From contig CACMTJ010000010.1 of the NCBI GenBank assembly GCA_902616595.1, forward strand, positions 1 through 41,001: DNA of 41,001 nucleotides. The letters are read 5' to 3'. This stretch comes from an uncultured Prochlorococcus sp. (GTDB lineage Bacteria; Cyanobacteriota; Cyanobacteriia; PCC-6307; Cyanobiaceae). The first letter of the stretch is position 1. Each line of letters begins with the position of its first letter. Both the position numbers and the translations under genes were made by a program. A model generated the notes under the pieces. The model was not told where the DNA came from. It did no database searches and saw only the letters and a program-made list of their open reading frames with translations. This document shows positions 1-41,001 of the stretch, one piece after another.

Positions 1-332
1 GCAGTAGATTATTAACACCTTTTAAGAAAAGTATCTCTCTTTATATAGAACCATCACTCCAATTAGACTTGCATTCTTGGTTTTTTAGTTTTAATACTAT
101 TCGTTGTTTAATGGCTTTGCATGGATTTGAACCTTTTTTTCAAAATAATCATCATGAACAAAATGATTTAATTACTATAGGAAGTAAAAAAACTTTTTTA
201 AAAAGTCCCTTAGGACCTGAAGCTTATTTTGATAATCATGTTGAGGTTTTAGAATTTTTTGAAAGATGGGAAAAAGAATCTCAGAATTATAAATACAGGG
301 ATAGAGGTGGATATAATAATTTTAAAAATTAA
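1..332 (+). CDS. SAM-dependent methyltransferase, C-terminal part (cut by left edge)
   Basis: The reading frame is open from base 3 to the stop at 330-332, so this is the 3' end of a gene that starts outside the window. The visible residues include IEPSLQLDLHSWFFSF followed by a 'GFEPFF' turn. That arrangement is the usual C-terminal part of class I methyltransferases in polysaccharide clusters: a conserved Glu-Pro, a His or Ser in the fold, then a GF turn before the last strands. The SAM-binding part lies outside, so the substrate cannot be judged. It could methylate a sugar or be part of a C-methyltransferase. A TTG at 69 could be mistaken for a start, but the frame continues upstream without a stop. 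Confidence 0.5.
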   Translation, partial: SRLLTPFKKSISLYIEPSLQLDLHSWFFSFNTIRCLMALHGFEPFFQNNHHEQNDLITIGSKKTFLKSPLGPEAYFDNHVEVLEFFERWEKESQNYKYRDRGGYNNFKN

Positions 333-537
333 AATATTTTCCTCAATAATATTAATTTAATTTTTTAAAACTATTAAATAAGAATAATTAAATTATCAAT
401 TTTTATTGTTCTTGAGATAAGTTCTGCAGAAAGAAATTGAAATTAAATCAAAATAAATTAAATTTTTTGTATCATAATTATGGAAATCTGGATCCATATG
501 AAATATAGTTTTAATAAAATATTTTTAAAAATTTAAT

Positions 538-1407
538 TTGCAAAACATCGTATTTAATAACAAGGTACCAAATAAAAAAGATTCTTTATCCAGTGGGAAT
601 TTGTTAATCGTTATTCGTGGACAAACATTTAGAAAAGTTAAATATATTAATATTGATAAATTTTTATGTAAGTCAAGAATTTTCTCTGAATATATACAAA
701 TTTACTGCATAAAATCTTTTATCAAGTATGTTTTTAGGCCGATAAAAGAAACATATCCCAATTTACAAATATCAGTTGAACTTTTAGTTTATCCACATAA
801 AAAAAATGACAAGTTAGTTAAATTGATATCTAATCATTGTGAATGTAAAATAACTAACCTCTCAAAAAACGAAGATAATCAAGTTTCTACTTTTATTAAA
901 TGTATAAATCAAGGTATTAAGCATAATGTAGATGGGCTTTTGATTCTTAGACCTGACTTAGCATTTATACAAAATTTAAATCCCAGAAATCTTAGTGATT
1001 CAATGGCCCTTTTTCAATGGAACCTTCTACATGACAATATTTCGTTGGAAATGGCTGACCAAATTCATTTTCTTGGTAAAAAAACTTTGAAACCTATTTA
1101 TAAAGCCACGTTGCAAAATCCTATTGATGAAAAATGGAAAGGAACTCTACATAACTTTCTAAGATTTACTATGAAAGTTATTCCTAAAGACAAAATAGGA
1201 TACTTAAATTATATTGAAGATCCTAATCCCAATAGAAAAACTTCAAGGGTAGAGATAAGAGGAAATCCAACTGTTGATATGGGTAATCCTCTTTTTCTAT
1301 ATAGTACTCAGATAAGAAAAATATTATTCAGAGAAAATATTTTAAAATTTATCCAATACCTTGTATTAAAGGTATTGGATAAATTTAGAAAAAGAAATTA
1401 TAAATAA
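538..1407 (+). CDS. Hypothetical protein, possibly glycan-biosynthesis related
   Basis: A 289-residue protein I do not recognise. The start is a TTG at 538, because an in-frame stop lies at 526-528 and no ATG occurs before about residue 150. It has no signal peptide or membrane segment and a very basic C-terminus. The central stretch 'DGLLILRPDLAF' (about residues 132-143) resembles the 'R-x-Asp' strand of some uncharacterised polysaccharide-locus proteins (WavE-like), but the match is weak and I would not name a function from it. It lies between a methyltransferase and a sugar-phosphate enzyme, so a role in glycan assembly is only inferred from position. Its last 20 codons overlap a perfect 18-bp inverted repeat (1345-1386). 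Confidence 0.6.
   Translation: MQNIVFNNKVPNKKDSLSSGNLLIVIRGQTFRKVKYINIDKFLCKSRIFSEYIQIYCIKSFIKYVFRPIKETYPNLQISVELLVYPHKKNDKLVKLISNHCECKITNLSKNEDNQVSTFIKCINQGIKHNVDGLLILRPDLAFIQNLNPRNLSDSMALFQWNLLHDNISLEMADQIHFLGKKTLKPIYKATLQNPIDEKWKGTLHNFLRFTMKVIPKDKIGYLNYIEDPNPNRKTSRVEIRGNPTVDMGNPLFLYSTQIRKILFRENILKFIQYLVLKVLDKFRKRNYK
1345..1386. repeat. Perfect 18-bp inverted repeat (hairpin) inside the end of a gene
   Basis: The left arm is 1345-1362 and the right arm is 1369-1386. All 18 bases pair, with a six-base loop (gtatta). The core is CCAATACCTT against AAGGTATTGG, flanked by AAATTTAT-type bases. It lies within the last codons of the preceding coding sequence, which ends at 1407. No T-run follows directly, so it is not a textbook intrinsic terminator. 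It may be a 3' transcript-stabilising hairpin or a recombination or insertion footprint. Confidence 0.8.
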
Positions 1408-1499
1408 TTTATGACAATATTCTTTTTATAAATCTATTTTGAGTAAATTTTTAGTACTAAATAAGCTAAAAAGCATAGAGTAAAATTTAAAATATTTTA

Positions 1500-1738
1500 G
1501 AAGATTGGTTGACTTTTGTGGAAATTGTTATTTAGTAAGTAAAGGAAAAAGCAAGAAAAGTTATTGAGTTTTTAAAAAACAAAAATAATTGGCTATGAAA
1601 TTATTTAAGAAACATAAACTAAAATTTAAAAATCAAATAAGAAAGTAGCTTTATTACTTAAAGAAATAAAATATACCTAAAGATTATCCAGAAAAACTTA
1701 AAAAAATCCTTAAAGAAAAAAATAATTTATGTAAATAA
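1500..1738 (+). pseudogene. Possible decayed coding remnant in the 1408-1829 gap
   Basis: The 422-base stretch between the flanking genes has no intact gene. Part of it reads like degraded coding sequence. Frame 1500-1598 reads EDWLTFVEIVI, two stops, then VKEKARKVIEFLKNKNNWL. An overlapping frame beginning with ATG at 1595 reads through two internal stops to TAA at 1736-1738 and ends with NIPKDYPEKLKKILKEKNN. Heptad-like Lys/Leu/Ile spacing looks protein-like, but this composition also arises easily in A-rich DNA. I cannot name a family. The rest of the gap is A/T-rich with nothing further visible. Confidence 0.25.
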
Positions 1739-1829
1739 AAAAGTTAGGTAAAATTTATTAAAAAAATCTATTTAATCTTAGAAATTTATTAGGTATATAT
1801 TTTTATCCAAATTATAATAATATAATTGT

Positions 1830-3203
1830 TCAAAGATCCTGATTATAGTTTTTAAGAAAATAATTTAGATCCTCAGGAGTTCCAATACCCCACATACCAC
1901 CTTTTTCTATTTCGTTAATAATAATTTTCTTTTTATCTTGTATTGCTTCATTAAAAACTGGGCAAACATAAAATTCATTATTAGTTCTTATATTTTTTTT
2001 AATCATCTGCTCTGCATACTTCACATATTCTGAACCTTTCTTCCACCAGTAAATACCTACAGTTGCATTATTAGAAATAGGTTTTTTTTCGGCGACTTCA
2101 ATCGCATATCCTTCTTCATTTAATTTCACATAGCTCCATTTAGGGTGCGATGCTTTAAACGTCAAAATCCCACCATCTGCTTGACTATTAGAGAATGTAT
2201 AAAGAGTTTTACTTGAATCCCATTGAATAAATTGATCAGAGTTAGCCATTAGCAAAGGCTGGTCATTATTTACAAATTCTTTTGCTAATAATGTTGTACA
2301 TGCTGCTCCTTCAGTTATTCCATCAACTTTTACGATATTGCAATTTGGTGCTATTAAATTTAAAAGATATTTAAGATTATATTTTTCATAATGCTCTTTT
2401 TGAACTATAAATGTATATTTAGCATTGATATTTAAATTATCAACTACCACTTGAATCATAGGCTTACCTTTAACATCAATTAAAGGTTTTGGGAAAGAAT
2501 ATCCTTGAGTCTCAAACCTACTTCCTCTACCTGCCATTGGAATTAAGATATTCATATTTTCACAATTCCAAGTCGTTTTGATTTCTTTTTTATCGAGAAT
2601 TTTTTTAATACTATTAATTTTAGATTGATCAAGATCTTTTCTATTTTCAACAGATATCAAATGACACTTACTATCTAGAGCTCCTTGTCGACCAACAATG
2701 CTGTCTTCGATGATAACAGTATTTTCAGGAATAGCTCCTAAAGTTATCATGCATTTCCAGTACATTTCTGGGTAAGGCTTATTGCGCATTATGTCTTCAT
2801 TAGAAATAAATATATCTATAAATTCTAAAATTCCTAATCTCAGTAAGACAATTTTTACTGTATTTCTGATGCTATTAGATGCTACTGCAATCTTATATCC
2901 TGCATCGATTAGTTGTTGGAAATAATTCATCAACTCATAATCTTTAGAGATTGATTCTTTAAAAATATTTGTAGTATGTCTTTGTTTTTCTTCCCATATT
3001 TTATTGAAATTACTAGGGGATAATCCTTTTTTATCAGATAGGAGCTTTAATTTTTCGCTAGTAGGTAAACCATCATAAATATTTAGATGTTCTTCTCTGC
3101 TTATTTCATATTTTTCCCCTAATGCAAGATTTAGAGCCTTGAAATGATACTCTTTACTATCAATTAATACTCCATCAAGATCAAATATTACAAGTTTTAT
3201 CAC
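1830..3203 (-). CDS. HAD-family phosphatase fused to sugar nucleotidyltransferase
   Basis: A two-domain, 457-residue cytoplasmic protein. Residues 1-215 are a beta-phosphoglucomutase-like HAD hydrolase: DLDGVL with nucleophile Asp8 and acid Asp10, ASNS as motif II, Lys near 142 in NKPYPEMY, and IEDS as motif IV. Residues 217-457 are a nucleotidyltransferase: IPMAGRGSRF, then FPKPLIDVKGKPMI, and a NSDQFI strand in the metal-binding position. The likely logic, by analogy with GmhB and HldE in heptose activation, is removal of one phosphate from a sugar or polyol bisphosphate and nucleotidyl transfer to the remaining one. The substrate is unknown. The start is GTG at 3201-3203, supported by a strong Shine-Dalgarno site. 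It is transcribed divergently from the GDPD-like gene. Confidence 0.85.
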   Translation of the reverse strand: MIKLVIFDLDGVLIDSKEYHFKALNLALGEKYEISREEHLNIYDGLPTSEKLKLLSDKKGLSPSNFNKIWEEKQRHTTNIFKESISKDYELMNYFQQLIDAGYKIAVASNSIRNTVKIVLLRLGILEFIDIFISNEDIMRNKPYPEMYWKCMITLGAIPENTVIIEDSIVGRQGALDSKCHLISVENRKDLDQSKINSIKKILDKKEIKTTWNCENMNILIPMAGRGSRFETQGYSFPKPLIDVKGKPMIQVVVDNLNINAKYTFIVQKEHYEKYNLKYLLNLIAPNCNIVKVDGITEGAACTTLLAKEFVNNDQPLLMANSDQFIQWDSSKTLYTFSNSQADGGILTFKASHPKWSYVKLNEEGYAIEVAEKKPISNNATVGIYWWKKGSEYVKYAEQMIKKNIRTNNEFYVCPVFNEAIQDKKKIIINEIEKGGMWGIGTPEDLNYFLKNYNQDL

Positions 3204-3209
3204 TAGATA

Positions 3210-3217
3210 CTCCTCTC
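3210..3217 (-). promoter_or_regulatory. Strong ribosome binding site that fixes the GTG start
   Basis: On the minus strand the sequence GAGAGGAG sits six bases before the GTG at 3203. Such a strong anti-SD match is rare in this window and decides the start of the HAD-nucleotidyltransferase gene. Confidence 0.7.
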
Positions 3218-3324
3218 TAATAAAAATTTATAAATAAATTTATTTTGAAAAATGTACTCATAAAAATAATACTACATGTTAATTTAAATAGATACAAAAA
3301 GTATAAAATTTTAAAAATTAATCA

Positions 3325-3783
3325 ATGAAAATTATTGCGCATAGAGCCAATATAAATGGTCCAAGTAGTAAAAATGAAAATCAAAAATCTAGTATAAGAA
3401 ATTGCATAGATTTTGGCTACGATGTCGAAATTGATATAAGACTAATAGGTGGGAAATTGTATTTGGGACATAATAAACCTGAAGTTACAATAACAAAAGA
3501 TGAACTAATAATGATTAAAAATAAAGTTTGGGTTCATTGTAAAAACCTAGAGGCCTTGTCTTTTTTTAAGCAAATAGATGAAGGATTTAATTTTTTTTGG
3601 CATGAAAAAGATTCTTACACTCTTACAAGTAAAGGATATATTTGGGCATATCCAGGGAAACAACTATCTTCAGAATGTATATGCGTAATGCCAGAACTTA
3701 ATTGTCCTGTAAATAATATTAAAGACTTAATAAATTCATCTATTTCAGGCATTTGCACTGATTATCCAAATTTATTTGATTAA
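3325..3783 (+). CDS. Short glycerophosphodiester phosphodiesterase-like protein
   Basis: A 152-residue protein with the GDPD active-site pattern: His6-Arg7 near the N-terminus (IIAHRA), Glu35 and Asp37 in VEIDIR, and His49 in LYLGHN. Known GDPDs use equivalent His/Glu/Asp/His residues with a divalent metal to hydrolyse glycerol-phosphodiesters. At about 150 residues it is much shorter than the usual 230-260, so the TIM barrel is either compact or incomplete. It lacks a signal peptide, so it probably acts in the cytoplasm. It is divergent from the HAD-nucleotidyltransferase, which may act on a related phospho-polyol. The catalytic assignment follows from the motifs; the real substrate is not visible. 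Confidence 0.7.
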   Translation: MKIIAHRANINGPSSKNENQKSSIRNCIDFGYDVEIDIRLIGGKLYLGHNKPEVTITKDELIMIKNKVWVHCKNLEALSFFKQIDEGFNFFWHEKDSYTLTSKGYIWAYPGKQLSSECICVMPELNCPVNNIKDLINSSISGICTDYPNLFD

Positions 3784-3986
3784 AATTTTAAATTGATCTC
3801 TTTATTTTCAAAATAATATTCTTAATTTATAATTTTGGTGAAATAATAAAAATCAAACAATTTATAAGCTTTATAAAATTCATTTTTTAGACTATCGATA
3901 ATTTGTTTTCTAAAATAGTTTCAGATAAGTTCAAGAATTAAAAAAAAATTAATCAAAGGATTAGAATTAAATTAATAATTTATTAG

Positions 3987-4799
3987 ATGATTATTAACAA
4001 TATTCAAAATTCAATAATACAATTACTCCCTGCTTTAAAAACAAGGGAAATGATTGGTAGTTCTCAAGGTCTGATAGCTTGCATGCCTAAAACTGGAAGC
4101 ACTTTTCTAAAAAAAAAGTTATTTTGCCTTGAAAACGTAAAGTTAACAAGTTACCGCAAAAATTTTTATCGTTCAGAACAAGAATTAGAGGATGATCAAA
4201 TAAGGAAGGTTTATTTAAGAAATTTAAATTCAGATCTTATAGCTCAACATCATGTTAGATGTAACACTAATACTATTCAATTAATTAATAAATACAAAAT
4301 AAAAACAATTGTTCTAGTAAGGAACATTAAAGATATTCTTGTATCAATGGCTGATCATGTCGAAAATACTTCTCCAGTATGGCCAATGTACTATTTAGAT
4401 GACTTAATTTTAAAAGAAATAAAAAGCAAAAATATCTCTGTATTATCTGCCGTTACTGCTCTTTGTACTCCATGGTTGATTTCCTTTTATTTATCATGGA
4501 AAAAAGAATCTAAATTTATTAACAAAGGATTCGAACCTTATTTTGTTAATTATGAGCAATTATTTAGTAACAAAGTTGAATATATACAAAAAATAGCAAA
4601 TTTTTTAAATTTCAAAAATGATATCTCTACTATTGAGAAAGGACTAAAAAGAAATGATCATTTTACTAGATTTAATAAAGGTATTTCAGGAAGAGGTAAA
4701 GAGGAATTTGAGAAAGATAAAATGGCTAGTATTTATTTGGAAAATGTATTATTTTTTTATTCTAAAGACAACTATGAAGATATCAAAAATATAATTTAA
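3987..4799 (+). CDS. PAPS-dependent sulfotransferase family protein
   Basis: A 270-residue protein with both PAPS-binding signatures of the sulfotransferase fold: a 5'-phosphosulfate loop PKTGSTFLKK at residues 34-43, and a 3'-phosphate strand LVRNIKDILVSMADH at about 110-124, with Arg112 and Ser120 in the expected places. The C-terminal stretch 'RFNKGISGRGKEEF' matches the 'F-x-K-G-x-x-G' PAPS loop of this family. No membrane anchor is seen, so it is likely cytoplasmic. In this setting it would sulfate a sugar of the surface polysaccharide. There is a gap of about 200 bases on the 5' side and 140 on the 3' side, so it may be its own transcription unit. Confidence 0.85.
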   Translation: MIINNIQNSIIQLLPALKTREMIGSSQGLIACMPKTGSTFLKKKLFCLENVKLTSYRKNFYRSEQELEDDQIRKVYLRNLNSDLIAQHHVRCNTNTIQLINKYKIKTIVLVRNIKDILVSMADHVENTSPVWPMYYLDDLILKEIKSKNISVLSAVTALCTPWLISFYLSWKKESKFINKGFEPYFVNYEQLFSNKVEYIQKIANFLNFKNDISTIEKGLKRNDHFTRFNKGISGRGKEEFEKDKMASIYLENVLFFYSKDNYEDIKNII

Positions 4800-4904
4800 T
4801 ATTATAAAGTTTATTTATGTTATTCATTATTTCTTTTTTAAATTTAAAATTGTTTAACTGTCTAATTCTATGAAAAACCATAGTTAACAAATCTATAAAT
4901 TCCT

Positions 4905-4910
4905 TATAAC
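4905..4910 (+). promoter_or_regulatory. Candidate -10 box for the cytidylyltransferase operon
   Basis: TATAAC lies 29 bases before the ATG at 4940. No convincing -35 is visible. Weak, because such words are common in AT-rich DNA. Confidence 0.25.
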
Positions 4911-4939
4911 ATTTATTAATATATTATTAATAAAAAAAA

Positions 4940-5647
4940 ATGAATAAAAAAAAGGTACTATTCGTTGTTCCTGCCAGATCTGGTAGTAAGGGAATCAAAG
5001 ATAAGAATATTCAAATTTGTGGAAATGACACTTTATTGCGATTGAGCATTAATATCTGCAAAAGTGTTGAAATCGATTCACACATTTTTGTCTCTACAGA
5101 TAGTGAAAAATATATTCAACATGTTGCAGATTTAATTAATAACAAACATCTTTTAAGACCTAATTATTTATCTGGAGATCAAGTAGGAGATATTGAAGTC
5201 TTAACACATGCTTTACATGCTTGCGAAGCTTTATATCAGCAAGAATATTCTTGTATTGTAATGGTTCAGCCAACATCTCCATTAAGAAAAATTAAAAATA
5301 TCAATGATTGTATTGAGGCTGTATTGAAAAATGGCTTTTCATCTGCACTTACTGCTCATAAAGTTGATTTAAAGTATCATCCACTTAAATCGCTTAAGCT
5401 TTGCGAAGATAATCTTGTAGAACCTTACTTAAGTGATTCTTCAAAAATAATTAGTAGGCAGCAATTGGATAGTACTTATATAAGGAATGGAGCCTGTTAT
5501 GCTATTAAACCAGATCATTTATGTTTAAAAAAATCATTTTTTAAAGGTAAAACTAAATTAATAGAAACTGAAGAAATGATAAGTATTGATTCACAATATG
5601 AACTAGATTATTGTTCGAAATTATTAAAAAATAAAAATCAAATTTAA
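4940..5647 (+). CDS. Acylneuraminate (nonulosonate) cytidylyltransferase-like
   Basis: A 235-residue cytoplasmic enzyme of the NeuA/PseF/LegF family, which joins CMP to a nonulosonic acid. The N-terminal CTP loop is PARSGSKGIKDKN, followed by FVSTDSEKY, LRPNYLSGD, VQPTSPLR and late SRQQLDSTYIRNGACYAI. All of these are standard for the family, and the length is normal for a single-domain synthetase. It heads a same-strand run with an oxidoreductase, a NeuB-type synthase and a HAD phosphatase, which supports CMP-activation of the sugar acid they make. Kdo-type KdsB is less likely, since the RRQ-like SRQQ and NGA motifs fit NeuA better. The exact nonulosonate is not predictable. Confidence 0.85.
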   Translation: MNKKKVLFVVPARSGSKGIKDKNIQICGNDTLLRLSINICKSVEIDSHIFVSTDSEKYIQHVADLINNKHLLRPNYLSGDQVGDIEVLTHALHACEALYQQEYSCIVMVQPTSPLRKIKNINDCIEAVLKNGFSSALTAHKVDLKYHPLKSLKLCEDNLVEPYLSDSSKIISRQQLDSTYIRNGACYAIKPDHLCLKKSFFKGKTKLIETEEMISIDSQYELDYCSKLLKNKNQI

Positions 5648-5678
5648 ATTAAAAATTTATTAAGTTGATTACTTAGGT

Positions 5679-5684
5679 TATAGT
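5679..5684 (+). promoter_or_regulatory. Candidate -10 box before the oxidoreductase gene
   Basis: TATAGT lies 20 bases upstream of the ATG at 5704, in a 56-base spacer. Weak evidence. It could give an internal start in the nonulosonate operon. Confidence 0.2.
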
Positions 5685-5703
5685 AAAAAGTAAAATCATT
5701 TAT

Positions 5704-6744
5704 ATGAAAGCTAGAGTATTTGGTGCTGGGTCAATTGGTAATCATATTACATATGCCTTAAAAAGTATTAAATATGATGTAGAGGTTGTTGATGTCGATG
5801 ATGCCGCTCTATTAAGAATGAAGAGTCAGATTTATCCATCAAGGTATAAAAAATGGGATGAATCTATAAATTTATTATCAAAACCTAGTAAAGATTTTGT
5901 TGATTTAGAGATTATAGGAACCCCCCCAGATACCCATGCTGAAATCCTCTTAGAAGGAATAAAGGCCAATAGAGCTAGAGCATGGCTTGTAGAAAAGCCA
6001 TTTACTTATCCAGATATCAAACATATAAATGATTTGAAGAATCATTTAAAAGGTTTTGAGGACAGAGTTTATGTTGGTTATAATCACTCTGTTGCACCTG
6101 CTTTTTTAGATCTTTTAAAAGAATTAAAAAATAAAAAGAATATTACAAAAATTTATTGTAATTGGCTTGAACATTGGGGTGGTATTTTTAAAGCTCATCC
6201 TTGGTTAAGTGGTCCAGAAGATTCTTATTTGGGATTTTCAAAAAGAGGAGGGGGCTCGTTAATGGAGCATAGTCATGGCTTTCACATGCTCCTTATTGTA
6301 ATGAATCAACTTGACTTGAAAATTAATAAAACTAATTTCTGTATAAATCAAGACTTGAGTAATACTTATGATAAGTATGTAAATATTGTTTTTACTCTAG
6401 AGAATGGTTCGGAAAATTTAATTGCTACCTATACAACAGATGTATTAACAAAAGATGTATCAAAGAAAATTGTTGTAGAGACTGACAAGGAATTATTTTC
6501 GGTTGAATTTGGGGCGAATAATGGAAGCTGTGACGTTTTTCAAAAGAAAACTGAAAATCAAGATTCATATAAAATTTACAAAAAAACCAGACCTGATGAT
6601 TTTAAATATGAAGTAGCTGTGCTTGATGATATTCTAAATGGAGGATCTCCTGAATTTAAAGAAAATCTTTCATGTTTATGGGGTTTAGAGGTTTCTAATT
6701 TATGCTCACAAATACTTACAAATAATATAAATTATGGAAAATAA
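5704..6744 (+). CDS. Gfo/Idh/MocA family NAD(P)-dependent oxidoreductase
   Basis: A 346-residue two-domain dehydrogenase. The N-terminal Rossmann fold opens with VFGAGSIGNH (residues 5-14) and ends with the diagnostic VEKPF, which carries the substrate-contacting Lys. The C-terminal alpha/beta domain has the GGGSLMEHSHGFHML region that supplies the catalytic His. These enzymes oxidise or reduce a hydroxyl or keto group on a sugar or sugar acid. The 3' end overlaps the NeuB-cupin gene by 11 bases, which implies translational coupling and a shared pathway. A tract of seven C residues (5921-5927) encodes part of the cofactor-domain TPPDTH motif. Confidence 0.88.
   Translation: MKARVFGAGSIGNHITYALKSIKYDVEVVDVDDAALLRMKSQIYPSRYKKWDESINLLSKPSKDFVDLEIIGTPPDTHAEILLEGIKANRARAWLVEKPFTYPDIKHINDLKNHLKGFEDRVYVGYNHSVAPAFLDLLKELKNKKNITKIYCNWLEHWGGIFKAHPWLSGPEDSYLGFSKRGGGSLMEHSHGFHMLLIVMNQLDLKINKTNFCINQDLSNTYDKYVNIVFTLENGSENLIATYTTDVLTKDVSKKIVVETDKELFSVEFGANNGSCDVFQKKTENQDSYKIYKKTRPDDFKYEVAVLDDILNGGSPEFKENLSCLWGLEVSNLCSQILTNNINYGK
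5921..5927. repeat. C7 homopolymer inside the oxidoreductase gene
   Basis: Seven consecutive C residues encode Thr-Pro-Pro in the Rossmann domain. GC homopolymers of this length are conspicuous in such AT-rich DNA and are possible slippage sites. Confidence 0.6.
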
Positions 6745-8281
6745 ATATATAGAAACTGAACAAGACTATTTTAAAAAAATAATTGTACTAGACATCGCAA
6801 ATAATCATTTTGGTAATTTATCTCATGGGAAAGAAATAATAAATGTTTTTTCAAAATTAAAATATCCTAAAGGTTATAAAGTTTATTTTAAATTGCAGTT
6901 TAGGAACTTAGATACTTTCATTCATATAGAAGCACCTAAAGATTCGCATTACATCAAGAGATTCAACTCAACAAAATTAACAAAAAATCAAATATTAGAA
7001 TTATCGAATTCAATAAAAGAAATTGACAATCAACTCTTCGGACTTATGGTTACTCCATTTGATGAAGACTCTGTATCATGGGCTGAGGAGGCAGGTACAG
7101 ATCTATTAAAAGTTGCCTCATGTTCAGCTAATGATTGGCCTCTTCTTACCAGGATTTCACAATCAAATATTTCAGTAGTTGCTTCAACCGGCGGTTTAAA
7201 AGTAAGTGATATTGATAATTTAGTGAGCTTTTTAAGACATAAAGGCACCAATTTTTCTTTGATGCATTGCATTTCAGTATACCCAACGAAACCTGAAGAT
7301 TGTAATATTTCATTTATAAATGAACTAAAAAAAAGATATCCTGACCTTTCCATTGGTTGGTCTACGCATGAGCCTCCAGAAAATAATGATATTGTAATAG
7401 CAGCTCTTTCAGTAGGAGCTGAATTGCTAGAGAGACATATATGTTTGCCTAAGGTTGATATGCCTCAAAATGCTTATTCAAGTGATCCAGATCAATTACA
7501 AAGCTGGCTAAATAAAATTGAATTAGCTAATAATCTTTTAGATTCTTCAAGTATTTTATGTAGAAAAGAAGAAAAAGATTCAATAAAATTACTAGCTCGA
7601 GGTGCTTATGCAAAGAGAGAAATTAAAAAAGGAGAAATTTTAGATACAAATGATTTTTACTACGCTTTCCCAATATTACAAAAAGGCCAGCATACAGCAT
7701 CAACAATAAAAATTGGGTCCAAAGTTTTAAAGAATATTAAAAAAGATTATGCTCTTATAGAAAACGATAATGTAGAGTCTCCTCCAATAAATTCAAGATT
7801 TTATTTAAAAGAAAGCCTACATGAAGTTAAAGCCTTACTCTCTAAAGCTTCAATTAAATTGAATTCTACTTTTACTTTGGAGTTGTCTCATCACAAAGGA
7901 AGAAAAAATTTTAAAAAAATTGGAACCACAATAATTAATTGTATTAATAGAGAATATTGTAAGAAGATTCTTGTACAACTACCCAATCAATTTCATCCAC
8001 TACATTATCATCCAAGGAAAGAAGAAACTTTTCAAATATTAAATGGTTCTTTAGATGTTATTTCTGATGGACATAAATATTGTTTAGATCCAGGTCAAAC
8101 TCTTACAGTACTCCCTGGGGTTTGGCATTCATTTTCTTCAAAACAAGGATGTGTTTTCGAGGAGGTATCTACAACGCACTTTAATGAAGATAGTGTTTAC
8201 AAAGATCACTCTATTCAGAAATTATCAAGAAATGAGAGAAAAACCATAGTTGATCATTGGGGAAGATTTCAAATGGATTAA
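6734..8281 (+). CDS. NeuB-family sugar acid synthase fused to SAF and cupin domains
   Basis: A 515-residue, three-domain protein. Residues about 10-280 form the NeuB TIM barrel that condenses phosphoenolpyruvate with an acylamino sugar. The family motifs LMHCISVYPTKPED (about 175), IGWSTHEPP and ELLERHI carry the two metal-binding histidines. Residues about 286-346 form a SAF/antifreeze-like domain (LARGAYAKREIKKGE, ILQKGQHT). Residues about 410-500 are a cupin with metal ligands in HPLHYHPRKEE and a later LPGVWHSF. Ordinary NeuB proteins end after the SAF domain at about 345 residues, so the cupin is an extra module, possibly a sugar isomerase or sensor. It overlaps the upstream gene by 11 bases and the next gene by one base. 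Confidence 0.88.
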   Translation: MENKYIETEQDYFKKIIVLDIANNHFGNLSHGKEIINVFSKLKYPKGYKVYFKLQFRNLDTFIHIEAPKDSHYIKRFNSTKLTKNQILELSNSIKEIDNQLFGLMVTPFDEDSVSWAEEAGTDLLKVASCSANDWPLLTRISQSNISVVASTGGLKVSDIDNLVSFLRHKGTNFSLMHCISVYPTKPEDCNISFINELKKRYPDLSIGWSTHEPPENNDIVIAALSVGAELLERHICLPKVDMPQNAYSSDPDQLQSWLNKIELANNLLDSSSILCRKEEKDSIKLLARGAYAKREIKKGEILDTNDFYYAFPILQKGQHTASTIKIGSKVLKNIKKDYALIENDNVESPPINSRFYLKESLHEVKALLSKASIKLNSTFTLELSHHKGRKNFKKIGTTIINCINREYCKKILVQLPNQFHPLHYHPRKEETFQILNGSLDVISDGHKYCLDPGQTLTVLPGVWHSFSSKQGCVFEEVSTTHFNEDSVYKDHSIQKLSRNERKTIVDHWGRFQMD

Positions 8282-8913
8282 TGATTAGATTACTTATCCT
8301 AGATTTTGATGGAACAATTATTCAATCTAATTACATAAAACAAATTTCAATTAACCATTTTGCAAAGTTTGAGTTTGGATATTCTGTCGCCGATAAAGTA
8401 AATAAACAGCAGATAAAGAATTTAACAAGATACCAGCAATTGTGCCGAGTAAAAGGTGCTCCTTTAACAATTAAAGAGAATCTAAAAATAGATCAATATG
8501 TTAATGAACAAGTTTTAAAAGCAAATATGGATAGCAATTTCTATTTACTAGTTAGGATTTGTAGGATAAGGAAAATTAAAGTTTTTCTTGTTTCAAATAC
8601 ACCTGATCATTCCCTAAATTATTTAACAAAAAAACTCAATATTGATTATCTATTTGATGGTATTTTTGGTAAGCGGAATAATCAAAAAAAAAGTAGTGTT
8701 TTTTGGGAAATTCTTCAGTCGATGAGTATAAAACCTCAACAATGTTTAAGTGTAGGCGATGATTATTGTGATTATTTAGCTTCAAAGGATTGTAATATAC
8801 CATTCATAGGAATTAGGCACGAATCTTTAAGCAACTTATCTGAAAATATAAAAAAAGTTGCAAATCTAAGGGGCATAATAAATTTTTTAGAAAAAAATGA
8901 TTTAAAAAAATAA
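8281..8913 (+). CDS. HAD-superfamily phosphatase
   Basis: A 210-residue HAD hydrolase: DFDGTI with Asp8 and Asp10, motif II Ser105 in LVSNTPDH, basic residues NNQKKSS as motif III, and GDDYCD at about 159-164 as motif IV. I start it at the ATG at 8281, which overlaps the upstream TAA as TAATG. An in-frame ATG at 8257 would only add eight residues inside the preceding gene. Directly after a NeuB-type synthase, the natural role is removal of phosphate from a nonulosonate-9-phosphate, as in Neu5Ac-9-phosphate phosphatase. That role is inferred from order and is not visible in motifs. No HAD cap resembling GmhB is obvious. Confidence 0.82.
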   Translation: MIRLLILDFDGTIIQSNYIKQISINHFAKFEFGYSVADKVNKQQIKNLTRYQQLCRVKGAPLTIKENLKIDQYVNEQVLKANMDSNFYLLVRICRIRKIKVFLVSNTPDHSLNYLTKKLNIDYLFDGIFGKRNNQKKSSVFWEILQSMSIKPQQCLSVGDDYCDYLASKDCNIPFIGIRHESLSNLSENIKKVANLRGIINFLEKNDLKK

Positions 8914-8920
8914 TTACACA

Positions 8921-9931
8921 ATGATAGAATCCTGTAATATGAAAAATTTAACAAAATTTTGGTCTGAAGAAAATCAAATTAATTTACCAGTTAATGCTGA
9001 GGAGAATTTACTTGGATTTTTAAGTCCAACTGCCCCAGGAAGTAATTACTGGGATAGTCCAAATGAAGTTTTAGATAAATTAACTGAAAGGGAGTACAAA
9101 AGAATAATTGGTCAAGCAATAGAAATTAAAAATATTATTAGTCCTGATAATCAATTTACTGAAAAAAAGAGTCTGCTCGATGTTGGTACAGGTAATGGAC
9201 TTGTTCCAAAATTATTAGGTTATATTTTACCCTCCTTGGATTGTGTTGGTATAGATCCATTCCTTCATGGAGGTCATAAGACTAGTTGGCAAAAAAGTAA
9301 TTTAGAGAAAGATATTGAGTTAATTATTAAATTGTATAATGATAATTATGGATTTTCCAAAATAGATAAGTTTTCTGAAAAAGCAAAGTATAGAGAATAC
9401 AAATTGTTTTTAAAAGAATATATAGAACAAAAAAATTTTACTAAGTCAGACTTTGTTTATTGTAAAGCAATAGAGCATGTACCAGATTGGAAAAGTTTTG
9501 CTAAGGAATTGGCATATACCGTTAAAGAGAATGGAAAATTAATAATCAAACATAGATCTTTTTATTCTTATTTAGGACCTCACAGATATGCTACATCTTC
9601 AATTCCATGGGGACATTGTATTTTAAATGATAAAGAATATTCTCAGTATATAGATTACTTTCATAAAGAAAGAGCTGAAGAAATGAAAAATTTTTTCTTT
9701 AATAATCTTTCTAATCCTAGAATGACTACTTTAGAACTGATTGAGATCCTCCGAGAAGAAGGAATGATTTTATCCAGTATTTTATACTCAAGGCCTAAGT
9801 ACTATAAAAAACAAGAAGATGTTTTCAGAATTTATCCTGAGCTTGTAGATATTGCTCTGAAGAAAAATAAAAATTTATCTTATGAAGAATTAACTTCAGG
9901 TCTAATAATATATGAATTTGAAAAAAATTGA
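8921..9931 (+). CDS. Class I SAM-dependent methyltransferase
   Basis: A 336-residue protein. Motif I is SLLDVGTGNGLVPKLLG near residue 84, the acidic strand 2 end is GIDPF, and the post-motif KAIEHVPDW is typical of Methyltransf_11/12. The N-terminal 80 residues, rich in Asn and Ser, are unassigned. The start may be 8921 or the ATG at 8939, and neither has a good SD. It lies seven bases after the HAD phosphatase in the same operon, so it may methylate the nonulosonate-type sugar or its glycan. The substrate cannot be read from the sequence. Confidence 0.82.
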   Translation: MIESCNMKNLTKFWSEENQINLPVNAEENLLGFLSPTAPGSNYWDSPNEVLDKLTEREYKRIIGQAIEIKNIISPDNQFTEKKSLLDVGTGNGLVPKLLGYILPSLDCVGIDPFLHGGHKTSWQKSNLEKDIELIIKLYNDNYGFSKIDKFSEKAKYREYKLFLKEYIEQKNFTKSDFVYCKAIEHVPDWKSFAKELAYTVKENGKLIIKHRSFYSYLGPHRYATSSIPWGHCILNDKEYSQYIDYFHKERAEEMKNFFFNNLSNPRMTTLELIEILREEGMILSSILYSRPKYYKKQEDVFRIYPELVDIALKKNKNLSYEELTSGLIIYEFEKN

Positions 9932-10035
9932 TTATTAAATCAGTTTTCAGATTTAAATATTAAAATTACAATTGAAAATTTTTAAATAATCATAGATTTT
10001 ATTATGTAAATAGATTCTTTGATATAAAAAATTCA

Positions 10036-10320
10036 TTAATTTATAAGTAATATTCCACTTATTTTTTTTCCTAGAAGGCGTAATTTATTTTTTAAGCTTA
10101 CTAAATTCTTTTGTATTTCAGGAGTAGTTGATGTTATGAATATAACCATGTCACCTTCTTCAATATTTAAAGAATTTTCTTTACTTAAAAAGGAATTTTT
10201 AGTAACTAATTCCTTTTCAATCGTCTCAAGAGTTTTTTTATCTAGAGATAGATAAATAAAAAGTACATTAGTTAATTTACTCTTCCAGTAACAAATATAT
10301 TTATAAATCTTGGACTTAAA
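10036..10320 (-). pseudogene. Fragment resembling the C-terminus of a Wzc/BY-kinase
   Basis: A frame without a good start reads on the minus strand for about 90 codons to TAA at 10036-10038. It includes LSLDKKTLETIEKEL, then GDMVIFITSTTPEIQKNL and LRLLGKKISGILLIN. The order (Asp strand, 'VIFIT-S-T' strand, helix, 'L-G-K-K-I-S-G-I-L-L-I-N' end) matches the C-terminal strands of bacterial tyrosine kinases of the Wzc/CpsD type, where 'G-V-V-L-N' closes the P-loop domain. No Walker A motif is present. It overlaps the end of the wza remnant in another frame, so the junction is probably a deletion scar. The family call is tentative. Confidence 0.35.
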
Positions 10321-11111
10321 TTAGATTTTATTGCACTTCCTATTAACGCATTATTAGGTTCATTTAGTCTTTCTATTTTAATAATATCCCCATCATAAAT
10401 TCTAATATTTTGGGGAGATGAATAATTTTTGTTATGTCATCTATATTTAAAGTTGTAATTTTTTTGCCCCCTCCATTTGAAATAGAATTTTTTCTTATTA
10501 ACTTAATTTCCTTGATATTTGAGTATTGATTAATTCCTCCTGCTACTCTTATCGCATCGAAGAGTTTTGGGAAGTAATAGATAACTTTAGATTCTGATTC
10601 AACAAATCCTAAAGATGGTGTCGATGAGTTTTGGGATGAATCGATTCTAGAAAAACTACCCACTAAAATTTGTATCCCAGGATTATTTACAGCTCCATCT
10701 ACTAAAACTTTAAATATCTCTATGCTTAAGAATTGAAGATTCAACTTCAGGATATCTTATGTAACTTAAAAACTCCTCATTAAGGATATTATTCATTTCT
10801 TCTTGGGTTAAACCTTTTACATAAACTCTTTTTATTAATGGTAAGTTTATCTTGCCTTCTCCATCAATAGTAACAGTAGTAGTAAGTTCAGGGTAATCTC
10901 TTGAAATTATTATTTCCATAACATCTCCAGAATCAATTATGTATTCATCATCTGGGAAGTTTCTAAGATATTCTTTTGTTAATTTGAAATTAGTTTTATT
11001 AATTTCTTGTTCTTTTGAATAAACTTCACTTTGAGAAATTGGTTGAATATTAAATCCAACCATTAATGCTAAGGCAGTCACTATCTTTATTACACTATAT
11101 TGAAATTTCAA
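10272..11111 (-). pseudogene. Frameshifted Wza-type polysaccharide export protein
   Basis: Three successive minus-strand frames together make a Wza/SLBB outer-membrane export protein. The first (11111-10710) has a signal-peptide-like N-terminus, then YIIDSGDVMEIIISRDYPEL and INLPLIKRVYVKGLTQEE. A one-base excess in an A run at 10712-10714 shifts it to a second frame with KVLVDGAVNNPG and FDAIRVAGGINQYSNIKEI, which is a clear SLBB domain. A second shift near 10415 restores IRIYDGDIIKIERLNEPNN and SPRFINIFVTGRVN before a stop at 10272-10274. Two shifts plus a premature stop make it a pseudogene; sequencing error could explain one but hardly all. In life Wza forms the outer-membrane pore for polysaccharide export. 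Confidence 0.8.
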
Positions 11112-11249
11112 TTACAAAAATAAGAATTACTAATATTTTAGTATAAAAGTTTAATAGATTACAATTGAGACAAAATCTACTGTTAAATATTTTTTTAAAA
11201 TAAATTTTTTTTAATATTTAGTAGATTATAAATTTTTAATTCTGTAAAA

Positions 11250-12047
11250 ATGTCTATTCATATTATTGGTTCTTCAGGCTTTATAGGAAAAGCTATAAAT
11301 AAGAAAAGTTCAGGAAATACAAAACATCTTTTCTATAGCTCTAAGTTTAAAAACGAAATGAAAGTTGATATAAATGATAAAACTACATGGCAAAATTTGA
11401 AAATAAAAAAAGGAGATAAATTAATTTTTCTATCATGGCAAAATCTTCCAAACTACGGAGATGATTTTCATATTTTAGAAAATCTTCATAAATCAATTAA
11501 CTTTCTAAAGGAAATTGCTAAGACAGATATTTCAACAGTTGTTTGTGCCGGGACTTGTTTCGAATATGGATTGCAAAGTGGATGTTTAGAAGAATCTTTA
11601 AATACTGACCCTGTAAACAATTACGCAATTGCTAAGGATACTTTAAGGAGAGTAATTTCAAATACTTTTGCAAAAGAGAAAATTAACTTAGCATGGCTTA
11701 GGGTATTCTATCCATATGGAGAAAATCAAAATCAAAACTCATTAATTCCATTGCTTGATAAAGCAATAAAGAACAAAGAAAAAAAATTCAATATTAGTCA
11801 AGGTGATCAAATAAGAGATTTCATCAGAATTGAAAAAGTTGCAGAGGTTTTTTTAAAATGTGCAGAAGCTGATGTTAATCAAATTATTAATGTAGGATCA
11901 GGTAACCCAGTTTCGATTAGGGATTTTCTAGAGAATTATATAAAAAATAAAAATTCTGATATTAAATTGAATCTTGGGTTTTACCCTAGACGTAAAGACG
12001 AACCTCTCGCATTCTGGGCAAATACTCAAAAACTTTCTAAATTATAA
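11250..12047 (+). CDS. SDR-family NAD(P)-dependent sugar epimerase/reductase
   Basis: A 265-residue extended SDR. GSSGFIGKAI gives the Rossmann glycine motif, CAGTCFEYG gives the Ser/Thr position, and YAIAK gives the catalytic Tyr and Lys. WLRVFYPYG and QGDQIRDFIRIE are the substrate-domain motifs. It is a little shorter than GalE-type enzymes and most like reductases of the CDP-abequose synthase/TDP-fucosamine type (RfbJ-like). It is followed 11 bases later by an RmlC-like 3,5-epimerase. This pairing suggests epimerisation then reduction of a 4-keto-6-deoxy sugar nucleotide, perhaps the CDP sugar made by rfbFG further right. That link is inference. Confidence 0.8.
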   Translation: MSIHIIGSSGFIGKAINKKSSGNTKHLFYSSKFKNEMKVDINDKTTWQNLKIKKGDKLIFLSWQNLPNYGDDFHILENLHKSINFLKEIAKTDISTVVCAGTCFEYGLQSGCLEESLNTDPVNNYAIAKDTLRRVISNTFAKEKINLAWLRVFYPYGENQNQNSLIPLLDKAIKNKEKKFNISQGDQIRDFIRIEKVAEVFLKCAEADVNQIINVGSGNPVSIRDFLENYIKNKNSDIKLNLGFYPRRKDEPLAFWANTQKLSKL

Positions 12048-12058
12048 AAATTAATCTT

Positions 12059-12604
12059 ATGAATCCACCTAGCTTTAAAAAATTAGATACTAAATTAAAA
12101 GATATCGTTCTTATTCAGAGAAATTCTTTTTATGATGAAAGAGGTGTTTTTGGCAAACTTTTTAATAAAGAAACTTTTGTTTCATTAGGCCTGCCCAATC
12201 TTGAATTTAAAGAAACTATATATAGTACATCAAACAAAAATGTAATAAGAGGGATGCATTATCAGTCAAAACCTCATGGAACTGCAAAATTAATAAGTTG
12301 TTTAAAAGGATCTATCCTTGATGTTTTAGTTGGAATTGGTGAGGAAAATTTTGGTAATTTTGAATCTTTCGAACTTTCTTCTGATAACAAACTTACTTTA
12401 TTTATTCCACCAAATTATGCGCATGGATTTAAGGCTTTAGAAGAAGATACTATTGTTGTTTATAATTGTACCGAGCTTTATTATCCAGATTTAGACAAAG
12501 GTATAAATTTCAATTCCTTTGGCTTTGATTGGAATATAAAAAATCCAATTATTAGTAAAAAAGATAGATTTTTGCCTCCTTTAAAAGATATTAAAATTTT
12601 TTAA
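12059..12604 (+). CDS. rfbC: dTDP-4-dehydrorhamnose 3,5-epimerase-like (RmlC family)
   Basis: A 181-residue cupin-fold protein with the RmlC markers FYDERGVFGKLF, RGMHYQSKPHGTAKLI (catalytic His in the strand), ILDVLVGIG and IPPNYAHGF. The length matches RmlC (about 180-190). The enzyme epimerises C3 and/or C5 of a 4-keto-6-deoxy sugar nucleotide. No rmlA, rmlB or rmlD is in this window, whereas a CDP-glucose 4,6-dehydratase is. The substrate might therefore be CDP-linked rather than dTDP-linked, or rmlABD may be elsewhere in the genome. The symbol names the family and does not prove the substrate. Confidence 0.8.
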   Translation: MNPPSFKKLDTKLKDIVLIQRNSFYDERGVFGKLFNKETFVSLGLPNLEFKETIYSTSNKNVIRGMHYQSKPHGTAKLISCLKGSILDVLVGIGEENFGNFESFELSSDNKLTLFIPPNYAHGFKALEEDTIVVYNCTELYYPDLDKGINFNSFGFDWNIKNPIISKKDRFLPPLKDIKIF

Positions 12605-12674
12605 ATTACATCTTATCTATTATTTTATATTTCCTATAACGACTGGATTTATTATTTTATAATTTCTGTTAGGC

Positions 12675-12683
12675 TGTTATACT
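12675..12683 (+). promoter_or_regulatory. Candidate extended -10 promoter element
   Basis: TGTTATACT (TG, one base, TATACT) lies 25 bases before the ATG at 12708, giving a short leader. It is the best extended -10 in this part of the window. Confidence 0.4.
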
Positions 12684-12707
12684 CTTCTTAATTAGAGCAA
12701 TAAATAA

Positions 12708-13898
12708 ATGTTCGACATTATATTACCTGTAAGAAATAGATTTAAAACTTTTGAAAAAACATATAATTCATGCATTTCTTTCATGAAATCAGATTCCAGA
12801 TTAAAAGACACAAAAATTATTATTATTGATAATAACTCAAATGATATCCCACAGAAATTCATATCAAAATTGCATAATTGCGTGAAATATTTGAGATTTT
12901 CCAAGACACTTCCAATGAATCAAAGTTGGCAGATGGCATTATCTTCACTTTCAAATAAATACTTTACTTATATTGGTTCAGATGATGCGTTGATTTTTAA
13001 TAAAGATTCTATTGATAAAATCTTCATGAACGACCATGTTGATTGTTTTTTCTGGCATAAATATTCTTACTTTTGGGATTCAGCTCTTTATCAGAATTCC
13101 AAACCTTCTTTTTCATTTCCAATTAATTACTATCAAACTGGTTTGATTTCTACATCTGATATTTTAAACGATGTTTTTAATGGAGAAACTGCTTGGAATA
13201 TGCTTCCAACAGTTTATAATTCTTTTTTATCTAAAAGAATAGTAGAGAAATTTGAATCTATTAATTCTCAAATAAATTTTTTCTGGAATATACCAGATAT
13301 CTCTAGTGGTATGAATGTTCTCAATATGTGCAAAAATGTTTTTTACCTTGAAAATGGATTAGGTATTTCAGGTGTAAGTAAATTTAGTAATGGATATAAT
13401 TGCTTAAAAAAAGTTAAAACAGAAGAAACTACTGAATTTGATAGATTTAATAAGAATTTTGAAAAACAACTGTCTACCATTAAGAATGTCTATAGTCATC
13501 CACAAACAATTACAGCAGAAATATTTATAAAGTCATTATCTTTTATGAATTATAAATATATTGAAAACTTATCTTTAGTAAAAGATAATGCGAATTTTAC
13601 TTTAATAAATGATGTTAAAGATTTGTTTAATCCCTATAAATTTAACTTGAAAAGTTTTCTGATAAATTTATTTATAATCCCAAATAGAGAATTAAAAGAC
13701 ATAGAAATATTATCTAAATATTTAAATAAATTATTTCTCAAAAAAAATAAGTTTTTCTTTTTTATTGATAGATCTCTACCATCAGGTAAGGTTATTAATA
13801 ATAAATTTATTAAATATATTAACTTTCTGAATCAATTTTTAATTCTAACTTTATCTAGGATATTTCTAGAAATAGAAACTTATTTAAAAAGAAGGTAA
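12708..13898 (+). CDS. Family 2 (GT-A) glycosyltransferase
   Basis: A 396-residue protein. The GT-A N-terminal domain starts IILPVRNRFKTFEKT, followed by KIIIIDNNSND (UDP/NDP-sugar binding Asp region). YIGSDDALIF at about residue 90 carries the Asp-x-Asp metal motif. The C-terminal third is Lys/Phe-rich with no clear domain or transmembrane helix, so it is probably a peripheral cytoplasmic transferase adding one sugar of the repeat unit. It stands alone between the epimerase pair and pseB, with its own candidate promoter. Donor and acceptor are unknown. Confidence 0.82.
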   Translation: MFDIILPVRNRFKTFEKTYNSCISFMKSDSRLKDTKIIIIDNNSNDIPQKFISKLHNCVKYLRFSKTLPMNQSWQMALSSLSNKYFTYIGSDDALIFNKDSIDKIFMNDHVDCFFWHKYSYFWDSALYQNSKPSFSFPINYYQTGLISTSDILNDVFNGETAWNMLPTVYNSFLSKRIVEKFESINSQINFFWNIPDISSGMNVLNMCKNVFYLENGLGISGVSKFSNGYNCLKKVKTEETTEFDRFNKNFEKQLSTIKNVYSHPQTITAEIFIKSLSFMNYKYIENLSLVKDNANFTLINDVKDLFNPYKFNLKSFLINLFIIPNRELKDIEILSKYLNKLFLKKNKFFFFIDRSLPSGKVINNKFIKYINFLNQFLILTLSRIFLEIETYLKRR

Positions 13899-13912
13899 TA
13901 ATCGGAATAGTT

Positions 13913-13918
13913 TATAAT
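13913..13918 (+). promoter_or_regulatory. Consensus -10 box before pseB
   Basis: A perfect TATAAT is placed 28 bases before the pseB ATG at 13947, within the 48-base gap after the glycosyltransferase. It has no clear -35. Confidence 0.35.
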
Positions 13919-13946
13919 AATCAAATAATCTGCTGTTTTTAATAAT

Positions 13947-14960
13947 ATGAAGAAATTAGAAAAAGTTCTCATAACTGGTGGTACAGGAAGTTTTGGTAGA
14001 GCTTTGATAAAAGATATAGTTGCTTCAGTTCCAAATTTAAAAAGATTAGTTATATATAGCAGGGATGAATTAAAGCAATGGGAACTAAAGCAAATATATC
14101 CTGAAGATAAATTCCCTCAATTACGTTTTTTTATTGGTGATATTAGGGATCAAGATCGTCTAAATATGGCTTTTCACAATATTGACACAGTCATACATGC
14201 AGCAGCTCTTAAACAAGTGCCCGCTGCAGAATATAATCCAATGGAATACATTAAAACAAATGTTTTAGGTGCAGAAAATTTGGTAAAAGCTTGTTTAGAG
14301 TGTAATATAAAAGACCTAATTGCTTTAAGCACAGATAAAGCTTGTTCTCCTATAAATTTGTATGGAGCCACAAAGCTATGTTCGGATAAACTTTTTATAG
14401 CAGCAAACAATATTAAGGGAGATAGAGACTTAAAGTTCTCTATTGTTAGATATGGGAACGTTTTGGGGTCTAGAGGCTCAGTAATACCTTTTTTTCTTAA
14501 AAAAGCAAAAGAGGGAGTGATACCCATAACAGAAAAAAATATGACAAGGTTTAATATTCTTCTTGAAGATGCGGTAAAGATGGTTAAATGGGCACTAATA
14601 AATGCTCTTGGAGGAGAAATATTTGTACCAAAATTAAAAAGCTATAGAATTATGGACATAGCAGAAGCAATTGCCCCCAGTTGTAAAAAAGAATTCATAG
14701 GAATGAGACCAGGTGAAAAAGTGCATGAAAAAATGATTAGCCAAGCAGATAGTCAATCAACTATTTCTTTAGGAGATTATTATGCAATACTCCCACCTGA
14801 TGGGGATTTGGAGAATTTATATAAAAAGTTAAATATAAACTTTACTAAAGTAGATCAAGGTTTTTCTTATTCATCTAATAACAATAATTCTTTCTTAAAT
14901 GTTGAAGATATAAGGAAGTTAATTATAGAAAATTTAGATTCAAATTTTGTTCCTATTTAA
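13947..14960 (+). CDS. pseB: UDP-GlcNAc 4,6-dehydratase (5-inverting)
   Basis: A 337-residue extended SDR of the PseB/FlaA1 type. TGGTGSFGRAL binds NADP, YSRDELKQWE is a family hallmark, and LSTDKA (Asp130, Lys131) with YGATK (Tyr139, Lys143) forms the catalytic set. MTRF and GMRPGEKVHE complete the signature. The known reaction converts UDP-GlcNAc to UDP-2-acetamido-2,6-dideoxy-beta-L-arabino-hexos-4-ulose. It is followed nine bases later by pseC, whose aminotransferase uses this product. The length is standard and I see no damage. FlaA1-like membrane domains are absent, so it is a soluble cytoplasmic enzyme. Confidence 0.92.
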   Translation: MKKLEKVLITGGTGSFGRALIKDIVASVPNLKRLVIYSRDELKQWELKQIYPEDKFPQLRFFIGDIRDQDRLNMAFHNIDTVIHAAALKQVPAAEYNPMEYIKTNVLGAENLVKACLECNIKDLIALSTDKACSPINLYGATKLCSDKLFIAANNIKGDRDLKFSIVRYGNVLGSRGSVIPFFLKKAKEGVIPITEKNMTRFNILLEDAVKMVKWALINALGGEIFVPKLKSYRIMDIAEAIAPSCKKEFIGMRPGEKVHEKMISQADSQSTISLGDYYAILPPDGDLENLYKKLNINFTKVDQGFSYSSNNNNSFLNVEDIRKLIIENLDSNFVPI

Positions 14961-14969
14961 TTATTACCC

Positions 14970-16139
14970 ATGGAAAATAAGTTTATCCCTTACGGTAAGC
15001 AAGAAATTACTGATGATGATATTGAGTCAGTAGTAAAAGTTTTAAAAAGCGACTTTCTTACCCAAGGAGAAAAAGTTCCGGAATTTGAGAAGTTAATATG
15101 TGAGACTTTTAATGTAGCGTATGCAACAGCAGTTAATAGTGCTACAAGCGCTCTTCATTTAGCTTGTCTTGCATTAGGTCTTCAAAAAGGAGATATATTA
15201 TGGACTTCAACAATCACTTTTGTGGCTTCTGCAAATTGCGCAAGATATTGTGGTGCAGATGTGGACTTTGTTGATATTGATGAAAAAACGGGTCTCATTT
15301 CAATAGAAAAACTTAAATATAAATTAGAAAAGGCTAAACAAATTGATAAATTACCTAAAGTTCTAATTCCCGTTCATTTAGGAGGAAGTAGTTGTGATAT
15401 GAGATCCATCAAAGAATTATCGAAAAAATATAATTTTAAAATAATAGAAGATGCAAGTCACGCAATAGGGGGTAGTTTTCATAGTAATTTGATTGGGAAT
15501 TGTAAGTTTAGTGATATTACAATTTTCAGCTTTCATCCGGTTAAGATAATTACCTCTGGTGAAGGAGGCATGGCAACTACAAATAATAAAGATATTGATG
15601 AACAAATAAAAATGTTAAGAACTCATGGTATTACAAAAGAAAAAGAAAAATTTAAATTTCCAATTGCAGGTCTCTGGTCTTACGAGCAACAGATGCTTGG
15701 CTTTAATTTTAGGATGACAGATATACAAGCAAGTCTTGTGATAAGTCAATTAAAAAGATTAAAAGAAAATGTTAAAAGACGAAATTTAATTTTGCAATTT
15801 TATAAAAAAAATATGGTTGATCTAAAAATTGATTTCTTACACATTCCTAAAGAGAATTACTCTGCATGTCATTTGGCGATAATTAAATTAAATAACTGTT
15901 CTGAGGAATTTCATAAGCAATTTTTTAGAAATATGCGTTTAAGAGGAATTGGTGTTCAATTACATTATTCTCCTGTGCATCTTCAACCCTACTACAGACA
16001 ATATGGATTTAAGGATGGAGATTTTCCTTCCGCTGAAAAATATGCTAAGTCTGCTCTATCTATTCCACTTTTCCCAAATCTTAAAGAAGAAGAACAGATC
16101 AGAGTAATTGAGACTATAAAAACTGAGATTATTAAATAG
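14970..16139 (+). CDS. pseC: UDP-4-amino-4,6-dideoxy-N-acetyl-beta-L-altrosamine transaminase
   Basis: A 389-residue DegT/DnrJ/EryC1 PLP-dependent aminotransferase. The opening FIPYGKQEITDDDIESV and LTQGEKVPEFE are characteristic of PseC. NSATSALHLA binds PLP phosphate, EDASHAIG has the PLP-N1 Asp161, and SFHPVKIITSGEGG has the Schiff-base Lys192. In characterised systems it transfers an amino group from glutamate to C4 of the PseB product. It is tightly spaced after pseB and three bases before an aldo/keto reductase. No PseH, PseG or PseI is adjacent, so whether the route goes on to pseudaminic acid is open. Confidence 0.92.
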   Translation: MENKFIPYGKQEITDDDIESVVKVLKSDFLTQGEKVPEFEKLICETFNVAYATAVNSATSALHLACLALGLQKGDILWTSTITFVASANCARYCGADVDFVDIDEKTGLISIEKLKYKLEKAKQIDKLPKVLIPVHLGGSSCDMRSIKELSKKYNFKIIEDASHAIGGSFHSNLIGNCKFSDITIFSFHPVKIITSGEGGMATTNNKDIDEQIKMLRTHGITKEKEKFKFPIAGLWSYEQQMLGFNFRMTDIQASLVISQLKRLKENVKRRNLILQFYKKNMVDLKIDFLHIPKENYSACHLAIIKLNNCSEEFHKQFFRNMRLRGIGVQLHYSPVHLQPYYRQYGFKDGDFPSAEKYAKSALSIPLFPNLKEEEQIRVIETIKTEIIK

Positions 16140-16142
16140 ATA

Positions 16143-17030
16143 ATGAGATTAACCTTAGGAACTGCTCAATTTGGATTAGACTATGGAATAACTAATAAAA
16201 AAGGGAAAGTAGATATCAAGGAAATAAAAAAAATAATTTCACTTGCAAAATCCAACGGAATATTTTCTTATGATACTGCTCAAGAGTATGGCGATTCTGA
16301 AAAAATATTGGGTCAATATACTAAAGATGAGAATTTTAACTTCACAACAAAAATATCAAATTTAAAAGTTGAATCTTTTAATCCTGAAAATATAAAAATT
16401 TGTCATGAGAAATTGGAGTCAAGTCTAAAGAACTTAAATATTAAATCTATTGATACTCTCCTTATGCACGATGTTTCAGATTTCAAGAAACCTGGAAACA
16501 TTTATTTAAAAAATTGGCTTAAGGAAATAAAAAATATGAAATTAGTTAAAAAAATTGGGGTATCAATATATGATCAAAAAGAATTACTTAACATTAACAG
16601 GGACTTTTTAGATGTCGTGCAGATACCAATATCTTTATACAATCAAAAATTTTTAAAAGGTTCAATTTTGGGAGATCTAAAAAAACTTGATTCTAAAATA
16701 CAAGCTAGAAGTATTTTTTTGCAAGGATTATTAATTACTCCATCACAAAAATGGCCTAATTCTATGCAGGAAAATCTTAAAAAACATCATTCAAGACTTG
16801 AATCTTTTTTAAAAGCTAAGGATATTTCTTTGTTGGATATAGCTTTAGCATTTATTAAGTCAATTAATTATATTGATTCAATAATTATAGGGATTACTTC
16901 AGTAAATGATCTGCAAGAAATAATTGAATCATATAATAAAGAATTACCATTATCTTTTGAAGAAATAGTGCAATGGGATTATATGGAAAATATGCACTTA
17001 GATCCAAGATATTGGAATTATGCTAATTAG
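16143..17030 (+). CDS. Aldo/keto reductase family protein
   Basis: A 295-residue TIM-barrel oxidoreductase. LGTAQFGLDYG opens it, and the catalytic tetrad reads as Asp44 and Tyr49 (YDTAQEYGDSE), Lys70 (TTKI) and His109 (LLMHDV). QIPISLYNQKFL and the late IIIGITSVNDLQE are cofactor-site elements. Members found beside pseB/pseC in marine bacteria are usually annotated as sugar-modifying reductases, but a defined reaction is not known to me. The three-base gap to pseC indicates a common transcript and a substrate derived from the same UDP-amino sugar or its free sugar. Confidence 0.87.
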   Translation: MRLTLGTAQFGLDYGITNKKGKVDIKEIKKIISLAKSNGIFSYDTAQEYGDSEKILGQYTKDENFNFTTKISNLKVESFNPENIKICHEKLESSLKNLNIKSIDTLLMHDVSDFKKPGNIYLKNWLKEIKNMKLVKKIGVSIYDQKELLNINRDFLDVVQIPISLYNQKFLKGSILGDLKKLDSKIQARSIFLQGLLITPSQKWPNSMQENLKKHHSRLESFLKAKDISLLDIALAFIKSINYIDSIIIGITSVNDLQEIIESYNKELPLSFEEIVQWDYMENMHLDPRYWNYAN

Positions 17031-17145
17031 CTTTTAAGAAAAATTTTATTTCAAAAGTCTAAAAGTAAATTTATTAGATATGATTTTTTTTAAACTTTAA
17101 TATTTGGAAATTTTACAAATATTAAGTTATAGATAATATTAAAAC

Positions 17146-17151
17146 TATAAT
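17146..17151 (+). promoter_or_regulatory. Consensus -10 box before the methyltransferase at 17173
   Basis: TATAAT lies 21 bases before the ATG. AGGA at 17165-17168 is a ribosome binding site with short spacing. No -35 is evident. Confidence 0.4.
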
Positions 17152-17172
17152 TCATCTATATTCCAGGAAGAG

Positions 17173-17955
17173 ATGCAATCTCATCAAATTAAATTTATTT
17201 CTGAGGTAATTGCAAGAGATATTGAAAAGAAATCTAAGTATAGTAACAACTTTAAGATTCTTGAAATAGGTTGTGGGGACGGAAATGGCGTTAAACTAAT
17301 GAGAAACATATTAGAAGTTATTAATCGGGATTTTAATTTTGAAGTTTATGGTTTAGATTACGAAGCTGAAAGTAATAACGTACAGAAAACAGATTATAAT
17401 GATGAGAAATTAGTTAAATTAAAAAATACTGTAGACCCTTATCCGTTCATAATAAATACTTTTGATTACATTTTTACTAATCAAGTTATTGAACATATCA
17501 AAGAATTTGACTCTTTTGTGAGAAATTCATCTAGAGTTTTAAAAGAAGATGGACTATTAATAAGTTTATATCCAGAAAAGTGTATTCTTAGAGAACCCCA
17601 TTGTTTGATTCCTTTAGTGCATAGGTTAAAAAATAGAAATTTGATGAAATTTATAGTGAGAAATTTCTATCCTTTTTTTTCCTACTTAAATAGGAAAAAA
17701 CCACTAAACCCTGAAAATATGGCAGATTATATAGTAAATAATACTTTTTACAGAAGTAGATCTGAAATAAGGAGAGAATTTATGACCGAAAATATGACAG
17801 TTATATGGCCAATTACACCCTCCTATGCAACATTTCATCTTATTGGCAATTCTTTCCCTGTAGTTAATGGATTTAATAAAATATTTATAATGTTTATTAA
17901 TAAACTATGGATATTTTGGAAATCTTCTTTGTTTATTTCCTATAAAATAAAATAA
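17173..17955 (+). CDS. Class I SAM-dependent methyltransferase
   Basis: A 260-residue protein. Motif I is ILEIGCGDGNG at about residue 30, the acidic strand-2 end is YGLDYEAE, and TNQVIEHIKEFDSF is the Methyltransf_11/23 motif near residue 102. LKEDGLLISLYPEK forms the usual strand 5 region. The basic and aromatic C-terminal 30 residues could sit on the membrane but do not form a clear helix span. It begins a new transcription unit after the pse genes, followed 56 bases later by another methyltransferase. The substrate is unknown. Confidence 0.83.
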   Translation: MQSHQIKFISEVIARDIEKKSKYSNNFKILEIGCGDGNGVKLMRNILEVINRDFNFEVYGLDYEAESNNVQKTDYNDEKLVKLKNTVDPYPFIINTFDYIFTNQVIEHIKEFDSFVRNSSRVLKEDGLLISLYPEKCILREPHCLIPLVHRLKNRNLMKFIVRNFYPFFSYLNRKKPLNPENMADYIVNNTFYRSRSEIRREFMTENMTVIWPITPSYATFHLIGNSFPVVNGFNKIFIMFINKLWIFWKSSLFISYKIK

Positions 17956-17985
17956 TTGTTTTGGTTTCTGATGAGTACAGTAATA

Positions 17986-17991
17986 TATAAT
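17986..17991 (+). promoter_or_regulatory. Consensus -10 box before the CmoA-like gene
   Basis: TATAAT is located 20 bases before the ATG at 18012 in a 56-base gap. No -35 is seen. Confidence 0.35.
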
Positions 17992-18011
17992 ATTGAAATT
18001 AAATAGATTTC

Positions 18012-18740
18012 ATGGGCTCAAGTAATTTTGGAGATGGTCTTAATTCGCAAAATAAGAACAGATGGTCTTTTAACAATGGGGTAGCGAGCTCTTTCCCAGA
18101 ACATGTTGAGAGATCAGTCCCTGGATATAAAGAAGGACATTCTCTTATTTTGGATTTAGTAGATTTTTTTATTTCTGATAAGTCTTGCGTACTTGAAATT
18201 GGATCTTCTTGTGGAGATTTGCTTTATCAAATATATGAAAAATATTCTCAAGAAAATATATCTTTTATTGGAATAGATAGTGTAAAAGAAATGATTGATA
18301 TGTCTTTGGAGAGACATAATATTTCGAAAGAAAATAAGAAAATTTCATTTTTAAATGAAGATGTAATGAATTACAAATTCCCTAAAACTTCTATCGTTAT
18401 TTCATACTATACGATGCAATTCATTCACCCTTCAGTTAGACAGAATGTTTTTGATAAGATCTACAAAAGCCTTAATTGGGGGGGAGCTTTTATCTTGTTC
18501 GAAAAAGTGAGAGGACCAGATGCTAGGTTTCAAGATATTATGAATCAACTTTATATTGATTACAAGTTAAGAAAAAAATATACTCCAGATCAAATTATTC
18601 AAAAGTCTAAAAGTTTAAAAGGAATTTTGGAACCATTCTCAACTCAAGGCAATATTGATCTTGCGAAAAGGTCAGGTTTTATAGATCATTGCACGATTTT
18701 TAAAAACATATGTTTTGAGGGGATTCTTTTTATAAAGTAA
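18012..18740 (+). CDS. CmoA-like SAM-dependent methyltransferase family protein
   Basis: A 242-residue protein strongly resembling CmoA over its whole length. It has the N-terminal W-x-F-x-x-x-VA-x-x-F-x-x-x-V-x-RSVPGY signature, VLEIGSSCGD as motif I, FIGIDSVKEMI, the TMQF strand, LNWGGAFILFEK, and a helix with YTPDQIIQKSKSLKGIL. In E. coli, CmoA makes carboxy-SAM from SAM and prephenate for tRNA wobble uridine modification. The Arg I remember as contacting the carboxyl group (Arg199, in QKRS) aligns with Ser here (QKSK). The enzyme therefore may not make carboxy-SAM and could be a repurposed transferase acting on a sugar. The next gene starts immediately after its stop, so they are probably co-translated. 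A G7 tract lies at 18478-18484. Confidence 0.78.
   Translation: MGSSNFGDGLNSQNKNRWSFNNGVASSFPEHVERSVPGYKEGHSLILDLVDFFISDKSCVLEIGSSCGDLLYQIYEKYSQENISFIGIDSVKEMIDMSLERHNISKENKKISFLNEDVMNYKFPKTSIVISYYTMQFIHPSVRQNVFDKIYKSLNWGGAFILFEKVRGPDARFQDIMNQLYIDYKLRKKYTPDQIIQKSKSLKGILEPFSTQGNIDLAKRSGFIDHCTIFKNICFEGILFIK
18478..18484. repeat. G7 homopolymer inside the CmoA-like gene
   Basis: Seven consecutive G residues encode Trp-Gly-Gly before strand 5. This is unusual in such AT-rich DNA and a possible slippage site. Confidence 0.6.
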
Positions 18741-20015
18741 ATGCGAATTTTAATTTCAGGTGATTGTTTAGATCAATGTTACGAGTTTGAAAATTATTTA
18801 AGAAATCATATTGATTCAAAGTTAGAAATTTCAATATTAAAAAATTTCTATTTTAAAAAAGTTAAAAACCCAAATAAATTAGGTTTATATAATTTAAATT
18901 TATACTTTATGTATTCAACAGTTTGTGGTTTTAATTTTAATTCATTTATACAATCTTTAAGAGAAAGAACTCATAGAATTAATATCATTAAGTATGCATA
19001 TATCATATTTCTTTCAAACTTTTTTAAAAATAGTCCAAAACTTTATCTTTCTGTTTACAAATTTTTATGGAAAGTGCTAATTAATAAGTATATTTTTACA
19101 GAAAAATTTAAATCATTATTTAATAAGAGAAAAAATGAAAGCTCATTTCATTTCCATCTAGGTTGCCTTACAACAAATATTGAAATAGAGACTTGTATAT
19201 TATCTAAAATTCAAAAAAATAGAATAATTTACGTCCCTCATAATTGGGATAATATTAATTCTAAATCATTTATTCCTTATGATTTATATGAAAGTGTAAT
19301 GTCTTGGGATCCTTTAATAGCAAATGAATATCCACATTTTTTAATAGGGAAAACATCGATGGATTTTACATCATCTTTTAGATTAAATTATCTTCTGGAT
19401 ATAGATTTGAAGAAAAAAAATAATAAAATTGTATTTTTTGGGAGTCAGAAAGATATCTCTCATGAATTAGAACAAATCATTAAAATAAAAAACTTATTAG
19501 ACAATACTTTCAAAAATTATGAATTAATATATCGCCCTCATCCTTATGAAATAAATTCTGCTATAAACTTCTGCTCTAAAAAAAATAAATTATTTACAAG
19601 GGGTCCTCTAAAAATAAATTTAGATTCTAAATATAAAAAATATGTTACTAACAAAAATGTAAATATAAAATATGATTTGACTCCTCTAGAGGAACTGCTT
19701 CTAATTTCAAAAGTTGCTATATCTCCTGGAAGCACAACTTTAATGGAAGCCACGCTTAATGGATGTGTTTCGATACTTTTGACTACAAATCCTACTCAAG
19801 TATCTTTAAAACTTATGCATCAAAAAGATCATATTCTGAGTTTGCTTACTCTTCCTGAGACTTATATTTGCCCATCCATATTAGTACTGGAAAGTAAATT
19901 AGAAGACATACTCTTGAAGAAAGAAATTAGTCATAAAGAAATAAGGGATAAAGCTCTTAAATTTTTCCAGCCTTCAAAATTTAAAACTTCATTAGAAAAT
20001 ATTATGTTTTCATAA
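18741..20015 (+). CDS. GT-B-like glycosyl/glycerophosphotransferase family protein
   Basis: A 424-residue protein whose ATG follows the previous stop with no gap. The C-terminal half shows GT-B-type elements: YVPHNWDNIN (about 166), IVFFGSQ at the start of the second Rossmann fold, YRPHPYE at about 263, and SPGSTTLMEATLNG at about 330. The last has the Ser/Thr-Glu pattern of the NDP-binding site in CDP-glycerol-phosphotransferase-like and related surface-carbohydrate enzymes. The N-terminal 130 residues are basic and aromatic without confident membrane spans. It most likely transfers a sugar or polyol-phosphate in the cytoplasm. Which one is not visible. Confidence 0.62.
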   Translation: MRILISGDCLDQCYEFENYLRNHIDSKLEISILKNFYFKKVKNPNKLGLYNLNLYFMYSTVCGFNFNSFIQSLRERTHRINIIKYAYIIFLSNFFKNSPKLYLSVYKFLWKVLINKYIFTEKFKSLFNKRKNESSFHFHLGCLTTNIEIETCILSKIQKNRIIYVPHNWDNINSKSFIPYDLYESVMSWDPLIANEYPHFLIGKTSMDFTSSFRLNYLLDIDLKKKNNKIVFFGSQKDISHELEQIIKIKNLLDNTFKNYELIYRPHPYEINSAINFCSKKNKLFTRGPLKINLDSKYKKYVTNKNVNIKYDLTPLEELLLISKVAISPGSTTLMEATLNGCVSILLTTNPTQVSLKLMHQKDHILSLLTLPETYICPSILVLESKLEDILLKKEISHKEIRDKALKFFQPSKFKTSLENIMFS

Positions 20016-20025
20016 AATATTAAAA

Positions 20026-20127
20026 ATGATAGAGTTTAAAATCTTTAACTTATTACCAATAATATATTTTATTTTATTTCCTTTCATAGTTGATGTTTTT
20101 TTAAAGAAAAATATTTCAATTAGATAA
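20026..20127 (+). CDS. Possible 33-residue membrane peptide
   Basis: ATG at 20026 to TAA at 20127 encodes a peptide with a single hydrophobic stretch (LLPIIYFILFPFIVDVFL) and a basic tail. It sits ten bases after a transferase stop and nine bases before the polytopic membrane protein. It could be a genuine small membrane protein, a detached N-terminal helix of the next gene, or chance in T-rich DNA. There is no SD and no homology I can name. Confidence 0.25.
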   Translation: MIEFKIFNLLPIIYFILFPFIVDVFLKKNISIR

Positions 20128-20136
20128 AAGAAATAT

Positions 20137-21153
20137 ATGATTATAAAATCCTACATAAATAAAAAGTTTCTTGTCTTCAGTACCTTTTGTATTGTTGTTT
20201 ATAATTTCTTTTTTTCTAAATTTCTTTTTGCAAAAATTTTTAGTACTACAGAATCAGATTTCTGGTCAACTTTTTTGATAGTTAAAGCAGGTAATTTGAG
20301 AACAAATTCATTTATTCAAGAAATAGCTCAAAAATTTACTGACAATCCTGATACATTTGCTTATTTCGTTATTAATGTATTTTTAATTTGTAGTTTATTT
20401 TTAAGTTATCAGATTATAGATTCCTTCAAAATTATCAAAAGAAATATAACCTACAAATACATCATTATTGTTTTCCTTTCATCTACATTTAATACTGTAC
20501 TTGCTTCAAGAGCTACAACAAATATTAGGTGGACTTTAGCTTCAATGATATTTATAATTTTTGTAATTAAATTTTATAAATACATACAATTATTTCATAG
20601 TAAAAATGATTTTTTTAGAAAAATATTTGCTCTTAGGAGATATGAATATAAATTTGAAAATGAAAAAAGATTTAATAATTTGTTTTCACTCCTAATTGTA
20701 TTAATTCTTTTTTTGGGTATTCATACATATTCTTTTTATTATTTGATTAGTTTAATGGCTTTAATTTTAATAAGATTTTCTATTTTTTTTAAACAAAGTT
20801 TGCTAGTAAAAGGATTTGTTATTGCGTTAGTTATTATCTCATCGTCTCTGTTTCTATCAATATTTTCAAATATTTCTAGCTATCTTGAATATGATATAGC
20901 TGGCAATACAGAATACATTCTCATATTTTCAACATTTATCTTACATTTGACTTACTTAATAAATTTTAAAATGAGGAACTGGATAGATAATAATTATCCT
21001 TGGTTAAGGATAATGTTAATGTCTACAGGATTTGGATTTATCTTTCCCATTAAATTTATGCTCACAAGAATATATGTTCCTTATTTAGTATTGTTACCAA
21101 TAATTTCTTTAACTTTTATTGATAAAATTCTCTTTAAGGTTAAATTAGACTAA
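20137..21153 (+). CDS. Polytopic membrane protein, putative O-antigen/polysaccharide polymerase
   Basis: A 338-residue protein with about eight to nine hydrophobic segments and a basic loop near 150-175. Residues 120-145 read RATTNIRWTLASMIFIIFV, like the Asn-x-Arg-x-x-x-A helix of EpsG/Wzy-type polymerases. An Asp/Glu-containing periplasmic-type loop follows the first helix. It lies among glycosyltransferases, as a Wzy would, and no other polymerase is seen in the window. Wzy families are too divergent for certainty without a profile search; another glycan-related membrane protein is possible. If correct, it joins lipid-linked repeat units on the periplasmic side of the inner membrane. Confidence 0.55.
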   Translation: MIIKSYINKKFLVFSTFCIVVYNFFFSKFLFAKIFSTTESDFWSTFLIVKAGNLRTNSFIQEIAQKFTDNPDTFAYFVINVFLICSLFLSYQIIDSFKIIKRNITYKYIIIVFLSSTFNTVLASRATTNIRWTLASMIFIIFVIKFYKYIQLFHSKNDFFRKIFALRRYEYKFENEKRFNNLFSLLIVLILFLGIHTYSFYYLISLMALILIRFSIFFKQSLLVKGFVIALVIISSSLFLSIFSNISSYLEYDIAGNTEYILIFSTFILHLTYLINFKMRNWIDNNYPWLRIMLMSTGFGFIFPIKFMLTRIYVPYLVLLPIISLTFIDKILFKVKLD

Positions 21154-21169
21154 TGAAAATAATTATTAT

Positions 21170-22030
21170 ATGAAGAAAGACTTATATACTAAAACAAAAA
21201 ATTTAGAACTCTATTCTTGGAAAAGTACAAATATTATTTCGAATTATAATTATTCATACACTGCTATCATGCCATCTTTAATAAATGATGAATTATTAGA
21301 TCAAACAATAGAAAGGCTCTACATACAAGATACAAGAAATATTTTATATTCAATTATTATTATTATTTCTAACGTGAAAAATACACAATCTAAACAAATT
21401 AAATTAAAATTTATTCGCAAATTATTTGAAAAATATAATATATCTACAAAAGTATTTATTTCTAATAAAAAATTAAATGGATCTAAAGCAAGAAATATAG
21501 GTTTGCAAAATGCTAAGTCTGATTTTATTGGACTATGTGATTCAGATGATATGTGGCAACCATTTAAGATGAAAAATGAATGGTTTTATTTAAATACCTG
21601 GAGAGATAAATTCGATTATGGCTTTTGGGGATCATATACAAACAGAAGGATTCTAAAAAAAAGATTTGTAATTCTACCTATTTCAAAAAATCATAGTTTA
21701 TTAGAAAGATATAAATTTCCGCATACCAGTACATGGGTATTCTCAAAAAAACTTTATAATAAAATATCTTTTGACGAAAAACTCGAAAGATATCAAGATC
21801 TTGCATTCATAATTGAAGCAAATAAGTATTTTAAAAATTGTTTTATAATTAATAAAAATTTGGTTTCTATAAAAAAAAGTGTTAGAAAAAAGAAAATTAA
21901 GATTCAGTCATTTAAATATTCATTAGAGTTTTGCAAAAAATATTATAATTATAATTTTTTATATACTTTTTTGTTTATTTTTAAATATTATCTATATCCA
22001 AGAATTAGATATTTTTATTTGAAAAAATGA
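21170..22030 (+). CDS. Family 2 (GT-A) glycosyltransferase
   Basis: A 286-residue transferase. The N-terminal YTAIMPSLINDELLDQTI replaces the standard 'V-I-P' opening. GSKARNIGLQNAKSDFIG and CDSDDMW (Asp-x-Asp at about residue 125) form the donor-sugar site. Later HTSTWVFSKKL and YQDLAFIIEA match the GT2 acceptor region with an 'Asp' base. It is soluble or peripheral. Its stop overlaps the next start by four bases (ATGA), so the two transferases are coupled. Sugar and linkage are unknown. Confidence 0.8.
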   Translation: MKKDLYTKTKNLELYSWKSTNIISNYNYSYTAIMPSLINDELLDQTIERLYIQDTRNILYSIIIIISNVKNTQSKQIKLKFIRKLFEKYNISTKVFISNKKLNGSKARNIGLQNAKSDFIGLCDSDDMWQPFKMKNEWFYLNTWRDKFDYGFWGSYTNRRILKKRFVILPISKNHSLLERYKFPHTSTWVFSKKLYNKISFDEKLERYQDLAFIIEANKYFKNCFIINKNLVSIKKSVRKKKIKIQSFKYSLEFCKKYYNYNFLYTFLFIFKYYLYPRIRYFYLKK

Positions 22031-22845
22031 TTTATTTGATTACTGCAGTCCATAATGAGAGTTTAATAAAAAATCTAAATAAAACTTATTTAAGAAATTT
22101 TCTTGGAATAAGAAAAAATTTTTTATCTATAGTTGTTTTAGATAACTTTAAATTGAAAAATAAAAAATATTTTAATTATTTTGATCAGGTTATATTTACG
22201 AAAAAAGAATTATTCTTTTTTGGTTGTATATTATACGGATTAAAATTAATTAATATAAAAAAAAATGACAGGATAATTATCTACAATACAGACTCAGTTG
22301 AAAATAGTTTGAAATCCGAAAGTAAAATAGATTTTAATGCTAGAAATTCAAAAGAAATTATATGCGGTAGATTTAGAAACTCTGAAAATAAACAAAGTTA
22401 TGGAGCTTGGAAAGAAAATAAATCATTTCTTTCTCCTAAGATTCATAATAATATAGCGGCTGATTCTAATAAGAAAAATGTAGATTACATTTGCAATAGT
22501 AATTTATTAAGTTTTAGTGCAGATATAATTTTAAAAGTTTTTGATGATGGAATTGATTATAAGCAGACTTATATGGATTTTGTAATTTCTAAAATAGCTT
22601 CTAAAAAAAATTATGTTTTAAAGATTATTGAAATACCAATTAATATTGAAAGACATGATGAAGAAATAAAAAATAAATTTTTAGATAAAAAATCATTTTA
22701 TAAAGGAATTGAAAGCCCATTCAATCCTTTTATTCTTGGTTCAAAAATTAGAGCAAAATACTTCAAAAGAACTTTACTATCATTTATTATATATAGGTTA
22801 TTTTTAAATATTAAAAATTTTTCTCTAAATAAAAGTAATAAATGA
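22027..22845 (+). CDS. Putative glycosyltransferase, GT-A type
   Basis: A 272-residue protein starting at ATG 22027 within the stop of the previous gene. MIYLITAVHNES opens a GT-A Rossmann-like half, and IIYNTDSVENS at about residue 90 occupies the Asp-x-Asp position. Residues such as YICNSNLLSFSADII and YKQTYMDFVISKIA resemble the acceptor-side half. The family signature is weak and the residue composition is extremely Lys/Asn/Ile-rich. I call it a transferase mainly from fold-like spacing, the NTDS motif and its coupling to a clear GT2. Another glycan-modifying activity is possible. Confidence 0.55.
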   Translation: MIYLITAVHNESLIKNLNKTYLRNFLGIRKNFLSIVVLDNFKLKNKKYFNYFDQVIFTKKELFFFGCILYGLKLINIKKNDRIIIYNTDSVENSLKSESKIDFNARNSKEIICGRFRNSENKQSYGAWKENKSFLSPKIHNNIAADSNKKNVDYICNSNLLSFSADIILKVFDDGIDYKQTYMDFVISKIASKKNYVLKIIEIPINIERHDEEIKNKFLDKKSFYKGIESPFNPFILGSKIRAKYFKRTLLSFIIYRLFLNIKNFSLNKSNK

Positions 22846-22924
22846 TTTATTAATTTATTAAGATTATTAAAAAGGTTAGGAAAATAAATGATAATAATAG
22901 AAAGTAAAAACTTTATATAACAAT

Positions 22925-23710
22925 TTGAAAAATAATTTAATTTACACAATAAAAAGAATTAAGCAAAAATGCTTTCAAAAACTTGCAAGTCACTTCCTAC
23001 TTTATCCAAAAAGAAAACATTGTAATATTTGCAATTGGAGTGGAAAAGTATTTTTAAATGATAATTGGCATAAAGGTGTGATTTGTCCCAGATGCGAATC
23101 TACAGTAAGACATAGACTTTTTAAGGCAGCTATAGATCAATCAGATAATAAGGAATTATATTATTGCTTAAAAAATAAAAAAGTCTTACATTGTGCTCCA
23201 GATAAATGCCTTAAAGATTTTATTAAAATTCAATCTAAAATTTATAAAACTGGTGATTTGCTAAGGCGGGATTGCGATATTAAGGTTGATTTATGTTCTA
23301 TGAAAAATATTAATGATAGTACTTTTGATGTACTAATTATTTTTGATATTCTTGAGCATGTTGAAAATGTCCAAAATGCTCTAAAAGAAATTCATAGAGT
23401 TTTGACTGGAAATGGATATGCAATTTTTACAGTCCCTCAAAAAGATGGATTAAAAATTACAATAGAGGGAGATGATAATTTATCTCCTGAAGAGAGAAAT
23501 AATAGATTTGGACAATGGGATCATTTAAGACTTTTTGGATCTGATTTTACCAATATGCTTAAGAAGAATAGGTTTGATGTTATAGAAATGTCTGAGAAAA
23601 ATTTTAGTTCAGATATAGTTAAAAAATTTTCTTTAAAACCTTTAACTAAATCTAAAGATCCTCTTGCCACTAATGAGAGAAAAATTTTCTTTTGCAAGAA
23701 AGTTTTTTAA
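22925..23710 (+). CDS. SAM methyltransferase with N-terminal four-cysteine knuckle
   Basis: A 261-residue protein. Residues about 37-65 contain CNICNWSG and CPRCES, two Cys-x-x-Cys pairs that would bind zinc, followed directly by TVRHRLF. The methyltransferase half follows: KVLHCAPDKCLKDF in the place of motif I, FDVLIIFDILEHVENVQNA (Methyltransf_11) and GYAIFTVPQKDG. The start is a TTG at 22925, because no ATG occurs before about residue 120. The combination is widespread in polysaccharide clusters but its substrate is not known to me. It ends its gene group, followed by a 278-base spacer with no evident gene. Confidence 0.75.
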   Translation: MKNNLIYTIKRIKQKCFQKLASHFLLYPKRKHCNICNWSGKVFLNDNWHKGVICPRCESTVRHRLFKAAIDQSDNKELYYCLKNKKVLHCAPDKCLKDFIKIQSKIYKTGDLLRRDCDIKVDLCSMKNINDSTFDVLIIFDILEHVENVQNALKEIHRVLTGNGYAIFTVPQKDGLKITIEGDDNLSPEERNNRFGQWDHLRLFGSDFTNMLKKNRFDVIEMSEKNFSSDIVKKFSLKPLTKSKDPLATNERKIFFCKKVF

Positions 23711-23988
23711 TTTAAAAAAAAAATATTTAATTAAATTATTAATATAAATTATCTCGATTAATTTTATTTAAAAATAATCATTCTTATATTTGGATAATGC
23801 ATTAAAAGAATTATAAATATCCTACTTATATAAATAATATTTTTTAAATTACTAATTTGGGAATTAATTCACCTTGCTCTATCCCCTCAAAAAAAGTAAT
23901 ATATAGTCTAGATTTGAAATTTACTGATATTAATATTACTATTTAAAAAAGAAACTTAATCTACAAAAATATATTTTAAATTTTAGAT

Positions 23989-24759
23989 ATGAAAGCAGTC
24001 ATTTTAGCAGGCGGTCTTGGAACGAGAATATCAGAGGAAACTCATTTAAGACCTAAACCTATGATAGAAATAGGAGGTAAACCAATCATTTGGCACATAA
24101 TGAAAATATATAGTTTTTATGGGATTAATGAATTTATTATTTGTTGTGGTTATAAGGGATATATAATAAAAGAATTTTTTTCAAACTTCTTATTGCATTC
24201 TAGTGATATTAAATGTAGTTTAGCTTCAGAAAAAATTGAAATCTTAAATAATAATGCAGAAGATTGGGAAATAACCTTAGTCGACACTGGATTAAATACA
24301 ATGACAGGTGGGAGATTAAAAAGAGTAGAGGAATATCTTAATAATGAAACTTTTTGCCTAACATATGGTGACGGTGTATCTGATTTGAATATCGCCTCAC
24401 TAGTTGAATTTCATAAAAAACATAAGAATGTTGCGACACTTACTGCTGTTCAACCACCAGCTAGATTTGGTGCTATTGATATTGATGATGATAATATTAT
24501 TAAAGAATTTCAAGAAAAACCTGCAGGTAGCGCAGGATGGGTTAATGGGGGCTTTTTTGTTTTGGAACCATCTGTATTAAAAGGAATCAAAAATGATAAT
24601 ACAATTTTTGAGAACGACATTTTACCTAAACTTTCTAAAGATAAAAAACTTCATGCTTTTAAACACCACGGTTTTTGGCAACCAATGGATACATTAAGAG
24701 ATAAAATTTTCCTTGAAAAACTTTGGGAAGAAAAAAAAGCTTTGTGGAAAAAATGGTAG
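23989..24759 (+). CDS. rfbF: Glucose-1-phosphate cytidylyltransferase
   Basis: A 256-residue enzyme making CDP-glucose from CTP and glucose-1-phosphate. The N-terminal ILAGGLGTRISEET is the RfbF form of the nucleotide loop, followed by RPKPMIEIGGKPIIWHIM. CGYKGYIIKEFF, TGLNTMTGGRLKRV and LTYGDGVSDLNI are all hallmarks of this family, as is FGAIDID with NGGFFVLEP. The length matches characterised RfbF (about 257). The next gene, rfbG, overlaps its end by seven bases, so the pair forms a translationally coupled operon in the cytoplasm. Confidence 0.95.
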   Translation: MKAVILAGGLGTRISEETHLRPKPMIEIGGKPIIWHIMKIYSFYGINEFIICCGYKGYIIKEFFSNFLLHSSDIKCSLASEKIEILNNNAEDWEITLVDTGLNTMTGGRLKRVEEYLNNETFCLTYGDGVSDLNIASLVEFHKKHKNVATLTAVQPPARFGAIDIDDDNIIKEFQEKPAGSAGWVNGGFFVLEPSVLKGIKNDNTIFENDILPKLSKDKKLHAFKHHGFWQPMDTLRDKIFLEKLWEEKKALWKKW

Positions 24760-25835
24760 AAAATTTTAATAATTTTTTTGAAGACAAAAATGTTTTAATA
24801 ACAGGTCATACAGGATTTAAAGGTACTTGGTTATTGCTTATATTATTAAAACTTAAAGCAAAAGTATGGGGTTTTTCTCTTGAAGCAGAACCTGAACCAA
24901 ACTTATTTAGAAGCATTAATAGCAAGAGGTTAAAAAATTTTGATCATATTGTTGGTGATATTTGCAATAAACAATCATTGGAACAAGCAATCGCCAGATC
25001 ACAACCCGACATTGTTTTTCATTTAGCGGCCCAACCTCTTGTAAGAAGAAGTTATCAAAATCCAATTTTAACTTGGGAAACAAATCTTAATGGGACATTA
25101 AATCTATTAGAAAAATTAACTCAATTAAGAAAAAAATGTTCGGTTGTTTTAATCACTACTGATAAGGTTTACAAAAATAAAAATTGGAAATATGGTTATA
25201 GAGAAAATGATGAATTAGGTGGTAATGATCCCTATAGCGCAAGTAAAGCAGCAACAGAATTGCTTATAAAAAGCTGGCGTAAAAGTTTTTGTAATAGAAA
25301 AAACGCTTATTCAAATTTACTTAAAATTGGGACAGCTAGAGCTGGTAATGTTATTGGAGGAGGCGATTGGGCAGAAGATAGAATAATACCAGATATAGTA
25401 AGATCTCTTATGCAGAAGAACAACCTAAAAATACGAAATAAATATGCTACTCGTCCATGGCAGCATGTTATAGAACCTTTATATGGGTATCTACTTTTAT
25501 CTAGAAAGCTTTATCAAGATAATTCTACTTATTATGAATCTGAATTTAATTTTGGACCTAATATTGAAAGTAATAAAACAGTGGTTGCATTAGTTAATGA
25601 AGTAAATAAAACTTGGAAAATTAATTTTATTGAAGATACTAATCAAGATAACCCTCCCGAAGAGAAAAATCTTAATTTGGATATAACTAAGGCTCAAATT
25701 GATCTAAATTGGATACCTAAATGGAGTTTTACAGAGACTATATATAAAACAATAATTTGGTATAAAGAAGTTTTTGAAGGTGCAAGTGCAATTGATAGAT
25801 GTTACGAAGATATTGATGAGTATTTTGAAATCTAA
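24753..25835 (+). CDS. rfbG: CDP-glucose 4,6-dehydratase
   Basis: A 360-residue extended SDR when started at the ATG at 24753, which overlaps the rfbF stop. A TTG at 24723 in the same frame would add ten residues but lies deep in rfbF. ITGHTGFKGTWL is the RfbG-type NAD loop, TTDKVYKN has the catalytic Thr-Asp-Lys, and YSASKAATE has Tyr and Lys. GGGDWAEDRIIPDIVR and RPWQHVIEP are family-specific. It converts CDP-glucose to CDP-4-keto-6-deoxyglucose. It ends eight bases before the convergent ABC transporter gene. No rfbH-like C3 dehydrase is in the window. Confidence 0.94.
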   Translation: MVENFNNFFEDKNVLITGHTGFKGTWLLLILLKLKAKVWGFSLEAEPEPNLFRSINSKRLKNFDHIVGDICNKQSLEQAIARSQPDIVFHLAAQPLVRRSYQNPILTWETNLNGTLNLLEKLTQLRKKCSVVLITTDKVYKNKNWKYGYRENDELGGNDPYSASKAATELLIKSWRKSFCNRKNAYSNLLKIGTARAGNVIGGGDWAEDRIIPDIVRSLMQKNNLKIRNKYATRPWQHVIEPLYGYLLLSRKLYQDNSTYYESEFNFGPNIESNKTVVALVNEVNKTWKINFIEDTNQDNPPEEKNLNLDITKAQIDLNWIPKWSFTETIYKTIIWYKEVFEGASAIDRCYEDIDEYFEI

Positions 25836-25843
25836 ACTAGTTA

Positions 25844-27661
25844 TTATTTCTTTAAAAACAATTCATTATAATTTTCAGGATAAATTATTCTTTTAATATG
25901 GCCACTTTCAAAATGAATAATATAGTCACACATTGATAAGGTTCTTAGTCTGTGAGCAACCATAAATATAGTTATGTCTTCATATTCTTTTTGAATTGAA
26001 GATATAACTTTCTTCTCAGTTTTATTATCAAGAGAGCTAGTTACTTCGTCGAGTATTAAGACACTTGGATTTTTATATATAGCTCTAGCTATAGAGATTC
26101 TTTGTTTTTGACCTTGGCTTAGAAATACTCCATCCTCTCCTATTTCAGTATCATATTTTTTTGGGAGATAATTTATAAATTCTGCTGCACATGAAATTTC
26201 TGCAGCTTTTATTATTTTTCTTAATTTTATATTGTTTGCCTCTTCTGAAAAAATAATATTATCTGCAATTGAGCCATTTAATAAAAAGATTTTCTGGGGA
26301 ACATAAGATATACCTTTCCTCCAACGCATTAAATTATCAATATTTTTATTATCAAAGATTTCTTTATTGTCGATTAAAATTTTCCCACTTGAAGGCTTTA
26401 ATAATCCAAGAATCATATTTATAAATGTTGTTTTACCAGAACCTGTTTGACCTATGATGCCAACTTTATCTCCTTTTTTTATAGAAATATTTAAATTAGA
26501 AAGAGTATTTTTTGTATTATTTTTATACTTGAAAAAAGTGTTATTAAAACTAATCTCTTTTCTGAAATTGAATTTTATATCTTTTTTATTGTTTGATTTC
26601 CATTTTTCATTCTCATCTATCAAAGAAAGAAAACTTAATGCTGCTGCAGATTGCGATTTTAAAATTGATAAGCCTGCATATATTTGTTGAAATAATGGCA
26701 GAATTTTCTGTGCAGATAAAGCAAAAATAGCAATTACTGTTATTAACTTGTAGGGATCCTCATTCAATAATGTGAAAACAAGAGAAATACTTGCTAACAA
26801 GCAGAAACTTATTGTTTCAAGTAAATATTTTGGTAATACAGAGAGAAATTTAACTTCAGAATTTATAAATCTAGTTTCGAATTCTAATTTTTTAAATTTT
26901 TTAACTTTAAGTTTTTGGGATTGTGAAATGATTATTTCTATAATAGATCCCAAACTTTCCTTTATTATTTGTATTTGTTTTACACTATTTTTAGAGACAA
27001 TTCTTCCGCTTCTATAAAGTTTTTTCTGGATAGTTTTTATCAATAAAGAGTAAATAGTTACAAAAATAGATATTGTTATTATTGAAACAAGTGGGCTTGC
27101 AATTATCATTGTAACTATTATGAAAAGTGAAGAAATAATTGCCGTAGAGATTTTAAATGTAGTACTTAGTGATGTTACAAATGAATTAAGATGTATTGTA
27201 TTGCCTGTTATGAACTTGCTTGAGTCAATATTAATAATTTCTTGGTAATTTTTATTTAGTGTGGAATTAAAAGCTCTAATACTAAACTCTGCACCAATAG
27301 ATGCAGCTAATCTTTCAAAGATCCAAATTCCCAAAAGTCTAATCATAGTAGAAAGGATATTAGCCACTGTAAAAAGTAATATAGAAGGTATGAATAACTG
27401 AATAGGAGAGTAAATTCCAAAAAAGTTAGCAATTTCTTTGACTATAGAAATATTCCAAATTTTTTCAGGATTAGAGACTATCGATAGTAGAGGAATTAGA
27501 GCAGCAAGGGAAAACATTTCTCCAAAACCGCTTATAATATAAAATATGGAAACTATAAAAATTTGTTTTTTCTTTTTTGGTTCTAAGTAAAAATATACTT
27601 TTTTGTAAAGCTTAAATAAAAAATTAAAACCATTGTTATTAGCATCATTCTCTTTTAACAT
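25844..27661 (-). CDS. ABC transporter, fused permease and ATPase (MsbA/PglK-like flippase)
   Basis: A 605-residue half-transporter. Hydrophobic helices occupy about residues 33-330 (type IV exporter fold). The ATPase follows, with Walker A GQTGSGKT at 404-411, Q-loop YVPQ near 455, signature LSQGQKQR at 514, Walker B VLILDE at 534 and the H-loop His570. The length and the cytoplasmic coupling resemble MsbA and PglK, which flip lipid A or lipid-linked oligosaccharide across the inner membrane. Within a polysaccharide island, lipid-linked glycan flipping is more likely than drug export. It works as a homodimer and is convergent with rfbG, with a 322-base spacer at its 5' side. Confidence 0.88.
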   Translation of the reverse strand: MLKENDANNNGFNFLFKLYKKVYFYLEPKKKKQIFIVSIFYIISGFGEMFSLAALIPLLSIVSNPEKIWNISIVKEIANFFGIYSPIQLFIPSILLFTVANILSTMIRLLGIWIFERLAASIGAEFSIRAFNSTLNKNYQEIINIDSSKFITGNTIHLNSFVTSLSTTFKISTAIISSLFIIVTMIIASPLVSIITISIFVTIYSLLIKTIQKKLYRSGRIVSKNSVKQIQIIKESLGSIIEIIISQSQKLKVKKFKKLEFETRFINSEVKFLSVLPKYLLETISFCLLASISLVFTLLNEDPYKLITVIAIFALSAQKILPLFQQIYAGLSILKSQSAAALSFLSLIDENEKWKSNNKKDIKFNFRKEISFNNTFFKYKNNTKNTLSNLNISIKKGDKVGIIGQTGSGKTTFINMILGLLKPSSGKILIDNKEIFDNKNIDNLMRWRKGISYVPQKIFLLNGSIADNIIFSEEANNIKLRKIIKAAEISCAAEFINYLPKKYDTEIGEDGVFLSQGQKQRISIARAIYKNPSVLILDEVTSSLDNKTEKKVISSIQKEYEDITIFMVAHRLRTLSMCDYIIHFESGHIKRIIYPENYNELFLKK

Positions 27662-27983
27662 TATTCGTAATTATCTATAGATTTTCTTTCGGATATAGAA
27701 TAATAATAACTTTTAATTTTTGATCAAAAACGATTTTATTTATAAACCTATATATTTTATTTCATCCACAAAATAATTTTTTTTAATTTCTTCAAAATAT
27801 TATTTTTCTAAAAGAATAATAAAAATAGCTTATTTATTTGAAAAAAATTTATTGGGATTGATTCCCAAAATAGAAAGAATTTAAGAATAAAATTAAAAAA
27901 TAAACTTTTTTGATAAATGTCTAAATCGAGTCAGATTTTAACAGCTTTGGTGTTTTAAAATTATAAAATATTTATCTATTCAA
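27662..27983. other. Intergenic stretch between divergent ABC transporter and hisH
   Basis: This is a 322-base AT-rich spacer that should hold promoters for both directions. TATAAA at 27962-27967, 16 bases before the hisH ATG, is a weak -10 candidate. A short hairpin with a TTGGGA/TCCCAA stem lies at 27852-27868. I see no gene or gene remnant. Confidence 0.35.
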
Positions 27984-28607
27984 ATGATTTCAATAGTTGA
28001 TTTGGGATTGTCTAATCTTGGTTCACTCATATCTTCATTATCTAAAATTAATGTAGAAACTAAGGTAGTTTCTAAACCAGAGGAATTAAAAAAAGCTAAA
28101 GCAATTATACTTCCTGGCGTTGGAGCTTTTGTAGATGGAATGAGATCTCTAAAAAATCAAAATCTTATAAATACTTTAAAGAATCAGGTAAATAAAGGCG
28201 TCCCGATTCTAGGTATTTGCTTGGGTATGCAACTACTATCAGAAAATTCGGAAGAATTTGGAATTTGTGAAGGACTGGGTCTTATAAAAGGGAATGTGAT
28301 GAAACTCCCAGATGTAAAAAATTTGAGAATACCTAATATGGGCTGGTGTGACTTGTTTAATAATTTCGAGTCAGAAATAACGCGAAATATAAATGATGAG
28401 GATTCATTTTATTTTGTTCATTCATATCATTTGGTATGTAGAGATAAATCCTCACAATCATCTTATATCAATTTTGGAAGTCATAAAATTACTGCAATTG
28501 TTGAAAAAAATAATATATTTGGAGTTCAGTTTCATCCAGAAAAAAGCCATGATAAAGGATTAAAAATTTTGTCAAACTTTGCGGAAATTTCTAAGGTAGT
28601 AAGATAG
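27984..28607 (+). CDS. hisH: HisH-like glutamine amidotransferase for sugar amidation
   Basis: A 207-residue class I glutaminase. It has the full triad: Cys79 in GICLGMQLL, His184 and Glu186 in VQFHPEKS. IVDLGLSNLGSL, ILPGVGAF and IPNMGW are the HisH hallmarks. In histidine synthesis it feeds ammonia to HisF. Here it stands directly before a HisF-WbpG fusion in a sugar island, the arrangement of the hisH2-hisF2-wbpG set of Pseudomonas O-antigen clusters. It therefore most likely supplies ammonia for amidination of an N-acetyl sugar. The housekeeping hisH is expected elsewhere. There are forty bases to the chosen start of the fusion gene. Confidence 0.9.
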   Translation: MISIVDLGLSNLGSLISSLSKINVETKVVSKPEELKKAKAIILPGVGAFVDGMRSLKNQNLINTLKNQVNKGVPILGICLGMQLLSENSEEFGICEGLGLIKGNVMKLPDVKNLRIPNMGWCDLFNNFESEITRNINDEDSFYFVHSYHLVCRDKSSQSSYINFGSHKITAIVEKNNIFGVQFHPEKSHDKGLKILSNFAEISKVVR

Positions 28608-28647
28608 TTAATATGAAATTTGAAATTTGAGGATTTTGGAATCTGCA

Positions 28648-30732
28648 ATGAATACGTTAAAAATTAGTGGCCCAAGACCGAGATTAATCCCTTTATTGCT
28701 AATAAAGGATGGATTGATTGTTCGAAGCCAGCTATTTGAGTTTCATCAATTAATTGGGAATCCTGTTAGTACTGTTGAAAGGTATTCACATTGGAACGTC
28801 GATGAATTAGTTGTGCTCGATATAAGCAAAAGTGATAATAAGCATGATCTTAGAAGAGATGACCTTCAGCAATCATATGAAGGTAATAATATTTTAGATG
28901 TTCTCAAAGAAATTTCTAAAGTTTGCTACATGCCTCTTACTTTTGGAGGAAAAATTAAAACTTTGGATGATATTGAAAAGCGTTTAATTGCTGGAGCAGA
29001 TAAAGTTGTAATTAATTCATCTGCCTATAAAAACAAAGATCTTATTACTGAGGCTGCTAAAAAATTTGGGAGCCAATGTATCGTGGCTGGTATTGATGCC
29101 AAATTTATAAATGCAGGAAATTGGAATGTTTTTATTGATGGAGGCAAATTTAATACAAAAATGTCTCCTGATTTCTGGGCGCAAGAATTACAAGAAAGAG
29201 GTGCTGGTGAAATTTTTCTTAATTCTATAGATAGAGATGGATCCGCATTAGGTTATGATATTGAATTAATAAAAAAGGTTTCTGAGTCTATTAATATCCC
29301 GGTAGTGGCAGCTGGTGGAGCAGGTGAATATTCAGATATTATTCCAGTTATAAATATTGCTAAAGCTTCTGGGGTTGCGATTGGTAATTTACTTCATTTT
29401 TACGAAGTCTCATATTTGAAGGCTAAAAATGTAGCCTTGGAAAATGGAATCCCTATGCGTCCGCCCTCATTTGAATCGGAATATATAAAAAGAGAACCTA
29501 ATTATGATCGTAATAATGAAAACGTAAAATTAGAAAGAAGGATAACAAACTCAAAAGATAAATCATATTTTGTCAAAAAGTATTCTAAAAATAATTCACC
29601 TTCAAAAGTTAAATGGTGTGTGAAATGTACATATCCGTCAATGTCAGCTGCTCCAATGGAGTTTGACGATAAAGGTGTATGTACTGGATGTCAAATGTCT
29701 ATGATTAAGGATTCCTTTAAAGAAGATTCATCATGGGATAGAAAAAAAGAAACGTTAAGAAAATTAGTTGATAAATATAAATCTCATGATAATTCAAGGC
29801 ATGATGTTGTAGTTGCTGTTTCGGGAGGTAAGGATTCTTATTTTCAAGTACACTTTTTGAAGGAAGAACTTGGATTAAATCCCTTACTAGTTACATATGA
29901 TGGAAATAATTGGACAGATATAGGTTGGCAAAACTTATTGAATATGAAAGATGCATTTTCTGTGGATCATGTAATAATCAGACCTTCTACATCCACATTG
30001 ATCAAATTGAATAAATTAGCTTTTTATATTATGGGTGATATGAATTGGCATGCGCATGTTGGTATTATGACTGTTCCAATGAAAGAAGCTACGATTAGAA
30101 ATATACCATTGGTGTTTTATGGAGAACATGGTTATTTAGATCTATGCGGACAATTTTCACTTGATGACTATCCAGAAGTAACCTATCGAGATAGATTAGA
30201 ACATTTTGCGAGGGGCTTTGAATGGAATTATTTCGTAGGTAGAGATAATTTAACTGAAAAAGATATGAATATTTGGAAATATCCTAGTGATAAAGATATT
30301 CTTAAGTTGGATTTGAGAGGCATCTTTCTTGGGAATTATGTTCATTGGGAAGCTAATGAACATATAAAATTAGTAACAGAAAAATATGGCTTCCGAATTA
30401 ATGATCAACCATTTGAAAGGACTTATAGGAGAATGTCAAATCTTGATGATATGCATGAAAATGGAATTCATGATTATCTAAAATATATAAAATTTGGATA
30501 TGGCAGAGCAACTGATCATACTAGTAAAGATATAAGAGCTGGATTAATGTCAAGGGAAGAAGCAATAAAATTAGTCAATCATCATGATCCAATTAAATCA
30601 AGTGATTTAAAAAGATGGTTGAACTATGTAGATATTGATGAAGAAGAATTCGATAGAATTGCCGATACTTTTAGAGATCCAAGAGTATGGGAGTATGAAA
30701 ATGAAAAATGGTTTAAAAAAAATATTGTTTAA
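28648..30732 (+). CDS. HisF-WbpG fusion: N-acetyl sugar amidotransferase with its own ammonia channel
   Basis: This gene encodes 694 residues if started at the ATG at 28648; a TTG at 28627 would add seven. Residues about 10-260 are a HisF barrel (RLIPLLLIKDG, GADKVVINSSAY, GIDAK, GAGEIFLNSIDRDG). The residues equivalent to T. maritima HisF gate Arg5, Glu46, Lys99 and Glu167 are all kept (Arg12, Glu53, Lys119, Glu188), and Asp130 is kept (Asp150). The catalytic Asp11 is Leu18. After a charged linker, residues about 320-694 form WbpG/PseA-type amidotransferase: WCVKC and GVCTGC (possible zinc site), then a PP-loop SGGKDS at 392-397. Known WbpG proteins use ATP and ammonia to turn an N-acetyl into an acetamidino group. 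These are normally separate genes. Confidence 0.9.
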   Translation: MNTLKISGPRPRLIPLLLIKDGLIVRSQLFEFHQLIGNPVSTVERYSHWNVDELVVLDISKSDNKHDLRRDDLQQSYEGNNILDVLKEISKVCYMPLTFGGKIKTLDDIEKRLIAGADKVVINSSAYKNKDLITEAAKKFGSQCIVAGIDAKFINAGNWNVFIDGGKFNTKMSPDFWAQELQERGAGEIFLNSIDRDGSALGYDIELIKKVSESINIPVVAAGGAGEYSDIIPVINIAKASGVAIGNLLHFYEVSYLKAKNVALENGIPMRPPSFESEYIKREPNYDRNNENVKLERRITNSKDKSYFVKKYSKNNSPSKVKWCVKCTYPSMSAAPMEFDDKGVCTGCQMSMIKDSFKEDSSWDRKKETLRKLVDKYKSHDNSRHDVVVAVSGGKDSYFQVHFLKEELGLNPLLVTYDGNNWTDIGWQNLLNMKDAFSVDHVIIRPSTSTLIKLNKLAFYIMGDMNWHAHVGIMTVPMKEATIRNIPLVFYGEHGYLDLCGQFSLDDYPEVTYRDRLEHFARGFEWNYFVGRDNLTEKDMNIWKYPSDKDILKLDLRGIFLGNYVHWEANEHIKLVTEKYGFRINDQPFERTYRRMSNLDDMHENGIHDYLKYIKFGYGRATDHTSKDIRAGLMSREEAIKLVNHHDPIKSSDLKRWLNYVDIDEEEFDRIADTFRDPRVWEYENEKWFKKNIV

Positions 30733-30832
30733 TTATTAAGATAAATCTGTTTGATAAATTTCTAATTGAAGTAATAAAGAAAAAATTTAACCGAATTAAT
30801 TTACTTTGTCATGTAATTTGTTTATAAACATA

Positions 30833-31882
30833 TTAATAACCATTGGGATTCAGCATTTGCCATCTCCATCCATCTTCACACATTTCATTTAAAGATCTTG
30901 TAGGGCACCAATTAAGATACTTTATCGCATTCGAATTATTTGCAACTAAGTAGGGAAGATCACCCACCCTTTTTTTAGTTATCTTGTAAGGAATAAAAAT
31001 ATTATTAACCTTTTGAAAGGTATTTACTAATTCAAGTACGCTAGTTTCTTTTCCCGTTCCCAAATTTAAATTAATTATCTGAGGTTTACTTTTTAAGAGA
31101 TAATCTAATGCTGCTAAATGACCATCTGCTAGATCTAAAACATGTATATAATCTCTTACACCTGTACCGTCCTTTGTTTGCCAATCGTCTCCATAGATTT
31201 TTAATTCTTTATAAATCCCTGCAGCTACTTTGCAAATGTATGGAAAGATATTGTTAGGAACCCCTTTCGGTTCTTCTCCTATTAAGCCTGATGGATGTGC
31301 ACCTATTGGATTAAAATATCTCAAATTTGCTATGCGCCACTTGTCAGGGTTTTTTTTATGAAGATCGTATAGTAAATTTTCAACTGTAAGTTTTGTTTTC
31401 CCATAAGGGTTATTAGGATTAATTGCTGAGTCTTCATGAAGAAGACAATTTTTTGATAATCCGTAAATGGTAGCGCTGCTGCTAAATACAATAGTTTTAC
31501 AATGATATTTATCCATTGTTTTTAATAAATTTATTGAACCATTTACATTTACATCCCAATATTCTAAGGGATTTAATATTGATTCTCTAACAGATTTGAG
31601 ACCAGCAAAATGAAATACAGCTTCAATTGGATTACCTTCTTTAATTGATTGGCTAAATAAGCAATCTATCTCTTCTATATTTCTTATATCCCCTTTTGTA
31701 ATTTTTATGGGTAAAGCATTTTTATTATTTACTATTGAAATTTCATAAACTCTTTTTAGAGATTTCTTATTACTATTTATAAATGAATCTAAAACAATAA
31801 TCTCAAGATTTTTTTTTAATAAAGAAATACATAAGTGACTCCCAATAAATCCTCCACCACCTGTCACTAAAACTCTTTTCAT
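30833..31882 (-). CDS. galE: UDP-glucose 4-epimerase
   Basis: A 349-residue extended SDR with VTGGGGFIGSHL, FHFAGLKSV, SSSATIYG (catalytic Ser/Thr), YGKTK (Tyr and Lys), RYFNPIGAH, and the GalE-specific DGTGVRDYIHVLDLADGH. The length and the late LGTGKETSV element fit GalE well. It interconverts UDP-Glc and UDP-Gal (or the GlcNAc pair) in the cytoplasm, providing a galactose donor for the local transferases. It is convergent with the HisF-WbpG gene (100-base gap) and divergent from manC. No damage is seen. Confidence 0.93.
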   Translation of the reverse strand: MKRVLVTGGGGFIGSHLCISLLKKNLEIIVLDSFINSNKKSLKRVYEISIVNNKNALPIKITKGDIRNIEEIDCLFSQSIKEGNPIEAVFHFAGLKSVRESILNPLEYWDVNVNGSINLLKTMDKYHCKTIVFSSSATIYGLSKNCLLHEDSAINPNNPYGKTKLTVENLLYDLHKKNPDKWRIANLRYFNPIGAHPSGLIGEEPKGVPNNIFPYICKVAAGIYKELKIYGDDWQTKDGTGVRDYIHVLDLADGHLAALDYLLKSKPQIINLNLGTGKETSVLELVNTFQKVNNIFIPYKITKKRVGDLPYLVANNSNAIKYLNWCPTRSLNEMCEDGWRWQMLNPNGY

Positions 31883-31910
31883 TTATGATCAATAAAACAA
31901 TTCTTTAACC

Positions 31911-31916
31911 ACTATA
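31911..31916 (-). promoter_or_regulatory. Candidate -10 box for galE
   Basis: On the minus strand TATAGT lies 28 bases before the galE ATG. A 7-bp inverted repeat ATAAAAT/ATTTTAT overlaps it. No -35 was found. Confidence 0.25.
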
Positions 31917-32109
31917 AAATAGCATTTTATAATGATTAAATTTATAAAAAACTTTTTGAAAATAAATAATTAAATTATTTTTAAATTCAATCTTAATTAT
32001 TCAATTTTTTATGTTTTATTATTTTTTTTATTAAGGTTTTTGTGAGGGTAAAATATCTGAGTTATAAATAAAAATAGTGAAATACTTTTAAAACTAGTTT
32101 TTATTTGAA

Positions 32110-33546
32110 ATGGAAGAGAATATAATTATGCCCGTAATATTATGCGGGGGTGCTGGCACCAGATTATGGCCAATATCAAGAGAAAGTTTTCCTAAACAAT
32201 ATTTGAAAATTAAGCCAGATGATAAAAGAACACTTTTACAAAAAACACAAGAAAGAATACTATCTTTAGAAAATATTGTTAATCCAATTCTTATTTGTAA
32301 TGAAGAACACCGCTTTATAGCTGCTGAACAAATGAGGGAAATTAATATTCAACCTTATAAAATACTATTAGAGCCATTTGGAAGAAATACTGCTCCTGCA
32401 ATTGCTTTAGCAGCATTAAAAGCTTTAGAAGAAAATAATGATCCTCATCTACTTGTTTTATCAGCAGATCATGAGATTAAAAATAATGAAAACTTCTTAA
32501 AGGTTATAAAAAAAGGACTGGATTATTCAAATCAAGAAAAGTTAGTAATATTTGGGATAATTCCTGATTCCCCAGAAACAGGTTTTGGTTATGTAGAGAG
32601 CAACAGACCATTTGAAATTGATAAAATAGAAGGGATAAAAATTAAAAGATTTATTGAAAAACCGAGTCTTCAATTAGCTCAAAAATTAATAACAAATAAA
32701 GCATTCACTTGGAATAGTGGGATGTTTTTATTCAAAGCAAAAACTATATTATCCGAATTGGATAAATATGTCCCTGAAGTTCTTCAAAGTTGTAAAGAAT
32801 CTATCAAAAAAAAATATTATGATTATGATTTTCAAAGATTAGATAAGGATTCTTTTAAAAAATGTCCAGATATTTCAATAGATTATGCCGTAATGGAGAA
32901 AACAAAAAAGGGGTATGTTTTACCTCTGAATGCTGGTTGGTCTGATGTAGGTAGTTGGAATTCTATATGGGCCAATTCAGAAAAAAATGAGCAAGGTAAT
33001 TTGATACATGGAAAAGTTGTATTGAATAATACAAAAGATTGTTTTTTTAAAAGTGATAGTAGATTGTTAGTCGGGATTGGTGTTGATAATTTAGTAGTTG
33101 TGGAAACTAATGATGCAGTTTTAATAGCAAATAAGAATGATACCGAGACAGTTAAAAAAATAGTTAAGAAGATGAGAAAAGATAAATTGATAGAAGTTTT
33201 AAAACACAAGAAAATTTTTAGACCTTGGGGATATTTTGTTTCTATAGAGGAGGGATTAAGATGGCAAATAAAAAAAATAGAAGTTAAACCAGGGGCATCC
33301 TTATCATTACAAATGCACCAACATAGATCCGAACATTGGATAGTAGTAAAAGGTATCGCAAAAGTAGAAGTTAATTCTCAAGAAAATATACTCCATGAAA
33401 ATCAAAGCACTTATATCCCGATAGGCTCAAAGCATAGATTATCTAATGCTGGAAATATAGAATTAGTTTTAATTGAAGTGCAAACTGGAGTTTATCTAGG
33501 AGAAGATGATATTATTAGATTTGATGATAAATATGGAAGGGCTTGA
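32110..33546 (+). CDS. manC: Mannose-1-phosphate guanylyltransferase / mannose-6-phosphate isomerase
   Basis: A 478-residue bifunctional enzyme. The GTP-binding nucleotidyltransferase covers about residues 6-290: LCGGAGTRLWPISRESFPKQ, LEPFGRNTAPAIALAA, LSADHEI, FIEKPS, NSGMFLF, DYAVMEKT and GWSDVGSWNS. A left-handed helix region is followed by the cupin isomerase domain (about 365-470): FRPWGYF, LQMHQHRSEHW with metal-binding His and Glu, and IPIGSKHRL. It makes GDP-mannose from mannose-6-phosphate together with a phosphomannomutase located elsewhere. It begins the GDP-L-fucose module, with gmd and fcl following on the same strand. Confidence 0.95.
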   Translation: MEENIIMPVILCGGAGTRLWPISRESFPKQYLKIKPDDKRTLLQKTQERILSLENIVNPILICNEEHRFIAAEQMREINIQPYKILLEPFGRNTAPAIALAALKALEENNDPHLLVLSADHEIKNNENFLKVIKKGLDYSNQEKLVIFGIIPDSPETGFGYVESNRPFEIDKIEGIKIKRFIEKPSLQLAQKLITNKAFTWNSGMFLFKAKTILSELDKYVPEVLQSCKESIKKKYYDYDFQRLDKDSFKKCPDISIDYAVMEKTKKGYVLPLNAGWSDVGSWNSIWANSEKNEQGNLIHGKVVLNNTKDCFFKSDSRLLVGIGVDNLVVVETNDAVLIANKNDTETVKKIVKKMRKDKLIEVLKHKKIFRPWGYFVSIEEGLRWQIKKIEVKPGASLSLQMHQHRSEHWIVVKGIAKVEVNSQENILHENQSTYIPIGSKHRLSNAGNIELVLIEVQTGVYLGEDDIIRFDDKYGRA

Positions 33547-33682
33547 TAATTCGATTTTAAAATTATAAAAACCTTTTCATATAGTTTCTTTCTACATTCA
33601 GGTCATAGATAATGTGAAAGGATTTAATTAAAACAAATTATCTTGAGGCTTTTAAAGAAAATTAATTTATCATTTATTAGAT

Positions 33683-34798
33683 ATGGTTAAACTCAAAAAA
33701 GCTCTTATTACTGGAATTACTGGTCAAGATGGAAGCTATCTTACAGAATTTCTTTTAGAAAAGAATTATGAAGTTCATGGTATTAAAAGAAGAGCAAGTA
33801 GTTTAAATACTGCAAGAATTGATCATCTTTATCAAGATCCACATGATATCAATAATCCTAAATTAATTCTTCACTATGGAGACTTAACAGATAGTACAAA
33901 TTTAATAAGGATCCTAAAACAAGTGGAACCTGATGAGATTTATAACCTTGGTGCGCAAAGTCATGTTGCAGTTAGTTTTGAAACCCCAGAATATACCGCA
34001 AATAGCGATGCTCTGGGTACATTAAGAATCCTTGAAGCTGTAAGGCTTTTAGGCCTTGATAAAAAAACAAAAATTTACCAAGCAAGTACAAGTGAATTAT
34101 ATGGCAAGGTTCAAGAAATTCCTCAAAATGAGAATACACCTTTTTATCCCAGAAGTCCCTATGGAGCGGCAAAATTATATGCCTATTGGATAACTGTCAA
34201 CTATAGAGAAGCTTATGGCCTGTATGCCTGTAACGGTATTTTGTTTAATCATGAAAGCCCAAGAAGAGGCGAAACTTTCGTGACAAGAAAAATAACGAGA
34301 GGGTTGACTAAAATTAATTATGGGTTGGAAACATGCATCTACTTAGGAAATATTGATGCTAAACGAGACTGGGGACATGCTAAAGACTATGTACAGATGC
34401 AGTGGTTAATGTTACAACAAGAGAAACCTGATGATTTTGTAATAGCGACAGGTAGATCAGAAACAATAAGAAAGTTTGTAGAAATATGTGCAAAAAAACT
34501 TGGCTGGCAAAAAAATAAAGAGGGTCCTGCCATTATTTGGGAAGGGAAAGGTATTAATGAAATAGGAAGAAGAGCAGATAATAATAAAATAGTCATAAGA
34601 ATAGATAAAAAATATTTTAGACCTACTGAAGTAGAAATGCTTTTAGGAGATTCAACGAAAGCATTTAAAAAATTAGGTTGGAAACCAAATATATCACTTG
34701 AAGAATTAATTGATGACATGATAGAAAAAGACAATATAGAAGCAAAAAAAGAATATATTCTTTCTAAAGAAATAAATAAATCTAAAAATATTCTTTAA
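33683..34798 (+). CDS. gmd: GDP-mannose 4,6-dehydratase
   Basis: A 371-residue extended SDR. The NADP loop is [14 protein letters not shown], and [15 protein letters not shown] is the GMD-specific NADP-phosphate and dimer region. [10 protein letters not shown] with [10 protein letters not shown] supplies the catalytic Thr, Glu, Tyr and Lys. [16 protein letters not shown] binds the GDP-sugar. It turns GDP-D-mannose into GDP-4-keto-6-deoxymannose, the substrate of the fcl product encoded 17 bases downstream. The length is normal. I regard the identity as certain. Confidence 0.96.
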
Positions 34799-34815
34799 AC
34801 TCTGACAATCTGTAA

Positions 34816-35793
34816 ATGAAATTTGATTTAAATGATGAAAAAATTTTTATTGCAGGATCAACTGGTATGGTTGGAAGCTCGATAAAAAGATTTTTAAAAA
34901 ATAAATTAAAGGCTCCAGATCAAAATCTGTTGACTCCATCAAGAAAAGAACTTGACCTTACTAATATTGAAAAGGTAAATTTATGGTTTAAAAAATATAA
35001 ACCTACGGTAGTAATTCTTGCTGCAGCAAAGGTTGGTGGAATTTATGCAAATAATAATCAGCCAGCTGATTTTTTAATTGAAAATTTAAAAATACAGACT
35101 AATGTCATTCAGACAGCTAATTTATTTGGGACAAAAAGATTATTATTCCTAGGAAGTAGTTGTATTTATCCTAAGTTCTCGAAACAACCTATTAAAGAAG
35201 AGTATTTACTTTCGGGACATCTTGAAGAAACTAATGAAGCATATGCAATTGCAAAAATTGCAGGAATAAAATTGTGCGAATCATTAAGAATTCAATGTGG
35301 ATTTGATGCAATTGCATTAATGCCAACTAATTTATATGGTCCTAATGATAATTATGATTTGCTTAATAGTCATGTTATGGCTGCAATGATAAGAAGATTT
35401 AAGGAAGCTAAATCTCAGAATAAAAATACAGTCAATTGTTGGGGAACGGGATCTCCTCTAAGGGAATTTTTGCATGTTGATGATCTTGCAGACGCTGTAT
35501 TTTTTTGTTTAGAAAATTGGTTCCCGAATCAAAATAATGCACCTTGTAATTCAAGAGGAAAACCTTTAATTTATTTGAACGTTGGAACAGGTAGGGATAT
35601 ATCTATTAAAGAACTTGCGCAAAAGATAGCTAAATTTACAAATTTCAAAGGGAGAATTTTATGGGATGCAACAAAACCAGATGGAACACCTAAAAAACAA
35701 CTAAATATTAATGCCATTTCATCACTTGGATGGAAACCAAAAATTTGTTTAGATGAAGGGATAAGGAGAACGATAAATAGTGTAAACTTTTAA
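34816..35793 (+). CDS. fcl: GDP-L-fucose synthase
   Basis: A 325-residue epimerase-reductase (WcaG). FIAGSTGMVGSSI binds NADP, AAAKVGGIYANN is a strong family signature, GSSCIYPK has the catalytic Ser and Cys, and YAIAKIAGIK has Tyr and Lys. PTNLYGPNDNYD, SPLREFLHVDDLADA and GWKPK complete it. It performs 3,5-epimerisation and 4-reduction of the gmd product. It is the last gene of the GDP-fucose operon and ends 49 bases before a convergent epimerase gene. Confidence 0.95.
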   Translation: MKFDLNDEKIFIAGSTGMVGSSIKRFLKNKLKAPDQNLLTPSRKELDLTNIEKVNLWFKKYKPTVVILAAAKVGGIYANNNQPADFLIENLKIQTNVIQTANLFGTKRLLFLGSSCIYPKFSKQPIKEEYLLSGHLEETNEAYAIAKIAGIKLCESLRIQCGFDAIALMPTNLYGPNDNYDLLNSHVMAAMIRRFKEAKSQNKNTVNCWGTGSPLREFLHVDDLADAVFFCLENWFPNQNNAPCNSRGKPLIYLNVGTGRDISIKELAQKIAKFTNFKGRILWDATKPDGTPKKQLNINAISSLGWKPKICLDEGIRRTINSVNF

Positions 35794-35842
35794 AAAATTT
35801 AAAATTGGTTTTTTGAGATAATTTGAAATAAAAACTTTAATC

Positions 35843-36871
35843 TTATTTATCGTAATATTCTAAGTACCAATTTAGAAAAAGTTTAATACCTTTATCTAAA
35901 TTTGTTTTCGGATTATATTCTATAAATTTTGTTATTAGACTTGTATCAGCATAAGTTTTTTGGACGTCACCAGGTTGCATTGAAGTAAATTCTTTTTTGG
36001 CTTTTTTACCAAGATTATTTTCTAAAGTTTTTATGAAATCCATAAGCTTTACAGGTGATGAATTACCAATATTTAAAATTTTAAATGGGCACCAACTAAT
36101 AGAGGGAATTGCTTCTGAAAAATTAAATTCTTTAAAATCTTTTGTTCCTTTTTTTATTATTTTTAAAATGCTTTCTGTAACATCATCTATATATGTGAAA
36201 TCTCTTTCCATTTCACCGTTATTAAAAATCTGAATCGTTTCCTTTTTTAAAATTTTTGAAGTAAAAATAAAATAGCTCATATCAGGCCTCCCCCATGGAC
36301 CGTAGACAGTAAAAAATCTTAATCCAGTAGTTGGCAAGTTATATAAATGACTATAAGTATGTGCCATTAATTCATTAGATCTTTTTGTAGCTGCATATAA
36401 ACTTACTGGGTGATTAACTCCATCATTTTCACTAAATGGAATTTTTTTGTTCCCACCATAAACGGAACTACTGCTTGCATAAATAAGATGACGTATCTTG
36501 TATCTCCTGCAGCACTCTAATATATTTCCAAAACCAATAACATTTGAATTAAGATAAGCCCCTGGATTCTCAATTGAGTATCTAACTCCAGCTTGAGCTG
36601 CTAGATTAATAACAATTTCAGGTTTAAATTTTTCAAATATTCCCTCTAGAATTTCATTTTGTACAATATCACTTTTTAAAAATTCCCATTTACAATTATT
36701 TAATTTGGCATGGTCTTCAATCTTTTTTAATCTATCTATCTTAAGTTTTACGTCATAATATTCATTAATATTATCAATTCCAAAAACATTAAACCCCTCA
36801 TCAATTAGTTTTATTGATAGATGAAAACCAATAAAACCAGCAGCTCCAGTTATAAGGATATTTTTATTCAT
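35843..36871 (-). CDS. UDP-glucuronate 4-epimerase family protein
   Basis: A 342-residue extended SDR. ITGAAGFIGFHL, AAQAGVRYSIENP, SSSSVYGGN, YAATKRSNELMAH, RFFTVYGPWGRPDM and MERDFTYIDDV are the characteristic set for UDP-glucuronate/galacturonate 4-epimerases (the LpsL/Cap1J/plant GAE type) rather than GalE. It would convert UDP-GlcA to UDP-GalA in the cytoplasm. UDP-GlcA would come from the ugd product encoded 55 bases upstream on the same strand, so the two likely form an operon with the metallo-beta-lactamase-fold gene before them. I see no lesion. Confidence 0.9.
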   Translation of the reverse strand: MNKNILITGAAGFIGFHLSIKLIDEGFNVFGIDNINEYYDVKLKIDRLKKIEDHAKLNNCKWEFLKSDIVQNEILEGIFEKFKPEIVINLAAQAGVRYSIENPGAYLNSNVIGFGNILECCRRYKIRHLIYASSSSVYGGNKKIPFSENDGVNHPVSLYAATKRSNELMAHTYSHLYNLPTTGLRFFTVYGPWGRPDMSYFIFTSKILKKETIQIFNNGEMERDFTYIDDVTESILKIIKKGTKDFKEFNFSEAIPSISWCPFKILNIGNSSPVKLMDFIKTLENNLGKKAKKEFTSMQPGDVQKTYADTSLITKFIEYNPKTNLDKGIKLFLNWYLEYYDK

Positions 36872-36926
36872 CGTTTCTCTAATTTAATAACAAATCTCTT
36901 GCCTTTTTAAATAAGGACTTAAAAAA

Positions 36927-38357
36927 TCATGTACCATCTCCAATCCTCCATAACTTTAGATTGGCTTCCAAAACTTTTTTAGAATTAACAATCAATCTAG
37001 AATCAAAAACCCATCCAGGCTTTTTCATCATTTTTGCAATATTAACCCAATCAATATTTGAATATTCTGACCACTCTGTCAAAATCACAACAGCATGAGC
37101 CTCTATGAATACATTATCAAGTGAATTTGTGAAACTCCAAGAATTAGAGAACTGGAGGTTTGTTTTTTGATTATTATTACTAGTCTTTAAGTCTATTTTT
37201 ATTTGGTTCTCATCTACAATTGGATCATGGATAATTAAATTTGCACCTTCTTCGAGTAGATCTTTACATATTTGTATTGCTGCTGATTCTCTTGTGTCAT
37301 TAGTATTTGCTTTGAAAGCAAACCCAAGTATAGCAATCTTTTTCCCTGTAATCGTGCCAAAAAGTTTTTGTACTATTAGTTTAGAGATTCTATGTTGATG
37401 CCAACTATTCATTTCTACAACACTTTCCCAAAATGCTGCTACCTCTGGTAACCCAAAATGTTTTGAAAGATATACAAGGTTAAGTATGTCTTTCTTAAAA
37501 CAACTGCCCCCAAAACCAGGACCTGAATCAAGGAATTTGGATCCTATTCTATTGTCTGTGCCAATTGCTCTCGATACTTCACGTATATCTGCACCAGTAG
37601 ATTCGCATAGTGCGGCTATTGAATTTATAGAGCTAATTCTTTGAGCTAGAAAAGCATTTGCTGTAAGTTTTGCTAATTCGCTACTCCAAATATTTGTACG
37701 AAGAATTTTAACCTCAGGCACCCAATTCTTGTATATTTCACAAAGTTTATTTATTGCCTCTTCACTTTCTCCCCCAATAAGTACTCTATCTGGCACGTTT
37801 AAATCTTTTATTGCTGAACCCTCGGAGAGAAACTCTGGATTTGAAAGAACATCAAAAGTTGGTTTGTTAGGATTATTTTGAATACTATCTTGTGCCTCTT
37901 CAAGAATAGTTTTAATCACTTCTGCAGTTCTAACTGGGAGAGTACTTTTTTCAACAACTATAGTGTGATTTTTGGCATACATGGCAACTTGTCTAGCGCA
38001 CTTTTCGACATACATTAAATTGCTTGCTTTACCAGCACCAATACCTCTTGTTTTTGTAGGAGTATTAACAGAAATAAAAATCATATCTGAATTTGCAATG
38101 TTATTCTCTATGTCTGATGAAAAGAAAAGATTATTGCCTCTGCACTTTTTAACCAATTGATCTAAACCTGGTTCATATACAGGGAGCTTTTTTAAGTCAT
38201 CTTGGTTCCATGCTTCAATTTTTTTCTCATTTATATCAACTACATAAAAATTAATATGTGGACATTTATCTGCAAAAACAACCATAGTAGGGCCGCCAAC
38301 ATATCCAGCTCCAATACAGCAAATTTTTGTTATTTTCGATTTATTTTCCTTAGTCAA
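36927..38357 (-). CDS. ugd: UDP-glucose 6-dehydrogenase, eukaryote-like type
   Basis: A 476-residue enzyme. CIGAGYVGGPTMVVFADKCP is the form of the NAD loop seen in animal and plant UGDH rather than the usual bacterial Ugd. VNTPTKTRGIGAGKA, VVEKSTLPVRTAEV, SNPEFLSEGSAI and FGGSCFKKDILNLVYL (catalytic Cys with Lys) agree. The length is near the eukaryotic size (about 480-490). It oxidises UDP-glucose to UDP-glucuronate in two NAD-dependent steps. The start is TTG at 38357, because no ATG precedes the Rossmann motif. It lies 15 bases after the MBL-fold gene. Confidence 0.93.
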   Translation of the reverse strand: MTKENKSKITKICCIGAGYVGGPTMVVFADKCPHINFYVVDINEKKIEAWNQDDLKKLPVYEPGLDQLVKKCRGNNLFFSSDIENNIANSDMIFISVNTPTKTRGIGAGKASNLMYVEKCARQVAMYAKNHTIVVEKSTLPVRTAEVIKTILEEAQDSIQNNPNKPTFDVLSNPEFLSEGSAIKDLNVPDRVLIGGESEEAINKLCEIYKNWVPEVKILRTNIWSSELAKLTANAFLAQRISSINSIAALCESTGADIREVSRAIGTDNRIGSKFLDSGPGFGGSCFKKDILNLVYLSKHFGLPEVAAFWESVVEMNSWHQHRISKLIVQKLFGTITGKKIAILGFAFKANTNDTRESAAIQICKDLLEEGANLIIHDPIVDENQIKIDLKTSNNNQKTNLQFSNSWSFTNSLDNVFIEAHAVVILTEWSEYSNIDWVNIAKMMKKPGWVFDSRLIVNSKKVLEANLKLWRIGDGT

Positions 38358-38372
38358 GAGATAATACTAAAT

Positions 38373-39749
38373 TTATATTCTAAAACTCACAGTGTTTTTT
38401 ATAAAAATTTTACTAAGATGCATTATTTTTTTTAACAAATTAAATGGATTTTTAAAAGTAATATTTTGTTTAATGAGATCTTGAAAGTAAAAGAAATAAA
38501 CAAAATTTTTATAAGATTTGAGGTTATTAACTTGAAATTTGCCATTAACATTTAGGGTGTTAAATCCATACTCATATTTAAGTGAATGGTATAACTCTTG
38601 TGAATTAGTTTTTATATCCCACTTAGTTTTTTTATAAATTTTTGAAAATTTTAAATATGAAAAATTAATTTCTTCATCAATATCTTTTATATAAATAGAA
38701 ACTGGTTTGATTAATTTTAAAAGTTCTAATAAAGATGGTAATAAAAGGAAATTTTTATTAATTGTATTTAAAAACTTCTTTGCTTCATTTTTTAATATCT
38801 CAAATTCAATGCTTTTAGGTTTAAATGAAATTGGTTTTTTAGAAAAATATAGTTTTTCCCAATGATTTATAGCATTATTTGAAAAAGTTTCAAAGTCTTG
38901 TGATAGGTGTTTATATTTTTTTAGATCAATAACATCTCTTGGTTTTAAAAAGATAATTTTATCCCTTATTGATTTAAGAGTATACGAATTTTTGATTATC
39001 CTTGGAGTATTTTGATAGTCATTTAGATAAAAATTATCTTTATCACAAAAGGTTATAAATGAAGCAAATGGAATAATTATTTCAGGAGAAAGTTGATTCT
39101 CTTGTAAAAGAATTCTGTTTATTTTTTCTGCACCAGCTTTTAATCTAATTTCTTTATTTTCTTTATTGCCTATCCAATTAGCGTATCCAAATTGAGTAAA
39201 TAAGAAATTTATCTTTGTAGTTATTTTATTTATTTTGTGTAAAATTTGTTGAGCCTCTCTTTTGTTATTAATAATACAATCATTGAGATTTAATATTGTG
39301 ATATTTTTGTAAGTTAGAAGTGAAAAGGAATCTCCATTTTTATGAGACCAAATATTAATAAATAATTGATTATCTAGCGGAATTTTATTTCCGTTTATAG
39401 CTTCAATTGAAGAGATTTTTTTACTTTTCAAATATTTAATAATTCTCTGGTCCATAGTTTTCTGATAAATAACAGTGAAATTTTTAATTTTTTGGTATAG
39501 ATCTTTTAGAAAACTTATTGAAAAATGATCAGAGTGCTCATGAGAATACCAAATAAATATTTTCTTTTTAGATCTAATTAAATCTTCAACTGTCTCTTTA
39601 TTTGAACTTGATTCGTCCAATAGACTCCAGCCATTATTAAAAGCTAATCCTTCAAGCCAAGGATCGCAAATTAAAATAGAATTAATACTCTCAATATAAA
39701 AACATGCATGATTAATAAATTTTAATTGTCCATTAAAACTTGATTTCAT
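38373..39749 (-). CDS. Metallo-beta-lactamase-fold protein related to CMAH, without Rieske domain
   Basis: A 458-residue protein. YSHEHSDHF carries the His-x-His-x-Asp-His metal motif (His70, His72, Asp74, His75), preceded by CDPWLEGLAFNNGWSLL. That last pattern (D-P-W-L, G, A-F, G-W, L-L) is the hallmark of CMP-N-acetylneuraminate hydroxylase (CMAH). ILNLNDC and IIPFASFITF also align with it. Animal CMAH has a Rieske [2Fe-2S] domain; no Cys-x-His pair of that type is present here. The C-terminal 150 residues are unassigned and Lys-rich. The fold is clear, and a reaction cannot be inferred. It lies upstream of ugd on the same strand. Confidence 0.75.
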   Translation of the reverse strand: MKSSFNGQLKFINHACFYIESINSILICDPWLEGLAFNNGWSLLDESSSNKETVEDLIRSKKKIFIWYSHEHSDHFSISFLKDLYQKIKNFTVIYQKTMDQRIIKYLKSKKISSIEAINGNKIPLDNQLFINIWSHKNGDSFSLLTYKNITILNLNDCIINNKREAQQILHKINKITTKINFLFTQFGYANWIGNKENKEIRLKAGAEKINRILLQENQLSPEIIIPFASFITFCDKDNFYLNDYQNTPRIIKNSYTLKSIRDKIIFLKPRDVIDLKKYKHLSQDFETFSNNAINHWEKLYFSKKPISFKPKSIEFEILKNEAKKFLNTINKNFLLLPSLLELLKLIKPVSIYIKDIDEEINFSYLKFSKIYKKTKWDIKTNSQELYHSLKYEYGFNTLNVNGKFQVNNLKSYKNFVYFFYFQDLIKQNITFKNPFNLLKKIMHLSKIFIKNTVSFRI

Positions 39750-39793
39750 ATTAAATTAAGTAATTTTTTTGAAAGTTTCATAAGTAGATAAAT

Positions 39794-39799
39794 ATTATA
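39794..39799 (-). promoter_or_regulatory. Candidate -10 box for the MBL-fold operon
   Basis: On the minus strand TATAAT lies 44 bases before the ATG at 39749, in the 290-base divergent spacer. Apart from the two candidate promoters, nothing else is seen in that spacer. Confidence 0.35.
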
Positions 39800-39978
39800 A
39801 TAGCTAAAAATTTTTTTTTCCTAAAAGTATTTTATAGAGTTATACTCGATTTAATTTATTTAATTAGACTTTGTAAATTATTTCTTAGATTAAAATAAAA
39901 TTTAATTTTTTATACTAAATCTAAGTCTAAAGTTACAAAATTTTGATTTTAAATTGTATGGTATTAAATATTTACAAA

Positions 39979-39987
39979 TGTTATAGT
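39979..39987 (+). promoter_or_regulatory. Candidate extended -10 promoter for the Wzx gene
   Basis: TGTTATAGT (TG, one base, TATAGT) lies 52 bases before the ATG at 40040, back to back with the MBL-fold promoter candidate. No -35 is evident. Confidence 0.38.
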
Positions 39988-40039
39988 TGTATTTACTATT
40001 AAAATAAAGAAAAATTGAATAGAGTAAGAGATGTAATAT

Positions 40040-41001
40040 ATGTTGGAAAATATATACAATAGACTAAATAATTATTCTAGGGAAAGATTTTTAAGTAGAT
40101 TTTTATTAATAAATGAGAAATTAATTGGCTTCATCCTTACCGCCTACATAGCCAATAAAATTTCATATTCTGACATTGGTTTTTGGTCACAGATAATATA
40201 TTTTTCAGGACTTTATAACTCTTTAGCAGGACTAAATATTAGTAATAGTATTATATCAATTGTCCCAAGAATAAAAACTAATCTTGAAAAGTATGAATTA
40301 ATTTTTAAATCAGGTTTGCTACTTAGTTTTATAGGGTTTAGTACTGGCCTATTTCTTCTTCTTATAAAAGGTGAAATATCTAATCTTTTCTTTGATAAAA
40401 TAATAAATTTTAATATTTTCTCCATTATTTTATTAATAGGATTTTGTGAAATGATTTTAGAATTTATATTGTTTTCCTTCAGAAGTATTAATAATTTTAA
40501 TTTCTCAAATTATATTTTGACTTTAAAAATTTTACCTCGTATTTTTGTCTTTATTGGTGCTTATTATAATAATGTAAGTTTAATGATTTATATATTCGCA
40601 GCAACTTATCTATTTTCACTTTTATCTATATTATTAAAATTATATTTATCTAAAAAAAATAATATTTTATTTCTTATTAAACAGATAAAAAATAATATGT
40701 CTTTATTAGGACCAAGACCTTATTTGAAAAGTCTATTCATAATCTCAAAAAAATCAATATTTGCTACATTTACTGCTTCAATATTTTTCTTTTTTGCAAG
40801 AAGTATAATTTTATCCCAAATTGGTTTAAGAGGAGTCGGCGAATTTTCTCTAGCTATTTCAGCAGGTGCAATTGTTATGTTTTTAACAAATTTTATAGGA
40901 TTCACTTTTTATCCATATATCAGTAATTTAGCAATTGATGAAAAGAAGATTGCCTTCAAAAAAACAAATCAATTGTGTTTGCGACTTATCTATTTTTCTA
41001 T
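40040..41001 (+). CDS. Wzx-type polysaccharide flippase, N-terminal part (cut by right edge)
   Basis: From ATG at 40040 the frame is open for 320 codons to the window end with no stop. It encodes many hydrophobic segments. It has the Wzx/PST-family pattern: ISYSDIGFWSQIIYFSGLYN in the first helices, a loop with SIVPRI, later LRGVGEFSLAISAGAIVMFL, then FYPYISNLAIDEKK. These flippases move undecaprenyl-linked repeat units across the inner membrane and usually have 12-14 helices and about 400-450 residues, so perhaps a quarter is missing. The start lacks a strong SD. It may work with the Wzy candidate at 20137. Confidence 0.78.
   Translation, partial: MLENIYNRLNNYSRERFLSRFLLINEKLIGFILTAYIANKISYSDIGFWSQIIYFSGLYNSLAGLNISNSIISIVPRIKTNLEKYELIFKSGLLLSFIGFSTGLFLLLIKGEISNLFFDKIINFNIFSIILLIGFCEMILEFILFSFRSINNFNFSNYILTLKILPRIFVFIGAYYNNVSLMIYIFAATYLFSLLSILLKLYLSKKNNILFLIKQIKNNMSLLGPRPYLKSLFIISKKSIFATFTASIFFFFARSIILSQIGLRGVGEFSLAISAGAIVMFLTNFIGFTFYPYISNLAIDEKKIAFKKTNQLCLRLIYFS

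Follow-up and report, generated by a model that had tools for sequence, protein, structure and literature searches.

A HisF-WbpG fusion beside hisH, a likely two-gene N-acetyl-sugar amidotransferase with a barrel lacking the cyclase acid-base pair

The window, the whole stretch of 41,001 nucleotides analysed here, carries on its forward strand a hisH gene followed by a single uninterrupted ORF that joins hisF2 to wbpG (ORF list and translation). This ORF starts at TTG 28627 or ATG 28648, contains no inner stop and ends at 30732. In TTG numbering, PF00977 matches residues 19-261 of the fusion (E 1.2e-52) and the WbuX profile TIGR03573 matches residues 329-679 (292.0 bits, cut-off 203.2), and the AlphaFold2 model of the chain has a pLDDT of 86.4 and a pTM of 0.87. 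The features are as follows, with residues in ATG numbering here and below.

13947..14960, + strand, pseB homologue, UDP-GlcNAc 4,6-dehydratase (inverting) (TIGR03589, 470.9 bits, cut-off 407.75)
14970..16139, + strand, pseC homologue, aminotransferase of the pseudaminic acid route (TIGR03588, 522.5 bits, cut-off 423.5)
27984..28607, + strand, hisH-like class I glutamine amidotransferase, 207 aa, predicted ammonia source (TIGR01855, 221.1 bits, cut-off 105.4; triad)
28648..30732, + strand, hisF2-wbpG fusion gene, 694 aa from ATG or 701 aa from TTG 28627 (ORF, profile matches, AlphaFold2 model)
28681..29463, + strand, HisF-type (beta/alpha)8 barrel, residues 12-272 (PF00977; VIA-align 2)
28699..28701, + strand, Leu18 codon, at the site of the HisF catalytic Asp11 (phmmer and MAFFT alignments)
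28843..28863, + strand, HDLRRDD motif, residues 66-72, in an enlarged beta2-alpha2 loop (row comparison)
29464..29613, + strand, inter-domain linker, residues 273-322 (row alignment, AlphaFold2 model)
29614..30729, + strand, WbuX/WbpG (NASAT) domain, residues 323-694 (TIGR03573 above cut-off; 8wex_A fold match)
29821..29838, + strand, PP-loop SGGKDS, residues 392-397 (invariant in 36 rows; family motif per PMC10607449)

The first-pass annotation had read this locus as hisH followed by one HisF-WbpG chain, and the ORF coordinates and the two profile matches agree with that reading. Neither a stop nor a frameshift lies between the two domains, and copies in other genomes show the same fusion, which was found in 35 of the 80 related loci kept for comparison as well as in G136, G237 and G459. 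These copies rule out an assembly artefact, a missed stop or chance. The related loci come from a species-level genome collection (genome_contigs), in which the best 80 of 142 were kept by similarity ranking; because the ranking used a fused query, fusions are over-represented in this set, and their proportion among all relatives is lower than 35 of 80. The 35 fused loci span eight phyla (phylum taken from the record title). In the sample of the window's own phylum, 2 of 386 genomes (G000 and G237) matched the fusion from end to end, and the G136 protein is 48% identical to the window fusion over nearly its whole length.

The window, G136, G237 and the 35 loci form one clade of 38 rows in the trees of either domain, lying on one side of a branch with an SH-aLRT of 100 in the WbpG-domain tree and 99 in the HisF-domain tree. 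In the latter, one supported branch sets off the fused rows and another the canonical HisF rows (99 and 99), which places the fused barrels away from canonical HisF and with HisF2. The trees leave out G459; two window copies (L003 and L064) were also left out, L007 standing for the window, and both L074 and L099 were counted, although they are the same fused protein. The HisF tree was built without seven short HisF rows, including L002, which was taken for HisA and excluded from the residue counts too. Judged from these trees, the fused proteins appear to make up a widespread clade that fits one origin. The expectation that these functions usually occupy three genes elsewhere is borne out, in that most relatives are split in three genes and the fusion forms a separate lineage. 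Where both genes were found at split loci, the order hisH-hisF2-wbpG holds in 39 of 42, and a single fusion event would probably have occurred in an operon of this order, followed by spread through transfer.

Several other candidates were rejected as fusions. L149, L150 and L151 (ORFs of 611-657 aa with WbuX scores below cut-off) and L053 (594 aa) have no HisF part, and G775 was counted as not fused because two TAA stops separate its hisF2 and wbpG genes, which share a frame. A phage or plasmid origin found no fused copy in its favour in the viral, phage or plasmid collections. The scan of viral_contigs gave no WbpG-domain relative; 14 phage records matched, the best place of each over the HisF part only. 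Of 96 matching plasmid records, 30 of them listed, 7 cover at least 80% of the query as joined pieces, all of them in two pieces, which are separate genes in the 6 with annotation there.

Residue-level alignments of the window fusion to HisF-LUCA (phmmer, MAFFT) place R12, E53, K119 and E188 at Arg5, Glu46, Lys99 and Glu167, which we take to be the residues of the HisF ammonia gate, and D150 at Asp130; Cys9 and Asp11 correspond to L16 and L18. The initial claims of a retained gate and Asp130, with Leu at the site of Asp11, therefore hold at the level of single residues. In HisF, Asp11 acts as general acid and Asp130 as general base (PMC11350729). Given these catalytic roles, the window barrel is predicted to lack cyclase activity. 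This pattern extends well beyond the window: Asp11 and Asp130 occur together in 0 of 114 fused or split rows (10 of them gapped at site 11), and Asp11 is replaced by Leu or Phe in all 37 fused rows with letters. It is also absent from 57 of the 67 split HisF2 rows with letters, the remaining 10 being without Asp130, which rules out that the fusion caused the loss of Asp11. On these alignments, loss of the cyclase acid-base pair is a trait of the whole sampled HisF2 (WbuZ/AglZ) family and not special to the fusion. The complete Arg-Glu-Lys-Glu gate, counted without L069, whose N-terminus is absent, and without 12 of the 76 split rows, gapped at gate sites, is present in all 37 fused rows and in 62 of 64 split rows; thus the pore is conserved and the cyclase pair is not.

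The barrel does not have the complete catalytic pair of canonical IGP synthase (L18, D150) and scores below the cut-off of the canonical HisF profile TIGR00735 (208.2 against 294.55 bits). It also falls below those of the WbuZ and AglZ/HisF2 profiles (TIGR03572, 244.0 against 299.7; NF038364, 214.5 against 310), WbuZ still being its best-scoring HisF-like profile. If the barrel itself had kept or gained a cyclase or isomerase activity, this would fit with the retention of Asp130, Asp176 and several other pocket residues, and with a fold that aligns with HisF structures such as 1gpw and 1thf at Z 32-36 (VIA-align 2). However, besides the universal Leu or Phe at site 11, Thr171 is changed in 38 of 38 fused rows, and another HisF in the same genome (C15, L001) has both aspartates intact, so that we regard such an activity as highly improbable.

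Conservation within the barrel is not confined to the pore. The HisF phosphate-site positions are kept in the fused rows (Asn103 in 35 of 38; Asp176, Gly177 and Gly203 in 38 of 38), and these residues, which conduit duty does not require, would argue against a pure conduit. The stretch between HisF sites 46 and 66 measures 33-34 residues in the 38 fused rows versus 21 in 22 canonical HisF rows, and its HDLRRDD loop has D67, R70 and D72 invariant in 36 rows. Mean column identity is 0.86 in the HisH-face loops, 0.80 in strands, 0.75 in catalytic-face loops and 0.64 in helices. The phosphate-site residues and the conserved catalytic-face loops, HDLRRDD included, are what would be expected if the barrel were mainly a regulator, in which a phosphate or nucleotide pocket at the C-terminal face switches HisH on only when the sugar enzyme is loaded, with channelling secondary. 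We consider this unlikely, as the pore gate is kept equally strictly and 31 of 38 fused rows have Arg instead of Gly at position 82; moreover, regulation is compatible with channelling. IGP synthase itself both channels ammonia and regulates HisH.

By sequence, the C-terminal domain belongs to the N-acetyl sugar amidotransferase family, scoring above the profile cut-off and carrying both the PP-loop and the tetracysteine; it is predicted to add nitrogen to a sugar of the cell surface. It aligns with 8wex_A, the Legionella N-acetyl sugar amidotransferase, at Z 38.0 and 2.5 Å over 350 residues with 29% identity, and the two have in common the fold, the tetracysteine motif and the PP-loop, although 8wex is a separate protein and the matching domain here is the C-terminal part of a fusion. 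C324, C327, C345 and C348 and the SGGKDS PP-loop are invariant in 36 rows, in line with the family motifs SGGXDS and CXXC...CXXC (PMC10607449). For the linker, in which a helix is predicted after a conserved REPxYD stretch, no counterpart was seen among the split relatives listed.

The HisH neighbour noted at the outset adjoins the fusion in the window and is a general feature of fused loci, 34 of 35 of which have a HisH gene within about 0.9 kb (33 upstream, 1 downstream); the sole exception, L069, begins inside the fusion. The window protein passes TIGR01855 (221.1 versus 105.4 bits), and the Cys-His-Glu triad is intact in 34 of 34 HisH rows, the window included. A predicted complex of HisH with the fusion from a Leptolyngbya locus (L067; pTM 0.91, pLDDT 89.3) aligns with the single-chain yeast IGP synthase 1ox5_B over 446 residues, covering HisH and the barrel, at 2.5 Å and Z 41.1. 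Foldseek aligns the model less tightly with the yeast enzyme (about 555-562 columns, rmsd 5.4-5.7, TM by target 0.73-0.76). HisH is thus predicted to dock on the fusion barrel as in yeast IGP synthase, a docking that is not independent evidence because AlphaFold2 was trained on IGP synthase structures.

WbpG/WbuX-type enzymes may use free ammonia without the HisH/HisF pair, and in some three-gene systems this pair was reported to be dispensable. The barrel could accordingly be only a scaffold, with WbpG taking free ammonia and HisH-HisF raising its local level. Against this, which we judge improbable, stand the gate and the two barrel end faces, all strictly conserved, and the predicted IGP synthase-like docking of HisH. 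Furthermore, in an altered-colony screen in Sphingomonas LM7, which concerns separate genes and not a fusion, all three genes were hit (wbuX 12, hisF2 10 and hisH 9 insertions), although polar effects may explain these insertions because the genes neighbour each other (PMC11340318).

We therefore favour, as likely, a reading in which HisH and the fusion form a two-gene glutamine-dependent N-acetyl-sugar amidotransferase with the barrel as ammonia conduit. HisH would hydrolyse glutamine, and the ammonia released would pass the retained Arg/Glu/Lys/Glu gate into the HisF-type barrel, cross it and leave at the C-terminal mouth, where the fused WbuX/WbpG domain presumably sits. Using ATP, the PP-loop domain would replace the acetamido oxygen of the sugar by NH, yielding an acetamidino sugar. 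The barrel, with Leu in place of Asp11, would no longer be an imidazole glycerol phosphate synthase and would serve as a conduit, perhaps also as a regulator of HisH.

In outline, the fusion resembles a three-gene system already described, condensed into two genes. The three-gene acetamidino systems HisH/HisF2/WbpG, presumably those named WbuYZX, AglXYZ and PseA-type, have the same three modules; their HisF2 rows likewise lack the Asp11-Asp130 pair and nearly all keep the gate, their WbuX is above the TIGR03573 cut-off, and many have a DLRRDD-type loop. They differ in that hisF2 and wbpG are one gene here, with 36-56 residues between the domain matches of fused proteins, and in that the fusion barrel reaches neither the WbuZ nor the AglZ/HisF2 cut-off. 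In IGP synthase (HisHF; yeast His7, 1jvn/1ox5), HisH sits on a HisF barrel whose gate is conserved, as predicted here. The fusion barrel, in contrast, lacks Asp11 and has a PP-loop acceptor domain added after it, and whereas HisF shares a chain with HisH in yeast, it shares one with the acceptor enzyme in the fusion. The ammonia-conduit idea already existed for the three-gene version, of which the fusion is a variant and not a new kind of system. To our knowledge, the case for a role of HisH/HisF in acetamidino-sugar synthesis has so far been built on mutants and on the proximity of the genes. Occurring naturally in several phyla, the HisF-WbpG fusion gives direct evidence, at the genome level, that barrel and sugar enzyme act as one unit, and it offers a two-polypeptide system suited to the study of ammonia channelling through a barrel without the cyclase acid-base pair, a TIM barrel possibly turned from enzyme into conduit. 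Among the open-access matches listed, where subscription journals are mostly missing, the fusion is named in no title or abstract start.

Somewhat doubtful, yet worth stating, is a broader proposal in which the fused clade represents an amidotransferase machine in its own right, its barrel a dedicated ammonia pipe tied covalently to the acceptor enzyme. In several phyla it would lie inside a conserved cassette (a DUF4910 protein, HisH, the fusion, three methyltransferases and an asparagine-synthase-like protein) whose product would be a glycan or metabolite not described before, bearing an amidine and possibly methylated. A sugar of the pseudaminic acid type is the probable acceptor in the window genome. 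The PseB and PseC homologues, both above their profile cut-offs, are 12-14 kb away from the fusion, and with window genes as queries NeuB was found in only 4 and PseB in 5 of the 35 other fused loci; the substrate is therefore uncertain. In G136 the fusion stands beside PseB and PseC-like genes, and in G237 it lies near them.

The HisF-WbpG fusion in the window is genuine and widely distributed, and it varies a known three-gene system by using two genes instead of three. In the three-gene systems, the HisH/HisF2 pair has been proposed to feed ammonia to WbpG, and hisF2 and wbpG are separate, whereas here both lie in one gene:

27984-28607, + strand: hisH, upstream of the fused ORF
28627 (TTG) or 28648 (ATG) to 30732, + strand: HisF-WbpG fused ORF, a single open frame

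The first-pass annotation had read hisH followed by one chain joining a HisF barrel to a WbpG-type domain, and the uninterrupted frame and both domain matches confirm this. Residues 19-261 (TTG numbering) match His_biosynth (Pfam), and residues 329-679 match WbuX TIGR03573 (NCBIfam; 292.0 bits, cut-off 203.2). For the HisF part, NCBIfam ranks WbuZ (244.0) above AglZ/HisF2 (214.5) and HisF (208.2), all three under their own cut-offs. The host is probably a picocyanobacterium: its assembly totals 1.29 Mb (39 contigs, 82% complete), and L063 (G480), from the same family, and Synechococcus sp. AG-683-C23 (L131) have identical WbpG-domain rows.

The fusion is not local to the window. It is present in full in two genomes of the genus sample (n = 200), the window's own and G136, whose protein is 48% identical to the window's over residues 9-692. 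The family sample (n = 300) adds fusions in G237 and G459, and a whole-length match was found in 2/386 genomes of the phylum sample (the window's genome and G237). Furthermore, querying genome_contigs with this WbpG domain yielded 142 relatives, and 35 of the best 80, which were kept, are HisF-WbpG fusions. Record titles place these in Pseudomonadota (17), Myxococcota (4), Thermodesulfobacteriota (4), Cyanobacteriota (3), Actinomycetota (3), Verrucomicrobiota (1), Planctomycetota (1), Fidelibacterota (1) and an unplaced Deltaproteobacterium (1); many are metagenome bins, and two separate bins (L074 and L099) share one protein. The 35 also include Leptolyngbya sp. PCC 6406, Rhabdaerophilum calidifontis SYSU G02060, Desulfovibrio sp. 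A2 and Acidovorax delafieldii DSM 64. In 34 of these loci HisH is encoded no more than about 0.9 kb from the fusion (33 upstream, one downstream, L089); L069, the locus without one, begins inside the fusion.

HisF-LUCA residues Arg5, Glu46, Lys99 and Glu167, which we take to form the ammonia gate, had been reported as retained in the window barrel together with Asp130, and the alignment agrees (R12, E53, K119, E188 and D150, numbered from ATG 28648; L16 aligns with Cys9). The loss of Asp11 reported alongside them is also present (L18), but it marks the whole HisF2 family and not the fusion, since none of the 114 fused or split rows (38 and 76, respectively; site 11 gapped in 10) has both Asp11 and Asp130, the general acid and general base of HisF (PMC11350729). 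Among rows with letters, site 11 is Leu in 36/37 fused proteins and Phe in one, and Asp11 is kept in 10/67 split rows, Asp130 being absent from all ten. The gate is complete in 37/37 fused and 62/64 split rows with letters, the other two carrying Arg in place of Lys99, and in all 22 canonical HisF rows. Judged from these alignments, HisF2-type barrels appear to have lost cyclase catalysis and kept the pore, and the fused barrel is probably an ammonia conduit. The phosphate-site residues Asn103, Asp176, Gly177 and Gly203 are conserved in the fused rows too, which would allow the barrel to sense a ligand. Mean column identity in fused barrels is 0.86 for the HisH-facing alpha-beta loops, 0.80 for strands, 0.75 for beta-alpha loops and 0.64 for helices. 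A separate HisF in the window's genome (L001, contig C15) retains Asp11 as well as Asp130, which should make the fusion dispensable for histidine synthesis.

The AlphaFold2 model of the window fusion (mean pLDDT 86.4, pTM 0.87) matches Legionella NASAT 8wex in its C-terminal part (Z 38.0, 350 residues, 2.5 Å) and HisF structures in its barrel (Z 32-36). In the Leptolyngbya locus L067, hisH and the fusion share one frame, and they were modelled through the stop as one chain of 912 residues (pLDDT 89.3, pTM 0.91; joint 206-223 disordered). With VIA-align 2, this model superposes on yeast IGP synthase over HisH and barrel (1ox5_B, 446 residues, 2.5 Å, Z 41.1; 1jvn_A, 451 residues, 2.6 Å); Foldseek ranks the same two entries at the top and superposes them less tightly (rmsd 5.4-5.7; TM by target, 0.73-0.76). 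HisH is thus predicted to sit on the gate face of the fused barrel, as in the yeast enzyme, a docking that is not independent proof because AlphaFold2 knows IGP synthase structures. As HisH occupies one barrel face in the model and further conserved loops lie on the opposite one, we infer that WbpG is placed there and that a tunnel may reach its PP-loop.

Rapid trees were built for both domains, with no bootstrap values and with long branches in the split set; in them, the fused rows (n = 38) fall on one side of a branch for the WbpG domain (126 rows, SH-aLRT 100) and likewise for the HisF domain (130 rows, support 99), where the 22 canonical HisF rows occupy another supported branch. This is compatible with a single origin of the fusion, without proving it. 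Of the 42 split loci having both hisF2 and wbpG, 39 are arranged as hisH-hisF2-wbpG, in most cases with little space between the genes, and an enlarged loop after strand beta2 is common to fused rows and many split relatives. The linker between the domain matches (36-56 residues) looks new to the fusion, since split HisF2 proteins mostly end directly past the last helix and split WbpG proteins mostly start no more than about 25 residues from the first cysteine. The REPxYD portion of the linker is conserved, and the model predicts a helix there at 288-302. In G775, of the same phylum, hisF2 and wbpG are in-frame (L157, 1462-3480, − strand); just a few codons with two TAA stops lie between them, which leaves the genes unfused and shows how little divides the split from the fused form.

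The NASAT family, whose motifs are a PP-loop SGGXDS and a tetracysteine, is assigned to acetamidino formation (PMC10607449); a term search of that paper gave no match for HisF, HisH, glutamine or fusion. In a Sphingomonas LM7 transposon screen, altered colonies had 12 hits in wbuX, 10 in hisF2 and 9 in hisH (PMC11340318), in agreement with joint action of the three; polar effects are possible, and no fusion is present there. An archaeal survey mentions HisHF and HisA/F-HisIE fusions (PMC11237513), and separate hisF/hisH genes and WbpG are mentioned elsewhere (PMC3694923, PMC13329287). Among the open-access matches listed, we found no description of a HisF-WbpG fusion.

The window also holds candidate genes for the acceptor sugar:

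12-14 kb upstream of the fusion: PseB homologue (470.9, cut-off 407.75) and PseC homologue (522.5, cut-off 423.5)
20-24 kb upstream of the fusion: NeuB-like and cytidylyltransferase genes, both under cut-offs

PseB and PseC-like genes also adjoin the G136 fusion, where cytidylyltransferase and NeuB-like genes come farther out, and lie near that of G237. On the strength of these homologues we lean, with some reserve, towards a pseudaminic-type acceptor in the window. With the window NeuB as query, matches occur in 4/35 fused vs 27/45 split loci. This NeuB-like protein (6734-8281) has a D-lyxose-isomerase-like match near its C-terminus (PF07385, 37.2 bits, cut-off 20.8) and is perhaps a two-domain protein. 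The window's genome carries a second, split set (L147, contig C24, 1411-5730), in which hisH, hisF2 and wbpG are accompanied by an asparagine-synthase-like gene; a NeuB-like gene occupies the end of that contig. A PglK-like ABC transporter gene (25844-27661, − strand; NF050066, 275.1 bits, under cut-off) adjoins hisH on the opposite strand; such a match lies downstream of the fusion in 5/35 fused loci, and a match occurs in 1/45 split loci.

A different setting surrounds the Leptolyngbya fusion:

L067, 2032-10721: DUF4910 - hisH - hisF-wbpG - three methyltransferases (MT1-MT3) - asparagine-synthase-like gene (AsnB)

The DUF4910 protein is kin of PDB 3k9t ("putative peptidase"). With the L067 genes as queries, and with several loci ending at contig ends, matches in fused vs split loci number 16/35 vs 1/45 for DUF4910, 23/35 vs 18/45 for MT1, 16/35 vs 3/45 for MT2, 15/35 vs 0/45 for MT3 and 17/35 vs 4/45 for AsnB. 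The same queries found none of these genes in the window, in loci L008 and L060, or in the longer stretches around the G136 and G237 fusions (L152, L153). All five occur together in ten fused loci of six phyla by title (L067, L068, L071, L072, L074, L080, L081, L082, L086 and L099).

A different fusion, HisF2 followed by HisH in a single ORF with WbuX encoded separately next to it, is seen in nine loci (L037, L039, L040, L041, L042, L043, L045, L047 and L065), with ORFs that extend past the locus ends; HisF site 130 is Gln in 9/9, and Asp11 is kept in 7/9.
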